DNA of 64,000 nt from Chryseobacterium sp. (lineage in GTDB: Bacteria; Bacteroidota; Bacteroidia; Flavobacteriales; Weeksellaceae): assembly GCA_031286615.1 (NCBI GenBank), contig JAITUA010000020.1, positions 663,287-727,286 of the forward strand, read 5' to 3'. The position numbers and the translations under genes were made by a program. Under the pieces are notes generated by a model that saw only the letters and a program-made list of their open reading frames with translations, did not search any database and was not told the origin of the DNA. Below are positions 1 to 64,000 of the stretch, piece after piece (position 1 is the stretch's first letter; every line of letters starts with the position of its first letter).

Positions 1-2132
1 TTCATGCCATTTATCTGAATGTAAAAAATAAAGTGGTCACTACCAATATTAACGGTGCTCAGAACCAGACGCCCACCAAAGTCTATAAGCCGGATGTAAA
101 CTCTGTCAGACTAGAACCTTGTAAGTTTGAAGTCATTAAGATTACAGAAAGTGAAATAAAAGATGGTAAGGCTAATAATACAACCGTTAAAGTTTTTGAT
201 AATGGTAACGGTGTAAAGCAAATACAATCGCCTGCACTGCAGGAACATATTCAGAGAACAATCTTTTATAAATTTGATTCTACCGTCATAGATAAAGACG
301 GGGTAGCCATTCTGAATAATGTACTCAAATTCCTCTTGGAACATAAAGATGCCACCATGAACCTGAGTGGTTACGCCTGTGTAATCGGAAAACAGAATTA
401 TAATAAAGGACTTTCCCAAAGAAGAGCAGACGTTGTCAAAAAATTCTTTGCAGACGGTGGATTAGATCCCAGAAGAATAATCTCTGTAGGAAAAGGAGAA
501 GTAGATCCTACAGATGATAAAAAGGGAAGAGATAATATCAAATATAAAAATGAAAAAGACTATGAAAACAACCGTAGAGTAGATATCTCATTCGTGTTCA
601 ATGCCCATGATGCACAGACTGTTAACTATGAGGTGACAGCGCCTAGTGTATCTATGAAGAAAGACTTAACGATTGATGTTACAGGTTTTCAAACCAATGA
701 ATGTTTCAGAGACAGCAAAGGAAAACATAAGAAACAGGTCCTGATCGTAGATGTAGGCCAGGCAATCGATAAAGGAGACACCGTAAAGACCTTTACTACG
801 CCTTCATTTAATTATGGAGTGTATTCAGATTTATCCAAATTTGATACGATGCCTATACAATACATCTGGCCTATGTGGGCCAATCCAAACCAGTTCCATC
901 TGCATGCACATACCTGCAGATATTTCAGTAATGAAAAAAGAACCACTGTATTAATCAAGGCTTATCCGGATATTAAATGGACGCTAACTTTCTTCGTTAA
1001 TCTTACCAACGAGCTTAGTGTAAAATGGCAAAACCAGCCCGCTGCAAAACATAAAGACCTACAGGCAAAAGCCGGTAAAATAGGCGCTGAAAGAAGATGG
1101 AAACAAAAAGATGCTTCATTCGGATTCAGCCTGAAAAGTGAATGGGAAAAGAACAGAAGCGGAAGTTTTCAGAAAAGTAAAGAGCTTAAAGGAGAATACG
1201 AAACAAAATTTAAAAAGCTCTATGATCTTTTTGGCTCACTCGGAGCAATGTCTGATGGTATTACCAACAAAACCAAAGGACAAGTTAGAAATATGGGATT
1301 TAAAGGTCTTCCAGTAACTTTTGCCATCAAACCACCCAATATTAATCTGAAGGGAGAATGGTGTCTGGAAAGAGCCAAACAGAAAAATACAGAAATAGAA
1401 AGATTAGGAACAAAGGTTGATATATCTTTTAATGCAGAACCCCTGATAGGATTAGAGGTTACTGTTGACCTTCTCTGTACCGCTGTTGGACTTGTTGCAG
1501 GAGCTGTAAGTGGAGGAACTGCTGCGCCGGGAGCGGTGAGATTATATGGAGTGATTAAAGACCAGATGAATACAGGGGTGGAATTTGGGAATGATGATTT
1601 CGGAGCTAAGCTAAGTTCAGATGTTTATATTGATCTCGTTATTTCAAGTGAAATCAAAACTTCAATTGGTTTTTCATTCAATACCGTAAGTGAAAAAGGG
1701 GACAAGCAAGCAAAGATAGAAGCAAAAAATACCCTTAAAATTGAATTAAAAGCAGGAGTTTGGGCAAAAGCAGAAGCCAATCTTGTTATTGTTAAAGTAG
1801 AAGGATATTTTGAGATGAGTGGTAAGGGATCAGCTTCCATTACATTCGGGCATGGTGTGAAATTTGATGATAAAGGATTAAATTACCGTCCGGAATTAGG
1901 ATTCGATGGACTCAATGCTGAATATGTGATCAAAGGAAAAGTAGGAATGTCCGCCAAAAAGAAAATACCTAGAGGAGGTAATAAAAAACCTGCAGAACTT
2001 AAAGGAAGTTCGGAAGACGAAGGTATTATTGCAGAAGGTAAATTTAACGAAATTGTACCTAAATTTGATGTCATCAAAAGTCTCGAAGAACTTTTCGGAT
2101 TCAGTGCCGATATTCCGTTAATAAGAAATTAG
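1..2132 (+). CDS. OmpA-domain large protein, 5' end outside window
   Basis: The reading frame is open to the left edge (codons run in frame from base 3), so this is the C-terminal part of a longer protein. A GTG at 33 is available but is probably internal. Counting from that GTG, an OmpA-like peptidoglycan-binding domain spans about residues 76-188: it opens with FYKFDS (78-83), has the LSQRRADVVKKFF helix (127-139) and closes with NNRRVDISF. The following 500 residues are unlike anything I can name. They include a Gly/Ala-rich, possibly membrane-seeking stretch near 485-505 and beta-rich, Lys/Glu-rich sequence to the end. Five bases separate it from the next lipoprotein gene, so they are probably co-transcribed. 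OmpA-domain proteins of this build occur in Bacteroidota next to type VI or other contact-dependent secretion components; that role is inference. Confidence 0.75.
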   Translation, partial: HAIYLNVKNKVVTTNINGAQNQTPTKVYKPDVNSVRLEPCKFEVIKITESEIKDGKANNTTVKVFDNGNGVKQIQSPALQEHIQRTIFYKFDSTVIDKDGVAILNNVLKFLLEHKDATMNLSGYACVIGKQNYNKGLSQRRADVVKKFFADGGLDPRRIISVGKGEVDPTDDKKGRDNIKYKNEKDYENNRRVDISFVFNAHDAQTVNYEVTAPSVSMKKDLTIDVTGFQTNECFRDSKGKHKKQVLIVDVGQAIDKGDTVKTFTTPSFNYGVYSDLSKFDTMPIQYIWPMWANPNQFHLHAHTCRYFSNEKRTTVLIKAYPDIKWTLTFFVNLTNELSVKWQNQPAAKHKDLQAKAGKIGAERRWKQKDASFGFSLKSEWEKNRSGSFQKSKELKGEYETKFKKLYDLFGSLGAMSDGITNKTKGQVRNMGFKGLPVTFAIKPPNINLKGEWCLERAKQKNTEIERLGTKVDISFNAEPLIGLEVTVDLLCTAVGLVAGAVSGGTAAPGAVRLYGVIKDQMNTGVEFGNDDFGAKLSSDVYIDLVISSEIKTSIGFSFNTVSEKGDKQAKIEAKNTLKIELKAGVWAKAEANLVIVKVEGYFEMSGKGSASITFGHGVKFDDKGLNYRPELGFDGLNAEYVIKGKVGMSAKKKIPRGGNKKPAELKGSSEDEGIIAEGKFNEIVPKFDVIKSLEELFGFSADIPLIRN

Positions 2133-2137
2133 ATAAT

Positions 2138-2737
2138 ATGAAAAAGATCGTTTTAATAATTTTGTGTTTTATCATGTTTGTATCATGCCAGTCACAACAA
2201 AAGACAGACCTGGAGAAAGTAGATTTTTCCAAAGGGTATAAAGAAGTTTTGAAAGATACCAGGTATCAGACAGAGGCAAGGGAAATTGTAACCACACTCC
2301 CTATTGCGTATACCAAAGATGTAGCCGGATACAAATTCGGGAATATCTCCTTTCCGGAACATAAAGAAAATAACGTAAAAAGCTCTACAGTAGGATTATT
2401 AATAAACAATCCTGCAGAAAAACTTACAAAAGGAATAAAAATAGAATGGGAAGATACCGCTGCAGGAAATGATCTTTTGGCTTATCTGAAATCACAATAC
2501 AAAAATCCTAAGGTTCTTGCCGGAGTTCCTGAAAAGAACAATGAAGGTAAAATATTGGGAAATGCAGCCTATCTATGGGATCTGAAAGATAAAACAATGG
2601 TATTGGTACAATATTATGAATATACCAATAATAAACCCAATACTTCCTCTGTTCTCTATATTGTAGACAAGCAGGTGAAGACTGCAGACGGGCAGGAAAC
2701 TGCTGCTGCACATCTTGTAAAAACTTATACTCCATAG
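2138..2737 (+). CDS. small lipoprotein, function unknown
   Basis: 199 residues with a clear lipoprotein signal (MKKIVLIILCFIMFVSC, Cys 17 as lipid site), so it should be anchored in the envelope facing the periplasm or the cell surface. The mature part has no domain I recognise. It is predicted mixed alpha/beta, with a GNISFP strand near residue 69, a KNPKVL segment near 120 and a WDLKDK strand near 148. It begins 5 bases after the OmpA-domain gene and ends 13 bases before the GIDE-like gene, so it is part of one transcription unit. In such a setting small lipoproteins are often cognate partners or immunity factors for a neighbouring secreted protein; nothing in the sequence proves that here. 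Confidence 0.7.
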   Translation: MKKIVLIILCFIMFVSCQSQQKTDLEKVDFSKGYKEVLKDTRYQTEAREIVTTLPIAYTKDVAGYKFGNISFPEHKENNVKSSTVGLLINNPAEKLTKGIKIEWEDTAAGNDLLAYLKSQYKNPKVLAGVPEKNNEGKILGNAAYLWDLKDKTMVLVQYYEYTNNKPNTSSVLYIVDKQVKTADGQETAAAHLVKTYTP

Positions 2738-2750
2738 CAGATTCTTATTG

Positions 2751-3401
2751 ATGGATAATTATGATTATTATGCAGAAAAAGTAATTACGTATTTACCGTT
2801 AGTTATACTTTCTATTATTGCAGTCGTTTTACTGCTTCCTAATTCTAGAAAAAGATTTTTAAGAATTCAGGCATCATTACCTACATCCAAAATAAAATCA
2901 GTGGCCATGGGACTGGTAGAAATTCAGGGGAAACTGATTATGAAAGAACCTTTAATTTCACCTGTTGCAAGAGAAGAATGCATAGGATATTATTATACTA
3001 TTGAAGATGTTACAAGAGATAAGGAAGGAAAAAATTCTTATACAACCATTCATAAAGAAACCCAGTGTAATCTCTTTCAAATGCAGGATGATACAGGAAC
3101 CATTGAAGTACATCCGGAAGGGATAGAATTGATATTCATCGAAGAAACAAATGTAAGTTATAACGGACAGAAAAGATATAAGGAAACACTGCTTAAATCT
3201 GGTCAGGAAATGCTGCTGGTAGGTGCCGCTGATTCCAGAAACGGAGAAGCCTTTATCAAAAAAGATACAGGTCATAAGCTTTTAGGAATTACCACTGCAG
3301 CAGGAATTTCAGTCTGGAATAAATACCAGCCTCTGTTGAGATCATTTCTGGTAACCTGTATCGTTATACTTATAGTAATGATTTTAATCTTATCACAATA
3401 A
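2751..3401 (+). CDS. GIDE/MUL1-like two-TM membrane protein
   Basis: About 217 residues. An N-terminal membrane segment (LPLVILSIIAVVLLLP) and a C-terminal one (SFLVTCIVILIVMILIL) flank a soluble domain resembling the GIDE (E3 ubiquitin-ligase MUL1-type) domain: it keeps the pattern VEIQGKL, PLISPVAREECIGYYYTIEDV and a late DDTGTIEVHPEG. Bacteria have this domain without the RING part, so no ligase activity is implied. The usual start would be the ATG at 2751; the TTG codon just before it is an unlikely start. The stop codon overlaps the lemA start (TAATG), which implies translational coupling. GIDE-like and LemA proteins commonly occur as neighbours in bacteria. The molecular role is unknown. 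Confidence 0.75.
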   Translation: MDNYDYYAEKVITYLPLVILSIIAVVLLLPNSRKRFLRIQASLPTSKIKSVAMGLVEIQGKLIMKEPLISPVAREECIGYYYTIEDVTRDKEGKNSYTTIHKETQCNLFQMQDDTGTIEVHPEGIELIFIEETNVSYNGQKRYKETLLKSGQEMLLVGAADSRNGEAFIKKDTGHKLLGITTAAGISVWNKYQPLLRSFLVTCIVILIVMILILSQ

Positions 3402-3961
3402 TGGATCAAATTGTAGCCATCGTTATCGCCGTATTTCTTATCATAGCCATTCTGGCTTTTTTCATCAGTTTGTACAATAAGCTTGTCATGCTGAAATTCA
3501 ATGTGGAAAAAGCATATGGGAATATAGATGTTATTTTAAAACAAAGAGCCGATGAAATTCCTAACCTTGTAAACGTTGCCAAACAATTTATGAATCATGA
3601 AAAAGATTTGCTTACCAAACTGACTGAGCTTAGAACTTTCTATAACACTACGAATGATTCTGACAGAAAAACGGAACTCGCAAACGAGACCTCAAAAGCA
3701 CTCTCATCATTTTTTGCCGTTTCAGAAAACTATCCGGGCCTTCTTTCTAATAATAACTTTTTGGAACTGCAGAAAAGAGTTTCCGGAATGGAAGATAAAA
3801 TAGCAGACAGAAGAGAATTTTTCAATGACAGCGTAAGTCTTTATAATATAGGAATTCATGAATTTCCCAATGTTATTCTGGCAAAAACGCTAGGTTATAA
3901 AGACAAAACCTTATTAGAAGTTTCAAATCAGGAAAAACAATATGAAGGAATTCAGTTTTAA
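3401..3961 (+). CDS. lemA: LemA family protein
   Basis: 186 residues. One N-terminal transmembrane helix (IVAIVIAVFLIIAILAFFISLYN) is followed by the long antiparallel helices typical of LemA. Family hallmarks are visible: KFNVEKAYGNIDVILKQRADEIPNLVN after the membrane segment, the central NFLELQKRVSGMEDKIADRREFFND stretch, and YN near the end. LemA proteins are envelope-anchored helical-bundle proteins of unknown biochemical role, often encoded with TPM- or GIDE-domain proteins. The start codon overlaps the stop of the GIDE-like gene, and the 3' end overlaps the next small membrane protein gene by 20 bases, so the three are probably translated as a coupled set. Confidence 0.88.
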   Translation: MDQIVAIVIAVFLIIAILAFFISLYNKLVMLKFNVEKAYGNIDVILKQRADEIPNLVNVAKQFMNHEKDLLTKLTELRTFYNTTNDSDRKTELANETSKALSSFFAVSENYPGLLSNNNFLELQKRVSGMEDKIADRREFFNDSVSLYNIGIHEFPNVILAKTLGYKDKTLLEVSNQEKQYEGIQF

Positions 3962-4310
3962 TACATTTTTCGGGTATGAAAGTATACTGATGGAAAAACC
4001 CGAAATTGTTCTTTTCGGAGCATTGCTGATTCCTATAGGCCTGATTATGGTGGTCAGTATGATAGGCTGGGTTTTCAGAAAACTGAAATTCAATATGTAT
4101 ATTATTCAGGCCATACTATACACACTGCTTTTCACATTCTTTTTTGGAACAGTCACTATGCTGATTCTTTTTTTTATAACAGATAAGAACGGAGTGAAAC
4201 TTGCGTGGTGCTGGAGTTCTATTCTCCTGGGAATGTTCTGCTTTAGCATCATCAATACCAATACCATCAGTAAAATGTTTACCGATTGGTCTAAAATCAT
4301 TAAAAACTAA
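3942..4310 (+). CDS. small three-TM membrane protein, unknown
   Basis: 122 residues, no recognised family. Three hydrophobic segments are visible: IVLFGALLIPIGLIMVVSMIGWVF, AILYTLLFTFFFGTVTMLILFFI and LAWCWSSILLGMFCFSIINT. The gene starts inside the last codons of lemA (20-base overlap) and ends 4 bases before the next gene. This tight packing is the main argument that it is real. It presumably acts in the membrane together with LemA and the GIDE-like protein. No catalytic motif is seen. Confidence 0.62.
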   Translation: MKEFSFNTFFGYESILMEKPEIVLFGALLIPIGLIMVVSMIGWVFRKLKFNMYIIQAILYTLLFTFFFGTVTMLILFFITDKNGVKLAWCWSSILLGMFCFSIINTNTISKMFTDWSKIIKN

Positions 4311-4314
4311 AATT

Positions 4315-5088
4315 ATGATAAAACAACCCTATTATATGATCGATTTCAGTGCATCAGCCTGTTTGTTCGAGATAAGGATTAATGATTATCCTGTGATTCA
4401 TATGAATGTTGAAGGGCAGGTAGCTACTAATATTCCGATTAATTTTGCCATACTGAAAAGTGGTGTTCAGTCTATATCAGCAACCATTTTACCCAATATC
4501 GGCGATTTGCAGCTGCACCCTAAATCAGAATTGAAATTTAATATTAAACTTTTTGATGTGGCTAATGATTTCGTTTTTGACCAACAGTTTGGAGACTATC
4601 GGTCTGAAGCCATAGAAGATAAAAAGAAACAGGTTATTAAACATGTGGGTTCCTTTAAAGCAGAAGTTCCCTATCAGCTGTCTGCGTGGCAGAACGGAAG
4701 AAATCTGCAGGATGTTAAGGACAACAGAAAAAAACTGGAACAGGCTTATGATCATATATCAAGATTAATAAGAGAAAATAAATTTGAGGATTATAAGAAA
4801 TCAATTTCCAAAAGAGAGGAAAATATGGCTGCTTCAATGTATCTTTCGAAAGCAGAATCAGAAGAACGTTTTACTGATCTTGTAAATGATTTCAAATCCG
4901 GATTTAAAATACAGCCAGTTTCTAAAGATGCAGTTATGTTTGTATGTGCAGAAAATAAAGTCGCTTTTTTAAAAAAGGCAAACGGAGAATCTGCTTTATA
5001 TCTGGAAAACCCGGAAACAGAAGAAGAACTGATGCTTGATATTTCATTTTATATTCCGGAAGGAAAAGAAGAATTTGAAATAATCTAA
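4315..5088 (+). CDS. soluble protein of unknown function
   Basis: 258 residues from the ATG at 4315. The frame is open further upstream, but that stretch overlaps the preceding gene and has no family-like sequence, so I chose the ATG 4 bases after the previous stop. No signal peptide or membrane helix. The N-terminal half (FSASACLFEIRINDYPVIH, IPINFAILKSGVQSISATILPN) looks like a beta-sandwich. The middle (residues about 125-185) is a charged helical region, and the C-terminus is acidic. I do not recognise a named domain. A short 'EIRINDYPV' style opening is also seen in cytosolic accessory proteins next to secreted effectors in other bacteria, so a chaperone, adaptor or immunity role is conceivable but unproven. 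Confidence 0.66.
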   Translation: MIKQPYYMIDFSASACLFEIRINDYPVIHMNVEGQVATNIPINFAILKSGVQSISATILPNIGDLQLHPKSELKFNIKLFDVANDFVFDQQFGDYRSEAIEDKKKQVIKHVGSFKAEVPYQLSAWQNGRNLQDVKDNRKKLEQAYDHISRLIRENKFEDYKKSISKREENMAASMYLSKAESEERFTDLVNDFKSGFKIQPVSKDAVMFVCAENKVAFLKKANGESALYLENPETEEELMLDISFYIPEGKEEFEII

Positions 5089-5106
5089 TTACATTTATAT
5101 TATTCT

Positions 5107-5757
5107 ATGAAAAAGCGGAACGTTTTCTTGCTGATTTTTGCTGTATTGATCAATATCTGTTGTGGAAATAAATCATTTGATCTTTCATCAGTTACATTAG
5201 GCGATGATGCAAAGAAGTATGACTTTGAAAACAAAGATTTATTTATGAAAGATGTTGCAAAAGCAGATATCATTCAATACTATGCTGATGAAAATAAAGG
5301 AGTAACCTACGGAAATATACCCTTAGACAATACGGTGGGTACAAGAATTACGGTTTACAAAGGGAAAGTAGGAGCTGTAGATACCAATGCTGCAGAAAAA
5401 TACTCTCTGGAATTTGTAGAAAAAATAGTGAAAAAACATGGAAATCCTACAGCTTCTATCACCGATAAAGCAACCATAGATGTTAAACTTGTAAAGCCAA
5501 TTTTTGAAAAGCTGAAAAAGCTGTCTCCCGAAAAAGTTTCATGGGATCAAAATCAAAAAAATGCCTTTACTTACCCAACTTCCTTCTTCTGGGATGATGG
5601 TAAAAATTATTCCATACTCAGTATCTCCATTGAAAATGACGGAAAAATAAGAAACAAATACATTTCCGTTACGAAAGATGCGTATCGTAATAATGCCGTA
5701 TTTGGATTAAAATATCCAACACCTCCTGCTTCTCCATGGTATAAGTATATGAAGTAA
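5107..5757 (+). CDS. lipoprotein-like envelope protein, unknown
   Basis: 216 residues starting with a basic, hydrophobic signal (MKKRNVFLLIFAVLINICCG) that ends in two cysteines, so lipidation is likely although the lipobox is atypical. The mature part has no named domain. Its order of elements is similar to the lipoprotein at 2138: a YGNIPLD strand near residue 64, a KKHGNPTA segment near 115 and a FFWDDGKNYSIL strand near 160. This suggests the two could share a fold. It lies 18 bases after the previous gene in the same direction, and a 125-base gap follows it. Confidence 0.65.
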   Translation: MKKRNVFLLIFAVLINICCGNKSFDLSSVTLGDDAKKYDFENKDLFMKDVAKADIIQYYADENKGVTYGNIPLDNTVGTRITVYKGKVGAVDTNAAEKYSLEFVEKIVKKHGNPTASITDKATIDVKLVKPIFEKLKKLSPEKVSWDQNQKNAFTYPTSFFWDDGKNYSILSISIENDGKIRNKYISVTKDAYRNNAVFGLKYPTPPASPWYKYMK

Positions 5758-5882
5758 AATGTGTACCCAAAGAAGAAAATGAAATAGAAAAACAGGAAAA
5801 TGATAAATAAAAATCAGGTTTCAAATACTTGAATCGCTTTTTTTCTGTTGTATTCTTATAATCAGGTACTAACACTAACATT

Positions 5883-6599
5883 ATGAAAAAATTGAAATAT
5901 GTATTAATACCAGTAATCTGCCTGGGGTTTATATCATGCAGCCAGCAGAAAAATAAAGATACTGAGTTGATGCTTGAAATGAAGGGAAGTACTCAGACGG
6001 AACCATTTAATCTTGCAAAACTTAAAACCGGACAGAACATTAATGAAATTTTAAAATCTGCCGGAGCAACAGCCAAAGAAGCAGTACGTACCAGTGAGGT
6101 GACCCTTATCGGAAACGAAAAACTTGCTTTTTCATCAAAAGAACTATTACATTTCAATGGAATAGATCTGGAAGGAAAGAATAATAAAAATACCAATAAA
6201 GTAATTTTACACTTCGGAAAAGTAGATCAGGAAATTGGCCCTCTTGCCAATGAAAAAGAAGACGAATTGGGAATGTACCAGCTTGATATTTATACAGAAC
6301 AGGAAAAAACAGCACTTCTGGACAACTTAAACAAAACACTTCAGAAACCTAGTTTTGATACCGTACATGAAGGTTTTGAATCAGAGGTTAAAGATAATGA
6401 GATCATCCAGACTCAAAATAAACTCAGACAGGAAGTAGCTATCTGGAGAAACAAAGATATGCTCTATTACTACTGCGAAACCAAAATAGACAACAGACCT
6501 GACGAATACCGCTGTAACCTTTTTGTTTTTAAAAATAAAGAATGGAAAGACCTTTTAAAAGGATCAGGATATCCGGATCTGGATAAGATATCCCTATAA
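5883..6599 (+). CDS. lipoprotein, function unknown
   Basis: 238 residues with a good lipoprotein signal (MKKLKYVLIPVICLGFISC, Cys 19). The mature sequence is soluble, Lys/Glu/Asn-rich and without recognised domain. Aromatic-rich strands occur near the end (AIWRNKDMLYYYCETKID, YRCNLFVFKNKEW), including one pair of cysteines that could form a disulfide. It is the last gene of the left-hand cluster and ends 55 bases before a strong bidirectional terminator. A 125-base gap before it could hold its own promoter, so it may not belong to the upstream operon. Confidence 0.68.
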   Translation: MKKLKYVLIPVICLGFISCSQQKNKDTELMLEMKGSTQTEPFNLAKLKTGQNINEILKSAGATAKEAVRTSEVTLIGNEKLAFSSKELLHFNGIDLEGKNNKNTNKVILHFGKVDQEIGPLANEKEDELGMYQLDIYTEQEKTALLDNLNKTLQKPSFDTVHEGFESEVKDNEIIQTQNKLRQEVAIWRNKDMLYYYCETKIDNRPDEYRCNLFVFKNKEWKDLLKGSGYPDLDKISL

Positions 6600-6653
6600 C
6601 ATTTGCATTGTCAATCAGCTTGCTGATCCTTATTTACTCTTTAAAAATAAGAA

Positions 6654-6678
6654 ATGCCGGTCTCAAAAAGACCGGCAT
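6654..6678. terminator. bidirectional rho-independent terminator
   Basis: Perfect 10-bp stem ATGCCGGTCT / AGACCGGCAT with a 5-base loop, flanked by T-rich sequence on both sides. It sits between convergent genes (lipoprotein on +, nuclease on -) and can serve both. Confidence 0.88.
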
Positions 6679-6701
6679 TTTATATACAGTTGGTATCTGA
6701 A

Positions 6702-8492
6702 TTATTTTACCAAAAACTGCATCGTAGTCTGATCCAGTTTCAAAATGTAAATTCCCTGACCAAGATTTCTTGTTTTGATAGAATTTCCATCCCTGAAAGG
6801 CTGATCAATCGTCTGAAGAACTTTCCCCTGAAGATTATAAATTTCAGCTTTTTTAACTTTCTGAAGATCTCCTTTTACAAAAATCTCCTGATTAGTAATT
6901 GGGTTAGGAGAAATTTTAAAGCTCTTTGCTGAAGTTTCCAAAGCTGTAGTTTGTGCCATTCTTGCAGATGTTCCCGGATAACATGTCCAGGCAAGATCAT
7001 CAATAGCAACTCTGTTGCTTGAAGAATTGTTTACCAGGCTTACCACTACATTTCCGGACATATTGATATTGCTGATGGTAGTAGTTGTAGATGAAGTACT
7101 GTAAGGAATAGTTCCTACGCTTGTTCCGTTTACTTTTACATCAAAAGTACCATTCGTTCCTGAGAATTTAAGCTGTGTAGTTACAGTTAAAGAACCAATA
7201 CCGTTTGCAGAAGTACCGGAAGTTAAAGAACCGTTTCTTACCGTAATCGCTTTATTGTTAATAGTCTGATCAGTTCTTGCATCCGTTGCTGTCCATGAGA
7301 TTCCTCCATTGCTCCATGTTCTCGTTGTGTAACTAGAGTTGGCTGCAGGAATGGTTTCAAAAGTTTCATTAGCACAATTAGTTGCCGGAGTAGTACCTCC
7401 TGAATTGGTAGTACCGGAAACCGTTGAACTGTTTGATGACGAATTTCCTGCCGCATCCTTCGCTACAACATAAAAGCTGTACGTAGTAGAAGGAGTAAGT
7501 CCTGAAATAGTCGTTGAAGTTGAACTTACCGTAGTGGCCAGATTCCCGTTCATATAAACATTGTAAGCTGTTACTCCTACATTATCCGTAGAAGCATTCC
7601 ACGCAAGAGAAATACTGCTGGAAGTTTTTCCTGAAACATTAAGCCCCGTTGCTGTGGTTGGAGCCTGAGTATCACCTGAAGGCTGTTGAGAACCCCAGAT
7701 AAGATTTACATAATTCGGGTTATCAATAAATGGATTCCTGTTTCCCTGGAAAGTATAAGATGCATTATTTCTTTTGATCTCAGCCTGAGAAACCGGGTCC
7801 TGATTATGCCATGCCAGAAGAACATTCAGTTCCCATGTCTGCAATCCCGGGAATGTAGAACTTCCCAGCATGTTTCCCGAAGAAAAAGAAGAAAGTTTAC
7901 TCTGGTAACGGGTTACAAAATAAAAAATCATACGCGCTACATCACCTTTAAACTCATCAATCGGCTCGAAAACTGTCCCAGAATATCCTGAAGAAGCTGA
8001 TGTTCCAAGCTTAGATCCATTCTGTGAAGTAAAAGAAGCGCTTCCTACCTTCCCGAAAGGATAATTACTTCTCATTCCGTTTACTTTTCCATCTGTAGCT
8101 CTGATGAAATTAACGTCAGAAACCATTGGTGAAGCTTCATTAAAAAGACTTTGAGGAACAATATGCTCCCTGTTGTAGCAATTTCCTTCCGTAGAATAAG
8201 TTCCACACTGGTTGGTTCCCGGAGTGTACTTATAAGGATCTGTACCTGCAGGCCTTTCAGAATAGATATCAAGGATAGAACCGTCATTTTCATAATCCTT
8301 ATCAATATCTGTGGTTTTATAAGCTGTCCACAGACCACCGTAACCTTTGTCCATATGTCCGTTGGTGATAATGCTGCTTAATTCCGTTTTCAGCGCTGCG
8401 CCACTCAATCCGTTGGCAGAATTGTAGTATCCTGCAGGTGCCTGTGCGTGGGCCAGTCCTGTAAATACAACCAAAAGTAATACCTTTTTCAT
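6702..8492 (-). CDS. secreted endonuclease I with FnIII and T9SS sorting domain
   Basis: 596 residues. Signal peptide MKKVLLLVVFTGLAHA is followed by an endonuclease I (EndA/Dns-type, beta-beta-alpha metal) domain to about residue 270, with the NREHIVPQSLF motif at 107-117 that carries the catalytic His. A fibronectin type III domain follows (about 273-362), then a beta-rich module of about 135 residues, possibly carbohydrate- or surface-binding. The last 75 residues form a type A T9SS sorting domain (FKISPNP ... GIYILKLDQ ... QFLVK). It should be exported across the outer membrane and degrade extracellular DNA or RNA, for nutrients or biofilm remodelling. The gene is monocistronic, ends at a shared terminator and is divergent from another T9SS cargo gene. 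Confidence 0.93.
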   Translation of the reverse strand: MKKVLLLVVFTGLAHAQAPAGYYNSANGLSGAALKTELSSIITNGHMDKGYGGLWTAYKTTDIDKDYENDGSILDIYSERPAGTDPYKYTPGTNQCGTYSTEGNCYNREHIVPQSLFNEASPMVSDVNFIRATDGKVNGMRSNYPFGKVGSASFTSQNGSKLGTSASSGYSGTVFEPIDEFKGDVARMIFYFVTRYQSKLSSFSSGNMLGSSTFPGLQTWELNVLLAWHNQDPVSQAEIKRNNASYTFQGNRNPFIDNPNYVNLIWGSQQPSGDTQAPTTATGLNVSGKTSSSISLAWNASTDNVGVTAYNVYMNGNLATTVSSTSTTISGLTPSTTYSFYVVAKDAAGNSSSNSSTVSGTTNSGGTTPATNCANETFETIPAANSSYTTRTWSNGGISWTATDARTDQTINNKAITVRNGSLTSGTSANGIGSLTVTTQLKFSGTNGTFDVKVNGTSVGTIPYSTSSTTTTISNINMSGNVVVSLVNNSSSNRVAIDDLAWTCYPGTSARMAQTTALETSAKSFKISPNPITNQEIFVKGDLQKVKKAEIYNLQGKVLQTIDQPFRDGNSIKTRNLGQGIYILKLDQTTMQFLVK

Positions 8493-8719
8493 TATAATAT
8501 TTTTTTGTAAGATTAAGATAATTTAGTGAATATAAAATTATATAATTATTAAGATTTATACCAGTTGATATTAAATTTTGTAAATCTTTTTTTATTTGTT
8601 TTTATAATGTTTTTATAATGTTTTTATGTTAATATTATTTTAATGGTATTGAGGTTATTTTTAATGATTTGTTGATATAAATCATAATAATTTGTAAAAT
8701 TTCAAAATGATTTTATTTT

Positions 8720-8727
8720 TACATTTG
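8720..8727 (+). promoter_or_regulatory. putative -7 box TACATTTG
   Basis: Matches the Bacteroidota -7 consensus TAnnTTTG and lies 16 bases before the ATG at 8744. No -33 TTTG at normal spacing is present (the nearest is 25 bases upstream). The 251-base intergenic region is extremely AT-rich and must also hold the promoter of the divergent nuclease. Confidence 0.5.
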
Positions 8728-8743
8728 TTTAAATTTATTTAGA

Positions 8744-9547
8744 ATGATTAAAAACAACTTTTTTCTGGCTGGTATGATATCAGCTGGTATTTTTAGTAAT
8801 GTAAACGTAAAAGCACAATGCAGCCCGGTATCTGAGTTTTCAGAAAACTTTGATGCGTATTCATGCTGTGCGATGGGAGTGGTTCCTACATGCTGGGACA
8901 GTATTATGGAGCAGGGCGGTAATCAGATTATTTCAAGCAGCTCCCCGGCTTCCGGAACGAGTAATGTGTACCAGTTTGGCTATGGAAAAATTTCAATTGT
9001 CGTAATGCCTCAGTTGACTAATATTAATGCAGGTACCCATCATTTCAAGTTTAAAGTGAGAGTGGGTTCAGGTTCAGGACAGTTGGATTTCGGATACATT
9101 ACGAATATCAATGATATGTCAACTTTTGTTACCCTAGAATCTCTTACCATTACGAATAATAGTTATGACAGTACATCAGAGAGAATCCTGACAGTACCTG
9201 CAACTGTTCCCACAGATGCAAGGCTTGCAATAAGAAATCCGGGGACTACCTGGGCGGGGCACTATTGGGACGATGCGGTTTGGGAACCTGTATCAGGTTT
9301 GGGAGTACGGGATAATAATCTGAAAAGCCTGAAGATCTATCCTAATCCCTTTCATGATGTATTAAATATTCCTGATGCAGAAAAAATCAGTACGGTTACA
9401 ATCAGTGACGTGACGGGAAAAATTATAAAGCGGGATATAAAGCCGGAAATGAAGTTGCAATTAAGAGATCTGAATACAGGCGTTTATTTTATTAATCTTC
9501 ATTATAAAAATGGAGAGGACAGATCTGTAAAAGTAGTCAGGAAATAA
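8744..9547 (+). CDS. T9SS-secreted Cys-rich jelly-roll-like protein
   Basis: 267 residues. The signal peptide ends at about VKA/QCSP. The mature N-terminus is cysteine-rich (C-SPV, then SCCAMG and PTCW), opening with SENFDAYS as in MAM-like or cleaved-adhesin-like beta-sandwich modules of Bacteroidota. The body is about 160 residues of beta-rich sequence ending WDDAVWEPV. The last 75 residues are a type A T9SS domain: LKIYPNPFHDVLNI, DVTGKI, LNTGVYFINLHY and the basic end VKVVRK. It therefore travels through T9SS and may be anchored to or released from the surface. Ligand or enzymatic function is unknown. It is monocistronic, with a terminator 50 bases downstream. Confidence 0.82.
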   Translation: MIKNNFFLAGMISAGIFSNVNVKAQCSPVSEFSENFDAYSCCAMGVVPTCWDSIMEQGGNQIISSSSPASGTSNVYQFGYGKISIVVMPQLTNINAGTHHFKFKVRVGSGSGQLDFGYITNINDMSTFVTLESLTITNNSYDSTSERILTVPATVPTDARLAIRNPGTTWAGHYWDDAVWEPVSGLGVRDNNLKSLKIYPNPFHDVLNIPDAEKISTVTISDVTGKIIKRDIKPEMKLQLRDLNTGVYFINLHYKNGEDRSVKVVRK

Positions 9548-9597
9548 TACAATACATGAAGAAAACCGTCTGATGATAAGCGGCTCTTTAATGGCAA

Positions 9598-9621
9598 AAG
9601 CCAGTACAAAAATACTGGCTT
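9598..9621 (+). terminator. rho-independent terminator
   Basis: Perfect 9-bp stem AAGCCAGTA / TACTGGCTT with a 6-base loop, between convergent genes. T-rich sequence follows on + and A-rich sequence precedes it, so it may work in both directions. Confidence 0.75.
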
Positions 9622-9644
9622 ATATATAATGGATGACTTAAATT

Positions 9645-10172
9645 TTATTTTCTTTGTGGCGGATAATTTTTCATAATCTCAGCCATGATTTCCGGAATCT
9701 GTCTCTGTTTAGCTTTTGGAGAATCTACAGAAATTCCGCTTCCGATACCCTGCCAAACCAATTTGTTGGTTTTTGCATCAATAAGGTCTACAATCAGTGC
9801 ACCTTCATTATAATTTGAAGTCCATGTTCTGCTCATTCCAACGCCCCATCCGAATGGTCCGCCCCATCCCCACATTCCGTAAGGTGAAGAAGAATTGATA
9901 TCAGTAACCTTTTTATGATTAGCTTTTACATTGATAATCAAATCAGGATTTTCTCCGGATTGAAGCCCTTTGCTCTGAAGCTGTCTCGACAGTTCATTCA
10001 GGACTCTGTCTTTATCAATATCATTCAATTTTAGATCATCAATTCTTATTTTATACGTTTTGAAAGAATTGAAATTGGCGGTTTCAGCATAATCTGAACG
10101 TACCTGAAAAGGGCTACAAGAAGTTAATCCTAAAGTAGCAGATGCCAACAAAATAAAAATATATTTTTTCAT
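9645..10172 (-). CDS. DUF4136 lipoprotein
   Basis: 175 residues from the ATG at 10172 (MKKYIFILLASATLGLTSC, lipid Cys 19). An ATG seven codons earlier is in frame but would overlap the upstream gene further and spoil the signal peptide. The mature protein follows the DUF4136 pattern: SDYAETANFNSFKTYKI at the start, the central NPDLIINVKANH strand, an aromatic/Gly loop (YGMWGWGGPFGWGVG) and the final EGALIVDLIDAKTNKLVWQG. Such proteins are envelope lipoproteins of unknown role. It overlaps or abuts the DUF5522 gene just upstream, suggesting co-transcription. Confidence 0.88.
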   Translation of the reverse strand: MKKYIFILLASATLGLTSCSPFQVRSDYAETANFNSFKTYKIRIDDLKLNDIDKDRVLNELSRQLQSKGLQSGENPDLIINVKANHKKVTDINSSSPYGMWGWGGPFGWGVGMSRTWTSNYNEGALIVDLIDAKTNKLVWQGIGSGISVDSPKAKQRQIPEIMAEIMKNYPPQRK

Positions 10173-10173
10173 T

Positions 10174-10359
<186 letters not shown>

Positions 10360-10383
10360 TTAAATGCTAGTCAAAAAACTTTT

Positions 10384-10391
10384 TATATTTG
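10384..10391 (+). promoter_or_regulatory. putative -7 box TATATTTG, near-leaderless
   Basis: A perfect TAnnTTTG match only 5 bases before the ATG at 10397. If used, transcription would begin at or next to that ATG. It argues for 10397 rather than the upstream in-frame ATG at 10364 as the start. Confidence 0.5.
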
Positions 10392-10396
10392 TTACT

Positions 10397-10723
10397 ATGA
10401 TAATTGTATGCCAAAAGCCTTTAAAAAAATTAAAAATTAATGGCATTGCTCTCTTTCCCTTTATCTTCATTAGGAAACCCGAAGATAAGGAAAATAATGT
10501 ATTGATCAATCACGAAAAAATCCATTTACGTCAACAGCTGGAAATGCTTATCATTTTCTTCTATATTTTCTATGTTATTGAATATTATTACTGGGTTTTC
10601 AAATTGAAAGACGGTTATCTTGCCTATAGAAGAATCTCCTTTGAAAGAGAAGCCTACGCCAATGAAAATAACCTGAATTATCTGCAAAAGAGAAAATTCT
10701 GGAACTTCAGGAAATATTTGTAG
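10397..10723 (+). CDS. mini HExxH putative metallopeptidase-like protein
   Basis: 108 residues from ATG 10397 (119 if the in-frame ATG at 10364 is used). The sequence INHEKIHLRQQLE contains an HExxH zinc motif. One hydrophobic helix follows (MLIIFFYIFYVIEYYYWVF), then ISFEREAYANE, where a Glu is well placed as a third zinc ligand. This looks like a minimal M48/M56-type 'gluzincin' core with a single membrane helix; conserved hypothetical proteins of this form occur across Flavobacteriia. No substrate is known. It is divergent from the DUF5522 gene and is followed directly by a 7-bp tandem repeat. Confidence 0.7.
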   Translation: MIIVCQKPLKKLKINGIALFPFIFIRKPEDKENNVLINHEKIHLRQQLEMLIIFFYIFYVIEYYYWVFKLKDGYLAYRRISFEREAYANENNLNYLQKRKFWNFRKYL

Positions 10724-10757
10724 AATTATGAATTATGAATTATGAATTATGAATTAT
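10723..10757. repeat. GAATTAT x5 heptamer tandem repeat
   Basis: Five perfect copies of GAATTAT begin at the last base of the preceding stop codon. This is the same architecture (7-bp AT-rich repeat abutting a stop codon) as CAATTAT x6 at 49145. Confidence 0.9.
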
Positions 10758-10787
10758 TTTGAGATTAAGTATTCACATTTCTACTTA

Positions 10788-10875
10788 TTCAATAGGAGTG
10801 GGTTAATATCCTGAGCGTAGACGAAGGAAGCCCGTTTATCAAATAAACTCAAATTCATCCGGCTTTAGCCAAAAC
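10788..10875. repeat. dispersed intergenic element, copy A
   Basis: Shares TCAATAGGA..GGGTT, CCCGTTTAT and the terminal GGCTTTAGCCAAAACC with copy B at 19551-19615, but has about 24 extra bases (containing GAGCGTAGACGAAGG) in the middle. The rest of the 290-base gap (10758-10787 and 10876-11013) shows nothing I can name. Confidence 0.75.
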
Positions 10876-11013
10876 CAAAAAATGTCAAAACATTATCTGG
10901 GAAAATCTGTGTGAAAGATCTGAACATAATTACTCATAAAGCAAGAAATTCCAGGAAGACTAAATCTTTTCCTACTTTTGTAAAGAATAAACCTTGAGCT
11001 GCTAACAACTGAA

Positions 11014-11922
11014 ATGCTATTACAACTTCCCACAGAACCAGTTTCCATTCAGGAAATTCCCGTCCATAAAAACGTAAAACTTTTCATTAAAAGGGAAGAT
11101 CAGATTCATCCACAGATTTCAGGCAATAAATACTGGAAACTGTTTTATAATGTAAATCACTATCTGGAAAAAAATCCGGAGAAACCCTATATTATTACTT
11201 TTGGCGGAGCTTTTTCCAACCATATCGCTGCGGTCTCAGCTGTAGGAAATCTGGCTGGTATTCCTACATTGGGAATCATCAGAGGAGAAGAACTACAAAA
11301 TAAGTGGAGAGATAATCCTACTTTACTTTTCGCCAAAAGAAATGGCATGAACCTGAAATTTGTCACCCGTGAAGAATACCGTCATAAAGAAAAACTGACA
11401 GAATTCCTTCATCAGGAGTTTCCCGAGGCATTGGTAGTACCTGAAGGAGGTACCAATAAAGAGGCTGTGGAAGGGGTGAAAATGATGCTCAATGAACGAA
11501 CAAAAGATTTTGACTATCTTTGCACCGCAGTTGGAACCGGAGGAACCATTGCAGGAATTTCAAAGTTTTGTGAAGATAATCAGAAAGTTATAGGATTTAA
11601 CGTAGTTAATGATACTTCGCTGGAAAATAAAATTTTTGAATTAACTTTAAAACATAATTTTAATCTAATAGATTCATGTTTTGGAGGTTACGGTAAAATA
11701 AATGATGAAAACATTCGTTTTATCAATGATTTTAAAGAAAAATATGATATTCCTTTAGAACCGATATATACAGGAAAAATGATGCAGAAAGTTTTTGAAC
11801 TGATTGAAGATGATTATTTTCCTGAAAACAGCAGGATTTTATGCTTTCACACTGGTGGATTACAGGGAATTGAGGGCGCTAATCTGCTTTTAGAAAAACA
11901 GAATAGAAATTTAATTATATAA
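11014..11922 (+). CDS. D-cysteine desulfhydrase / ACC deaminase family PLP enzyme
   Basis: 302 residues, cytosolic, fold-type II PLP enzyme. The PLP lysine lies in SGNKYWK (Lys 39), followed by FGGAFSNHIAA (phosphate/substrate loop) and the glycine-rich VGTGGTIAGISK. Members cleave D-cysteine to pyruvate, sulfide and ammonia or open the ring of 1-aminocyclopropane-1-carboxylate. The sequence alone does not separate these, and in non-plant-associated Bacteroidota desulfhydrase-like activity is the safer guess. It stands alone with 66 bases to the next gene. About 300 residues is slightly shorter than characterised DcyD/AcdS (330-340), because the C-terminal end is trimmed. Confidence 0.85.
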   Translation: MLLQLPTEPVSIQEIPVHKNVKLFIKREDQIHPQISGNKYWKLFYNVNHYLEKNPEKPYIITFGGAFSNHIAAVSAVGNLAGIPTLGIIRGEELQNKWRDNPTLLFAKRNGMNLKFVTREEYRHKEKLTEFLHQEFPEALVVPEGGTNKEAVEGVKMMLNERTKDFDYLCTAVGTGGTIAGISKFCEDNQKVIGFNVVNDTSLENKIFELTLKHNFNLIDSCFGGYGKINDENIRFINDFKEKYDIPLEPIYTGKMMQKVFELIEDDYFPENSRILCFHTGGLQGIEGANLLLEKQNRNLII

Positions 11923-11988
11923 GTAAAATTGAAAAACATGAAACACCTAGTGTTCCATCTTTCATTTTAAAACAATAAAAATTATAAG

Positions 11989-13047
11989 ATGAAAAGACTT
12001 TTCCTATCCATAAGCCTTTTAGTTTTATCAAAATTTTCTGCCCAGACTTGGGCAACCGAAGATCAGTATATTCAGAAGTTTGCTAAATATGCCGTAGAAG
12101 AAATGGAAAAATATAAAATTCCGGCTTCTATTACGCTTGCACAAGGGCTGTTAGAAACCGGAGGTGGGCAAAGCAGATTAGCACAGGAAGGTAAAAACCA
12201 CTTCGGTATAAAATGTAAAGAAGACTGGACCGGTAGAACGATGAAACATACCGATGATGCGCCTAATGAATGCTTCCGTGTGTATGACGATCCAAGACAG
12301 TCTTATGAAGACCATTCTATATTTTTATCCACAAGAAAATATTACGCAAACCTTTTCAAACTGGATATGAGGGATTACAGAGCATGGGCAACAGGTTTAA
12401 AAAAAGCAGGCTATGCTACCAATCCACGTTATGCTTCAATTCTTATCACCAAAATTGAAAAGTACAAGCTATATGAATTCGACAATACCAGCTCTAATGA
12501 GGTAATGTATGCCGTACTTAAAATGTATCCGGATCTGAAAGACGACAGAACTTTCATGGCACAGCTGGAGCCTTCAAAAGCAGTTAAAAAAGCTAAAGAC
12601 CCGGTTACTGTAGAAGTTCCTTACAAACAGACTTCTTACGCACAACAGCAAAAAAGAGTGGAAAGAATCAAAACGAAAGCTGAAATTCTTAATTCCATTC
12701 TTATCAAAAGCCACCCGAACGACGGCCTGAAATATATCGTAATTCCTGAAGATACTGATGTGAAATTCATTGCCAATAAATTCAAAGTCAGCGAAAGCAG
12801 ACTGATAAAGTGGAATGAACTGGAGGGTGAAACCTTAAAGAAAAATGATATTGTTTTCCTTGAATCAAAAAATTCTACAGGAAATACAGCTACTTATAAA
12901 GCAGAATCCGGAGAAGATATGCATGACATCGCTCAGAAATTCGGAATCAAATTAAATAAACTTTACGCTAAAAACAGAATGGATGAAGGACAACAGCCAT
13001 CTGCAGGACAGCTTATTTATTTAATAGACAAAAAACCACGAAACTAA
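11989..13047 (+). CDS. GH73 N-acetylglucosaminidase with LysM repeats
   Basis: 352 residues. The signal peptide ends near KFSA/QTWA. A GH73 (mannosyl-glycoprotein endo-beta-N-acetylglucosaminidase, FlgJ-like) domain covers about 25-165: the catalytic Glu is in QGLLETGGGQS (Glu 56), and the family features NHFGIKC, FRVYDDPRQSYEDH and WATGLKKAGYATNPRYA are all present. Two LysM modules follow (about 245-290, IVIPEDTDVKFIANKFKVSE; and about 300-348, ESGEDMHDIAQKFGIK), which bind peptidoglycan. It should cut glycan strands in the periplasm during growth or septation. hemL follows 74 bases downstream; that gap holds a CAAC/GCCAAC-rich simple sequence. Confidence 0.92.
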   Translation: MKRLFLSISLLVLSKFSAQTWATEDQYIQKFAKYAVEEMEKYKIPASITLAQGLLETGGGQSRLAQEGKNHFGIKCKEDWTGRTMKHTDDAPNECFRVYDDPRQSYEDHSIFLSTRKYYANLFKLDMRDYRAWATGLKKAGYATNPRYASILITKIEKYKLYEFDNTSSNEVMYAVLKMYPDLKDDRTFMAQLEPSKAVKKAKDPVTVEVPYKQTSYAQQQKRVERIKTKAEILNSILIKSHPNDGLKYIVIPEDTDVKFIANKFKVSESRLIKWNELEGETLKKNDIVFLESKNSTGNTATYKAESGEDMHDIAQKFGIKLNKLYAKNRMDEGQQPSAGQLIYLIDKKPRN

Positions 13048-13121
13048 TTTAATTTTTTGTTGAGAGTTTACCGTTGACAGTTAAATGCCAACCAGCAACT
13101 GCCAACAGCAACTAAGTATAT

Positions 13122-14411
13122 ATGAAGTATCAAAGAAGTTCGGCTTTGTTTGATGAAGCCTACAAATACATTCCGGGAGGAGTAAACTCTCCGGTGAGAG
13201 CATTCAAATCCGTAGGAGGAGTTCCAGTTTTTATGAAATCGGCAAAAGGTGCTTACCTTACCGATGCGGATGACAATACTTACATTGATTATATCAACTC
13301 ATGGGGTCCGGCCATTTTAGGACATACACATCCTGAAGTACTGGAAGAACTGAAGATCCAGGCAGAGAAAGGTTTCTCTTTCGGAGCTCCTACAGAACTT
13401 GAGACAGAAATTGCAAAATTCATTATTGATAACGTCCCGAATATTGACCAGATCAGAATGGTTTCTTCAGGAACAGAAGCATGTATGAGTGCCGTAAGAC
13501 TGGCAAGAGGATATACAGGAAGAGATAAGATTGTAAAATTTGAAGGCTGTTATCACGGACATTCAGATTCATTCCTGATCAAAGCGGGAAGCGGTGCTGC
13601 TACCTTTGGAAATCCAAATTCTCCGGGAGTAACAGCAGGTACTGCTAAAGATACTTTGTTAGCCCGTTATAATGATTTTGAACAGGTAGAAGATCTTTTC
13701 CGTCACAATCAGGGCGAAATTGCAGCGGTGATTATAGAGCCGGTTGCAGGAAATATGGGATGTGTACTGCCCGAAAATAACTTCTTACAAAACCTGAGAA
13801 AGATCTGTGATGAAAACGGTGCTTTATTAATCTTTGATGAAGTAATGACCGGTTTCAGATTGGCTTTCGGAGGTGCTCAGGAGCTTTTCAATGTAAAGGC
13901 AGACTTAGTAACTTACGGAAAAGTAATCGGTGGAGGACTTCCGGTAGGAGCTTTCGCAGGAAGAAATGAAATTATGGATCACCTGGCTCCAAAAGGAGGA
14001 GTATACCAGGCAGGAACATTAAGTGGAAATCCTTTAGCGATGAGAGCTGGATTAAAAACACTTCAGCTTATTAAAAACGATCCTGAATTTTTCAACAGAC
14101 TACATAAAACAACAGAAACGTTGGATTTTGAAATCGGAAAAATTTTAAACGAAAAAGGAATTGCTCATAAAATTAACAGAAAAGGTTCTATGATGTCTGT
14201 TTTCTTCCATATCAACAGGGTTTCCAACTTTGATGAAGCTCAGGAAGCTAATCATTCATTATTCAATAACTTCTTCCATCAGATGCTTCAGAATGGAGTA
14301 TATCTGCCGCCAAGTGGATATGAAACATACTTCATCAGTGATGCCATCAAGGATAAAGAAATTGATATGACCTTGGAAGCAGTAAGAAAATTTGAATATT
14401 CCAATAAATAA
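13122..14411 (+). CDS. hemL: glutamate-1-semialdehyde 2,1-aminomutase
   Basis: 429 residues, standard length. Catalyses conversion of glutamate-1-semialdehyde to 5-aminolevulinate in the C5 route to heme (PLP/PMP enzyme, cytosol). Hallmarks: [13 protein letters not shown] at the N-terminus, [15 protein letters not shown] at 115-129, [22 protein letters not shown], the [10 protein letters not shown] strand (238-246) and the PLP lysine in [18 protein letters not shown] (Lys 267). A strong terminator lies directly after the stop, so it ends its transcription unit; it may be co-transcribed with the upstream GH73 gene. Confidence 0.97.
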
Positions 14412-14418
14412 TAATAAG

Positions 14419-14443
14419 ACCGGATTTTAGATCCGGTTTTTTT
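14419..14443 (+). terminator. rho-independent terminator of hemL
   Basis: Stem ACCGGAT / ATCCGGT with a 5-base loop, followed by a run of T. It begins eight bases after the stop codon. Confidence 0.85.
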
Positions 14444-14512
14444 ATGCAGAATGATTTGATTCGGTGTTTACAGATTAATAAAAACTCTATGCAATAAAAG
14501 TTATGCACAATC

Positions 14513-14855
14513 TTTGTTACTCCGCAGGAGTTTCAACAGAGTAAGCAGCATAATTAGATTCTTACAGAATGACAAATATGCTGGCATTACTTTCCGTGTA
14601 AATCATGTGTAACTATTACATCTAGAAAATAAGCACATAGTTTGTCACTCCGTAGGAGTCTCAACAGAGTAAGCAGCATAATTTAGATTCCTGCGGAATG
14701 ACAAGGATACTGTAAACATTTTATATAAATCGTAAGTAATTTTACGTCTAAAATATCCGCAAAGTTTGTCACTCCGTAGAGTAAGCAGCATAATTTAGAT
14801 TCCTGCGGAATGACAAGGATGCTGGTAACATTTTGTATAAATCGTAAGTAATCTT
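14513..14855. repeat. three tandem copies of a palindromic ~125-bp unit
   Basis: Copies begin at 14513, 14641 and 14765 (periods 128 and 124). Each has a left arm TTTGTCACTCCGTAGGAGTC, a loop containing AACAGAGTAAGCAGCATAA and a right arm AGATTCCTGCGGAATGACAA that is nearly the reverse complement of the left arm (differences are mostly G-U compatible). Copy 3 lost about 12 bases of its left arm. The spacers between hairpins are also related, so the whole unit was duplicated. It occupies most of the gap after hemL; bases 14444-14512 show nothing else. Confidence 0.88.
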
Positions 14856-14915
14856 CTTTATTGTAGTCAAGAAAAGCTGGGAATTCAATACCTAATCAAC
14901 ACAAAGCATAAATCA

Positions 14916-14941
14916 TACAGATTTTGTAATAAACGATACAC
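14916..14941 (+). promoter_or_regulatory. candidate AraC operator, copy 1
   Basis: A TACA-N6-... -ATAA-N2-GATACAC motif whose two ATACA half-sites (14915 and 14936) are 21 bp apart, two helical turns. A related 26-bp motif (17 of 26 identities) lies at 18108-18133 at nearly the same distance from the -7 box of the paralogous amidohydrolase gene. Confidence 0.5.
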
Positions 14942-14970
14942 TTTGATCAGGACACTTCTTTTTAATTTTG
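14942..14970 (+). promoter_or_regulatory. promoter TTTG-N17-TAATTTTG
   Basis: -33 TTTG (14942-14945) and -7 TAATTTTG (14963-14970) with 17-base spacing, 17 bases before the ATG at 14988. The candidate AraC operator abuts the -33 element, a typical position for an activator. Confidence 0.65.
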
Positions 14971-14987
14971 TCATAAATAGATTGGAA

Positions 14988-16322
14988 ATGAAGACCTCAG
15001 ACAATAATATGTCCCGCAAAGATTTTATCCGAAATTCGGCCTTGGCTGTAGCGGGATTAACTTTAATACCTAATATCATGACTGCATCACCTTTCCTGAA
15101 TGAAAATAATAGTTTGGCAAAAGGAAAAATGAGCCTTAAAAATGTTCGTCTGGAAACAGGGTTTGAATATCAGGATGGAGAAGTGGCTTCTACCAAAACA
15201 GATCTGTTCTATGTAGAGGTTGAAAACGGAAAAATCACAAAGATTACTCCGAACCAGCCTAATGCGAAAGCTGTAGATGCAAAAGGATTATTGATGCTTC
15301 CTGCATTCAAGGATATGCATATTCATCTGGACAAAACCTTTTATGGAGATCAATGGCAGGCCGTTAGAAAAAGAACCGGAGGAATTAAAGGAATGATAGA
15401 ACTGGAGCAGAAAATGCTTCCTGAGATGCTGAAAAACTCAACCTTCAAGGCGGAGAAACTGATCGAATTATTACAGTCAAAAGGAACTTCCTATGCAAGA
15501 AGTCATGTGAATATTGAACCTACTTCAAAACTTCAGTCATTAAAAAATCTGCAGAAAGCTTTAGACAATAAAAAGAAAGGTTTCGGAGCTGAGTTGGTAG
15601 CATTCCCGCAGCATGGCGTTTTCTATACAGATTCCGTACCTTATCTGAAAGAGGCAGCGAAGATGGATATTGATTTCATCGGTGGAGTAGACCCATTCAA
15701 CGTAGACGGTGATATTGAAAAAGTGGTAGATTTCACTGTTCAGCTGGCTTTGGATAATAAAAAGGGAATTGATATTCACCTGCATGAAACCGGAGATTCC
15801 GGATTGAAGACCGTTGAATATCTTATTAAAAAAGTAAATGAAAACCCTTCTCTGAAAGGAAAAACATATTTAAGCCACTGTTTTATTCTGGCTAAACTGG
15901 AAGCTTCAAAACAGGAAGAGATCGCTGAGAAATTAGCCGAAGCGCAAATCGGAATTGTTTCTACAATCCCTTTCGGAAGGATGATTATGCCTATACCAAC
16001 GCTTTACAAACATAACGTAACTGTTCTGACAGGAAATGACAGCATCATAGACCACTGGAATACTTTCGGAACAGGAAGTGTACTTCAGAAAGCCAATTTA
16101 ATGGCTCAATTATACGGATATTCAACAGAGTTTTTATTGTCAAGAAGCTTAAAGCTGGCAACAGGAAATATTCTTCCGCTGGATGATAAAGGAACTCAGC
16201 AATGGCCGAAATCAGGAGACAAGGCAGACTTTGTACTCATCAATGCAAGCTGTTCTGCAGAAGCTGTATCAAGAATTTCAGAAGTGGAATCATTGGTACA
16301 CGATGGAAATGTTGTTTTTTAA
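14988..16322 (+). CDS. exported cytosine-deaminase-like amidohydrolase
   Basis: 444 residues from the ATG at 14988; the frame is open upstream but the promoter lies inside that extension. The N-terminus has a Tat-like signal (SRKDFIRNS followed by a hydrophobic stretch ending TASPF); it has Arg-Lys rather than Arg-Arg, so Tat use is probable, not certain. The enzyme is a metal-dependent amidohydrolase of the cytosine deaminase branch: HIHLDK (His 111/113), HLHETGDSG (264-272), SHC (296-298) and the GND motif (349-351) that provides the catalytic Asp. It probably hydrolyses a cyclic amide or deaminates a heterocycle; the substrate is unknown. It is a paralogue of the protein at 18184 and is followed after 26 bases by an ankyrin lipoprotein gene. 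Confidence 0.82.
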   Translation: MKTSDNNMSRKDFIRNSALAVAGLTLIPNIMTASPFLNENNSLAKGKMSLKNVRLETGFEYQDGEVASTKTDLFYVEVENGKITKITPNQPNAKAVDAKGLLMLPAFKDMHIHLDKTFYGDQWQAVRKRTGGIKGMIELEQKMLPEMLKNSTFKAEKLIELLQSKGTSYARSHVNIEPTSKLQSLKNLQKALDNKKKGFGAELVAFPQHGVFYTDSVPYLKEAAKMDIDFIGGVDPFNVDGDIEKVVDFTVQLALDNKKGIDIHLHETGDSGLKTVEYLIKKVNENPSLKGKTYLSHCFILAKLEASKQEEIAEKLAEAQIGIVSTIPFGRMIMPIPTLYKHNVTVLTGNDSIIDHWNTFGTGSVLQKANLMAQLYGYSTEFLLSRSLKLATGNILPLDDKGTQQWPKSGDKADFVLINASCSAEAVSRISEVESLVHDGNVVF

Positions 16323-16348
16323 ACTTCTTTTAATCCAAATGAAAAGGT

Positions 16349-17017
16349 ATGAAAGTATTACTGTTTCTTCTGGCATTCGGAAGTATGAGTGCTTGTGAAG
16401 CAAAACCTATTGATATTTCAAAAGAAGAAAATATGCAGGAAAAAGATATAATACATTTTGTGAAGAAAAATGATATTACTGCGGTACAGTCAGCTTTGAA
16501 TAGTGGTACAGATGTAAATACCAAAGATAAGAAAGGCCGTTCTTTATTGTTGATTGCAACGATAAACAAACAGTCTGAAATGGCAAAATTGCTTGTGTCT
16601 TACAAGGCCAATGTTAATCTTCAGGACGATCAGCTGGACAGTCCGTTTTTGTATGCCGGAGCAAGCGGACAGACGGAACTTGTAAAGCTGTATCTGGAAA
16701 ATGGGGTCCGTTTTGATCTTTTTAACCGTTATAACGGAACTGCTTTGATTCCTGCCTGCGAACGAGGACATGTGGAAACGGTAAAAGTTTTGGTTACAAC
16801 AAAAGGATTTCCGATCAACCATGTGAACAGATTAGGATGGACAGCTTTAATGGAAGCCATAATTCTTGGTGACGGAAGTAAAAAATATCAGGAGATCATA
16901 CAGATCTTAAAAGATAACGGAGCTGATCTTACCATTCCTGATCATTCAGGCAAAACGCCTTTGCAGCATGCAGAGTCATCAGGGTTTAAAGAAATTGCTC
17001 AGATCTTAAAATCATAG
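16349..17017 (+). CDS. ankyrin-repeat lipoprotein
   Basis: 222 residues with a lipoprotein-type signal (MKVLLFLLAFGSMSAC, Cys 16), followed by about five ankyrin repeats: AVQSALNSGTDVNTKDKKGRSLLLIAT, AKLLVSYKANVNLQDDQLDSPFLYAG, LVKLYLENGVRFDLFNRYNGTALIPA, VKVLVTTKGFPINHVNRLGWTALMEA and a final IIQILKDNGADLTIPDHSGKTPLQHA. It should sit in the periplasm as a protein-binding scaffold. It starts 26 bases after the exported amidohydrolase gene, implying an operon. Ankyrin proteins in such positions (e.g. next to catalase) often protect or bind the neighbour enzyme; here that is inference. Confidence 0.85.
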   Translation: MKVLLFLLAFGSMSACEAKPIDISKEENMQEKDIIHFVKKNDITAVQSALNSGTDVNTKDKKGRSLLLIATINKQSEMAKLLVSYKANVNLQDDQLDSPFLYAGASGQTELVKLYLENGVRFDLFNRYNGTALIPACERGHVETVKVLVTTKGFPINHVNRLGWTALMEAIILGDGSKKYQEIIQILKDNGADLTIPDHSGKTPLQHAESSGFKEIAQILKS

Positions 17018-17070
17018 AGGTTGAGTAACAGCTTGTGATTAATAAATTAATATATTTTTAGTTGTGTTTT

Positions 17071-17208
17071 TTAACCGCAAAGGGTATAAAAGTTTTTACG
17101 AGGGAAAGCCTGCAAACTTATTGAAGTTTTCAGAAACAGCCACTGGATGCAGATAGAAACTGGAGTAGGAGTGGTGTACGTAAAGCTTTTGTCCCTTTTG
17201 TGGTTATT
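17071..17208. repeat. MITE-like element with ~29-bp inverted termini
   Basis: The left arm (17072-17100) begins TAACCGCAAAGGG and ends TTTTTACG. The right arm (17179-17206) begins CGTAAAGCTTTTGTCCC and ends TGTGGTTA, approximately its reverse complement. About 78 bases lie between them, and no ORF. The AACCGCAAAG...TTTTACG form is common as a dispersed sequence in flavobacterial genomes, so this is probably a non-autonomous element or its remnant. Confidence 0.6.
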
Positions 17209-17257
17209 TTAGTTTTTTCTCACAAATTTTAGTAATTTTAGGAGAAAATCAGGCGGA

Positions 17258-18103
17258 GTGGGCTATCATACGGATCATTTTCCAATTTTAGGAATTCAGG
17301 AATTTAGTGAGAATCAGCTGAAAGGCTGTAATCTGCTGTTTAATGAACTTTACGGGGCACGTTCCATTGATGATCCCCATAAGCATGATTTTTTTATCAT
17401 CAATCTTTTTGAGCACGGAGTTGGTTCACATACCATAGATTTTGCAGAATATCAGGTGAAAGACTATCAGATTCATCTGGTTTTTCCGGATCAGGTGCAT
17501 CAATGGGTGATTGAAAAAGAAACTATCGGTTATCAGTTGATGATAAGCAGAGACTGGTTTGAAAGTTTTCTGCCGTCATTAAGGTTCTCTGCCTCTTATT
17601 ATCAGAATCATCCGGTTATCAATCTTTCCCCTGAAGTTTTTGCCACATTTCTTTATGAATTTCAGGAAATCCAGAAAGAGCTGAATGCCGAAAAGGTATT
17701 CTGGGAACTCATTCAAAAAAGAAGTGAATTGATCGGTCTGCTGGTAAGCAAATCTGTGGAAGGAGCTTTTAAAGATTTTGAAGTTTATAACTCCAACCCA
17801 ATTATTTCAAAGTTTCTCCACCTTATTGATGAACATTTCAAAACGGAAAGATCGGTTTCCTTTTATGCAGATAAGCTCAATATTTCTGCCAACTATCTGA
17901 ACATTGTCTGCAAGAAAAATCTCAATGCTTCGGCTTCATCTCTTATTCAGGACCGTATTTTACTGGAAGCAAAAAGGCTTTTAAAAGTTTCTGAAATGTC
18001 AGTAAAAGATATTGTATATGATCTTGGTTTCTACGATCATGCAAGTTTTTCCAAATTCTTTAAAGCACAGACGGGAATGACACCTTCCCAATTCAAAGAA
18101 TAA
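17258..18103 (+). CDS. AraC family transcriptional regulator
   Basis: 281 residues with a GTG start at 17258 preceded by a purine-rich stretch; the next in-frame Met is about 95 residues downstream inside a conserved region, so GTG is preferred. The N-terminal half is a cupin-like sensor (HKHDFFIINLFEHGVGSHTIDF ... HLVFPDQVHQW). The last 95 residues are two helix-turn-helix motifs of AraC type (SVSFYADKLNISANYLNIVCKK; MSVKDIVYDLGFYDHASFSKFFKAQTGMTPSQFKE). It lies between two paralogous amidohydrolase genes, both preceded by the same 26-bp motif, so it is the likely local activator, sensing the substrate or product of those enzymes. Confidence 0.9.
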   Translation: MGYHTDHFPILGIQEFSENQLKGCNLLFNELYGARSIDDPHKHDFFIINLFEHGVGSHTIDFAEYQVKDYQIHLVFPDQVHQWVIEKETIGYQLMISRDWFESFLPSLRFSASYYQNHPVINLSPEVFATFLYEFQEIQKELNAEKVFWELIQKRSELIGLLVSKSVEGAFKDFEVYNSNPIISKFLHLIDEHFKTERSVSFYADKLNISANYLNIVCKKNLNASASSLIQDRILLEAKRLLKVSEMSVKDIVYDLGFYDHASFSKFFKAQTGMTPSQFKE

Positions 18104-18107
18104 TCTG

Positions 18108-18133
18108 TACAAAACAAGACATAATTGATACAC
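18108..18133 (+). promoter_or_regulatory. candidate AraC operator, copy 2
   Basis: Second copy of the TACA ... ATAA-N2-GATACAC motif, with half-sites GTACA (18107) and ATACA (18128) 21 bp apart. It ends 22 bases before the -7 box, against 21 bases in copy 1. It starts immediately after the araC stop codon. Confidence 0.5.
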
Positions 18134-18155
18134 CGGTTTTACCATGAAGTCGGGG

Positions 18156-18163
18156 TAATTTTG
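18156..18163 (+). promoter_or_regulatory. -7 box TAATTTTG
   Basis: TAnnTTTG match 20 bases before the ATG at 18184. There is no TTTG at -33, as expected if the promoter depends on an activator bound at 18108-18133. Confidence 0.55.
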
Positions 18164-18183
18164 TATTGTTAAAATTTTAAATC

Positions 18184-19422
18184 ATGCAATTTCCCTATCA
18201 ATTAACTGCAAAAGGAAGCTATTCCCTTAAAAATGTCCGCCTGGAAACAGGTTTTGAATACGAAAATGAAGAAGTAACCGGAACAACAACTGACCTTTTC
18301 AGTATTGAAATTGAAGACGGAAAAATAAAAGCAGTAAAAGCAAATGATCCGGCTTCTCATGCGATTGATGCTAAAGGATATCTGATGCTTCCGGCATTCA
18401 GAGATATGCACATTCATCTGGATAAAACATTATATGGTCTACCGTGGCAGGCGCTTTCTCCGAAAAGAAAAACCGTGAAAGATATGATTGCGTATGAGCA
18501 GGAAATCATTCCTGAACTCTTGAAAACTTCTGTAAGCAGAGCAGAACAGCTGATTAGTCTGCAGCAGCATTATGGAACACATTTCGTAAGAACGCATTTC
18601 AATATTGATCCTACCTCGGGACTGAAATCTCTGGAACATCTTGAGCAGGCTCTTGAAAATAAAAAAGATTCTTTTAAAGCAGAATTGGTTGCTTTCCCGC
18701 AACATGGAGTTTACTATACAGAAACTGCTCCCTTGATGAAAGAAGCAGCACGGCTTAAAAGTGTAGGATTTATCGGCGGACTGGATCCTTTAAGTATCGA
18801 CGGAAGCATTGAAAAGGTAATGGATTTTACCGTTCAGTTGGCTTTAGATCACAATAAAGGAATTGATATTCACCTCCATGAAACAGGAGAATCCGGAATG
18901 AAAACAATCAATTATCTGATTGATAAAGCGATCGAAAATCCAGCGCTTCAAGGAAAAACATTTGTAAGCCACGCATTTGCATTAGCTCATCTCTCTCCAA
19001 AAGAAGCAGAACAGATTGCAGAAAGACTGGCTGCCGGAAAAGTGGGAATTGCTTCTTCTGTCCCTTTTAAAGGAACGGTAATGCCTATTCCAACTTTAAA
19101 AAAATATGGCGTAAATGTGTTGATCGGAAATGATAATGTACAAGACTTCTGGAGTACTTTCGGATCAGGAAGTATGCTGCAGAAAGCCAACCTGATTGCC
19201 GAATTATATGGTTATGCTACAGAATATGCATTGTCAAGAGCCCTGCAGTTTGCCACTCAAAGTATTCTCCCATTGGATGAAAAAGGAAAACAGCAATGGC
19301 CTAAAGCTGGTGATGAAGCTGCCATTGTTCTTACAGACGCTTCATGTTCCGCAGAAGCAGTTTCCAGAATGTCTGAAATAAAAGCCCTGATGAATGACGG
19401 GAATTTATTTTGGAGAAATTAA
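18184..19422 (+). CDS. cytosolic cytosine-deaminase-like amidohydrolase
   Basis: 412 residues without signal peptide; paralogue of the exported enzyme at 14988 with near-identical blocks (KNVRLETGFEYE, MLPAFRDMHIHLDKTLYG, ELVAFPQHGV, GIDIHLHETGESG, QQWPKAGDEA). Metal and catalytic residues are kept: His 76/78 in HIH, HLHE, SHA in place of SHC, and the GND motif. It differs from the paralogue in lacking the Tat-like leader and in substrate-loop positions such as GRMIMP changed to KGTVMP. It therefore probably hydrolyses a related amide in the cytosol, possibly the imported product of the exported enzyme. It has its own promoter and a terminator 40 bases downstream. Confidence 0.83.
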   Translation: MQFPYQLTAKGSYSLKNVRLETGFEYENEEVTGTTTDLFSIEIEDGKIKAVKANDPASHAIDAKGYLMLPAFRDMHIHLDKTLYGLPWQALSPKRKTVKDMIAYEQEIIPELLKTSVSRAEQLISLQQHYGTHFVRTHFNIDPTSGLKSLEHLEQALENKKDSFKAELVAFPQHGVYYTETAPLMKEAARLKSVGFIGGLDPLSIDGSIEKVMDFTVQLALDHNKGIDIHLHETGESGMKTINYLIDKAIENPALQGKTFVSHAFALAHLSPKEAEQIAERLAAGKVGIASSVPFKGTVMPIPTLKKYGVNVLIGNDNVQDFWSTFGSGSMLQKANLIAELYGYATEYALSRALQFATQSILPLDEKGKQQWPKAGDEAAIVLTDASCSAEAVSRMSEIKALMNDGNLFWRN

Positions 19423-19463
19423 TTGAAGTATATATATTTTTTATACACTTGTTTTTTGTGAAT

Positions 19464-19494
19464 GCCATCGGGAGTTTTCCTGGTGGCTTTTTTT
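19464..19494 (+). terminator. rho-independent terminator
   Basis: Stem GCCATCGGG / CCTGGTGGC (two wobble pairs), loop AGTTTT, then seven T. It ends the second amidohydrolase transcript. Confidence 0.78.
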
Positions 19495-19550
19495 GAATTA
19501 TAAATTATGAGATACGGGATACGGGTTTTGTGTTTTAGGTCTCTTCTTTT

Positions 19551-19615
19551 ATCAATAGGAACGGGTTTTAACCCGTTTATTTAATATGAATATGTCCTTC
19601 GGCTTTAGCCAAAAC
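19551..19615. repeat. dispersed intergenic element, copy B
   Basis: Shorter copy of the element at 10788-10875. It contains two perfect small hairpins (ACGGGTT/AACCCGT and GGC TTTA GCC) and ends in the same GGCTTTAGCCAAAACC. Bases 19616-19739 hold nothing I recognise. Confidence 0.75.
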
Positions 19616-19739
19616 CTATCAATAAACCCAGTGTTCAATTTAAAAAAATAACTGTTCATATTCCTTTTTTGTTTTTTACAATATGAACACCTCTTAATAT
19701 TGATTTCGCCAGACCGTCATACTATCTGCTCATAACAAT

Positions 19740-19770
19740 AAAAAAGCCCTCGGAAAATTGTTCCGAAGGC
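19740..19770 (-). terminator. rho-independent terminator (minus strand)
   Basis: Stem GCCTTCGGAA / TTCCGAGGGC read on the minus strand (one mismatch), loop of 5, followed by a T run on that strand. It is 36 bases downstream of the lipoprotein gene stop. Confidence 0.8.
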
Positions 19771-19805
19771 CTTCTATTTGAAATTAAATCTAAGTACTTA
19801 TAATG

Positions 19806-21215
19806 TTATAAGTTGAAGTTTGTCCATCCAGCATACCAGGTATCGTTAGCATCCTTTACAGCACCTTTGTAAGTTACCTGTGTAAACCAAGTAGCTAATT
19901 TCGGGTTAGTAAATGCACCTCCGGTTAATAATGGAGAACCTGCACTAGGAGTGAAGTTTGGTGTAGTTCCTGCAGGAGCCCATGCACCAGCAAGTTTTAC
20001 ATCAGCAGTAGAAGCAAGGATTGTATTTCCTTTAGCATTAAACCAAGTCGTAAGATCGTTCAATGTATACGTTGTCGGAGTAGAAGTAGATGGTCCGAAT
20101 TTTAAAGGAGTTTGCATTCCTGCTAAAACGTTGTTTTCAAAGAATAATTTGTTACCTACGATATTGTTATCCGTTGGAGCACCTTTTGTAGCATCGATGA
20201 ATAAACCAACAGGGAATCCTGTAAATACAGAGTTGAATACAGAGATAGAAGAGTTTCTTCTGATCTGTAATGCATTCTGGAATAATGCGTTGATTGATCC
20301 TGGAGCCGCAGAGTTGATTGGCCCGATAATCGTCATGTTAGAGAATGTAGCTGATGTCTGAGGTGTCAAAGTAGAACCGTTAGCATCATTATCAGATTCA
20401 AATGCGTTAGAACCTGAAACGTCTGCTACCTGAGCATCTCTTACTGCGATACCAAACTGTACTTTTCCTGAGAAACCGTTATCCGTATCGAAATCATCAT
20501 CAAGACCTTTGTAAGAAATAAGGTGAGAACAGTTTACCGTTCCTCCGAACCATTCAAAGCTGTCATCATTAGCATAAGCAACTTCTACATAATCTACTGT
20601 AGTTCCGCTACCTACACCACCGAACGTAAGTCCGTTGATCTCTTTATCCGGTAAGAATGCATATCCTGCATATTCTATTCTTACATATTTTAATACACCA
20701 CTGTTATCAGCAGCATTGTTTCCACCGTAAAGTCCAAGACCTTCAGAGTTGTTGATTCCTCCTTCAATCTCTCCAACTCCGTTTGCTCCACCGAAAGAAG
20801 CATTAGTAGGAGCATTTCCTAAAATTACTACACCTGCCCAGTCTCCTCTTTTAGGACTTGGTTTTTCAGAAGTGAAGATAATAGGGTTGGCAGCCGTTCC
20901 TTCTGCCATGATTTTACTTCCTTTTGTAATGATCAAAGCTCCGTTTTTATCAGCTTCACCTACGATCTTTGTACCTGGCTCGATAGTTAAAGTAGCTCCG
21001 TTAGTTACATATACTAGTCCTCTTAGCTTATAAATTTTGTTAGCTTTTAGCGTCATGTTGGAAGTGATCTTTCCTGAAAGAATAAGGTTTTCAGTTTCTC
21101 CGTTTCCGTTACCCCCATTTTGAATAATGGTAGGTCCATCTTCTTCTATATTTCTACAAGCGGTAGTTGATACTATAGCGCCAAGCATTAAAGAATATAA
21201 AACGAACTTTTTCAT
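19806..21215 (-). CDS. beta-helix surface lipoprotein paired with TonB receptor
   Basis: 469 residues. Lipoprotein signal MKKFVLYSLMLGAIVSTTAC (Cys 20), then a low-complexity Gly/Asn linker and a long repetitive beta-rich body likely to be a right-handed parallel beta-helix: LRGLVYVTNGATLTIEPGTKIVGE, PIIFTSEKPSPKRGDWAGVVILG, YVRIEYAGYAF, VEVAYANDDSFEWFGGTVN. An Asp-rich stretch (LDDDFDTDNGFSG, ESDNDANGS) could bind calcium. It lies 44 bases after the TonB-dependent receptor gene, in the same operon. Such pairs behave like SusC/SusD in layout, so it may be the surface binding lipoprotein of that receptor. Ligand unknown. Confidence 0.78.
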   Translation of the reverse strand: MKKFVLYSLMLGAIVSTTACRNIEEDGPTIIQNGGNGNGETENLILSGKITSNMTLKANKIYKLRGLVYVTNGATLTIEPGTKIVGEADKNGALIITKGSKIMAEGTAANPIIFTSEKPSPKRGDWAGVVILGNAPTNASFGGANGVGEIEGGINNSEGLGLYGGNNAADNSGVLKYVRIEYAGYAFLPDKEINGLTFGGVGSGTTVDYVEVAYANDDSFEWFGGTVNCSHLISYKGLDDDFDTDNGFSGKVQFGIAVRDAQVADVSGSNAFESDNDANGSTLTPQTSATFSNMTIIGPINSAAPGSINALFQNALQIRRNSSISVFNSVFTGFPVGLFIDATKGAPTDNNIVGNKLFFENNVLAGMQTPLKFGPSTSTPTTYTLNDLTTWFNAKGNTILASTADVKLAGAWAPAGTTPNFTPSAGSPLLTGGAFTNPKLATWFTQVTYKGAVKDANDTWYAGWTNFNL

Positions 21216-21259
21216 GTTATAAAGAATTAAATTATTTATTAGATTATTTGTTGAGTGAA

Positions 21260-24049
21260 TTAAAAATTGTATCCCAGTGTTAAACTGATATTAGTTCCCG
21301 AAAGTCTTTCAATAGCAAGAGCATCTTTGCTGTCATACTTACCGTTGTCGTTCAGGTCATGGTAGAATTTAGCACGACGGTTCAGAATATCTGAAACATT
21401 CAGCTTGATTTCTCCTTTGTTGCTCCAGATTTTTTTAGCAACCTGGAAATCAAGAAGAGGTCTTGGTGCTTCCCAGATTGGTGGTACCTGATCGTTTCCT
21501 ACATAAAGGATTCTTCTTCCGATCATATTGAATAATACTGTAGAAGACCATCCTGATTTTTCAGTATCATACTGAAGACTTACGTTAACTGTATATGGAG
21601 ACTGCCCCTGCATTGGTCTGTCAATCTTAGTAGCTTCGTCTGTTACTTTGTTTTTGATTAAAGCTACGTTTCCACCCAGTGTAAAGTTTTTAAGAGCACT
21701 TACAAAATCAAGCTTTTTTCTTACTTCAAATTCCACCCCATAAGCATCAGCTTTATCTACGTTAAGATAGTTGAAGGTATTACTCGTTCCTACCCCGGAT
21801 TGATTGAAGTATAATTCGATCGGCTTTTTGAAGTTTTTATAGAAACCTGCCACAGATATAATTTCTCCGTTTCTTGGGTAATATTCCCAACGAACATCGG
21901 CACTCGTGATTTTAGTTCTTTCAATTGATTTGTTACCAATTACAGTAGCTCCAAGATCAAAATCATAATATGCTAAAGGAGAAACCTCTCTAAACTCCGG
22001 TCTAACAACAGTTTGTGAACCTGCAACACGGATGTTCATTTTAGGATTCACCTTGAATGTTAAGTTCACAGCAGGTAAGAAATCTGTAACACGGGTGTTG
22101 ACAAAACGGTCATCACTTTTTTTCGTGCTTCCTACCAATTGGTCAAAGTTTTCAACTCTTAATCCCCAAACAGCTCTTAACCATGGTGTAAAGTTATTGT
22201 CAAACTGTAAATACCCTGCGTTAAGGATTGTGTTGGCAATATATCGGTACTGGTTTCCTGCAATTTCATCAAATGTAAATCCACCGTTACCTCCGAAGTT
22301 TTCAGGATTGAAGATCGTTTCGAAAGGCTGAGAAAGTAATCCCTGGTTGAATTTCTCAAGTCTTACAGAGAAAGGTCTTGAGTTGTAGATTCTGTCTTTT
22401 ACCTGGAACAAATAACCTCCTTTGATCGTTTGTTTTTGTCCAAATAATGTAAATGTTTTGGAGATATCACCTCCTGCATTATATAAATAATCGTTTAGCG
22501 TAGAATAGAATACACTTCCTGACTTTTGCGAAAGACCATTAGAAATCAATGCTAAATAAGGGCTTCCTTCTATGTTTGTGTATTGATTATACTGCAAACG
22601 CTGTAGCAAAGGAATATACTGATCCAGGATCCCGAAGCTTCCGTACCAGTTTACGGTAAATCCGCCCAGAGCATCTATTTTATGAGTACCGGTAAGGGTA
22701 GAGTTGTAGAAAGTAGTTTCTTTAAATCCAATTTCCCTTGCCATAATGTTTGTTCCGTTAATCGGATCAAATTCAAAGTCCTTTCCTGTTCTGAAGGACA
22801 TATGGTTCACCGTATTGTTGGTGATGATATTCTTTAAGGAAATTTTATTGTTGCTGTTCAGCTTTAAAGCTAAGTTCAACATTCCTCCTAAAATAATATC
22901 ATTGCTGTATTTTTCTGTAAAATAATCGAAGTTGGTATCAGCAAGTTGGTCGTTGATGGTGAAGAAACGGTTGGTAGACTCAGTTCTTCTTTTGTTGTTG
23001 CTGTAGTTTAAAACAGCAATTACTCCTAAATCTTTTCCGAATAACTTCGTATTGAAACCTCCGTCAAGCTGTAAACTTAAATTTTCCGGGTAACCAATAC
23101 TGTTGTATCCTAAATTCTTTGTAAACCCTTTACCAATCTCAGTTTTCTGTCCTACATTTAGAATGCTGAATGCATTTTTTGCAGGCATATTGGTTGGCAG
23201 CTTTCTGTAACCGTCATCAATTCCTAAAAAGTCCCATTTTCCACCTTTCTGCATATGGAATTCCTGCCCCATAGTAGCAGTATTTCCTCCTACACCTACC
23301 TGTACGTTGAAGAAGTTTTTATTAGGAATATCCTTTGTATTTACCTGAATCAATGCTCCTCCCCATTCACCCGTATATTCCGGAATGAAAGTTTTGTTGA
23401 TAACAAGGGTTTCGATAACGTTAGCCGGGAAAAGGTCAAAAGAGAAAGTCTTTCTGTCAGGCTCCGTACTGGATAACTGAATACCATTCAGCATCGCCTG
23501 ATTGTAACGGTCTGATAAACCTCTTACTACAATATATTTTCCTTCAGATAAACTCACCCCGGAAACTCTCTTCAGAACTTCACCTGTGTTTCTGTCCGGA
23601 CTTCTTTTAATAGCTTCAACCCCGATAACCTGAGAAACTACACCGGCATTCTTCTGTAGTCCGATAGTAGAGGCTATGGTTTCTTTTCTTGCGTTTGATT
23701 TTATGACAACTCCCTCAATTTCTTTTTCCTTGGTAGAGGGCTTGTCCATTACGATATCAAGATGAGTATTACCTTCATTTTTGATAATAACCTCACTGAT
23801 CTCTTTTCTGTTATACCCATTGGAGCTTACCGTTACAACGTAATTGGTGCCGGGGGACAGGTTGATAGAGTAGTATCCGGAAATGTCAGTCGTTGCCTCC
23901 TGTCCATTTACTTTTACCTTTACCCCTTCTATAGGAGTGTTATCTTTCTCGTCCAATACCCTACCTTCCAAAATCTGACTTTGTGCAAAAGCATAGCCAG
24001 CAGAAAACAAGGCAAGTAGCATGATGCTCTTGTGGAGTTGTTTTTTCAT
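21260..24049 (-). CDS. TonB-dependent outer-membrane receptor
   Basis: 929 residues. Signal peptide to about AFAQ, a CarboxypepD_reg-like Ig-fold domain (about 28-105: LEGRVLDEKDNTPIEGVKVKVNGQEATTDISGYYSI), then a plug domain (residues about 125-240, with NTGEVLKRVSGVSLSEGKYIVVRGLSDRYNQAMLNGI) and a 22-strand beta-barrel ending LTLGYNF with a terminal aromatic residue. It is not of the SusC subclass, whose plug signature differs. It imports an unknown ligand using TonB energy. It is the first gene of an operon with the beta-helix lipoprotein and is divergent from a PhoB/PhoR-like two-component system across 324 bases, which hints at phosphate- or stress-controlled expression. Confidence 0.92.
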   Translation of the reverse strand: MKKQLHKSIMLLALFSAGYAFAQSQILEGRVLDEKDNTPIEGVKVKVNGQEATTDISGYYSINLSPGTNYVVTVSSNGYNRKEISEVIIKNEGNTHLDIVMDKPSTKEKEIEGVVIKSNARKETIASTIGLQKNAGVVSQVIGVEAIKRSPDRNTGEVLKRVSGVSLSEGKYIVVRGLSDRYNQAMLNGIQLSSTEPDRKTFSFDLFPANVIETLVINKTFIPEYTGEWGGALIQVNTKDIPNKNFFNVQVGVGGNTATMGQEFHMQKGGKWDFLGIDDGYRKLPTNMPAKNAFSILNVGQKTEIGKGFTKNLGYNSIGYPENLSLQLDGGFNTKLFGKDLGVIAVLNYSNNKRRTESTNRFFTINDQLADTNFDYFTEKYSNDIILGGMLNLALKLNSNNKISLKNIITNNTVNHMSFRTGKDFEFDPINGTNIMAREIGFKETTFYNSTLTGTHKIDALGGFTVNWYGSFGILDQYIPLLQRLQYNQYTNIEGSPYLALISNGLSQKSGSVFYSTLNDYLYNAGGDISKTFTLFGQKQTIKGGYLFQVKDRIYNSRPFSVRLEKFNQGLLSQPFETIFNPENFGGNGGFTFDEIAGNQYRYIANTILNAGYLQFDNNFTPWLRAVWGLRVENFDQLVGSTKKSDDRFVNTRVTDFLPAVNLTFKVNPKMNIRVAGSQTVVRPEFREVSPLAYYDFDLGATVIGNKSIERTKITSADVRWEYYPRNGEIISVAGFYKNFKKPIELYFNQSGVGTSNTFNYLNVDKADAYGVEFEVRKKLDFVSALKNFTLGGNVALIKNKVTDEATKIDRPMQGQSPYTVNVSLQYDTEKSGWSSTVLFNMIGRRILYVGNDQVPPIWEAPRPLLDFQVAKKIWSNKGEIKLNVSDILNRRAKFYHDLNDNGKYDSKDALAIERLSGTNISLTLGYNF

Positions 24050-24373
24050 TTTACTTCTTTTACTTCTTTTTCAAGGGCAAAATAAAGGCTAAGTTTTTAA
24101 GAAAACTTTAGGAGAATCTTAATTAATTGTGAAATTTGTATTAACAGATGAACGAATTTTATAGTTATCGATGTTTAATTTATATAATTATAATTTTTAT
24201 ATTAAATTCAGATATTGTTTTGTATATTTGATTTATGTGTATTTATTGTTTAGTTTTTTTATTGATTTTGTAATTTGGTGTTAAAATGCAGTTTTTTAAT
24301 AATTAGTTAACATTTGGCAGATAGATGAAATCAATGGAAATAATTAATTTTGTGGGAATTCTTAAACTAGAAG
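24050..24373. other. divergent intergenic region, receptor and two-component genes
   Basis: 324 AT-rich bases without ORF. Two TAnnTTTG boxes on + are visible: TATATTTG at 24223-24230 and TAATTTTG at 24345-24352, the latter 21 bases before the response-regulator ATG. No TTTG at correct -33 spacing was found. No clear promoter for the minus-strand receptor gene and no obvious Pho-box direct repeat were seen. Confidence 0.6.
24345..24352 (+). promoter_or_regulatory. -7 box TAATTTTG of response regulator
   Basis: TAnnTTTG match 21 bases before the ATG at 24374. The -33 region lacks TTTG at about 17-base spacing. Confidence 0.45.
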
Positions 24374-25048
24374 ATGAGCAAAAAAATTCTTTTAATAGAC
24401 GATGAACTGGACATTTTAGAGATTCTGTCTTACAATTTGGAAAAGGAAGGGTATGATATCTATACAGCTACTAATGGTAACGAAGGTATAGAAAAAGCAA
24501 AGGAGATTGTTCCGGACCTTATCTTATTAGATGTCATGATGCCTGAAAAAGATGGTATAGAAACCTGTCAGGAACTTCGTAAAGTGAAAGAACTTCAAAA
24601 AACACTTATCGTGTTTCTTTCTGCAAGAAGCGAAGAATTTTCTCAGCTAGCAGGTTTTCAGGCGGGTGCCAATGACTACATCGTAAAACTTATCAAACCG
24701 AAAATCCTTATCTCGAAGGTAAATGCATTATTACAGCTGACCTCTCAGGTTTCTGACAATGCAAAACTAATCGAAATCGGAGACCTTGTTATCGATAAAG
24801 ATAATTTCAGAGTTTCCAAAAGCGGACAGCAATTTCTTCTTCCTAAAAAAGAATTTGACTTGCTTTACCTTTTGGCTTCCAATACTGAAAAGGTTTTCAA
24901 AAGAGAAGAAATTCTTGAAAAGGTTTGGGGTAATGATGTGATTGTTGGTGAAAGAACGATCGATGTACATATCAGAAGGTTGAGAGAAAAATTAGGAATC
25001 AATACGATTCAGACATTAAAAGGGATTGGGTACAAACTGATCGTTTAA
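24374..25048 (+). CDS. OmpR/PhoB-type response regulator, unusual K-L
   Basis: 224 residues: receiver domain 1-120 with acidic pocket Asp 9/10 and phospho-acceptor Asp 53 (LLLDVMMPEKDG), then an OmpR-type winged-helix DNA-binding domain (about 130-224: LPKKEFDLLYLLASNTEKVFKREEILEKVWG, ERTIDVHIRRLREKLG, IQTLKGIGYKL). The strongly conserved Lys-Pro of the receiver beta5 loop reads Lys 105-Leu 106 (DYIVKLIKPK instead of the usual DYIVKPIKPK). The Leu codon CTT is one base from CCT. The partner kinase is encoded 49 bases downstream. The family includes PhoB and other envelope-stress regulators; the target is likely the divergent TonB-receptor operon and other genes. Confidence 0.9.
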   Translation: MSKKILLIDDELDILEILSYNLEKEGYDIYTATNGNEGIEKAKEIVPDLILLDVMMPEKDGIETCQELRKVKELQKTLIVFLSARSEEFSQLAGFQAGANDYIVKLIKPKILISKVNALLQLTSQVSDNAKLIEIGDLVIDKDNFRVSKSGQQFLLPKKEFDLLYLLASNTEKVFKREEILEKVWGNDVIVGERTIDVHIRRLREKLGINTIQTLKGIGYKLIV

Positions 25049-25097
25049 TTATTTTTAGAATCTTAACTTTACGTTCAATCATTAAAACGTTGTAAAA

Positions 25098-26129
25098 TTG
25101 AAATTTTACAGACTTACCCTCGTTGCCTCTTGTCTGCTGACACTGGTAATGCTTCTTTTGGTGGTCGTCTTCGATTCACTGAAAGATATCTACTATAAGA
25201 CCCCTTTGTTCAAAACGGGTCTTTTCATCTGTATTATCCTGATCTTTATGATCAATTGCGTGGTATTGGAGCTTCTTTTCAATTACTATAGCAGAAAACA
25301 GGTAAAGGGTCTTTCCGGATTTCTGCCGCAGGAAATTGTTCAGAATCAGGATGAAAATATTACCATCAAAGAATTAGGAGAAAGATTTTCAGATCTCAAT
25401 CAGCAGCAGGTATCAGAAATTGATATGATGAAAGAGATGGAAAGCTACCGTAAAGAATACATCGGTAATGTGTCCCACGAACTGAAAACGCCTTTGTTTT
25501 CTATTCAGGGATATGTAGAAACCTTAAGAGACGGCGGCGTAGACAATCTTACCATCCGGGATAAATACCTGGAAAGAATTGACAAATCTGTCGAGAGACT
25601 TATCGCCATTGTCACAGATCTTGATATGATTAACAGGTTGGAAGCTGGCGAAATTAATCTTACCGTTTCAAGATTTGATGTCAATCTTCTCATTAAAGAG
25701 ATTTTTGATCTGCTTGATCTTGAAGCTGAAAAACGAAATACAACCTTACAGATCCAGACCCTTCATCCACAGATTTTTGTGGAGGCTGATAAACAAAAAA
25801 TTTCCCAGGTTTTTATTAATCTTATTTCCAATGCGATCCATTATGCCAACAGACAGGAAGCAAAAGTGATTGTAAAGACCAGTATCCTCAAAAATAAGGT
25901 GCTGATTGAAGTAATAGACAATGGAATGGGAATAAAGTCTGAACTTCTTCCAAGGATTTTTGAAAGATTTTATCGTGTAGAAACCAGCAGAAGCAGAAGA
26001 GAAGGAGGTTCCGGGCTGGGATTAGCCATTGTAAAACATATTCTTGAAGCACATAACGAAAATATTACAGTAGAAAGCGTGTACCTTGAAGGGACGAAAT
26101 TTAGTTTTATGCTCGAAAAAAGTAAATAA
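25098..26129 (+). CDS. PhoR-like sensor histidine kinase
   Basis: 343 residues with a TTG start at 25098; no earlier in-frame start fits. Two membrane helices (about 6-25 and 40-62) enclose only a short loop, so sensing is probably within the membrane or through partners. A linker helix follows, then the DHp domain with His 127 in NVSHELKTPLFSIQGYVETL (PhoR-like H-box) and the ATPase domain with N-box (LISNAIHYANR), G1 (VIDNGMGI), F (RIFERFYRVE) and G2 (GGSGLGLAIVKHI) boxes, all intact. It phosphorylates the adjacent response regulator. 'SHELKTPLFSI' is the form usual in flavobacterial PhoR homologues. Confidence 0.9.
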   Translation: MKFYRLTLVASCLLTLVMLLLVVVFDSLKDIYYKTPLFKTGLFICIILIFMINCVVLELLFNYYSRKQVKGLSGFLPQEIVQNQDENITIKELGERFSDLNQQQVSEIDMMKEMESYRKEYIGNVSHELKTPLFSIQGYVETLRDGGVDNLTIRDKYLERIDKSVERLIAIVTDLDMINRLEAGEINLTVSRFDVNLLIKEIFDLLDLEAEKRNTTLQIQTLHPQIFVEADKQKISQVFINLISNAIHYANRQEAKVIVKTSILKNKVLIEVIDNGMGIKSELLPRIFERFYRVETSRSRREGGSGLGLAIVKHILEAHNENITVESVYLEGTKFSFMLEKSK

Positions 26130-26181
26130 TTCCGGCAAAATGTAAGAAAAAAAAATATTTTAAAAAATCCTGAAATATTTT

Positions 26182-26210
26182 TTTGTCACATGTCATTTAT
26201 TATATATTTG
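26182..26210 (+). promoter_or_regulatory. promoter TTTG-N17-TATATTTG
   Basis: Both elements of the Bacteroidota promoter are perfect: TTTG at 26182-26185 and TATATTTG at 26203-26210, spacer 17. It gives a leader of about 47 bases before the ATG at 26264. Confidence 0.8.
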
Positions 26211-26263
26211 CACCAGAGATTTATCATAATTATAAAGGCAAAAAAGTAATTTAAGAAACTGAT

Positions 26264-26860
26264 ATGGTTTACAAAATCCGCGTAATATTAGATGCGAAAG
26301 AAGATATTTTCCGTGATGTTGAAGTTAAGGGAAAACAAACATTATGGAACTTACACTTAGGAATTAAAAGTGCATTCAGTCTGCAGGGAGATGAGCTTTC
26401 TACTTTTAATCTGTTAGAAGATGACGGAACAATCGTAAAAAGTGTCCCATTGGAAGATATGAGTGATGATGGTGATGGTGAGATTATGTCAGATGTTTAC
26501 ATTGATGAAGCTTTTGAAAGTGTAGGCGACAAGGCACAGTTCCAATATGGGCTTCTTGACCTTTGGGAGTTTTTCTGTGAACTTATAGAAGTAATTGAAG
26601 AAACAAAAGGAGTTAATTATCCTATCACAGTATACAGATTCGGAAACGTTCCGTTGAAGGCACCTAGCAAAAACGGAAGTGCCGGAGGATCTAAAAAGAA
26701 ATCAGCAATGCCTTTGGCAGATGATGAGTTCGGTTTCGATGAAGACTTTGGTTCAGGAGGAAACTTCTCAGATGAAGATGACAGCTTCGATGACGAGGAA
26801 GAAGAAGACTACAATGACGATGTCTTTGATGATGAGGATGACAATGATGATGAAAGATAG
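26264..26860 (+). CDS. pRiA4b ORF-3-like protein with acidic tail
   Basis: 198 residues, cytosolic. The N-terminal 130 residues match the plasmid pRiA4b ORF-3-like fold (also called the IS1096 TnpR-like passenger domain): MVYKIRVILDAKEDIFRDVEVKGKQTLWNLHLGIKSAF, EAFESVGDKAQFQYG and LWEFFCELIEV. A Lys-rich hinge and a highly acidic tail (about residues 150-198, mostly Asp/Glu) follow. No transposase is nearby, so it is a chromosomal relative of a mobile-element gene rather than a mobile element. Function unknown. It has its own canonical promoter and terminator, so it is monocistronic. Confidence 0.85.
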   Translation: MVYKIRVILDAKEDIFRDVEVKGKQTLWNLHLGIKSAFSLQGDELSTFNLLEDDGTIVKSVPLEDMSDDGDGEIMSDVYIDEAFESVGDKAQFQYGLLDLWEFFCELIEVIEETKGVNYPITVYRFGNVPLKAPSKNGSAGGSKKKSAMPLADDEFGFDEDFGSGGNFSDEDDSFDDEEEEDYNDDVFDDEDDNDDER

Positions 26861-26876
26861 TCAACACAATATACAG

Positions 26877-26905
26877 GCCCTGGATTTTAATCCGGGGCTT
26901 TTTTT
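26877..26905 (+). terminator. rho-independent terminator
   Basis: Stem GCCCTGGAT / ATCCGGGGC (one wobble), loop TTTA, then seven T, 17 bases after the stop codon. Confidence 0.85.
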
Positions 26906-27262
26906 GCAAAAGTGCTAAGGGATTTATATAAAAGCAACATCATTTGAGGTTCCGGATAGATCATTTTAGGTTGTGAAAGTATATTTTAAGGTCTTAAGGT
27001 TCGGTTTACAGGTTCGGAATGCCAAATTTCCGGTTGAGGTACCGTAAAAGAAGGGTTTCATATAGATCTGGATGGGTTTGGAACCTCGAAAGAATATTCC
27101 GATACCGTAAAAGATGACTCATATCAAAAGACAGAATGCTGTTTTGCCCATAATGTTTGAGTTTTATGAAAGATTTTAAAATAAAAAAGTAAATCTGTCT
27201 GATAACATCAAAAAGTCTATTTATCTGTCCGTAAATTTTGCCTTTTCCCCAAAAACAATCCT
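26906..27262. other. non-coding gap with weak internal repeats
   Basis: No ORF. Short related strings recur (AGGTTCCGGA, AGGTTCGGTTT, AGGTTCGGAAT, CCGGTTGAGG) and TACCGTAAAAGA occurs twice about 50 bases apart. This looks like decayed repetitive sequence; no function can be assigned. Confidence 0.4.
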
Positions 27263-27270
27263 TACTTTTG
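27263..27270 (+). promoter_or_regulatory. -7 box TACTTTTG
   Basis: TAnnTTTG match 14 bases before the ATG at 27285. A TTTG at 27237-27240 is 22 bases upstream, within the broader spacing range reported for this phylum. Confidence 0.55.
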
Positions 27271-27284
27271 TTAAAAATAGTTTA

Positions 27285-28634
27285 ATGAAAAAATTAATTT
27301 TGTTAGCTGTAATTGGTCTGGGAATTGTTTCCTGTACCACTCGAAAAAATACAAGGAAGATGACAGAACTGCCAAAAGATTGGAAGCATAATACAAATAT
27401 CTACGAAGTAAACATAAGACAATATACTCAGGAAGGAACTTTCAAAGCATTTGCAAAAGAAATGCCCCGCCTGAAATCTATGGGAATCAAAACCCTTTGG
27501 TTTATGCCTATTACACCTATTGCCCAGCAGAATAAGAAGGGAAGTATGGGAAGTCCTTACGCCGCTTCAGACTATACCTCTATCAATCCTGAATTCGGGA
27601 CATTGCAGGATTTTAAAGATATGGTGAATGAGGCTCACAGATTGGGATTCAAAGTAATCATAGATTGGGTTGCCAATCATACAGGATGGGATCATATATG
27701 GACGAAAACTCACCCCGAATTTTATCTGAAAGATCCGGACGGAAAATTCCATATTGCTTCCGGAATGGATGATATTATTGAGCTGGATTATAAAAACCAG
27801 GAAATGCGCCATGCGATGATAGATGCGATGAAATTCTGGGTGCAGGAAACGGGTATTGATGGTTTCAGATGTGATCTCGCTTCATGGGTAGAAGTAGATT
27901 TCTGGGAACAGGCGCGTCCCGAAGTGGAAAAAGTAAAACCTCTTTTCTGGCTCGGAGAATTTGATGAACTGGAAAGCCCTGAATACGGGAAAGTTTTTGA
28001 TGCCAGCTATTCCTGGAAGTGGATGCACAAATCTGCCGATTACTATAAAAATAATGAACCTCTTCAGGAATTAAAAGATCTTCTGAGACAATATTCCAAT
28101 ATCGGAGATGCTTCAATGAGAGCATGGTTCACCACAAACCACGACGAAAATTCGTGGAACGGAACCGAATATGAAAAATATGGAGTCATCACAAAACCTA
28201 TGGCAGTATTCTCTGCAACATGGAATGGGGTTCCGTTGCTTTACTCAGGGCAGGAACTTCCGAATATGAAAAGACTTGAGTTTTTCGAAAAGGATGTTAT
28301 CAAATGGACGAATACCTACCAGGCTGCTGATTTCTATAAAACATTATTAGATCTAAAAGCTTCCAATCCGGCCCTGAGAGGAGGAGATTCTAACGTAACC
28401 ACTTATCTTCTTAACACTACAGCCAATGATAAAATTCTTGCTTATGTAAGAAAAAATGGAAATGATGAAGTATTGGTGGTTTTGAATATGTCAAAAGAAG
28501 CTGTTAACTTTTCAATTGACGACGAACATGTATCCGGAACGTTCAGAAATGTTTTTGATAAAACCAAAAGAGATTTCAGTAATGGAAAAGATTTTAGTTT
28601 TAAGGTATCTGATTATGCCGTATTTGAAAAATAA
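27285..28634 (+). CDS. GH13 alpha-amylase family lipoprotein
   Basis: 449 residues with lipoprotein signal MKKLILLAVIGLGIVSC (Cys 17). GH13 (beta/alpha)8 barrel with conserved regions: I (DWVANH, 126-131), II (GFRCDLAS, nucleophile Asp 196), III (WLGEFDE, acid/base Glu 224) and IV (TTNHDENSW, Asp 286). A small C-terminal beta domain begins near 375 (NDKILAYVRKNGNDEVLVVLNMS). It hydrolyses alpha-glucans such as starch or malto-oligosaccharides at the envelope. No SusC/SusD is adjacent, so it is a lone enzyme gene. It has its own promoter, with a hairpin repeat downstream. Confidence 0.92.
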   Translation: MKKLILLAVIGLGIVSCTTRKNTRKMTELPKDWKHNTNIYEVNIRQYTQEGTFKAFAKEMPRLKSMGIKTLWFMPITPIAQQNKKGSMGSPYAASDYTSINPEFGTLQDFKDMVNEAHRLGFKVIIDWVANHTGWDHIWTKTHPEFYLKDPDGKFHIASGMDDIIELDYKNQEMRHAMIDAMKFWVQETGIDGFRCDLASWVEVDFWEQARPEVEKVKPLFWLGEFDELESPEYGKVFDASYSWKWMHKSADYYKNNEPLQELKDLLRQYSNIGDASMRAWFTTNHDENSWNGTEYEKYGVITKPMAVFSATWNGVPLLYSGQELPNMKRLEFFEKDVIKWTNTYQAADFYKTLLDLKASNPALRGGDSNVTTYLLNTTANDKILAYVRKNGNDEVLVVLNMSKEAVNFSIDDEHVSGTFRNVFDKTKRDFSNGKDFSFKVSDYAVFEK

Positions 28635-28704
28635 GCAGTAAAGCCTTTGAAATTCTGGCCGAAACTGTAAAATCTTAATAACTAGTCTTTAAAGGTACTC
28701 AATT

Positions 28705-28750
28705 CCCCTCCGTTGGAGGGGTGTCAAAATCTATGATTTTGACGGGGTGG
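28705..28750. repeat. double-hairpin intergenic repeat
   Basis: CCCCTCC-GTT-GGAGGGG followed directly by GTCAAAATC-TAT-GATTTTGAC, then GGGGTGG. Both stems are perfect (7 and 9 bp). Sequences of the form CCCCTCC..GGAGGGGTG..AAAATTTTGACGGGGTGGT are common intergenic repeats in Chryseobacterium. It could also act as a transcript end for the amylase gene. Confidence 0.65.
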
Positions 28751-28784
28751 TTTATCTGTCCCAAATAAAAAAATGACCATTACA

Positions 28785-29225
28785 ATGAACAAACAGGAAA
28801 TAATCAATATAATTAAAGCAAAAATATCCGATAAAATCCAGTATTTTGAAAATCTTATCGCTGAAACAAGGGCTTCCAACAACGATACGAAAAGTTCAAT
28901 GGGTGACAAATACGAAACCGGAAGAGAAATGCTTCAGCAGGAAATTAATAACCTGCAGAGACAGCTTAACGAAGTACTGAACCAGCAGGCTGTTTTACAG
29001 AAAATAACTTCAGACCCCTCAGAAAAAGTTCAGAACGGAGCTTTGGTGAAAACCAATAAAGGATTGTTTTATATTGCCGCTTCCATGGGAGAAATTGTTT
29101 CAGATAACCAGAAAATCATGACGGTTTCTGCAGAATCTCCCTTGGTAAAAGTGATGTATGGTAAAAAAACAGGAGAGTCATTCACTGTCAATACCATTCA
29201 TCAGACCATTGAAAATATATGGTAA
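28785..29225 (+). CDS. GreA/GreB-like protein
   Basis: 146 residues from the ATG at 28785 (an in-frame ATG at 28773 would add four). The N-terminal 75 residues are an antiparallel coiled coil with NDTKSSMGDKYETGREMLQQEINNLQRQLNEV, resembling the Gre-factor hairpin that enters the RNA polymerase secondary channel. The second half (NGALVKTNKGLFYIAASMGEI ... AESPLVKVMYGKKTGESFTVN ... IENIW) resembles the Gre C-terminal domain. Database entries often mislabel this family as '3-oxoacyl-ACP synthase'; nothing here supports that. It probably modulates RNA polymerase. The acidic tip residues of true GreA are only partly present, so cleavage activity is uncertain. Confidence 0.72.
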   Translation: MNKQEIINIIKAKISDKIQYFENLIAETRASNNDTKSSMGDKYETGREMLQQEINNLQRQLNEVLNQQAVLQKITSDPSEKVQNGALVKTNKGLFYIAASMGEIVSDNQKIMTVSAESPLVKVMYGKKTGESFTVNTIHQTIENIW

Positions 29226-29289
29226 AATTAATATAAGTTAGATAACAGATATACAGCTGTTTAATAGAAAATAGACATTATGCCTATAA

Positions 29290-29319
29290 AAAGCATTCAT
29301 AAAAAGGAGTGCTTTTTTT
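29290..29319 (+). terminator. rho-independent terminator
   Basis: Stem AAAGCATTC / GAGTGCTTT (one wobble), 8-base loop, then T run. It separates the Gre-like gene from thyA. Confidence 0.78.
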
Positions 29320-29360
29320 GATGGTTTTTACTAAATTTGGAACTTAAAATCTCATTCAAA

Positions 29361-30155
29361 ATGCAAAACTACCTGGATCTTTTACAGCATATTTTAGATA
29401 ACGGAACTGATAAAACCGACAGAACAGGCACTGGAACAAGAAGTGTTTTCGGATATCAGCTGAGATATGATCTGTCTAAAGGATTTCCTTTGGTAACGAC
29501 CAAAAAAGTGCATTTGAAATCTATTATCTATGAGTTGCTTTGGTTCCTGAAAGGAGATACCAATATCAAATACCTTAAAGATAACGGAGTAAGCATCTGG
29601 GATGAATGGGCAAATGAAAATGGAGATTTGGGTCCCGTTTACGGAGCGCAGTGGAGAAGCTGGAGCGGTGCAGACGGAAAAGTAGTAGACCAGATCACTG
29701 AAGTAATTGATCAGATCAAAAAGAACCCGGATTCCAGAAGACTGATTGTCTCTGCCTGGAATGTTGCAGAAATTCCAAACATGGCTTTGGCACCTTGTCA
29801 CGCCCTGTTTCAATTTTACGTAGCAGATGGTAAACTTTCTTTGCAGCTGTACCAGAGAAGTGCTGACGTTTTCCTTGGAGTACCCTTCAATATTGCAAGC
29901 TATGCATTGCTGTTGATGATGGTAGCGCAGGTTTGTGATCTGGAAGTAGGAGATTATGTTCACAGTTTCGGAGATGTTCATATCTATAATAATCACTTTG
30001 AGCAGGTAAACAGACAGTTGGGACGAGAGCCGAGAGCGCTTCCAACAATGAAACTGAATCCGGAAGTTAAAAATATATTTGATTTCGATTTCGAAGACTT
30101 TAGTCTGGAAAATTACGATCCACATCCGGGAATCAAAGCTCCTGTGGCGATTTAA
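29361..30155 (+). CDS. thyA: thymidylate synthase
   Basis: 264 residues, the standard short ThyA length, from the ATG at 29361 (MQNYLDLL); an upstream in-frame ATG at 29337 adds eight residues unlike the family. Converts dUMP plus methylene-tetrahydrofolate to dTMP in the cytosol. Hallmarks: [36 protein letters not shown], the nucleophile in [14 protein letters not shown] (Cys 146), [29 protein letters not shown] and the C-terminal IKAPVAI. No folA follows; it is a stand-alone gene. A TAAATTTG box lies at 29332-29339, 21 bases before the start. Confidence 0.97.
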
Positions 30156-30285
30156 TATCCTTATATCACTTTAATTTTTTATTTACTTCTATTATTTTAA
30201 CATTAATAGATGGCATTATCTGTGCTCATAAGTTTGGGAAGCAGAATATAAATCCTTTAGTACACTTTCTTTGACAATTGTTTCT

Positions 30286-30293
30286 TAAATTTG
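30286..30293 (+). promoter_or_regulatory. -7 box TAAATTTG
   Basis: TAnnTTTG match 90 bases before the ATG at 30384, so a long leader is implied. A TTTG lies 12 bases upstream (short spacing). Otherwise the 228-base gap after thyA shows no structure. Confidence 0.4.
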
Positions 30294-30383
30294 AAAGAAC
30301 AACTCCTGCCCATTTAATCCTTAAAAAAAATGAGATACAAGACGGGCGGTAGATCATAAATTTCAAACGCTTAAAAGTACATC

Positions 30384-30602
30384 ATGAAGTATTTAAAAAT
30401 AAATATCGAAGAAAATGCAGACATTGAAGCGCTGAAAAATGCAGTACTTCAATTGAAAGGAGTCGCTTCAGCAGAAATAGTGGATGATGAAAATCCGGAA
30501 AGCGAACTGAAAAAAGCTTTTGCAAAAACGAAAGAACAGCTTCAAAAAGGAGACTATGAAACCTTAGTGAATGATATTTTCGATATAATCATTAAAAAAT
30601 AA
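30384..30602 (+). CDS. small conserved acidic protein
   Basis: 72 residues. The first half (MKYLKINIEENADIEALKNAVLQLKGVASAEIVDD) has the beta-alpha-beta look of small ferredoxin-like or antitoxin-like proteins. The second half is helical and ends in KK. It may be a DUF2683-type protein or an antitoxin N-terminal domain; no toxin gene is adjacent. It ends 24 bases before the M1 aminopeptidase gene, so the two are probably co-transcribed. Confidence 0.62.
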   Translation: MKYLKINIEENADIEALKNAVLQLKGVASAEIVDDENPESELKKAFAKTKEQLQKGDYETLVNDIFDIIIKK

Positions 30603-30626
30603 TTCTAAAAATAATAAAGTAGACCG

Positions 30627-33137
30627 ATGAGAAAGGCCATTTTATCAATTGCTATACTTGGAATTTTATTTTCCGCAAATGTATCAGCACAAACCGAAAC
30701 TTCAGGAAGGGAAAAAGTATACAGAGCTACTTCCGCCAAAGTAACGGAACTTAAACACACAAAGCTGAAAGTAAATTTCGATTATCAGAAAGAGCAGATG
30801 AACGGAGAAGAATGGCTTACTGCTTCACCTTACTTTTATGCTGCAAATGAACTTACGCTTGATGCAAAAGGAATGCTGATTCATGAAGTAGCTCTTGATA
30901 ATAACGGAAAGAAATCTCCTTTGAAATATGATTACAAAGATGATGTTCTTAAAATCAGCCTTGATAAAACATATCAGAAAAATCAGGAATATACAGTCTA
31001 CATCAAATACACATCCCGTCCGAATGAAGTAAAGCAAGAGGGAAGTATGGCTATCAATGATGCAAAAGGACTTTATTTCATCAACCCTCAGGGAACAGAT
31101 CCGGATATGCCTACACAGATCTGGACACAGGGAGAAACGGAATCTTCTTCTGCATGGTTTCCCACTATTGATAAACCTAACCAAAAGACAACGCAGGAAA
31201 TCTATATGACGGTTCCTGATAAATATGTAACCCTTTCCAATGGTCTTCTGAAAGAATCTAAAAAAGAATCCAACGGTCTTAGAACAGATCACTGGGTGAT
31301 GGATAAAAGACATTCCACCTATCTATTCTTTATGGGAGTAGGAGAATATGCCATTGTGAAAGACAAATGGAAAAATATTCCGGTTGATTATTATATCGAA
31401 AAAGAATACGAACCTTACGCTAAGCAGATCTACGGAAATACTCCGGAAATGATCGAATTTTTCTCCAAAAAACTGAACTATGATTATCCATGGGCAAAGT
31501 ATGCTCAGATTTCAGGCAGAGATTATGTAAGCGGTGCGATGGAAAATACCACGGCAACACTTCACGGAAGTGATATCCTTCAGAAACCGGGTCAGCTTAT
31601 CGATGAAAATACATGGGAAGATACCATCGCTCATGAATTGTTCCATCACTGGTTTGGAGATCTTGTTACAGCAGAAAGCTGGAGCAATCTTACAGTCAAT
31701 GAATCTTTCGCCAACTATTCCGAATACCTTTGGAATGAATATAAATACGGAAAAGATCAGGCAGATTATCACCTGATGACTGATGTGAATAATTATCTTC
31801 ACAACCCATCCGACTTTAATAAGAATCTGGTAAGATTCAATTATGAATCCCGTGAAGATGTTTTCGACCTAGTAACGTACCAGAAAGGAGGAGGTATTTT
31901 AAATATGCTGAGAAACTATCTTGGAGATGACGCCTTCTTTGCAGGAATGAACGATTATTTGAAAACCAATGAATATCAGAATGCAGAAGCTCATCAGTTG
32001 AGACTGTCCTTTGAAAAAGTATCCGGGAAAGACCTGAACTGGTTCTTCAATCAATGGTATTTTGGAAGCGGAAATCCGAAGATTAATTACACCACTACAT
32101 TTGAACCTGTGAAAAAGCAGGTTGCTGTTACGATAAATCAAACCCAGGAAAAGCCATTTGAATTTCCTCTGGCTATAGATGTATATGACAATGGAAAACC
32201 TAAAAGATATAATGTTTGGGTGAATGCAGAAGCAAAGAATACATTTAATTTTGATGTTTCCAAAACTCCTGATCTGGTAAATATTAATGCAGACGGCGTT
32301 TTATTAGCCGAAATTACTGATACAAAAACTCCTGAACAGAATCTGATGCAATTTATAAACTCTAAAGAGTTTAAAAGCAGATATCTTGCTTTAACAGGAA
32401 TTAAAGACCAGGCTGGGAAAAATCCTGCAGCAGTAAAATTATTGGCTGCTGCATTGAAAGATCCTTTCTTCAGAGTAAGAATAAAAGCTTTAGGTTTAAT
32501 AGATCTTACCAATCCTGAACAGATGAAAGCATTGGGTGCTGAAGTTGAAAAACTGGCTTCCAATGATCCTAAAACATTAACTCAGGCTGCAGCTATTACT
32601 GCTTTAGGTAAAACAAAAGACAAAAAATATCTCCCATTATTTGAAAAAGGGATCAACGCCGTTTCAAATGCTGTGAAAGGAAGTTCAATGAGTGCACTTC
32701 TTACCATTGATCCTTCAAGAGCAAACAGTCTGGCTGATAAAATTGATATGAAAGGTGCATCGGAAGAACTGCGGGCACAATTACTTCCAATTATTGTAAA
32801 GAACAAAATTACTTCTCAGATAGAGAATATTGCTCCTCTTGCCACTTTTTATCCATTTATTAAATTCCAGAATCCGGAATTAGGAAAATCAGCAGAAGAC
32901 GGTTTCAACTGGATCATGACTTCCGATAATCTGAAAGCAACGGAAAGCATTACGAAAATTGCAGGATATGCCAAGAATCAGATGGCAGACAATCCACAGG
33001 CTAAAATGATGATGGTTCAGATGCTGAAAGATGGCTTAAGCAAAAAAATGGAACTGCTGAAACAGAATCCACAAAATGCAGCGAGCATTAATAAACAGAT
33101 TGATGTGATCAACAAAGCAATTGAAAATTACAAATAA
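30627..33137 (+). CDS. secreted M1 family aminopeptidase
   Basis: 836 residues. Signal peptide MRKAILSIAILGILFSANVSA. N-terminal beta-saddle domain to about 270, then the catalytic domain with the substrate N-terminus anchor GAMEN (303-307) and the zinc motif HELFHHWFGD (336-345), with the third ligand Glu 359 at the canonical 18-residue spacing (NESFANYSE). The C-terminal 270 residues are helical, HEAT-like (AAALKDPFFRVRIKALGLIDL, LTQAAAITALGKT). It removes N-terminal residues from peptides in the periplasm or outside the cell. A perfect terminator follows the stop. Confidence 0.95.
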   Translation: MRKAILSIAILGILFSANVSAQTETSGREKVYRATSAKVTELKHTKLKVNFDYQKEQMNGEEWLTASPYFYAANELTLDAKGMLIHEVALDNNGKKSPLKYDYKDDVLKISLDKTYQKNQEYTVYIKYTSRPNEVKQEGSMAINDAKGLYFINPQGTDPDMPTQIWTQGETESSSAWFPTIDKPNQKTTQEIYMTVPDKYVTLSNGLLKESKKESNGLRTDHWVMDKRHSTYLFFMGVGEYAIVKDKWKNIPVDYYIEKEYEPYAKQIYGNTPEMIEFFSKKLNYDYPWAKYAQISGRDYVSGAMENTTATLHGSDILQKPGQLIDENTWEDTIAHELFHHWFGDLVTAESWSNLTVNESFANYSEYLWNEYKYGKDQADYHLMTDVNNYLHNPSDFNKNLVRFNYESREDVFDLVTYQKGGGILNMLRNYLGDDAFFAGMNDYLKTNEYQNAEAHQLRLSFEKVSGKDLNWFFNQWYFGSGNPKINYTTTFEPVKKQVAVTINQTQEKPFEFPLAIDVYDNGKPKRYNVWVNAEAKNTFNFDVSKTPDLVNINADGVLLAEITDTKTPEQNLMQFINSKEFKSRYLALTGIKDQAGKNPAAVKLLAAALKDPFFRVRIKALGLIDLTNPEQMKALGAEVEKLASNDPKTLTQAAAITALGKTKDKKYLPLFEKGINAVSNAVKGSSMSALLTIDPSRANSLADKIDMKGASEELRAQLLPIIVKNKITSQIENIAPLATFYPFIKFQNPELGKSAEDGFNWIMTSDNLKATESITKIAGYAKNQMADNPQAKMMMVQMLKDGLSKKMELLKQNPQNAASINKQIDVINKAIENYK

Positions 33138-33142
33138 TAGAT

Positions 33143-33171
33143 AAGCCGGCGGAATTTGCCGGCTTTTTTTA
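33143..33171 (+). terminator. rho-independent terminator
   Basis: Stem AAGCCGGC / GCCGGCTT with a 7-base loop and a T run, immediately after the aminopeptidase stop. Confidence 0.88.
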
Positions 33172-33303
33172 TCATAACAGAATACTAGTTTACCGAAGTC
33201 TGTTATAAAGTAGATTGATTTTTAGTAATATTACAAAAATCAGCATTTTTTACCACTGTTTTTTGCATTATCTTTCATAAATTCGTTTAAAATTTAGACA
33301 ATT

Positions 33304-34632
33304 ATGAGTTTTGGAATTGAGGCAGCGGGCTATTATGTGCCTGGTTTATATTTGGAGATTAAGGATTTAGCGGAAAAAAGAGGAATAGAACCGGCAAAAT
33401 TAGAAAAAGGCTTAGGTCTTCATAAAATGGGACTTTCTGATGTTCATGAAGACGCGGCAACCTTTGCAGCAGAAGCATTACTGAAGCTTATACAAGATTA
33501 TCATATCAATCCTAAGGAAATAGCCAGAGTCTATCTGGGAACAGAAAGTGCTGTAGATGCAGCAAAACCTACAGCTTCCTATGCTGTACAGATGGTAGAA
33601 AAAGTATTAGAAGAAGAATTTGGAGCAAGATGTTTCAGAAACTGTGATGTGCTGGATATGACTTTTGCTTGTGTAGGAGGGGTAGATGCACTGCATAACG
33701 CCCTGGATTTTGTAAGGGTGAATCCTGATAAAAAAGCAGTAGTGATTGCCAGTGATTATGCTAAATATGAATTGGCTTCTTCAGGGGAATATACGCAGGG
33801 AGGAGGAGCGGTTGCGCTTCTGATTTCTTCACAGCCGGATCTTCTTGAAATTGAGAATAACTGGGGAGTCGCTTCGGAAAGTGTCTTTGATTTTTTCAAA
33901 CCGAGAAGAACCTATAATAAAGAAGACCTGAAGAGTGCTCCGGAAACATATCCTGAAAAGATTGAAATTTTTACGGATGAACCTGTTTTTGATGGACAAT
34001 ATTCTAATCAATGCTATCAGGATAGAATAAAAGAAGCTTACCATCATTATAAAGAAATAACAGGACAGGAAAAACCTTATGAAAACTGGAAATATATTAT
34101 TTTCCATCTTCCGTATGCCTTTCATGGGAAAAGGGTTTTTACTGAAATCTATAGTTTGGAGAATGGTCTGTCTTATGAAACAGCGGAAGAACAGAAAGCT
34201 GTTGCAAAATCTGAAGGCTATTTAAATTTAATCAGTCATAAAATAGAAAAGACGCAGAGAGCTTCTTCCGAAATAGGGAATATGTACACAGCTTCTATCT
34301 TTATGGCATTTCTTTCGGCATTACAGATCTCTTTTAACGAAAATGAAGAACTTTCAGGGGAAGAAATCGGCTTCGTAGGGTATGGAAGTGGTTCGAAATC
34401 AAAAGTTTTTGCTGGGAAAGTTTCTGAGAACTGGCGAAAAGTAGTAGAAAAATGGAATGTATTCGAAAATTTGAATCAAAGAACTGCTGTAGATTTTGAA
34501 ACTTATGAAAAACTTCACAGAAAGCAACTTAAAGAATCTGTAAACAGAAATTATAAAGGATTCGGACTTGTTTCTATTGAGACGGAAAATCCGGTATTAA
34601 TTGGAGCCAGATATTATAGTTATCAGAAATAA
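33304..34632 (+). CDS. hydroxymethylglutaryl-CoA synthase
   Basis: 442 residues of the thiolase superfamily. Condenses acetyl-CoA and acetoacetyl-CoA to HMG-CoA, the entry to the mevalonate route for isoprenoids, which Flavobacteriia use. Visible features: N-terminal GIEAAGYYVPGLYLE, catalytic Glu 81 in LGTESAVDAAKPT, nucleophile Cys 123 in MTFACVGGVDAL, SDYAKYELASSGEYTQGGGAVALL, HLPYAFHGK with the catalytic His, and the glycine-rich YGSGSKSKVF near 360. Length is within the bacterial range (380-460). It is monocistronic with a terminator after the stop; other mevalonate genes are not in the window. Confidence 0.94.
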   Translation: MSFGIEAAGYYVPGLYLEIKDLAEKRGIEPAKLEKGLGLHKMGLSDVHEDAATFAAEALLKLIQDYHINPKEIARVYLGTESAVDAAKPTASYAVQMVEKVLEEEFGARCFRNCDVLDMTFACVGGVDALHNALDFVRVNPDKKAVVIASDYAKYELASSGEYTQGGGAVALLISSQPDLLEIENNWGVASESVFDFFKPRRTYNKEDLKSAPETYPEKIEIFTDEPVFDGQYSNQCYQDRIKEAYHHYKEITGQEKPYENWKYIIFHLPYAFHGKRVFTEIYSLENGLSYETAEEQKAVAKSEGYLNLISHKIEKTQRASSEIGNMYTASIFMAFLSALQISFNENEELSGEEIGFVGYGSGSKSKVFAGKVSENWRKVVEKWNVFENLNQRTAVDFETYEKLHRKQLKESVNRNYKGFGLVSIETENPVLIGARYYSYQK

Positions 34633-34655
34633 GATTATTGTAAACTTAATATATA

Positions 34656-34686
34656 AAGCATCTCACAGTATGGGATGCTTTTTTTT
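34656..34686 (+). terminator. rho-independent terminator
   Basis: Stem AAGCATCTC / GGGATGCTT (one wobble), 7-base loop, T run. Confidence 0.82.
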
Positions 34687-35292
34687 GCAGTAAAATATGC
34701 TTATAATGATCCATGAAGTTTATATTAATTATGTTCTTTTTTCAAACAATAGCAGATTGAATATTTTCTCATTTTCAGAGTTGAATTATTTTTAAATGTA
34801 TTGCCAAAAAGGTTAAAAAAATGCAGGGAATATGAAAGAGAATTTTATAAGTTTCAACTGATCTCGCAATATAATAGAGTAACAGTTTTTTGGTAAAAAT
34901 TACAATGATGCCGGGGGGGCTTGCTATTCGGGGCCTGTTTTTTAAATAAAATTTAAGAAAATGGCGTATTTTTTTCTTCGTTTTAGTTAAAATTGAGGAT
35001 GAATTTTTTTAATTTATTAATTGGATTAATGTTTTTTGGTTTATTTTTTTAATCAATATTGGTTAATTAATGAAAGTTGATTTTAATTTCAAAATTTATT
35101 AAAATTCCGTTAATGTTTAAATTGGTTTATTTTTCGTTAATTTTTTAAATACAATTAAAATGATTCCCTATCATTTTTTTAGTATGAATGTGAATTTCTC
35201 CTTTCTGGAAGCCTGTTTTCAGCGTTTAATGAATTGATGTTGTAGATATTTATCGACATATTTGTCCCTTGAATATATTAAAATCTGTTAAT
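34687..35292. other. long AT-rich non-coding leader region of susC
   Basis: About 600 bases without ORF before the SusC start. Very AT-rich from 34960 onward, with repeated GTTAAT strings near 35062, 35109 and 35136 and A/T tracts. An isolated GC-rich patch around 34910-34937 has a run of seven G (34913-34919). No exact TAnnTTTG box precedes the gene, which suggests regulated or alternative-sigma transcription. No operator can be named. Confidence 0.5.
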
Positions 35293-38145
35293 ATGAATGT
35301 GAAATTAAGCGTTTTAACAGTCGGTGTTCTGTTTTTTACAGGACAGACTGTATTAGCTCAGGAAAAGGACTCTAAGAACAGTAAGGACAAAGAGACAAAA
35401 CTTGAGGAAGTTGTTGTTTTAGGTTATAGCAAGACTGCTACTAAAGCGAAAACAACCACATCTTCGGTTACTGTTGGTTCTGAAACCTTAGAAAACAGAC
35501 CTAATATCTCGGTACTGAGCTCTATTCAGGGTACAGCTCCCGGGATCGTAGTAAATTCAGCATCTGGATCTCCAGGTTCTGGAAAATTCAATATTTTGAT
35601 CAGAGGTGCTAGCTCCCTTAATGGTTCTACAGATCCTCTATACGTTGTAGATGGGGTAATTACTTCCGGTTCTCAGTTCAGAAACCTAAACTCTTATGAC
35701 ATTGATACGTTCAGTATCCTGAAAGATGCTCAGGCAACTGCTATCTATGGTAACAGAGCAGCGAACGGAGTTGTAGTAATTACAACTAAAGGTGGGAAAT
35801 TCAACGCAGGAATGAAGGTATCTTATGATGCATTAACTTCGTTCAGTAAACTACCTACTTCTGACTATAACATGTCAGACGGTAGACAACTTTTACAAAT
35901 TCAAAAGAATTTAGCAACTGGTAAAGGTAATACCTTAACACAGGATCAGATCAATAACTGGGGTACTAATACAGACTGGAGTAAGCAATTTACCCGTATA
36001 GGTATTTCTCAGCAGCACAACCTTTCCATTACAGGAGGTGGGGAAAACATCAATAACTTCTTGTCTCTAGGATATCTTGATAGTGAAGGTACTGTAAAAT
36101 CTACAGACTTCAAGAGATTTACAATGAGAAATAACCTTAATGGTAAGTCTAAAAACGGAAAATTAACTTTCGGGGCTATCATGGGATTAGGATATTCCAG
36201 AAGAAATCAGCTGGATGATGAAACGAATACAGGTATTTCTAACAATACCCTTCAGAATCCTTTATTCGGAAGTGTTCTTTCATTACCATATGCAACACCT
36301 TCTCCATATGCAAATGGACTGGAGTTATATAATGCTATTAAAGGAGATGCTACTAATAACAGACACTGGATTCTTCAGGATAACATCAATGGGGGAATCA
36401 GAAACAGATTTACTGAACTAAGTATTTCTGCCAATGCTAACGTAAACTACAAAATTACAGATTATTTAAGCGTTGGAAACAGAACTGGTATAGAGTATAA
36501 GCAATACGACAGAACCTTTGCAAGATCACCACTAGGATACCTTGCTATCAGTGTAGCAAAAGGAGACGGATCTACATATGGCGGATTCGAAGATTTTTCT
36601 ACAATAAAAGATCTTACGTTCAACAGTATTACGAATATTACATTCAATAAATCTTTTGGAGATCATACCATTAGTGCTGGTGCATACATGGACTATATTA
36701 AAGCTCATGTAACTACAAATACTCAAAGACAAAACGGTCTTAACCCATTACAGTGGGAATTTGGTGCAGGAACTGGTTATATTCCATTTAACCCGGATAC
36801 ACCAAACATCTACAGACCTTCTAACAGTGCTACAAAAGTAACTGCTGGTACTTTAGCTTACTTTGGAACTCTAGATTACGATTACAAAGATAAGTATGGA
36901 GTAAGTGGAGTTGTAAGAAGAGATGGTTCTTACCGTTTCCTTCCTACCAACAGATGGGAGACGTTCTGGTCAGTTGCAGCAAGATGGAATATCGACAAAG
37001 AAGAATTCATGGCTAATTCCGGATTCAGATTGCTTAAGCTAAGAGCTTCAATCGGTACTACAGGTAACCAGAACTTAGGAATTGCCAGTGATAACCAAAA
37101 CCCATTAGCACTTCTTCCAAATAACTTCCTTAATCTTTATAATGGTATCTCAGGTTACCAGAATTTATTAGGATACAACTTTGTAAACTTATCAAACCCT
37201 TCTCTAGAGTGGGAGCAGGTAAAACAAAGCAACATCGGAGTAGATTTTAACTATAAAGGATTGGTTGAAGGTAGCGTTGATTACTATCAGAAAAGAACAT
37301 CAAGAATGTTCAATGACATTCAAAAATCATCTGCTACAGGATATTACTCAATCAGAGGTAACGACGGGGTTCTTGACAACAAAGGTATTGAGGGGATGAT
37401 CAAGTACAACGTGATCAGAAACGAAAATACAAAAGTATCTGTTTTTGTGAACGGTGCATACAACTCGAACAAGATTGTTTCTATGAACAGCGAAAACCTT
37501 GCAGGAGATGTGGTAAATGCTATTGGTGGACCTGCTGGTCAGTATCAGCTATATTCATACGTTGGGGTAAATCGTGATAACGGTAACTTACAGTTCCTTG
37601 ACAAAAACGGAAACATCACAGAAGCTCCAACATCAGCAGACAGAGTATTGACTGGAAAATCAAGATATGCTAAGTTTACAGGAGGTTTCGGATTCAATGT
37701 ACAACATAAAGGATGGTTCCTTGATACATTATTCTCTTTCCAACAAGGAGGATGGATCTATGATAACTTACAATCATGGATTATGGATCCAAATGCAGCA
37801 GCAACAAGAAACCTTTCAGCTGATTTATTGAACGCATGGACTCCTGATAACAGAGATACAGATATCCCTGCACTAAAAGCAAGTAACTTAAGCCTAGGTT
37901 CTTCAGACAGATTCTTACACAGATCAGACTTTATCAGACTTAAAAATATTTCTGTAGGATATAACTTCAGCAAAAGCCAGTTAGGTAAACTGCCGGTAAA
38001 AGGAATCAAAGTATTTGTTCAGGCAGAAAACCTTTACACCTGGACAGATTGGAAAGGATTTGATCCGGAGCCAATTACTTCGTATTCACTAAATGTTTAT
38101 CCTAACCCAAAAACCGTATCTGTAGGTTTAAATGTTGATTTTTAA
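35293..38145 (+). CDS. SusC/RagA-type TonB-dependent transporter
   Basis: 950 residues from the ATG at 35293 (MNVKLSVLTV); the frame has an upstream TTG at 35269 but the ATG gives the better signal peptide (VLFFTGQTVLA/QEKD). SusC signature: LEEVVVLGYS, plug domain with SPGSGKFNILIRGASSLNGSTDPLYVVDGV and FSILKDAQATAIYGNRAANGVVVITTK, then a large beta-barrel to VSVGLNVDF. Unlike most SusC proteins it has no CarboxypepD_reg-like domain before the plug. With the SusD partner 12 bases downstream it forms an outer-membrane importer of oligomers (glycan or peptide). No degradative enzymes are adjacent, so the substrate is not indicated. Confidence 0.94.
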   Translation: MNVKLSVLTVGVLFFTGQTVLAQEKDSKNSKDKETKLEEVVVLGYSKTATKAKTTTSSVTVGSETLENRPNISVLSSIQGTAPGIVVNSASGSPGSGKFNILIRGASSLNGSTDPLYVVDGVITSGSQFRNLNSYDIDTFSILKDAQATAIYGNRAANGVVVITTKGGKFNAGMKVSYDALTSFSKLPTSDYNMSDGRQLLQIQKNLATGKGNTLTQDQINNWGTNTDWSKQFTRIGISQQHNLSITGGGENINNFLSLGYLDSEGTVKSTDFKRFTMRNNLNGKSKNGKLTFGAIMGLGYSRRNQLDDETNTGISNNTLQNPLFGSVLSLPYATPSPYANGLELYNAIKGDATNNRHWILQDNINGGIRNRFTELSISANANVNYKITDYLSVGNRTGIEYKQYDRTFARSPLGYLAISVAKGDGSTYGGFEDFSTIKDLTFNSITNITFNKSFGDHTISAGAYMDYIKAHVTTNTQRQNGLNPLQWEFGAGTGYIPFNPDTPNIYRPSNSATKVTAGTLAYFGTLDYDYKDKYGVSGVVRRDGSYRFLPTNRWETFWSVAARWNIDKEEFMANSGFRLLKLRASIGTTGNQNLGIASDNQNPLALLPNNFLNLYNGISGYQNLLGYNFVNLSNPSLEWEQVKQSNIGVDFNYKGLVEGSVDYYQKRTSRMFNDIQKSSATGYYSIRGNDGVLDNKGIEGMIKYNVIRNENTKVSVFVNGAYNSNKIVSMNSENLAGDVVNAIGGPAGQYQLYSYVGVNRDNGNLQFLDKNGNITEAPTSADRVLTGKSRYAKFTGGFGFNVQHKGWFLDTLFSFQQGGWIYDNLQSWIMDPNAAATRNLSADLLNAWTPDNRDTDIPALKASNLSLGSSDRFLHRSDFIRLKNISVGYNFSKSQLGKLPVKGIKVFVQAENLYTWTDWKGFDPEPITSYSLNVYPNPKTVSVGLNVDF

Positions 38146-38157
38146 TAGAGAAGAATT

Positions 38158-39837
38158 ATGAAAAGAATTATAAATACAATATTAGTTGTAGCAACCCTAT
38201 CATCTGCGGCATTTACGCTGAATAGCTGTCAGGATGCACTTGATATAAAGCAGGCAGGACAATTAGAAGGAGAAGACCTGTATACAAGTGTTGCTAATCT
38301 TAATGAAGTTTTAAACGGATCTGTTTACGCTCAGTTAGACCCAATTGATGAGATCTATTTCACAGCGGTATTTACAGATGAAGTAAAGCCAGGATCTGGT
38401 AGTGGAGGACAGGAATATACATTGCACAGACATTTCCTGGATCCGTCTAGTCCTATTATTACCGGAGGTACAGTAGGTACTGTTGCCAGTGATGGAATCT
38501 GGTTAAATAATTATAGAGTAATCAACAGGGTAAACAGACTTCTTGAGGGAGCAAAGAGAATTACACCTACTACTGTTGAGGAGAAGAATACATACAATGC
38601 TATTCTTGCGCAGGCAAGGGCAATCAGAGCATATTGCTATGTACAGTTAGAGGCTTATTTCTCTAGCGATATGAAGGATCCTAATGCTTTGGGAGTTATT
38701 CTTCTTACGGATGTTCCTTCTACAGAATCGAAATTGCCAAGAGCTAAAAATCAGGATGTTTATGATTTCATTAATGCTGATTTGGATTATGCAAGAGGAA
38801 TCTTAGGAAACTCTACCACTCCAAGAAGATATAAAGTAGATAAGAACTTTGTAAATGCTGTTGCTGCTCGTTTTAATCTCTACAGAGGTGAAATGGCATT
38901 AGCTAAGCAAAATGCAGAATTAGTAATCAACGGATCTGGTCTTTCTCTTACAATTGCATCGCCAATCACAGGTGCCAATGCTGCAGTTCCAGTTACTGAA
39001 GCTGATGGTTCTGTGTTCCAATCCGGACCTTTCAGTGATACCCCTACAAGTAAGTGGAATATTGCATTCTACGGAGGAATTGATGAGAGCACTGGAAATG
39101 GTATAGCAGGAGGATCTTTCAACCCATACAGAAGAATGTGGGCTGATACTGAAAATGGAGAAGCTATTTTCTCTCTGAACAGACTACCTTTAGGAGCTGG
39201 TGCAGCTATTGGAGGAAAATGGAATACAAACCAGTCTAACATTAGTGGAGCACCAATGTGGTTCTGGGGAAGAAACCTATACAACATATTTAAAAATACT
39301 CCTGGAGATATCAGAAAATATGCCTACGTAGACCCTTCTTCAAAACCAAATCCAAATTATGCTACTGCAACAGCAGGAAATACCAGAACAGACGGATTGG
39401 TTATTGATAAATATCCTGGTAAAATAAGTACAGCTACAAGAAACGATGTGAAAGTTTTCAGATTGTCAGAAATGTACTTCATTATAGCAGAAGCTGAAGT
39501 AGCGGCAGGAAACCTTACAGCAGCTCACGATAAAATTCAGCAAGTGAGAGTAGCAAGAAACTTCGAGGGAACAGCTACTACTCCTGCTTATTCATCTGCA
39601 CAATTAGCATATGCTGATATCTTGAAAGAACGTAGAGTTGAATTAGCACTTGAAGGACACCGTTTCATCGACCTTAAGAGACTTGCTGTATCAGCTAATG
39701 TATCTATGGACAGAAACGCTACGGATGATATTATCGATATGAAAAATCTTCCGAATGGTGATTACAGATATACATTACCTATTCCAATCAGAGAAATCTC
39801 TGCTAACCCGAACGTTAAGCAGAATGACAAATATTAA
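38158..39837 (+). CDS. SusD/RagB surface lipoprotein
   Basis: 559 residues. Lipoprotein signal with Cys 24 (AAFTLNSCQDALDIKQAG). Helical TPR-rich N-terminal part (AILAQARAIRAYCYVQLEAYF, typical SusD helix) and C-terminal SusD signature (DVKVFRLSEMYFIIAEAEVAAGN ... ILKERRVELALEGHRFIDLKRL ... YRYTLPIPIREISANPNVKQND). It caps the SusC pore and binds the substrate at the cell surface. It is the second gene of the operon and is followed by a terminator. Confidence 0.95.
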   Translation: MKRIINTILVVATLSSAAFTLNSCQDALDIKQAGQLEGEDLYTSVANLNEVLNGSVYAQLDPIDEIYFTAVFTDEVKPGSGSGGQEYTLHRHFLDPSSPIITGGTVGTVASDGIWLNNYRVINRVNRLLEGAKRITPTTVEEKNTYNAILAQARAIRAYCYVQLEAYFSSDMKDPNALGVILLTDVPSTESKLPRAKNQDVYDFINADLDYARGILGNSTTPRRYKVDKNFVNAVAARFNLYRGEMALAKQNAELVINGSGLSLTIASPITGANAAVPVTEADGSVFQSGPFSDTPTSKWNIAFYGGIDESTGNGIAGGSFNPYRRMWADTENGEAIFSLNRLPLGAGAAIGGKWNTNQSNISGAPMWFWGRNLYNIFKNTPGDIRKYAYVDPSSKPNPNYATATAGNTRTDGLVIDKYPGKISTATRNDVKVFRLSEMYFIIAEAEVAAGNLTAAHDKIQQVRVARNFEGTATTPAYSSAQLAYADILKERRVELALEGHRFIDLKRLAVSANVSMDRNATDDIIDMKNLPNGDYRYTLPIPIREISANPNVKQNDKY

Positions 39838-39864
39838 GATTTAATTTTAATATATTTTTTAAGA

Positions 39865-39892
39865 AGAGTCCCAGAAACGGGGCTCTTTTTTT
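39865..39892 (+). terminator. rho-independent terminator of susCD
   Basis: Stem AGAGTCCC / GGGGCTCT (one wobble), 6-base loop, T run. Confidence 0.82.
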
Positions 39893-39911
39893 ATAGAAAT
39901 TCGGAAATAAA

Positions 39912-40835
39912 TTATCTCAGAATCATTCTGTCCTGATAATTTTTTGGAGTTACCCCTTCCAATTGTTTGAATACTCTGGTGAAGTAGTTGGTGTCTGAAA
40001 AGCCCGTTTGAAAAGCAGTTTCTTTGATGCTGGTCTGGCTGGCAAGCAATTCTTTTGCTCTGTTGATCCTTTCCTGTAAAATAAAATCATTTGGGGAAGT
40101 CCCCAGTTCGTCTTTGAACATTTTAAAAAAATTAGACTTGCTTACATAAGCCAGTTTGGCGATACTGTCAATAGATAGTTTCTGGTGCAGATTTCTTTTA
40201 ATATAATCTACCACAAAGCCTATTCTGGATTTATTCTTAACAATATTCTTTTCCACCATACCTCTTGCCTGGGTCTGCATCAGCCTGATCAGAAGTTCTT
40301 TCAATGCAAAATCGGCCATGATATCCTTTTGCGAATTATCATCCATGGCAATTCTCATAATATTGTTGGTAGCTGAAGCCAGTGCTTTATTATTAAACAA
40401 AAAATACTCATCCAGCTGAATATTCCACTGTGAAGTTTCGTCTACTTTGGGAAGGTGATAGTTAAGATAATTAAGAGAATCCTCTATAAAATCAGGATTA
40501 AGGCTTAAAGAAATACACTGAGTTGGCGTTTCATCTGCTTCAGGAAAGTCGATAACCATTGTTTCTCCCGGAGCCACCAGAATGCTTTCTCCCGGATAAT
40601 AATCAAAATAGCTGGTCTTATTATCCAATTTCATATGTTTCTTACCTCTCAGCATGGCGGTAAATGCAATGTTTTCAAAATGAAGTTTTACGTCAAAAGC
40701 AGCCTTATGGGTTTCATAAATGCTGAATTCGCAATTGTTTAGATTGAATTTCGTCTGGTGTTCCACAAGACTCAATAGCTGGCTTTCCTTACGTAATTCA
40801 GGAGTATTTAATAAAATCTTACTATTGTTATTCAT
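39912..40835 (-). CDS. AraC family regulator of alcohol/aldehyde genes
   Basis: 307 residues. The N-terminal sensor domain resembles the AraC_N (PF06719-like) type found with aldehyde dehydrogenases: KFNLNNCEFSIYETHKAAFDVKLHFENIAFTAMLRGKKHMKL, PGESILVAPGETMVIDFPEA. The C-terminal double helix-turn-helix covers about 208-303 (KLSIDSIAKLAYVSKSNFFKMFKDELGTSPNDFILQERI; SIKETAFQTGFSDTNYFTRVFKQLEGVTPKNYQ). Divergent from the ALDH gene across 183 bases, so it most likely activates the ALDH-ADH-DUF779 set in response to an aldehyde or alcohol. Confidence 0.92.
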   Translation of the reverse strand: MNNNSKILLNTPELRKESQLLSLVEHQTKFNLNNCEFSIYETHKAAFDVKLHFENIAFTAMLRGKKHMKLDNKTSYFDYYPGESILVAPGETMVIDFPEADETPTQCISLSLNPDFIEDSLNYLNYHLPKVDETSQWNIQLDEYFLFNNKALASATNNIMRIAMDDNSQKDIMADFALKELLIRLMQTQARGMVEKNIVKNKSRIGFVVDYIKRNLHQKLSIDSIAKLAYVSKSNFFKMFKDELGTSPNDFILQERINRAKELLASQTSIKETAFQTGFSDTNYFTRVFKQLEGVTPKNYQDRMILR

Positions 40836-41018
40836 TTCTAAATTTTTTTGAAAAGGAGGTAACTCAAATATAGAAAATTTGACAGTACGTTGCTGTTAAT
40901 AAAATACTAAAATTGAAGCCTTTGCACTATTTTACACTTTTTTTATAGGATTGTGCTATACTCTTTTGGGCATCTCACTGTAATTTGGCTTTATCGAAAA
41001 AATAAAAACAAGACTAAT

Positions 41019-42548
41019 ATGAGCACTATTACAGAACCAAGATCAGCGACGCTTTTACAGCGTCCGGAGTTCAAAAGTAAATACGATAATTATATTGACG
41101 GGAAATTTACTCCACCCGTTAAAGGACAATATTTTGACGTAGTCTCTCCCGTGGATGGGAAGAACTTTACCCAGGTTGCCCATTCTTCCAAAGAAGATTT
41201 GGAATTGGCTGTAGATGCTGCAGAAAAAGCATTCCGCACCTGGAAAAATACTTCATCTACAGAAAGAAGTATTATCCTTAATAAAATTGCCGACAGAATA
41301 GAGCAGAATCTGGAATACCTTGCTACCGTAGAAACCATAGATAACGGAAAAGCAGTGAGAGAAACACTGGCAGCGGATTTACCTTTGGCAATTGACCATT
41401 TCAGATATTTTGCCTCTGTTATCCGTGCAGATGAAGGATCTCATAACGAACTGGATAAAGATACCGTATCTCTTATCGTTCATGAACCCCTTGGAGTAAT
41501 TGCACAAATCATTCCATGGAATTTCCCGATACTCATGGCTGTCTGGAAACTGGCTCCCGCATTGGCCGCTGGAAACTGTGTTGTTTTGAAACCGGCAGAA
41601 AGTACTCCAGTTTCCATTATGGTTTTAATGGAGCTTATCGGAGATCTTTTACCAGCTGGCGTTATCAATATTGTTAACGGATTCGGAGCAGAACTTGGAA
41701 GAGCTTTGGTGACCAATCCGAAAGTGGCAAAAGCCGCATTTACAGGTTCTACTGCTACAGGACGTATGGTGATGCAGTATGCAACAGAAAACATTATTCC
41801 TGTAACATTGGAATTAGGAGGAAAATCACCGAATGTTTTCTTTAACTCAGTAATGGATGCCGATGATGAGTTTTTAGATAAAGCCATAGAAGGAGCCGTT
41901 CTTTTTGCCCTTAATCAGGGAGAAATTTGTACATGTCCTTCAAGATTACTCGTTCAGGAAGATATTGCAGATGCCTTTATTGAAAAGGTGATCGAAAGAG
42001 TAAAAGCCATCAAAGTAGGAAATCCACTGGACAAAACTGTAATGATGGGAGCGCAGGCTTCAAAGATTCAGAAAGATAAGATTCTTTCCTATATCCAGTT
42101 GGGAATAGAAGAGGGAGCTGAAGTTCTGGTAGGAGGAGAAGTGAACCATCTTGGAGAAGATCTGGAAGAAGGATACTACATTCAGCCGACGATTTTCAAA
42201 GGAAACAACAGAATGAGAATCTTCCAGGAAGAAATTTTCGGTCCGGTGCTGGCGTTTACCACATTCAAAGATGAAGAAGATGCAGTGAAAATTGCCAATG
42301 ATACTATCTACGGGCTTGGTGCAGGAGTTTGGACAAGAGATGCACACCAGCTGTACAATATTCCTCGCCAGATAGAAGCCGGAAGAGTATGGGTCAACCA
42401 ATATCACTCTTACCCTGCAGGAGCACCTTTCGGAGGTTACAAACAATCAGGAATCGGAAGAGAAAATCATAAAATGATGCTTGACCATTACCGTCAAACC
42501 AAGAACATGCTGATTTCTTATAACAAGAATAAGTTAGGCTTCTTTTAA
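41019..42548 (+). CDS. NAD-dependent aldehyde dehydrogenase (acetaldehyde type)
   Basis: 509 residues from the ATG at 41019 (MSTITEPRS); the open frame upstream lacks family sequence. Class 3-like ALDH of the ExaC/AldB group (505-510 residues): PWNFP (166-170), nucleotide loop [13 protein letters not shown], catalytic Glu 265 in [13 protein letters not shown] and nucleophile Cys 304 in [15 protein letters not shown], where the Cys-x-Cys is typical of this group. C-terminal [19 protein letters not shown] is also present. Oxidises acetaldehyde or similar aldehydes to acids. Divergent AraC regulator upstream; a GC-rich repeat and ADH gene follow. Confidence 0.95.
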
Positions 42549-42557
42549 TATTATTTA

Positions 42558-42705
42558 GGACGTGCCCGATTGCCTTGGCTTTTTCCAGGGCAAAACGGTC
42601 GGGCTATGCAGGGCTGCACTTCGTTTCGGTGCTCCATTTCATTCCGCACCGGCTCGTTCCTCGCCGCCCTTACTATCCCTCACGCAGGGAAACATTCTTT
42701 TGATA
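42558..42705. repeat. GC-rich intergenic repeat with long hairpin
   Basis: Strikingly richer in G+C than its surroundings. It begins with the palindrome GCCCGA-TTGCCTTGG-CTTTTT-CCAGGGCAA-AACGG-TCGGGC (42564-42604), then has GCACTTCG..GGTGCTCC.. and CGGCTCGTTCC. Sequence of the form ACGTGCCCGACC..GGTCGGGCT..TTCGGTGCTCC is a known dispersed repeat in Flavobacteriia. It splits the ALDH and ADH genes. Confidence 0.7.
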
Positions 42706-42820
42706 TACATATGCTCAGCAAATATTGATTTTATAAAAACAGCACAAAACTTAAAGCTGTCAGTTTATCTCTGGTGATAAAAACTAACAACCAAAATAAT
42801 TCCATTCCAAAAAATAAAAT

Positions 42821-43855
42821 ATGATCCCAAAAACAATGAAAGCGGCGGTAGTTCAAGGCTACGGTCAGCCTCTGAAAATTGAAGAAGTACCCGTAAGAGA
42901 ACCAGGAAGATACGAAGTCCTTGTCAAAGTAATAGCCTGCGGGGTTTGTCATACAGACCTGCATGCTGTAGATGGTGACTGGCCTGCAAAACCCAAAATG
43001 CCTCTTATTCCGGGACATGAAGGAGTAGGTATTGTAGTAGCCTGCGGACCAGAAGCCTTCGTGAAAGAAGGAGATGCAGTAGGAGTTCCCTGGCTGTATA
43101 GTGCTTGTGGATGTTGTGATTACTGTATTACAGGATGGGAAACTCTTTGTGAAGCTCAGAAAAACGGAGGCTACAGTGTAGATGGAGGTTTTGCAGAATA
43201 CGTTATCGCAGACTCAAGATACGTAGGACATTTGAAGTCTGATGTTAACTTTTTGGAGATTGCTCCTATTTTATGTGCCGGAGTAACAGTTTATAAAGGA
43301 TTGAAAGAAACAGAAACAAAACCTGGAGAATGGGTTGCCATTTCAGGAATTGGTGGGTTGGGACACGTAGCAGTTCAATATGCAAAGGCAATGGGAATGC
43401 ACGTTGCAGCTATTGATGTTGCCGATGACAAGCTTGAACTGGCAAAAAAATTAGGTGCAGATCTTGTTGTCAATGCAAAAAATACAGATCCCGGAGAATA
43501 TTTACATAAAGAAGTTGGTGGGATGCATGGTGCATTGATTACAGCTGTTTCACCCATCGCATTCAAACAGGGAATAGATGTTTTGAGAAGAAAAGGAACT
43601 ATTGCTCTGAACGGTCTTCCTCCCGGCTCTTTTGAACTTCCGATTTTTGAAACGGTTTTAAAAAGGATCACCGTGAGAGGTTCTATCGTAGGAACCCGAA
43701 AAGATATGCAGGAAGCGCTGGATTTTGCCAATGAAGGTTTGGTAAAAGCCACTGTTACTGCAGCAAAACTGGAAGATATCAATGATGTCTTCGATAAAAT
43801 GAAAAAAGGACAGATTGATGGCAGAATCGTTTTGGATATTGCCGGCTCAAATTAA
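42821..43855 (+). CDS. adhP: zinc-dependent alcohol dehydrogenase AdhP-like
   Basis: 344 residues, medium-chain dehydrogenase. Catalytic zinc ligands Cys 40 ([15 protein letters not shown]), His 66 with Glu 67 (PGHEGVG) and a later Cys ([11 protein letters not shown]). Structural zinc Cys 96/99/102/110 ([15 protein letters not shown]). Rossmann motif [17 protein letters not shown]. This is the ethanol-active AdhP form using NAD(H). It would oxidise ethanol to acetaldehyde, which the upstream ALDH converts to acetate. It is separated from the ALDH gene by 272 bases that contain a repeat element, so it may have its own promoter. Terminator follows. Confidence 0.93.
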
Positions 43856-43871
43856 TTGATGATGTGTTGCT

Positions 43872-43904
43872 GATCCCGGCTTAATTTACTTGCCGGGATC
43901 TTTT
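43872..43904 (+). terminator. rho-independent terminator
   Basis: Perfect 9-bp stem GATCCCGGC / GCCGGGATC with 11-base loop and TTTT. Confidence 0.82.
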
Positions 43905-43941
43905 ATAACGATAAGGTTTCTCGTAAGCTAAAATAAAAATA

Positions 43942-44325
43942 ATGGAAGCAAAAATATCCAGACTCTCCGCAACGGAACAAGCTCTTGAAGTGATCCGGAA
44001 ACTTGAAGACCAATACGGGCCACTCATGTTTTACCAGGCAGGAGGATGCTGTGAAGGTACGCAGCCACAATGTTTTGAAAAAGGAGGATTTTTCCCCCGG
44101 ATGAATGATGCAATGATAGGAACGATCAATGGATATGAGTTCTGGATAGACCGTGACCTTTTTGAATACTGGAAATATTCCCATTTTACCCTTGATGTTA
44201 CAGATGGATTCGGACCTGGTGGTTTCTCTCTGGAAACTCCTTTGGGAAAAACCTTTAAAGTTCATTACAGACTTTTCACTCCCGATGAATATGAAAACCT
44301 GGAACCTGTAAAACGCAGTGAATAG
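43942..44325 (+). CDS. DUF779 aldehyde-dehydrogenase-associated protein
   Basis: 127 residues, cytosolic. Clear DUF779: ALEVIRKLEDQYGPLMFYQAGGCCEGTQPQCF, FWIDRDLFEYWKYSHFTLDV and DGFGPGGFSLETPLGKTF, with the conserved Cys-Cys and a third Cys likely to bind metal. Members are typically encoded next to ExaC-type aldehyde dehydrogenases and are thought to help these enzymes or sense aldehydes, but the biochemistry is not established. It lies 86 bases after adhP, beyond a terminator. Confidence 0.92.
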   Translation: MEAKISRLSATEQALEVIRKLEDQYGPLMFYQAGGCCEGTQPQCFEKGGFFPRMNDAMIGTINGYEFWIDRDLFEYWKYSHFTLDVTDGFGPGGFSLETPLGKTFKVHYRLFTPDEYENLEPVKRSE

Positions 44326-44357
44326 GAGCTGTTAAAGCAAGTGACATTGGTAAAGAA

Positions 44358-44870
44358 TCAAGGCTTTTGAGCAATATAAATAAGCTCTCTTTCAAATTCA
44401 TATTTCCCTCTCGAAATTCCTCTTTTTAAGATGAAATATTGAGTGACTCCTATTATGACAGCGACTGCCCCGACCATAAGACCTTGTTGAGCTTCTCTTA
44501 TACTGACAAATGCTATTACAAAGCAAAAACACAGAATCAGAAACCAATTCAAAATCTGAAATCCAGATGGGAAAAATTCTATAGAAACGGATGATATACC
44601 ATTTTTATCAGAAATAGTTCCGTGAAATATAGGATTGCTTCTGTTCATATCAAATAGCCTTCCTCTTCTTTTAATTGTAAAACTGTTGGCATCGATCATT
44701 CCCCGATATTCAAACCGTGTAGGAATTGTAGTATCTTTTTCCAATGATATGAAAGCCGTATTGGTTTTATAAGTTACTTTCATTAATCTTTGTACAAGTT
44801 CTGCACTGTTGATATTGAGATCAATAGTGAGGCTGTTATAGAGGCCAATGCTTTTGAAAAATGAGTTCAT
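44358..44870 (-). CDS. two-TM membrane protein of unknown function
   Basis: 170 residues. The N-terminal 100 residues are soluble (beta-rich, RFEYRGMIDANSFTIKRRGRLFD); two adjacent membrane segments follow near 105-145 (ILNWFLILCFCFVIAFVSI, GLMVGAVAVIIGVTQYFIL), then a short basic tail. No recognised family. It lies 27 bases downstream of the symporter gene on the same strand, so co-transcription is likely, and it is convergent with DUF779 across 32 bases. Confidence 0.6.
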   Translation of the reverse strand: MNSFFKSIGLYNSLTIDLNINSAELVQRLMKVTYKTNTAFISLEKDTTIPTRFEYRGMIDANSFTIKRRGRLFDMNRSNPIFHGTISDKNGISSVSIEFFPSGFQILNWFLILCFCFVIAFVSIREAQQGLMVGAVAVIIGVTQYFILKRGISRGKYEFERELIYIAQKP

Positions 44871-44897
44871 GGGTTAAAAGAAAATAGTAAATTGAAA

Positions 44898-46097
44898 TCA
44901 GACTTTTACAAACCGATTGACAAACATGGCTGCTACTATATCTCCTACAGCATTCAATACTGTGGCTAAAGGATCTACCAGTGTCCCGATAATCATTACA
45001 GCAGGGATCGCTTCCTGAGGTAATTTATACACAGAGATCATCAGCATCTCACCAATATATCCGCCATTAGGAATACCACCAGCTACAATACTGACAAATA
45101 CAGTAATCCCCAAAGCTAAAAGCAGGTTGGCCGGATCAAAGAAATCTTTTCCAATAATCAGGAATGCCACATAGATCTTGATGATTGAAGACATTGAAGA
45201 TCCGTTTTTGTGAAGGGTAGTCCCAATAGGAATCACCAGATTGGCAATAGAGTTGGGAATTCCGATCTTTGATGCTGCCTGTAAATTGGCAGGCATGGTT
45301 GCAAAACTGCTGCAGGTACTTATGGCTGTAAGAGTAGGGTAGATTGCGTTGGTCCAGAAACTTTTGACTCCTTTCTGCCCATTTGCCATAAAAGCATAAA
45401 TAGAAAAGAAGACCAGAAAGTAAATGATCCCTGCAGCATAATACAATCCTAAAGGCTTAGCATAAAATCCAAAAAGCTGAGGGCCTAAAGTCGCTACCTG
45501 ATAGGCAAAGTAAGCACCCAAACCAATGGGAGCCAGTTTCATAACCAATAAAAGAAGTTCTTTCATCACTTCATATCCTGAAGCAATAAAAACCCTGAAC
45601 GGCTGCCCTTTTTCACCTGTTTTTCTGGCTGCAAATCCCGTTAGAAACGCAAATACCAGAAGAGCAAGCATATTTCTTCTTGAGAAAAGCTCAGTGAATT
45701 CACCCACTGTAAAGAAACTTACGATTCTATTGCCCCACGTATCATCATTCGCTGCTTCAGAAATTATATCAGAACTTCCTGAGACTCCTGAAACAGGGAA
45801 AAGATAGACAGCACAGATCGTAAAAACAGCTGCCGTGAGAATAAAGAATAAAAAGGTAAGAGACATCGCAAGGATGATCTTTCCAAATTTAGACTGCTGT
45901 TCCAAAGAAGAAATAGAATTGGATACGGCAAAAAATACCAAAGGAACTACACTCACAAAAAGAAGATTAAGAAAAATATCCCCCAGAGGTTTTATATATT
46001 CCACAAAACCGGGAGCAACAATTCCAATGATGCTTCCAATAGTGATTCCCAAAAGTAAAAATATGATTCCGGAGTAGTTTTTCAGTACCTCTTTCAT
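44898..46097 (-). CDS. dicarboxylate/amino acid:cation symporter (DAACS/SDF)
   Basis: 399 residues with about eight membrane helices and two re-entrant loops. Family landmarks: N-terminal GIIFLLLGITIGSIIG, the Ser-rich re-entrant hairpin (AISTCSSFATMPANLQAA), the helix after it with IPIGTTLHKNGSSM (NMDGT-like motif modified) and the second loop near GGIPNGGYIGEMLMI. It imports glutamate, aspartate or C4-dicarboxylates with Na+ or H+. The exact substrate cannot be read: the canonical NMDGT motif is replaced by LHKNGS, as in more divergent SDF proteins. Divergent from cbpA. Confidence 0.85.
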   Translation of the reverse strand: MKEVLKNYSGIIFLLLGITIGSIIGIVAPGFVEYIKPLGDIFLNLLFVSVVPLVFFAVSNSISSLEQQSKFGKIILAMSLTFLFFILTAAVFTICAVYLFPVSGVSGSSDIISEAANDDTWGNRIVSFFTVGEFTELFSRRNMLALLVFAFLTGFAARKTGEKGQPFRVFIASGYEVMKELLLLVMKLAPIGLGAYFAYQVATLGPQLFGFYAKPLGLYYAAGIIYFLVFFSIYAFMANGQKGVKSFWTNAIYPTLTAISTCSSFATMPANLQAASKIGIPNSIANLVIPIGTTLHKNGSSMSSIIKIYVAFLIIGKDFFDPANLLLALGITVFVSIVAGGIPNGGYIGEMLMISVYKLPQEAIPAVMIIGTLVDPLATVLNAVGDIVAAMFVNRFVKV

Positions 46098-46111
46098 GTG
46101 GTGCTTTTTAT

Positions 46112-46119
46112 CAAAGATA
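46112..46119 (-). promoter_or_regulatory. -7 box TATCTTTG (minus)
   Basis: Reverse complement CAAAGATA on +. It lies 14 bases upstream of the symporter start codon. No -33 CAAA at 17-base spacing. Confidence 0.45.
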
Positions 46120-46166
46120 GGTTTATTTTTAACATTTTGTTATACAATTTTCAAACCTAAATTTCA

Positions 46167-46174
46167 TAAATTTG
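46167..46174 (+). promoter_or_regulatory. -7 box TAAATTTG of cbpA
   Basis: TAnnTTTG match 16 bases before the cbpA ATG at 46191. Confidence 0.45.
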
Positions 46175-46190
46175 GGTAAACCTCATTTCT

Positions 46191-47105
46191 ATGGCTTATA
46201 TAGATTACTATAAAATTTTAGGCGTAGATAAAAGCGCAACACAGGATGATATTAAAAAGGCCTACCGGAAACAGGCCCGGAAGCTTCATCCCGATCTGAA
46301 CCCTGATGATAAAGAAGCAGAAAGACAGTTCAAAGAACTGAATGAAGCCAATGAAGTGCTCAGCAATCCGGAAAACAGATCTAAATACGATAAGTACGGA
46401 GAACACTGGAAACACGGCGAAGAATACGAAAAAGCCCAACAGCAGCAGCAAAGACAATATCAACAACAAAATTATGGCGGCGGATTCTCCGGTGCTGATT
46501 TTGGTGAAGGGGAAGACTTTTCAGATTTCTTCCAGAATATGTTCGGTGGAGCTGGTGGCGGATTTGGTAAAAGTTCGCGAGGAAGAGCTTCCGGAAAATT
46601 CAAAGGAAATGATATCAAAGCAGAATTGAATCTGAATCTGAGAGATGCCGCGAAAACCCATCCTCAAACTTTTGATATTAATGGAAAGAAAGTCAGAATC
46701 ACAATTCCGGCAGGAGTATATGACGGACAGCAGATCAAACTGAAAGGCCATGGAAATCCAGGTGTGAACGGAGGTCCAAGCGGAGATTTATATATTACTT
46801 TCAATATTCCGGCTGATCCGGATTTTGAAAGAATAGGAGATGACCTGAAAACCAAGGTGACGATTGATCTGTATACCGCCGTTTTAGGAGGAGAAGTCAA
46901 TGTAAATACCCTGGAAGGGAGTGTAAAGCTTAAAGTAAAACCGGAAACCCAAACGGGAATCACCGTAAGGTTGAAGGGAAAAGGTTTTCCTGTCTATAAA
47001 AGAGAAGGAGAACATGGAGATCTTTTTGTAACCTATGAAGTGAAACTGCCAACCAACCTTACCGAGAAGCAGAAAGAACTTTTTGAACAACTTAAAAATT
47101 CCTAA
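46191..47105 (+). CDS. cbpA: CbpA-type DnaJ co-chaperone
   Basis: 304 residues. J domain 1-70 with HPD at 33-35 ([10 protein letters not shown]), then a Gln-rich run and a Gly/Phe-rich region (about 85-135), and two beta-sandwich client-binding domains (about 145-215 and 220-300: [78 protein letters not shown]). There is no zinc finger, as in CbpA (class B DnaJ). It stimulates DnaK ATPase and holds unfolded or nucleoid-associated clients. Followed after 3 bases by a CbpM-like modulator gene. Confidence 0.93.
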
Positions 47106-47108
47106 GCT

Positions 47109-47411
47109 ATGAGTGAAAGAATATCACGGGAAGAACTCGTAAGAATCTATAATATAGAAATCACTTTTTTTGATGAGCTTGTAGACTATGGGCTGTTGAA
47201 TATACAGATTGAAGACAATATCCATTATCTGATGTATGATGATCTGCCTGATCTGGAAAAATTTGCCAATTGGTATTATGATCTCGAAGTCAATCTTCCT
47301 GGTCTTGAAGTGATTCATAATATGCTGAAAAAACTGGATGCACTGAATCGCAGAAACAGGGAGCTGATGAATAAACTTTCGGCAATAAGTGATCAATATG
47401 AAGATATTTAG
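47109..47411 (+). CDS. cbpM: CbpM-like chaperone modulator
   Basis: 100 residues. MerR-like helical protein with ISREELVRIYNIEITFFDELVDYGLL at the start and a C-terminal coiled coil (MLKKLDALNRRNRELMNKLSAI). CbpM binds the J domain of CbpA and inhibits both its co-chaperone and DNA-binding roles. The gene starts 3 bases after cbpA, the conserved arrangement, which supports the assignment better than the sequence alone. Confidence 0.88.
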   Translation: MSERISREELVRIYNIEITFFDELVDYGLLNIQIEDNIHYLMYDDLPDLEKFANWYYDLEVNLPGLEVIHNMLKKLDALNRRNRELMNKLSAISDQYEDI

Positions 47412-47447
47412 TTTAGTTTTGTAGCTTTTTAAAGCAACTCTATAATT

Positions 47448-47975
47448 ATGAATGAAGAAAAGGTGATTACACTAAAACCGGACAGAAAGATTTTTGAAGA
47501 TATTTATTTTAGCGGTAATCAGGGAAGTCTGCTTTTTTCATCTACAACAAAAAGTAAAACCATTGCCACTATTGCAGCGGCAGTGATTGTTTTCATTGTT
47601 TTTCTTTTGAAAGATCAGCTGAGCAACGAAAGTAAGGGTATTTTATATTTTCTGAGTTTTATATTTTTGCTTTGTGCTGTTTTTCTGTCAGTAAGTGTTA
47701 ATAAAGTTTCAAGATGGAAAAAACAGGTGAATCATTATTTAAATGTTCTGGAAAAGTGTAAAATATACGAAATCAGATTTGATCAGAATTTTTTCACTGT
47801 GAATATTGATGGGGAAAAAGAAACGAGTGAGTGGAAAGATTTTGAATATTTTGACAGCAATAATGAATTTATTTCCCTTGAAGGAAAATACAGTTATATG
47901 TTTCCCAGAAAAGCAATGAGTGAGAAAGAATACAGCATTCTTAAAAGTAAGTTAAAGGAAAACATTAAGCAATAA
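47448..47975 (+). CDS. YcxB-like membrane protein
   Basis: 175 residues. Two membrane segments near 37-53 (TIATIAAAVIVFIVFLL) and 65-84 (ILYFLSFIFLLCAVFLSVSV), followed by a soluble C-terminal domain: CKIYEIRFDQNFFTVNIDGEKETSEWKDFEYFDSNNEFISLEGKYSYMFPRKAMSEKEYSIL. This matches the YcxB-like C-terminal pattern. Function unknown. It lies 36 bases after cbpM and ends at a bidirectional terminator. Confidence 0.78.
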   Translation: MNEEKVITLKPDRKIFEDIYFSGNQGSLLFSSTTKSKTIATIAAAVIVFIVFLLKDQLSNESKGILYFLSFIFLLCAVFLSVSVNKVSRWKKQVNHYLNVLEKCKIYEIRFDQNFFTVNIDGEKETSEWKDFEYFDSNNEFISLEGKYSYMFPRKAMSEKEYSILKSKLKENIKQ

Positions 47976-47979
47976 AATA

Positions 47980-48009
47980 AAAAACGGAACAAAATTTTGT
48001 TCCGTTTTT
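47980..48009. terminator. bidirectional rho-independent terminator
   Basis: Fifteen-base perfect inverted repeat centred at 47994/47995, containing CGGAAC/GTTCCG with A and T tracts on each side; convergent genes use it from both directions. Confidence 0.88.
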
Positions 48010-48031
48010 TTATGATCTGTAAAGCGGTTTA

Positions 48032-49030
48032 TTAACCTTCTTTATTTTCTTCCAGCCAGCCCATCTCTTTCATCCATTCGTCATTGTAGATTTTTCCTAC
48101 ATATCTTGAACCATGGTCATGAAGTAAAACGACTATCACATCATCTTTAGTGAACTGATCTTTCATCTGAATTAAAGAAGCAATGGCACTTCCTGCAGAA
48201 TATCCACAGAAAATTCCTTCTTCTTTAGCCAGTTTTCTTGCGTAGATGGCACCATCTTTATCCGTTACTTTTTCAAAATGATCAATCACAGACATATCAT
48301 AATTCTCAGGAATGATATCTTCCCCGATACCTTCTGTAATATAGGTATAAGCGTGGTCGTAGTGTAACTCTCCGGTTTCATGGAATTCTTTCAGAATAGA
48401 ACCGTAGGTATCCACACCAATTACCTTGATGTTTGGATTTTTCTCTTTGAAGAAAGTTCCGCAACCTGTGATGGTACCTCCTGTTCCTGCTCCTACCACA
48501 AAGTGAGTAAGGTTTCCTTCAGTCTGTTCCCAGATTTCCGGAGCGGTAGACTCATAATGAGCCGCTCTGTTGGATAAGTTGTCATATTGGTTGACATACC
48601 ATCCGTTTTCCGTCTCTTTTGCCAGTCTTTTGGATACTGAATAATAAGAACGAGGGTCAGTAGGTTTTACGTCTGTAGGGCAAACAATTACTTCAGCTCC
48701 TACAGCACGAAGAATATCACACTTTTCTTTTGACTGCTTGGAATTGGTTACAAAAATACATTTGTAGCCTTTGATGATGGCTGCTAATGCCAATCCCATT
48801 CCTGTATTTCCGGAAGTACCTTCAATAATGGTTCCTCCAGGTTTTAATCTGCCGTCTTTTTCGGCATCTTCTATCATTTTAAGAGCCATTCTGTCCTTTA
48901 CTGAGTTTCCAGGATTGAAGGTCTCTACTTTTGCTAATACTAATGCCGGGAAATCTTCACCTAATACTTTGTTAAGCTTTACCAGCGGCGTGTTACCTAT
49001 AGTTTCAAGGATATTTTTTGCGTATTTCAT
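48032..49030 (-). CDS. cystathionine beta-synthase/cysteine synthase-like PLP enzyme
   Basis: 332 residues, PLP fold type II. Schiff-base Lys 45 in NPGNSVKDRMALKMI, phosphate loop TSGNTGMGLA (72-81) and GAGTGGTITGCG. The end of the protein (EGIFCGYSAGSAIASL, VVLLHDHGSRYVGKIYNDEWMKEMGWL) is the cystathionine beta-synthase form rather than CysK/CysM, which lack the SRY.GKIYND.WM tail. It has no regulatory CBS domains. It would join homocysteine and serine, or make cysteine from (acetyl)serine and sulfide. A -7 box, an inverted repeat and three DnaA boxes lie just upstream. Confidence 0.88.
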   Translation of the reverse strand: MKYAKNILETIGNTPLVKLNKVLGEDFPALVLAKVETFNPGNSVKDRMALKMIEDAEKDGRLKPGGTIIEGTSGNTGMGLALAAIIKGYKCIFVTNSKQSKEKCDILRAVGAEVIVCPTDVKPTDPRSYYSVSKRLAKETENGWYVNQYDNLSNRAAHYESTAPEIWEQTEGNLTHFVVGAGTGGTITGCGTFFKEKNPNIKVIGVDTYGSILKEFHETGELHYDHAYTYITEGIGEDIIPENYDMSVIDHFEKVTDKDGAIYARKLAKEEGIFCGYSAGSAIASLIQMKDQFTKDDVIVVLLHDHGSRYVGKIYNDEWMKEMGWLEENKEG

Positions 49031-49049
49031 AAATGTTTTATATGCGGCG

Positions 49050-49057
49050 CAAAGATA
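49050..49057 (-). promoter_or_regulatory. -7 box TATCTTTG (minus) within inverted repeat
   Basis: CAAAGATA on +, 19 bases upstream of the PLP-enzyme start. It is part of an inverted repeat: GCGCAAAGATAA (49047-49058) pairs with TTATCTGCGC (49070-49079) with a 2-base bulge. The repeat ends where the first DnaA box begins. Confidence 0.5.
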
Positions 49058-49079
49058 AGGCTTTTAAAATTATCTGCGC

Positions 49080-49110
49080 TGTGGATAACGTGTGGATAAG
49101 TTGTGGATAA
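49080..49110. promoter_or_regulatory. three perfect DnaA boxes at 11-bp spacing
   Basis: TGTGGATAA (reverse complement of the consensus DnaA box TTATCCACA) starts at 49080, 49091 and 49102, all in the same orientation and exactly one helical turn apart. AT-rich CAATTAT repeats begin 34 bases to the right. The arrangement resembles an origin (box array plus unwinding region) or a DnaA-controlled promoter. Confidence 0.7.
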
Positions 49111-49144
49111 AATCAAAAACCCCTGAAAGACAACGAATAACTTT

Positions 49145-49190
49145 CAATTATCAATTATCAATTATCAATTATCAATTATCAATTATCAAT
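49145..49190. repeat. CAATTAT x6 AT-rich tandem repeat
   Basis: Six perfect CAATTAT copies plus a partial seventh, ending at the stop codon of the permease gene. Only one C per 7 bases, so it melts easily. It may be the unwinding region of the adjacent DnaA-box cluster, or only a microsatellite like GAATTAT x5 at 10723. Confidence 0.88.
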
Positions 49191-50420
49191 TTAGTTATAC
49201 TTAATAACTTTCACAGGTGAGATCTTGCTGATCAGGTAACTCGGAATAATTAAAGCTAATCCTGAAATAAGAAGAATTCCCAATGAGATAGAAATAATTG
49301 CGATAGGATTAAGGTCTACCGGAACCGTACTTACATAATAGTTTTCCGGGTTAAGCTTTATGAGTCCAAAGAATTTCTGGATCAGAATAAGTCCCAATCC
49401 GATAGCATTTCCATACAAAAGTCCCGGAATCATAATAATCAGGGTATAATTGATGAAGGTAGCTCTTATCTGTGAATTGCTTGCTCCTAATGTTTTAAGA
49501 AGACCAATAGAATTGGTTCTTTCAATAATAAGAATCAGAAGAACCATAATGATATTAATAACCACTACAATCAGCATGATGATGATGATCAATGCGATAT
49601 TGGTATCAAAAATACTGATCCAGTCAGTGATCTGCGGGAATTTTTCAGTAGCTTTTTCAGCGTAGTTTTTATAGCCGATTAGTTTTTCAATTTCAGGAAA
49701 ATCCTTGTCGATATCGTTTACATTTTTCAGAAAGATATCTACTCCGCCAATTTCATCAGGTTTCATATCCTGAATTTTTCTGGCATGATTGATTCCTCCT
49801 ATAACAAACTGTTCGTCAATTAACTTAATGTCAGTTCTGTAGATTCCTATAATCTTGAATTTACGGTAAAGTGGTTTTTGATCAGCCTTTAAAAATACCG
49901 TAACAATACTGTCATTTATCTTAAGGTGAAGGTCATTGGCTACTTTCTGCGAAATGGCAACGTCATTGTTGAAGCCTTTCTCAGTAACTTTCGGAGTAGT
50001 ACCGGCGATAAGGAATTTTTTAAATCTTAAACTGTCAAAATCTTTACCTATTCCTTTAAATATGATTCCCGCAAAGTTATGCTCATTACGCATGATTCCG
50101 GTAACCATCACATATTTTTGAGTACTTTCCACATCGGGAAGTTCTTTTATTTTTGCAATATTGAGTCCCTGATTATCAAGTACGGAAGTATTATAAGAGG
50201 AATTGGAACGCGTTGATCTTACGGTAATATGTCCGCTGAAATCTGCCAGCCTCTCTTTGATAGCTTTTTTTGAACCAAAACCGGTGGCCACAGTAATTAA
50301 GGAAACAATAATCCCCAATGCTACGGAAAGCCTGCCAATGAAGATGATAACCCTTGAAAGGTTATTTTTGTTATCTTTGGAAAATGCTATTTTTCTAGAG
50401 AAATATAAAGGAAATTTCAA
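49191..50420 (-). CDS. LolE/FtsX-type ABC transporter permease
   Basis: About 409 residues if translation starts at the TTG at 50420 (start LKFPLYFSRKIAF, the usual N-terminus of this family). An ATG at 50489 is also in frame but would overlap the divergent gene and add atypical sequence. MacB_PCD-like periplasmic domain (about 60-260) lies between the first membrane helix (VIIFIGRLSVALGIIVSLITV) and three C-terminal helices with the FtsX core (ERTNSIGLLKTLGASNSQIRATFI). LolE/LolC homologues extract lipoproteins from the inner membrane. The ATPase is not in this window. A TAATTTTG box (minus) lies at 50439-50446, supporting the TTG start. Confidence 0.83.
   Translation of the reverse strand: MKFPLYFSRKIAFSKDNKNNLSRVIIFIGRLSVALGIIVSLITVATGFGSKKAIKERLADFSGHITVRSTRSNSSYNTSVLDNQGLNIAKIKELPDVESTQKYVMVTGIMRNEHNFAGIIFKGIGKDFDSLRFKKFLIAGTTPKVTEKGFNNDVAISQKVANDLHLKINDSIVTVFLKADQKPLYRKFKIIGIYRTDIKLIDEQFVIGGINHARKIQDMKPDEIGGVDIFLKNVNDIDKDFPEIEKLIGYKNYAEKATEKFPQITDWISIFDTNIALIIIIMLIVVVINIIMVLLILIIERTNSIGLLKTLGASNSQIRATFINYTLIIMIPGLLYGNAIGLGLILIQKFFGLIKLNPENYYVSTVPVDLNPIAIISISLGILLISGLALIIPSYLISKISPVKVIKYN
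50363..50379 (+). promoter_or_regulatory. two overlapping-gene -7 boxes for the NamZ-like gene
   Basis: TATTTTTG (50363-50370) and TATCTTTG (50372-50379) both fit TAnnTTTG and precede the ATG at 50425. They lie inside the coding sequence of the divergent permease gene. Confidence 0.4.
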
Positions 50421-50424
50421 GCTT

Positions 50425-51621
50425 ATGAATTTAGATTTCAAAATTAAAAATTTACTTCTGATTTGCCTAATTTTTTTAGGAGTATTCAATCAATATTATT
50501 CTCAGACTCAAGTTCAATCGGATTTTAAAACCGGGGCAGACCAGCCTGAAATGTATTTACCCCTTTTAAAAGATAAGACAATAGGGGTAGTAACCAACCA
50601 AACAGGTTTGATGAGTGACAAAACTCATCTGGTAGATTTTCTGGTAAAAAACGGAATAAAGATCAAGTCGATTTTTGCTCCGGAACATGGTTTCAGAGGA
50701 GACGCTGACGCAGGTGCAAAAGTGAAAAACGGAGTAGATATAAAAACAGGAATCCCGATTGTTTCCCTATATGGAAATAATAAAAAACCAAAGCCGGAAC
50801 AGTTGGCAGGAATTGATATTGTTATATTTGATATCCAGGATGTGGGGGTGAGATTCTACACTTATATTTCCACTCTGTCTTATCTGATGGAAGCAGGTGC
50901 TGAAAATAACGTTGAGATCATGGTATTGGATCGTCCCAATCCGCATGACGGATATACTGACGGTCCTGTATTGAGAAAAAAATGGGCCAGTTTTGTAGGA
51001 ATGCATGAAGTTCCTGTAGTTTACGGACTCACAATAGGAGAGTATGGAAAGATGGTGAATGGAGAAAAGTGGCTGAAAAATGGAGCTCAGGCAAAATATA
51101 CACTTATTCAGATGAAGAATTATCATAAAAAGCAACGTTATCCGATGCTTGATAAACCTTCTCCGAATTTACCTAATGATAAAGCAATCAATCTATATCC
51201 AAGTCTGTGTTTTTTTGAAGGAACTCAGGTTTCTGTAGGAAGAGGAACAGATCTTCCTTTTCAGATTTATGGTTCTCCATGGACGGAAAATCTTCCTTAT
51301 CAGTTTACGCCAAAGCCAAGTTATGGTGCTAAAGATCCATTCCTGAACGGAAAACTGTGTTATGGTGAAAACCTTTCAGAATATCCTAAAGACCTAAGAG
51401 AACTCAACCTTGAATGGGTAATCAAAGCTTATCAGAATTATAAAAATCCACAGCAGGATTTCTTCCTTAAAAATCTTTGGTTTGATACCCTTTCCGGAAC
51501 TGATGATTTCAGAAAACAGATTATAGCCGGAAAATCAATTCAGGAAATTAAAAATTCCTGGAAAAAAGATCTGGAAAGTTTCGAAAAGATCAGAACCCGG
51601 TATGTGGTGTATGAAGATTAA
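50425..51621 (+). CDS. namZ: NamZ-like exo-beta-N-acetylmuramidase (DUF1343)
   Basis: 398 residues from the ATG at 50425; the frame is open for 74 codons upstream but that part is antisense to the permease gene. A hydrophobic segment/signal (LLLICLIFLGVFNQYYS) is followed by a DUF1343 domain: GVVTNQTGLMSDKTHLVDFL, SIFAPEHGFRGDADAGAKV, PIVSLYGNNKKPKPEQL, DIVIFDIQDVGVRFYTYISTL, VLDRPNPHDG and the late LCFFEGTQVSVGRGTDLPFQ. NamZ removes terminal N-acetylmuramic acid from peptidoglycan fragments during cell-wall recycling. It ends one base before a convergent small gene. Confidence 0.9.
   Translation: MNLDFKIKNLLLICLIFLGVFNQYYSQTQVQSDFKTGADQPEMYLPLLKDKTIGVVTNQTGLMSDKTHLVDFLVKNGIKIKSIFAPEHGFRGDADAGAKVKNGVDIKTGIPIVSLYGNNKKPKPEQLAGIDIVIFDIQDVGVRFYTYISTLSYLMEAGAENNVEIMVLDRPNPHDGYTDGPVLRKKWASFVGMHEVPVVYGLTIGEYGKMVNGEKWLKNGAQAKYTLIQMKNYHKKQRYPMLDKPSPNLPNDKAINLYPSLCFFEGTQVSVGRGTDLPFQIYGSPWTENLPYQFTPKPSYGAKDPFLNGKLCYGENLSEYPKDLRELNLEWVIKAYQNYKNPQQDFFLKNLWFDTLSGTDDFRKQIIAGKSIQEIKNSWKKDLESFEKIRTRYVVYED
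50439..50446 (-). promoter_or_regulatory. -7 box TAATTTTG (minus) of permease
   Basis: CAAAATTA on +, 18 bases upstream of the TTG at 50420. It lies inside the first codons of the divergent NamZ-like gene. Confidence 0.42.
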
Positions 51622-51828
51622 TTAATCAAAATTTTGGGGCGGATTTTTATCATTTCTGCCCTTATTTAATATAAAGAGCCCGATCGTTAAGCCAACAACT
51701 CCCGCAAAAGCAGTCATTAAAGCTCTTTGCAATTTATCAGGCAGATCATTCCCGATATAGTTCATTAAAAAAAGGATCACAAAAGTGATTATTAAAATGA
51801 TAATATGATTTTTTCCGAATAGCTTCAT
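51622..51828 (-). CDS. small two-TM membrane protein
   Basis: 68 residues: hydrophobic helices HIIILIITFVILFLMNYIG and ALMTAFAGVVGLTIGLFIL around a short polar loop (NDLPDKLQ), with a basic/Asn-rich tail. Unknown function. It follows the DUF3575-like gene by 4 bases on the same strand, so they form an operon, and ends directly at the end of the convergent muramidase gene. Confidence 0.68.
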   Translation of the reverse strand: MKLFGKNHIIILIITFVILFLMNYIGNDLPDKLQRALMTAFAGVVGLTIGLFILNKGRNDKNPPQNFD

Positions 51829-51832
51829 TGTC

Positions 51833-52465
51833 TTATTTTAATTTATAAGAAATCATTACTCCTCCTCTGTATGGAATGATTTCACCGCTTTTATTGAATT
51901 TCTCAGCAGAATCATAACGTCTTCCTGTGGTGCGGTCATAACCCTTATAAAATCCTTGTGATGTTCCGACTGTTCCATAAATGTCAAGATTCCATCGTTC
52001 GGATAACTGGAATTGATATCCTGCTGTAACCCCCAGCATAACAGAGAAACCTCTTTGATACAGATTAGAATTGCGGAGGGTTTCTCCATTCCAGTTTTCA
52101 AAAGTATCATCATTCCAGTAATTCCATTTTGAAGCATTGTAAGCAGCAACAGAAACGTTCGCTCCTACATACCAGTGCTTGAACGCTTCATTAAAATAGT
52201 ATCTTCCTTCTGCAGATACGGAATAAAACTGTAACTCATGTCCTGAGAAAGACTTCCATGGTGAAATGAAAACATCTCCCTGAAGGGTATATTTCGGGCT
52301 GATTTGTTTTTCTATTCCAAGGTTTAAAATACCTATGGGAGCAAATAAAACATTTCCTTTTATGTATAAACTTTTATCCTGTCCTCCTTGTTCCTGTTCC
52401 TGAGCACTCAATGTAGTTGCTGACAGGAAAGCTAAAATGCCTGCTGCTAATAATTTATATTTCAT
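51833..52465 (-). CDS. DUF3575-like outer-membrane beta-barrel protein
   Basis: 210 residues. Signal peptide to TTLSA/QEQE, then an eight-strand barrel-like pattern beginning GNVLFAPIGILNLGIEKQISPKYTLQGDVFISPW and ending RGGVMISYKLK with an aromatic/basic last strand. DUF3575 proteins are small Bacteroidota outer-membrane proteins of unknown role. It lies in a minus-strand run with a thioredoxin-fold protein gene 14 bases upstream and the small membrane protein downstream. Confidence 0.82.
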   Translation of the reverse strand: MKYKLLAAGILAFLSATTLSAQEQEQGGQDKSLYIKGNVLFAPIGILNLGIEKQISPKYTLQGDVFISPWKSFSGHELQFYSVSAEGRYYFNEAFKHWYVGANVSVAAYNASKWNYWNDDTFENWNGETLRNSNLYQRGFSVMLGVTAGYQFQLSERWNLDIYGTVGTSQGFYKGYDRTTGRRYDSAEKFNKSGEIIPYRGGVMISYKLK

Positions 52466-52479
52466 CCGGTATGTAATGT

Positions 52480-53655
52480 TTATTTTATTTGCTTTAATAA
52501 TTCATCTACAAGTTGAGAATCCTTATTGCCCTGAACTGCTATATTTTTAGACATTTCAGCATAGTTTTTTGCCATCTCTTTATTTCCTGTAAGATGATAG
52601 AGTTTGGCAAGAATATAAGTGTTTTCTGAAGTTTCGCTTCTCATGACAGATTTTTCTGCCCATTCTGTAGCTTTCTTTAGTGAAGATGGTGTTTTCACGT
52701 GATCCACGAATATCCAGGCAGCTCTTAAAAGTTCATTAGGGTCAAATGAATCAGAATTTTTATAATAGTCTAAAGCAGCTTTTTCGTATTCAGGGAAATT
52801 ACTGTTTTGCTCATAATAACTGAGTTTAGTCTGATTCAGTTTTTTAAGAGCAGCTTCTTTTCCTACCAATGGTTCAGCCGTTTTTAAAAAATAGTCATCG
52901 TTGATTTTTTTGTTTTTATCATCAATAGACTGTTCTACTATTTTTCCTAGCTTAAGCTGAGCATCAAATTCGTTATAGGTTTCTTCAGGAAGAAATTTAA
53001 TGATCTCTGCTTTTCTGGATGCGAAAACTGTATAATTGGTGTCTTCTGACGACTTTACGAAATAAAGAAGAAAGCCGATTTCATCTTTTGTAAGTTCCTC
53101 GGTTTTCTTTTTATTCTGAAAATATCTTTCGGAAGCCTTTTTGGCGAAATCATAGTCTGTGTTGGCGTTCAGCTTCATAATATTGATCAGGAATTCCGGA
53201 TCCTTATCACCACTGGCAAAACGATCTTTCAGGGATCCTTTTTTGTTTCCTGGTGAGTTGATGTCCTGAGCCATGGCCACAAACATGCTCTCTTCCATAT
53301 AGCCGGTATTTCTGGAAACAAGCTCTCCTTCACCATTTAGGAAAAGATAAGTAGGATAGGAACGTACGCCAAATTTAGAAGCGATGTCTCTGCCTTCTCC
53401 TTTTTCCATATCAAATCTTGCATTGATGAAGTTGGTATTGTAATAATCACTCACAGATTTCTGGGTGAAAACATTTTTTTCCATCATTTTACATGGCCCA
53501 CACCAGGAAGCATATGCATCAATAAAAACCAATTTCTTTTCCTTTTTGGCTTTTGCAATAATATCTTTGAATGGCAGCTCCTGAAACTGGATAGCTTCCT
53601 GAGCAGAAATAGCGATGGCACAAAAAATAGATATCCCGGAGATGATCTTCTTCAT
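52480..53655 (-). CDS. periplasmic thioredoxin-fold protein with TPR-like tail
   Basis: 391 residues from the ATG at 53655 (two in-frame ATGs; the earlier is at 53661). Signal peptide ends AISA/QEAI. Thioredoxin domain about 22-140 with WCGPC (residues 51-55) and the cis-Pro in VRSYPTYLFL. A long helical, TPR-like C-terminal region (about 160-390) follows: KASERYFQNKKKTEEL, DPNELLRAAWIFVDHV, NTYILAKLYHLTGNKEMAKNYAEM. It is probably a thiol reductase or disulfide isomerase of the periplasm that binds partner proteins through the tail. Substrate unknown. Confidence 0.87.
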   Translation of the reverse strand: MKKIISGISIFCAIAISAQEAIQFQELPFKDIIAKAKKEKKLVFIDAYASWCGPCKMMEKNVFTQKSVSDYYNTNFINARFDMEKGEGRDIASKFGVRSYPTYLFLNGEGELVSRNTGYMEESMFVAMAQDINSPGNKKGSLKDRFASGDKDPEFLINIMKLNANTDYDFAKKASERYFQNKKKTEELTKDEIGFLLYFVKSSEDTNYTVFASRKAEIIKFLPEETYNEFDAQLKLGKIVEQSIDDKNKKINDDYFLKTAEPLVGKEAALKKLNQTKLSYYEQNSNFPEYEKAALDYYKNSDSFDPNELLRAAWIFVDHVKTPSSLKKATEWAEKSVMRSETSENTYILAKLYHLTGNKEMAKNYAEMSKNIAVQGNKDSQLVDELLKQIK

Positions 53656-53884
53656 TTTCAAATAAGATTTGTAGGCGAAGATAATTAATTTTCAAAATAT
53701 AGAGTGCTGAATTAACGGTCTGAATACCGATATTAACTAACTTTAAGACTTAAGCTTATAGAGTTTTTTGTTTTTTTAGCTTAAAACATTAAAGAACAAA
53801 TATGTTTTTGTTCCAAAATAAGCTGGCTTATTGGTGATTTTAAAGATATAAATAATTCACTTTATGGTACTGAAATCTTTGTTA

Positions 53885-53892
53885 TATCTTTG
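53885..53892 (+). promoter_or_regulatory. -7 box TATCTTTG of LytS-type kinase
   Basis: TAnnTTTG match 44 bases before the TTG start at 53937. A TTTA at 53861-53864 has 20-base spacing and could be a degenerate -33. The rest of the 275-base gap after the thioredoxin gene shows nothing further. Confidence 0.5.
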
Positions 53893-53936
53893 CAAACGAA
53901 TAATTTATATGTAGAGGAATCCATAATTTAGATAAT

Positions 53937-55520
53937 TTGATTATTAATTTTAAACACGCCTTATCCAAAAAATCCATTTACATCACCGCTTTATCTGCCT
54001 GCCTGATCGCAGTGGCAGCATTTGCTGTTTTGAGTCTTTTGATCACAGAAGACAGTCGTAAAAATACCGATGATTTTGCAAAGAAAACATTCTTCCGAAA
54101 ATATGAATCCATAGAACATGAATTCAGGAATATTGAGGATTATCAATATCTGCTCCGAGCATTGATTCAAAAAGACGGACTGAAGAATTATAAAGATTAT
54201 TCTTTGGTTTTAAATGATTTAAACAAAAAGAGAAATCTGCTGCCTTACAGTTGGTATTATTATGAAAATACAGCTTCCGGAAAAACAGAAAGTAATAATC
54301 CCTTATCCGATATTTTCAAAAAGGCAGATTATAAAGAAAAAGCTATTGTTCTAAAAAATAACGGATCCGGACATTTCAGAGATCTTTTGATAACTAAAAA
54401 AGACAGTATGTATTGGATAAGCTATGATTCCCTGATGCTGTCTGATAAAAACAAACTCTATTATGGCTCAACCGTAAGTCTGGATGATCTTCATCAATAT
54501 TTTATCAATGTTGACAAAAGTTCTAATACCTATGCCTATGTCTTTACCAAAGAAGGAATTTGTATTACCCATCCTGAGAAGAAATACATTGGAAAGAATA
54601 TCTTTGATTTTACAGATATTAAGACTAAAGATACATTATCTGGCAAAACTGAAGCGGGATATACCAAAGGGACGGCCGTTTCAGAATATCTTGGGGTTGG
54701 GGTAACACGTTTCATAAAGCCATTAAAGACTGATAATTTTGACGGATATACGGTAGTGAATCATGTTAATTTTATTATTGATGAAAATATTGGCAAGATA
54801 AAAACCTATACCGTTTATATTTTCCTTGCAGCCCTGTTTCTTATTGTAACGGTCTTTATATTATTTCAGAGAGCAACCAGTCTGGCTTATCAGGAAAAAG
54901 AGAAAATACAGTCTGAGAAGAATTTGTTGTTGATAGAAAACGAAAAGATGCATAAAGCCGAAGTGATCAATCAGCTGCAGCAGCTTAAGAATAATATCAA
55001 TCCACACTTTCTTTTTAATTCTCTGAACTCTCTTTACATGCTGATTGGTATCAATAAAGAGAATGCGCAGAAATTTACCATGAATCTGTCTAAGATTTAC
55101 AGATACCTTATAGTACCTCCGAAAGAGAATATAGTTCCGGTTTCGCAGGAAATCAAATTTATACAGCAGTATATGGAACTTTTGAAAAGCAGGTTTGATG
55201 AAGAAATGAGGTTTGAACTAATTATTAATGATCCTGTAAGTCTGGAAAAACGGATTCCGTATTTATCACTGCAAATCGTTACCGAGAACGCGATCAAGCA
55301 CAATATTGCGACGATAGATCAGCCTCTGGAAATTATCATTATTGTGGATGAAGATGGGATTACGGTGAAGAACACCTGGCAGCCAAAAACTGAACAGGTG
55401 CAGGGTGAGAAATTCGGAATTGATTATTTGAATCAAGTTTATGAGTATTTTAAGAATAATCTTCTTCATATTTCTGTAGATGGTGAATATTTCATATGTT
55501 TTTTACCATTAATGAAGTGA
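53937..55520 (+). CDS. LytS-type sensor histidine kinase with Cache-like domain
   Basis: 527 residues, TTG start at 53937. One membrane helix (about 13-36), a periplasmic region of about 250 residues with Cache-like features (SWYYYENTAS, LYYGSTVSLDDLHQYF, YVFTKEGICITHPEKKYIGKNIFDF), a second helix (YTVYIFLAALFLIVTVFILF), a coiled coil, then the His_kinase/LytS domain: NINPHFLFNSLNSL (His 357), VPVSQEIKFIQQYMELLKSRF and an ATPase domain with the N-box (TENAIKHNI). The G2 box is degenerate, as usual for LytS. The cognate LytTR regulator is probably at 62969, at the other end of this locus. Confidence 0.9.
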   Translation: MIINFKHALSKKSIYITALSACLIAVAAFAVLSLLITEDSRKNTDDFAKKTFFRKYESIEHEFRNIEDYQYLLRALIQKDGLKNYKDYSLVLNDLNKKRNLLPYSWYYYENTASGKTESNNPLSDIFKKADYKEKAIVLKNNGSGHFRDLLITKKDSMYWISYDSLMLSDKNKLYYGSTVSLDDLHQYFINVDKSSNTYAYVFTKEGICITHPEKKYIGKNIFDFTDIKTKDTLSGKTEAGYTKGTAVSEYLGVGVTRFIKPLKTDNFDGYTVVNHVNFIIDENIGKIKTYTVYIFLAALFLIVTVFILFQRATSLAYQEKEKIQSEKNLLLIENEKMHKAEVINQLQQLKNNINPHFLFNSLNSLYMLIGINKENAQKFTMNLSKIYRYLIVPPKENIVPVSQEIKFIQQYMELLKSRFDEEMRFELIINDPVSLEKRIPYLSLQIVTENAIKHNIATIDQPLEIIIIVDEDGITVKNTWQPKTEQVQGEKFGIDYLNQVYEYFKNNLLHISVDGEYFICFLPLMK

Positions 55521-55632
55521 AAATAAAAATCCATTCACTCCCGAAAAATCACCTTTCACTCCCTAATATTATATATATGATTCGCGATACCTATAGCTTT
55601 GCTTACTGAAACTAAGATATTTACTATTTGGA

Positions 55633-58218
55633 ATGAATCGGACTATTTTAATGAAGAATTACAGGCTGGCACTGTATTTAGGTCTTGCTATGGCCTCACC
55701 AATGGCAATAGCACAGAAAAAAGATACAGTAAAGGTCAACAAAGACAAAACTGATAAGACAGAGACTTCCTCATCAAAGAAAACAAAGAAAATTGAAGAT
55801 CTGATCAAAAAAGGGACCTATAAAAAAGGACTTTTTAATACGATACAGGTAAAAACGGATATTTATTTTGAAATTCCTGACAGTTTGATGGGACGTCAGT
55901 TTTTGGTGGTGAACAAACTCTCTCAGGTACCAATGCAGGTGAATGAGGCAGGTTTGAACAAAGGAATGAATTATGAAAATAAGGTCATCTCTTTTCACCG
56001 TGATCCCGTAGCCAAAAAAGTATGGGTAAAAACGGTGGTTCCTAAGGTATCATCCCCCAAAAATGATGCCATTACAAAATCTGTTAAAGATAACTTTTCA
56101 GAATCTGTAATTGAAGTCTTTGATATTGAAGCACAAAATAGTGATTCTACAGCAGTGGCCATTAAAGTCAATAAAGTTTTTGATGGAAATCAAAAGAGTT
56201 TCAATGATGTTCTGGCAAATGTAGGATTGGGTGGATCTGTGAAATCAAGTCTTTCTTATATAGAAGGGGTGAAAACTTTCCCTAAGAATCTTGTGGTAAA
56301 GTCTCAATTGTCTACTTCTGTAAATGAAGGTGGGGTAGATCTGCCGGTAACCCTTGGTGTTACTACAAATCTGGTACTGCTTTCTAAAATACCGATGAAA
56401 CCAAGAGTAGCAGATTCAAGAGTAGGATTTTTCTCAGAAAAACACTGGTCGTTTAATGACAATCAGCAGAAAATGGATGAAAAATTCTTCATTACCAAAT
56501 GGAACCTTGAACCGAAAGACGAGGATAAAGAAAAATATTTAAGAGGTGAGCTGGTAGAACCTAAGAAACCGATCGTTTATTATATCGATCCGGCAACACC
56601 AAAACAATGGCGTGAAAAAATCATTGCCGGAGTACATGACTGGCAGGCGGCGTTTGAGCAGGCAGGATTCAAAAATGCAGTGATTGCGAAAATGCCGGAT
56701 GAAAAAGATGAAGATTTTGATATTGATGATGTAAGATATTCTGTAATTACTTACGCCGCTTCGCCAAAGTCAAATGCAATGGGACCCTCTGTGGTAGATC
56801 CTAGAAGTGGAGAAATTATCGAGGCCGATATTATCTGGTGGCACAATGTAATGACTTCTCTTCATGACTGGATGAGAATTCAGACCGGGCCTATCGACCC
56901 GAAAGCAAGAGGAAATAAATTCAGTGATGAGCACATGGGTGAGGCAATCCGTTTTGTTTCATCTCATGAGGTAGGGCACACTTTCGGACTGAAGCATAAT
57001 ATGGGAGCATCATTTGCCTTCCCTGTAGAGTCGCTTCGTTCAAAAGAATTTACAGACAAAATGGGTGGTACAGCGCCTTCCATTATGGATTATGCACGTT
57101 ACAATTACGTAGCTCAGCCGGAAGATGGAGTTACAGCCATCACTCCGAAAATTGGTCTTTACGACAAATATGCTATAGATTGGGGTTACCGTTGGTATCC
57201 TGATGAGTTTGTTGAGAAAAAAGCACTGAGAAGCTTAATTGAGAAGCACGAGGATGACCCGTTATATTTCTATGGTGAGCAGCAGAGCTATCTGGAAACT
57301 ATCGATCCGCGTTCGCAGTCTGAAGATTTAGGAGATGATGCTATGAAAGCCAGCGAGTATGGGATGAAAAACCTGAAAGTGGTTGTCAGCAATCTTTTAA
57401 AATGGACGTATGAAGATGGCAAAGAATATACGGATGCCGGAAAACTGTACATGGGAGCTATCGGACAATGGGATCTGTATACAGGTCATGTGATGGCAAA
57501 TGTTGGAGGAATTTATCTGAATAATACGGTTTTTGGCAACAAAAAGAAAGCCTACGAAGCAGTTCCTGCTGAAATACAGACTAGAGCTGTTGATTATCTT
57601 GTTAAAAATGCAATCAACCTTCCGGAATGGCTATTCTTTAATCCGATTACAGAAAAAACATACCCGGTTAAAGATTCACCAATGGGTCCATTCGAGCAGA
57701 CACCATATACCATGGCAAGAGGAATGCAGTATGCAAATATCTATTCCCTGTTCATGGATGACAGATTGTTGAGATTGCTCGAAAATGAGCTGAAACATCA
57801 GATGTCAGGTTCAAAAGAAGAGATCTACACCGTTGAGAAATTATTTGATCAGGTAAGAACGGCCATTTTCAGTAAAAAAGGAAGCCTGACGATGCTTGAA
57901 AAAATGACTCAGAAAAACTATGTAGATGCCCTGATTGTTTCAGTGAATAAATTATTTGAAAAAACAGCGGTGAAAGGATTGAAAGTAGATGATAATCTGA
58001 ACATCCCAACCATCTGTAATTTCCATGAAGATGACCATGGTCTTAGGAATATCAATTATTCATCCATGAAAAGAGTATCTGAAGTCACTACTTACAAAAG
58101 GGCGGAACTTCAGAAGGTTCTGGACTTACTGAACAGAACAAGATACAGAGGTGATGATGCTTCCAGAGCACATTACACAGATTTAATCATTCGTATACAA
58201 GAGGCTTTAAACAAATAA
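55633..58218 (+). CDS. zinc-dependent metalloprotease (DUF5117/DUF4953 type)
   Basis: 861 residues from ATG 55633 (an ATG at 55651 gives a more typical signal peptide, ending PMAIA/QKKD). Lys/Thr-rich linker, then N-terminal DUF5118/DUF5117-like beta domains (DIYFEIPDSLMGRQFLVVNKLSQVP; DSRVGFFSEKHWSF) and a C-terminal metzincin domain with HEVGHTFGLKHNMGAS (zinc His 445/449/455, HExxHxxGxxH), followed by the Met-turn PSIMDYARYNYVA. Probably periplasmic or surface-located, degrading proteins. The gene is 6 bases from the SusC gene, so the three form an operon for protein breakdown and peptide import. Confidence 0.93.
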   Translation: MNRTILMKNYRLALYLGLAMASPMAIAQKKDTVKVNKDKTDKTETSSSKKTKKIEDLIKKGTYKKGLFNTIQVKTDIYFEIPDSLMGRQFLVVNKLSQVPMQVNEAGLNKGMNYENKVISFHRDPVAKKVWVKTVVPKVSSPKNDAITKSVKDNFSESVIEVFDIEAQNSDSTAVAIKVNKVFDGNQKSFNDVLANVGLGGSVKSSLSYIEGVKTFPKNLVVKSQLSTSVNEGGVDLPVTLGVTTNLVLLSKIPMKPRVADSRVGFFSEKHWSFNDNQQKMDEKFFITKWNLEPKDEDKEKYLRGELVEPKKPIVYYIDPATPKQWREKIIAGVHDWQAAFEQAGFKNAVIAKMPDEKDEDFDIDDVRYSVITYAASPKSNAMGPSVVDPRSGEIIEADIIWWHNVMTSLHDWMRIQTGPIDPKARGNKFSDEHMGEAIRFVSSHEVGHTFGLKHNMGASFAFPVESLRSKEFTDKMGGTAPSIMDYARYNYVAQPEDGVTAITPKIGLYDKYAIDWGYRWYPDEFVEKKALRSLIEKHEDDPLYFYGEQQSYLETIDPRSQSEDLGDDAMKASEYGMKNLKVVVSNLLKWTYEDGKEYTDAGKLYMGAIGQWDLYTGHVMANVGGIYLNNTVFGNKKKAYEAVPAEIQTRAVDYLVKNAINLPEWLFFNPITEKTYPVKDSPMGPFEQTPYTMARGMQYANIYSLFMDDRLLRLLENELKHQMSGSKEEIYTVEKLFDQVRTAIFSKKGSLTMLEKMTQKNYVDALIVSVNKLFEKTAVKGLKVDDNLNIPTICNFHEDDHGLRNINYSSMKRVSEVTTYKRAELQKVLDLLNRTRYRGDDASRAHYTDLIIRIQEALNK

Positions 58219-58224
58219 ACGGCA

Positions 58225-61200
58225 ATGAAAAAAACTCTAATACTTTTACCTCTTTTGGCTGCTAATATAGCAATGGCCCAGCAAAAGAAAACCATCACCG
58301 GAAAAATAGAAGACGGAAATACTTCTCAGGTAATTACCGGTGCATCTATAAAAATCGAGACGCAATCTGTCTCTACAAAAACGGAATTAGAAGGAATTAT
58401 TGAAAGTGTATCAGTAGGTACAGTGACTGATAAGGACGGAAAATTTATACTGGAAATTCCTGCAGATACCAAATCGGTATCTGTAAGCTACCCGGGTTAC
58501 GAATCCAGAGTAATTCAGTTGAATGAAGGGCAGACCAGTTATACAATAAGACTGACTTCTGAAGTTACAGACAAAAATAAAATCCAGGAAGTAATCATCA
58601 CTGGATATCAGAAAATTGAAAAACGTAAGCAGACCTCAGCGGTTTCTACAGTGAAAATGGACAACATCAGCCAGGCTGGTGTTGCCAGTGTAGACCAGAT
58701 GCTGGCAGGGCAGATTGCCGGTGTGGCAGTAACTCCTGAAACCGGGGCTCCGGGAAGTCCGGCGAAGATCAGAATCAGAGGTACAGCTTCTCTTTCAGGT
58801 CCTCAGGATCCGCTATGGGTAATTGACGGTCTTCCATTAGAAGGAAATGATGTTCCGAACTTTACCGATAAAGACAATATTGACCAGCTTCAGAACTTCT
58901 CTATCGCAGGACTGAACCCTAACGATATTGAAGATATTACGATTCTTAAAGATGCCGCTGCAACCGCAATTTACGGGGCAAGAGCTGCAAATGGAGTAAT
59001 TTCCATTACAACGAAAAAAGGAAAAAAAGGAAGTTTAAAACTGAACTTCTCAGCAGATACTTTCGTTACCTCACGTCCGGATTTTGGTAAACTGAATCTT
59101 TTAAACGCTTCCGAAAAAGTAGATCTGGAATTGATGCTTGCCAAGCGTGCCGATCTTACTTACCGTGCTGATAAAGGGGAAGTGATGAGAATTTTAACCC
59201 AAAACAACCAGCTTGATGCTTTCAGAAACGGAGGTTTTGATGCCTTGAATTCTTTGACACGCCAGCAGATTGACGGGTTAAGAAACAGTAATACAGACTG
59301 GGGTAAACTGTTGTACAGAAATGCGATCAACAAACAATATGGATTAAGTGTTTCCGGAGGAAGTGACCGTGCAGATTACTATTTCTCCCTGGGATACTAT
59401 GATGAAGAAGGAACAACTATCGGGACAGGTTTTAAACGTTATAACCTGACTTTAAAAAACAACTACAAATTAAGCGATAAGTTAAATGCAGGAATCTCTA
59501 TTTTCGGAACGCAAAGCGAGCGTGAATCTTTTGTAACGGATGCTGATGCTTCCATCAACCCTGTTAATTATTCCAGAAACGCTAATCCTTACATGAAGCC
59601 TTTCAATGCAGACGGAAGCTATAATTATGATAAAGATATAGACGGTTTTGAGGATCGATATATTCCTTTCAATTTCCTTGAAGAAAGAGAAAATACAAAT
59701 TACTCGCTGAAAAATAACTCTTTGAAAGCGATTCTAGATTTAGAATATAAAGCTTCAAAAAGTTTAAGATTTACTTCTCAGTTAGGTATTCAGTATGATA
59801 CCAATAAAACGGAGAAATTTGCTGCGGAAAATACATACTTCACCAGAAAAATGAAAGAAAATACCCGTTATTATAAAGACGGTAAATACAATTACTTTCT
59901 ACCGGCGGGTGCTGTAAAACAAAACTGGGATAACGATTTCTTTCAGTACAACTGGAAATTGCAGGCCGCTTACAGCACGAAAATCAATTCAAAGCACGAA
60001 ATTGATTTGATGGCAGGAACGGAAATCCGTAAAACAGAAGATAATACTACTATTACCAGAGCTTTCGGATACGATCCAACGACAAGAAGAGCTACTGCAA
60101 TTGTTTTCCCGAATTCAGGTTTTGCGGCAGATAAAAGATATGAAACGTACCGTGAGGCAGCTCCTATAGAGAATGCTTATGCGTCCATGTTTGCTACAGC
60201 GTCTTATACCTACGATCAGAAATATACATTCTTCGGAAGTGTGAGATATGACGGTACCAACCTTTTCGGGGTCAATAAAAAATATAAATACCTTCCAATT
60301 TGGGCTGTTTCAGGATCATGGCTGGTGACGAAGGAAGACTTCATGAAAAATATTACTGCGGTATCTAACCTTAGATTAAGAGCATCTTATGGTCTTCAGG
60401 GAAATATAGACAGAAATACATCGCCATTCTTTATCGGGGAATACAATGACACAACAATTCTTCCAGGTGTAAAAGAAGGAGTTATTAATGTTATCAGCCC
60501 TCCGAACGATAAATTGAGATGGGAAAAAACAACCAACAGCAACGTTGGTCTTGATTTAGGATTGTTCAATAACCGTGTAAGCCTTACCGCTGATGTCTAC
60601 AGCAGAAAAGGAACGGATATGATCAGTATGAAAGAAACACCTCTTGAAACAGGATTCGAATATACAATGATGAACTGGGGAAGTCTGACCAACAAAGGTT
60701 TTGAACTGGCATTGTCTACCAGAAACATCAATCATGATAATTTTAAGTGGACAACTACCATCAATTTTGCTCACAACAAAAGTAGGGTATTGAGCGAGCA
60801 GCCCCGTGACAATGCTTTCCTTCCTTCAAGAGAAGGTCTTCCGGTGAATGCTGTTTTTGCTTTAAAAACTGCAGGAATGGACGAACACGGAAACCCATTG
60901 TTCTGGAAAGGAGACCAAAAAATTTCAGCAGTAGAATTCTTTAAATTATATGATGTATATGCTGATTTCCTTCCAGGGCAGCTTGTAGATACAAAACTTT
61001 CAAATGCTGAGCTTAGAAGCCTGTTTACCTATGTAGGGGACAGAGATCCGAAGTTTACAGGAGGGATTATCAATACATTTAAAGTAAGTAATTTTGATCT
61101 TACCATCTCTGCAACATTCAACCTGAAGCAGACGGTAATGAGAACACCTTCTTACCGAGGAATGGATCTGGATAGAGGAAGAAATTACACAAGAGACATC

Positions 61201-61557
61201 TATGAAGCGGGAGGTTCGCTTCCAGGAATTACAAGTCCTGATATGGATGCTAATCCGGACGGATGGATGGCTAACAAGTGGTTTGCAGGAAACCGTTCAA
61301 GTGCATACAATTTACTTGATATATGGGCAAAAGAGATCAGCTACATAAGAATCAGCAGTATTCGTTTAGGGTATACACTGCCTAAAGAATTTACAAATCC
61401 TATGGGGATTTCCAGTCTGAGACTAAGCGTTGAAGGGCGTAATCTGTTTGTATTCAGTAACGGATATAAAGGATATTTCGATCCGGAAACGTATGGTAAT
61501 ATTTATGCACAGCCTATCACCAAATCGGTGACCGTAGGATTTAATGTTTCTTTTTAA
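58225..61557 (+). CDS. SusC/RagA-type transporter, likely peptide uptake
   Basis: 1110 residues. Signal to MAQQ, an expanded CarboxypepD_reg-like domain (about 20-115, with an extra 20-residue insert STKTELEGIIESVSVGTVTD inside), then IQEVIITGYQK, plug (AGQIAGVAVTPETGAPGSPAKIRIRGTASLSGPQDPLWVIDGLPL; ITILKDAAATAIYGARAANGVISITTKKG) and barrel to SVTVGFNVSF. Coupled to a metalloprotease upstream and SusD downstream, it most likely imports peptides, by analogy with RagA. Spacing is 6 bases from the protease gene and 12 bases to the SusD start at 61570. Confidence 0.94.
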   Translation: MKKTLILLPLLAANIAMAQQKKTITGKIEDGNTSQVITGASIKIETQSVSTKTELEGIIESVSVGTVTDKDGKFILEIPADTKSVSVSYPGYESRVIQLNEGQTSYTIRLTSEVTDKNKIQEVIITGYQKIEKRKQTSAVSTVKMDNISQAGVASVDQMLAGQIAGVAVTPETGAPGSPAKIRIRGTASLSGPQDPLWVIDGLPLEGNDVPNFTDKDNIDQLQNFSIAGLNPNDIEDITILKDAAATAIYGARAANGVISITTKKGKKGSLKLNFSADTFVTSRPDFGKLNLLNASEKVDLELMLAKRADLTYRADKGEVMRILTQNNQLDAFRNGGFDALNSLTRQQIDGLRNSNTDWGKLLYRNAINKQYGLSVSGGSDRADYYFSLGYYDEEGTTIGTGFKRYNLTLKNNYKLSDKLNAGISIFGTQSERESFVTDADASINPVNYSRNANPYMKPFNADGSYNYDKDIDGFEDRYIPFNFLEERENTNYSLKNNSLKAILDLEYKASKSLRFTSQLGIQYDTNKTEKFAAENTYFTRKMKENTRYYKDGKYNYFLPAGAVKQNWDNDFFQYNWKLQAAYSTKINSKHEIDLMAGTEIRKTEDNTTITRAFGYDPTTRRATAIVFPNSGFAADKRYETYREAAPIENAYASMFATASYTYDQKYTFFGSVRYDGTNLFGVNKKYKYLPIWAVSGSWLVTKEDFMKNITAVSNLRLRASYGLQGNIDRNTSPFFIGEYNDTTILPGVKEGVINVISPPNDKLRWEKTTNSNVGLDLGLFNNRVSLTADVYSRKGTDMISMKETPLETGFEYTMMNWGSLTNKGFELALSTRNINHDNFKWTTTINFAHNKSRVLSEQPRDNAFLPSREGLPVNAVFALKTAGMDEHGNPLFWKGDQKISAVEFFKLYDVYADFLPGQLVDTKLSNAELRSLFTYVGDRDPKFTGGIINTFKVSNFDLTISATFNLKQTVMRTPSYRGMDLDRGRNYTRDIYEAGGSLPGITSPDMDANPDGWMANKWFAGNRSSAYNLLDIWAKEISYIRISSIRLGYTLPKEFTNPMGISSLRLSVEGRNLFVFSNGYKGYFDPETYGNIYAQPITKSVTVGFNVSF

Positions 61558-61569
61558 AACTTGAGAAAA

Positions 61570-62889
61570 ATGAGAAAAATTACAACAATCATAGCGCTTA
61601 CAGCAATCAGCCTTATCAATATCGGATGCGACAGATTTTTAGATATTCAGCCGGAAGGAAAGATTATTCCTGTTACCACTGAAGATTACCGAAAAGTACT
61701 TACCTCAGCCTATTCAAAATATCCCGTTCACAAATCGCTGGTAGCCCTTCGTACTGATGAAACAAGTCTTGATGACAATGGAGTAGATTTTATTTCTTAT
61801 CGTGAAATTGCGATGTGGAAAGATTCTAACTATGATGCTACATCTGCGGAACTTCCTTGGTTAAGTTTTTATTCCGTGAATTTCTATCTGAACCAGATTA
61901 TCAATGAAGGAAGCAAAACGATGAAGGATTCTCCGGAGAAGAATCAGATTTTAGCAGAAGCATATGCTTTGCGTGCTTACCTGTATTTTGATTTGGTGAA
62001 TTTATATGGAAAACCATACAACAGCACAACAGCTTCTGCAGACAAAGGAGTTCCTGTCAATCTTGAAATAGATCTTGAACAGGTATTGAAGCCATCTTCT
62101 GTACAAGAAGTTTACAACCAGGTTCATGCAGATATTAAAAAAGCTGAAGGTCTGATGGTAGAACAAACGCAGGCATTGGGAGTAAACTACAGATTCTCAA
62201 AGACAGCATTGCTGGCTTTTGAAGCAAGAACAGCCTTGTATGAAGGAGACTGGAATAAAGCTTTAAACTATGCAGATCAGGTGCTGGCGGTAAAAGGAGA
62301 TTTGAGCAATTTGAATACAGTAAATACCCCGCCTAATCATTATGCTTCCCCGGAATCTATCATGGCGCTGGACAATACCTGGGATAACTCTATAAAGGTC
62401 TTATCTTTTGCATCTCCGGAATTGATTTCTTCATACAATACTCCGGCAGATAAAAGGTTTGGCATGTATTTTGAAAAAAGTGGTAGTAAGTATAAAGTTA
62501 TTAAAGGAGGAAGCTTAGAGTTCAAAGTATCTTTCAGAACAGCAGAACAGTACTTTATAAAATCTGAAGCGTTATTAAAACTGAATAAACTGACTGAAGC
62601 TAAAGAAACACTTCTGAAAGTATTAAAAAACAGATATACTCCGGACGGATATACTTCAGTTCAAAATGCAGTAAACTCAATGGATTCTACAGCATTTATG
62701 AACTTTATCCTGGATGAAAGATTCAGAGAATTTGCTTTGGAAGGACAAAGATGGTTCGACTTAAGAAGAGCAAATCAGAAAAAAATAAGCCACACCATTA
62801 GTGGCAAGGAATATATTCTTCAGCAGAATGATCCGCGATATACCATTGAATATCCAATGAGCGCGAAGAAGAATAACCCTAATCTATAG
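61570..62889 (+). CDS. SusD/RagB lipoprotein
   Basis: 439 residues from the ATG at 61570 (MRKITTIIALTAISLINIGC, lipid Cys 20). An in-frame TTG at 61561 is less likely. Shorter than the SusD at 38158 but with the family layout: RFLDIQPEGKIIPVTTEDYRKVL at the start, helix AEAYALRAYLYFDLVNLYG, C-terminal AEQYFIKSEALLKLNKLTEAKETL and ILDERFREFALEGQRWFDLRRA, ending in QQNDPRYTIEYPMS. It is the binding lid for the SusC above. A terminator follows, overlapping the promoter of the LytTR gene. Confidence 0.93.
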   Translation: MRKITTIIALTAISLINIGCDRFLDIQPEGKIIPVTTEDYRKVLTSAYSKYPVHKSLVALRTDETSLDDNGVDFISYREIAMWKDSNYDATSAELPWLSFYSVNFYLNQIINEGSKTMKDSPEKNQILAEAYALRAYLYFDLVNLYGKPYNSTTASADKGVPVNLEIDLEQVLKPSSVQEVYNQVHADIKKAEGLMVEQTQALGVNYRFSKTALLAFEARTALYEGDWNKALNYADQVLAVKGDLSNLNTVNTPPNHYASPESIMALDNTWDNSIKVLSFASPELISSYNTPADKRFGMYFEKSGSKYKVIKGGSLEFKVSFRTAEQYFIKSEALLKLNKLTEAKETLLKVLKNRYTPDGYTSVQNAVNSMDSTAFMNFILDERFREFALEGQRWFDLRRANQKKISHTISGKEYILQQNDPRYTIEYPMSAKKNNPNL

Positions 62890-62916
62890 AACTTCATATC
62901 AAATTCAATACAGATG

Positions 62917-62952
62917 AAACCGCTTGAACTTAATTGTTTCAGCGGTTTTTTT
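62917..62952 (+). terminator. rho-independent terminator of the metalloprotease-SusCD operon
   Basis: Stem AAACCGCT / AGCGGTTT with a 16-base partly paired loop and a T run. Its 3' half overlaps the -33 to -7 region of the next gene. Confidence 0.75.
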
Positions 62953-62961
62953 GTACTTTTG
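62934..62961 (+). promoter_or_regulatory. promoter TTG-N17-TACTTTTG, near-leaderless
   Basis: TTG at 62934-62936 and TACTTTTG at 62954-62961 with 17-base spacing; the ATG at 62969 is only 7 bases further, so the transcript would start at or within a few bases of the codon. Confidence 0.6.
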
Positions 62962-62968
62962 CATTGTT

Positions 62969-63730
62969 ATGAAAATTGCCATTATAGAAGATGAGTTGCT
63001 AGCTGTGAATTATCTGAAAAATCTTTTAGATACACAGAGCATAGTCCCTGTTACAGAGACTGTTATTCTTCGTTCCAAAAAACAGGCAATTGATTTTTTT
63101 GAGAAGGATTCGGCAGATCTTATCTTTATGGATATCCATCTTGGTGATGGCATGAGCCTTGAAATCTTCGAGCATGTAGAGCTTTTTACCCCGATTATTT
63201 TCATCACTGCATTTGATGAATATGCCATGAGAGTATTCAGGCATTTTACCATTGATTACCTTCTGAAACCTTTTGAAGAAGAGGATTTGCACAAAGCTCT
63301 ACAGAAGTTTATTTCCATACGTAACAATTTTGACCCGGAACCGGTGCTTAAATCAATTTCCTCACTGCGCCAGGCAGAAGATGAGGTAATGAAACGTTTT
63401 ATGGTAAGAGAAGGGAATAAGCTTAAATCAATTGACGAGCATAACACCGCGTATTTTTTTGCTTCCGGGAAATACCTTTTCCTTACTACAAAAGATCATC
63501 AGACCTATATCTATGATGATACCATTAAAGATATTATTCAGAAACTTAACCCGGATATTTTCTTTAAAATAAACCGCAAGTTTATCATTAACAAAGAGGC
63601 TGTCTCCGAAATTATCAAACATTCCAGTCAGAAAGTAGAGCTTAGGCTTTCTCCCGAACCGGAAGTGAATGCTGAAATTTTTATCAGTAAAACACAGATT
63701 GCAGAATGTCTCAGCTGGCTGAACAGGTAA
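62969..63730 (+). CDS. LytTR-type response regulator
   Basis: 253 residues from the ATG at 62969; the open frame upstream contains the promoter. Receiver domain 1-120 with acidic Glu7-Asp8, phospho-acceptor Asp 55 (LIFMDIHLGDG), and intact Lys 100-Pro 101 (DYLLKPF). LytTR DNA-binding domain about 140-250 (RFMVREGNKLKSIDEHNTAYFFASGKYLFLTTKDHQTYIYDDTIKDI, FFKINRKFIINKEAV). LytTR regulators pair with LytS-type kinases; the only one here is at 53937, on the other side of the protease-SusCD genes, which it presumably controls. It has its own promoter. Confidence 0.92.
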   Translation: MKIAIIEDELLAVNYLKNLLDTQSIVPVTETVILRSKKQAIDFFEKDSADLIFMDIHLGDGMSLEIFEHVELFTPIIFITAFDEYAMRVFRHFTIDYLLKPFEEEDLHKALQKFISIRNNFDPEPVLKSISSLRQAEDEVMKRFMVREGNKLKSIDEHNTAYFFASGKYLFLTTKDHQTYIYDDTIKDIIQKLNPDIFFKINRKFIINKEAVSEIIKHSSQKVELRLSPEPEVNAEIFISKTQIAECLSWLNR

Positions 63731-63852
63731 AACCGTATACTTAAAAGAATCAATGAGATTGATTCCCATCTTCGCTCCCTTTAAAATTTAGCTTTAAAAT
63801 AATAAGTTCTTTGCGTTAATTTTACTTTTAACGGGTAAATTATAACAACAAA

Positions 63853-63880
63853 AAAACCTCTAAAATAAATTAGAGGTTTT
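63853..63880 (-). terminator. rho-independent terminator of tRNA-Phe
   Basis: Perfect 11-bp stem AAAACCTCTAA / TTAGAGGTTTT with 6-base loop; the T tract on the minus strand lies downstream of the tRNA. Confidence 0.82.
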
Positions 63881-63884
63881 GAAG

Positions 63885-63957
63885 TGGTTTCTCCAGGAAT
63901 CGAACCAGGGACACATGGATTTTCAATCCATTGCTCTACCAACTGAGCTAAGAAACC
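63885..63957 (-). tRNA. tRNA-Phe (GAA)
   Basis: 73 bases on the minus strand beginning GGTTTCTTAGCTCAG. Acceptor stem GGTTTCT/AGAAACC, D-arm GCTC..GAGC, anticodon arm GGATT-GAA-AATCC (anticodon GAA), T-arm with GGTTCGATTCC and discriminator A. The 3' CCA is not encoded (the DNA continues CTTC), as usual where CCA is added enzymatically. Confidence 0.97.
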
Positions 63958-64000
63958 ATTTATGTTTTTGTTTATTACTTCGTTGTTTTAAAGTGATGCA

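Follow-up and report, generated by a model that had tools for sequence, protein, structure and literature searches.

In Escherichia coli, DnaA in vivo is described as binding mainly as a dimer to boxes separated by 2 or 3 bp, and 15 of 16 DnaA-bound regions are reported to have a close match to such a double box (PMC11317965); the protein is described as able both to activate and to repress (PMC8203912). Promoters of Bacteroidota are reported to carry a -7 element with the consensus TANNTTTG/TAHHTTTG, located 4-5 nt from the transcription start, together with a weak -33 element (PMC6847099). Here we analyse a stretch of 64,000 nucleotides from Chryseobacterium sp. (further called the window; assembly GCA_031286615.1, contig JAITUA010000020.1), in which three DnaA boxes stand in front of a gene for a PLP-dependent, cystathionine-beta-synthase-like enzyme. 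We propose, with a probability of roughly 0.6 and judging from sequence features, that this array is a DnaA-binding regulatory site of the promoter of that gene.

Read on the forward strand, TGTGGATAA is found at exactly 49080, 49091 and 49102, which equals TTATCCACA on the minus strand, so that the array 49080-49110 consists of three perfect boxes of the same orientation with an 11-bp period and two 2-bp gaps (Table 1); the positions, orientation and period given in the original prediction were reproduced exactly. The array sits in a 160-bp intergenic gap of 29% GC, with the genes on both sides on the minus strand, and one more perfect box occurs in the window, at 12325. The earlier estimate of about one such 9-mer per window by chance agrees with our dinucleotide shuffles, which gave 0.78 single boxes per window. 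The whole genome contains 86 perfect boxes (41 + 45) versus 39 matches of the reversed control pattern, and the number of exact-period triples expected from these 86 is about 7e-9; the box triple is far beyond chance. The triple pattern with at most one mismatch was found in 26 of 173 genomes of the genus, at the synthase gene in 23 of them, versus 0/173 for the reversed control.

Table 1. Features of the array region and its flanking genes (positions in the window)
Feature	Position	Strand	Remarks
Synthase gene (PLP-dependent, cystathionine-beta-synthase-like)	48032..49030	-	presumed target; Pfam PALP 1.8e-73
Inverted repeat GCGCAAAGATAA / TTATCTGCGC	49047-49058 / 49070-49079		overlaps promoter
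Predicted -7 promoter element TATCTTTG	49050-49057	-	belongs to synthase gene; consensus TANNTTTG/TAHHTTTG
DnaA box 1, TTATCCACA	49080..49088	-	promoter-proximal; about -35 to -43 from predicted start
DnaA box 2, TTATCCACA	49091..49099	-	about -46 to -54
DnaA box 3, TTATCCACA	49102..49110	-	about -57 to -65; least conserved
CAATTAT x6 tandem	49145..49186		copy number varies between relatives
LolC/E-like FtsX-family permease gene	49191..50489	-	3' end at 49191, upstream of array; 5' end of listed ORF provisional

The DnaA protein of the same genome possesses the N-terminal, ATPase and C-terminal helix-turn-helix domains (Bac_DnaA_C 3.9e-29), and its residues 416-502 match PDB chain 1j1v (2e-17), which we take to be domain IV, the box-binding part, of E. 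coli DnaA. Taking together the consensus boxes, the spacing preferred by DnaA and these domains, the array is most likely a DnaA-bound regulatory element. DnaA would bind the boxes cooperatively, as a dimer or a trimer, and the bound protein would alter transcription of the synthase gene, whose expression may thereby track the level or the nucleotide state of DnaA.

The site was also said to lie just upstream of the -7 box of the synthase gene, and this element was indeed located on the minus strand (Table 1). From the Bacteroidota consensus and its 4-5 nt spacing the transcription start is predicted near 49045, which would place the box centres near -39, -50 and -61, all facing the same side of the helix. 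Activation appears somewhat more likely than repression, as the positions of the boxes, upstream of the -7 element, resemble those of an activator and TTTG is lacking at -33 of this promoter. Control of this promoter by DnaA, which the original prediction had put forward as its second choice, has gained from the conservation, the fixed promoter spacing and the 2-bp gaps, binding and regulation themselves being putative. Regarding the presumed target enzyme, NCBIfam scores are 431 bits for cystathionine beta-synthase and 445 bits for cysteate synthase, both below cut-off, and since cysteate synthase is the better label for a paralogue encoded at another place of the genome (546 bits, also short of the curated cut-off), the product of the window gene is more likely a cystathionine-type enzyme. 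A cysteate synthase is mentioned for C. gleum in PMC11211663. As a point against the proposed control, a cystathionine synthase is absent from the gene classes which the abstract of PMC11317965 names for the E. coli DnaA regulon.

The boxes look selected according to a comparison of loci across the genus. On a tree of 23 loci, gathered with the one-mismatch pattern and hence biased toward conserved arrays, which inflates conservation, the box columns show 6 changes over 27 columns (0.22 per site), all of them in box 3, and the noncoding DNA just beyond the array shows 79 changes over 24 columns (3.3 per site; two of these columns are gaps in the row of the window). Third codon positions of the synthase gene have a mean of 2.46 changes per site on the same tree; the spacers have 7 changes, all in the 2 columns of the first one, the -7 element has 1 change in 8 columns, and there is no gap between this element and box 1 in any of the 23 loci, i.e. 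the spacing is fixed. Genome G158 forms a long branch whose upstream part is non-homologous, and its omission leaves 5 changes in the boxes and 77 beyond the array. Three arrays were gathered without the pattern, and these are more altered, with two changes each in G140 and G145 and a lost box 3 in G045. Across the 26 arrays read, box 1 is perfect in 26/26, box 2 in 24/26 and box 3 in 17/26.

The array is confined to part of the genus Chryseobacterium. A first comparison of 24 same-genus genomes, covering loci of roughly 4 kb, gave 5 with three perfect boxes and 19 without any perfect box. Among the 42 genomes whose synthase matches best, all upstream regions were read: 23 have two or more adjacent perfect boxes, G140 and G145 each have one perfect and two one-mismatch boxes upstream of the gene, and neither a pair nor a decayed array is found in 17, among which G154 retains a degenerate relic. 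Beyond these 42, the array occurs in G051 and a perfect box pair in G118, so adjacent perfect boxes are found at the synthase gene in at least 25 of the 173 genomes, at a distance of 50 bases from the start of the gene, or 49 in G075; G045 and G118 retain two boxes at the same offset. In a second collection of 80 named loci, perfect boxes lie at most 260 bp upstream in Chryseobacterium sp. GVT01B and C. culicis DSM 23031, and one-mismatch remnants stand upstream of the gene in C. artocarpi. In G158 the synthase gene still has the array, and no permease was found within 1.5 kb upstream, possibly through an effect of the assembly; the array is intact at the promoter in G002 despite a changed chromosomal place, 1.90 Mb from parS. 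The absence of the array at many same-genus synthase genes implies that control of this kind is dispensable.

Two kinds of repeats accompany the boxes. The inverted repeat, which had been claimed to abut the array, does so, its last base immediately preceding box 1. All four of its outer pairs are formed in 16 of 25 parsed sites of the array lineage versus 0 of 21 parsed array-free sites; this comparison started from 53 sites, of which parsing failed for 2 of the 27 from the array lineage and for 5 of the 26 without an array, and these were left out; it did not extend to nine more array-free genomes. Two compensated variants exist, GCAC/GTGC (G002, G092) and GTGC/GCAC (G016); covariation was considered, and we make no claim of it, at least one outer pair being broken in 9 of the 25 array-lineage sites. 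The six CAATTAT copies begin, as described earlier, 34 bp past the last box. Their number varies from one in G020 to many in other relatives, the tandem is absent upstream of the gene in G147, and contig C5, which carries the window, has four 7-bp tandems with at least four perfect copies, CAATTAT among them; from the variable number and the presence of these other tandems we consider it an unrelated simple repeat. In G016 the unit is altered to CTATTAT.

The leading reading of the original prediction was that the array is the chromosomal replication origin, and the one feature in its favour is the box cluster adjoining AT-rich repeats. We regard this as practically out of the question. An origin should show a minimum of GC skew at 49.1 kb of the window, and no turn occurs at the site: in contig C5 (727 kb) raw GC skew stays positive in all 33 bins that follow the first 80 kb, and its cumulative curve climbs through 712 kb, where the array lies; four-fold-site skew of this contig alone is noisy, with no clear turn at either of its box clusters. 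For the complete genome G020 (5.008 Mb) we sampled 40 stretches of 20 kb with strand-corrected skew at four-fold sites, and the signs of 37 of them fit two arms, which were picked after the data were seen (the misfits are 250,001, 1,500,001 and 4,750,001), with one turn between the sampled stretches of 3.25 and 3.375 Mb and the other between the stretches of 1.0 and 1.125 Mb. The cumulative-skew minimum within 395 kb around the turn is at 3,392,410, about 1.26 Mb from the array at 2,131,843, and the exact parS pair (3,384,620 and 3,386,555), which flanks mnmG (Pfam GIDA), is 1.25 Mb away from the array. Two one-mismatch parS sites lie at 3.02 and 3.09 Mb in the same genome, where the reversed control, too, gives one palindromic match at this tolerance. 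Measured in five genomes, the array lies 1.25-1.32 Mb from the exact parS pair in four and 1.90 Mb from it in G002; the genome to which the window belongs has parS on contig C16 and the array on C5. Skew of G002, sampled in 39 stretches, was not used to place the origin since this genome is too rearranged for a clean minimum, and it is neutral toward the G020 result. The same intergenic region in relatives speaks against an origin as well, the boxes being absent beside the same gene in 19 of 24 genomes and in 17 of the 42 best-matching ones, and the CAATTAT repeats, which resemble an unwinding element, being unconserved.

In G020, an AT-rich gap between an rpiB-like gene (a label read from the translation) and pgk (Pfam) is seen at about 3,379,900-3,380,800, some 4 kb from the first parS site. 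A loose box scan round the skew turn picked up chiefly A/T runs. With one mismatch allowed, the richest group of boxes within the 395 kb, five in 484 bp, overlaps the region of this gap; by coordinates, 4 of the 5 fall inside the rpiB-like frame. It is likely that this gap, near parS and the skew turn, is the origin region of the genus. In G020 dnaA is at 442, with about 1.6 Mb separating it from the skew minimum; the perfect box nearest to dnaA is at 212,049, about 212 kb distant, so autoregulation of dnaA through perfect boxes is not evident. Skew and parS place the origin of the genus away from the promoter array, from dnaA and from a second, dense cluster of boxes.

This dense cluster occurs on the same contig outside the window (C5:61,624-61,964) and contains six perfect and three one-mismatch boxes; in the region C5:61,610-61,990 they stand in both orientations, between a beta-propeller-like ORF with weak matches only and a DinB-family gene. 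Across 17 genomes read, a 450-bp stretch of the cluster holds 3-8 perfect boxes, 16 of the genomes having 5-8, and the cluster lies 0.66-0.73 Mb from parS in 5 of 5 genomes measured, G002 included. By DNA similarity it is found in 28 of 173 genomes at E <=3e-8, a cut chosen after the list was seen, and in 66 at 0.001; the 28 comprise all 26 genomes in which the array was read at the synthase gene, plus G107 and G082, and G118 is not among the 66. The matching ranges of array and cluster may come from shared ancestry alone. We consider the cluster, by analogy, a candidate datA-like element and less likely an alternative origin; an origin at this place was tried and dropped, as the skew of G020 does not turn there and parS is 0.66 Mb away. 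More generally, 103 of 173 genomes of the genus have perfect boxes in close tandem, with 2 to 30 bp between them, the reversed control having matched once. At four of the places listed for this pattern, read in other genomes, the gaps are 3 bp and the intergenic loci have different gene neighbours, with up to ten boxes in 1.2 kb in G119, so DnaA-box arrays seem to turn over in the genus. A second tandem array of the window's genome (C22:9990-10020), two perfect boxes followed by TGTGGAAAA with 2-bp gaps, is upstream of an ORF without Pfam or NCBIfam match; G104 and G170 have related arrays at one mismatch, and their flanks are similar.

Three further explanations of the promoter array have to be weighed. 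It may serve as a reservoir of DnaA or as a site acting on DnaA activity, by titration or in a datA/DARS1-like manner, influencing replication timing with the gene being incidental; the rather constant distance to parS in 4 of 5 genomes and the denser cluster shared by nearly the same genomes would fit this, but in G002 all three boxes are intact at 1.90 Mb from parS, a reservoir has no need of a fixed spacing to the -7 element, and three boxes only are present, which makes this explanation unlikely in our opinion. That another DNA-binding regulator happens to use TTATCCACA seems quite improbable: the gene is metabolic and an operator-like inverted repeat over the promoter is better paired in the array lineage (16/25 versus 0/21), yet the repeat is broken in 9 of the 25 parsed sites of that lineage, and the exact DnaA consensus recurs threefold at the spacing which DnaA prefers. 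One may also think of a neutral relic left by tandem duplication of a single box, considering that the box number varies (two in G045 and G118) and that boxes are decayed in G140 and G145 and degenerate in G154; about fifteen times fewer changes per site in the boxes than in the neighbouring noncoding DNA make it very improbable. Regulation of the synthase promoter by DnaA is the reading we prefer.

If DnaA does bind the array, this would be a DnaA-controlled promoter in Bacteroidota outside the replication genes. In titles and abstract openings of the literature on DnaA and origins in this group, and on DnaA regulons generally, we met no DnaA regulon of Bacteroidota. The site offers a small and clean test case, being one promoter with natural variants that have three, two or no boxes. 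We may even suggest, by analogy and as a speculation of rather low probability, that part of Chryseobacterium evolved its own off-origin DnaA-control loci, where the promoter array and the dense cluster (5-8 perfect boxes in most genomes, at some 0.66-0.73 Mb from parS) would correspond in Bacteroidota to E. coli datA/DARS and would couple the metabolism of sulfur amino acids with the DnaA cycle.

Compared with known systems, the array shares with a bacterial oriC the DnaA boxes beside an AT-rich repeat and differs from it by the lack of a skew turn, of nearby parS and of conserved repeats, and by its presence in only part of the genus. Similar to E. coli datA and DARS1/DARS2 (PMC4585315), it is a set of DnaA boxes in noncoding DNA at a distance from the origin, and the DARS core likewise has three boxes; unlike these loci, it is attached to a promoter, and its distance to the origin region is not kept in G002. 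The double DnaA-box sites of E. coli, for instance the one upstream of purH (PMC11317965), differ from the array, which has three boxes, a Bacteroidota -7 promoter and a gene for a cystathionine/cysteine-type synthase, and to which the binding of DnaA is putative. They resemble it in that tandem 9-mers, equal or close to the consensus TTATCCACA, stand upstream of a gene with 2 or 3 bp between them.
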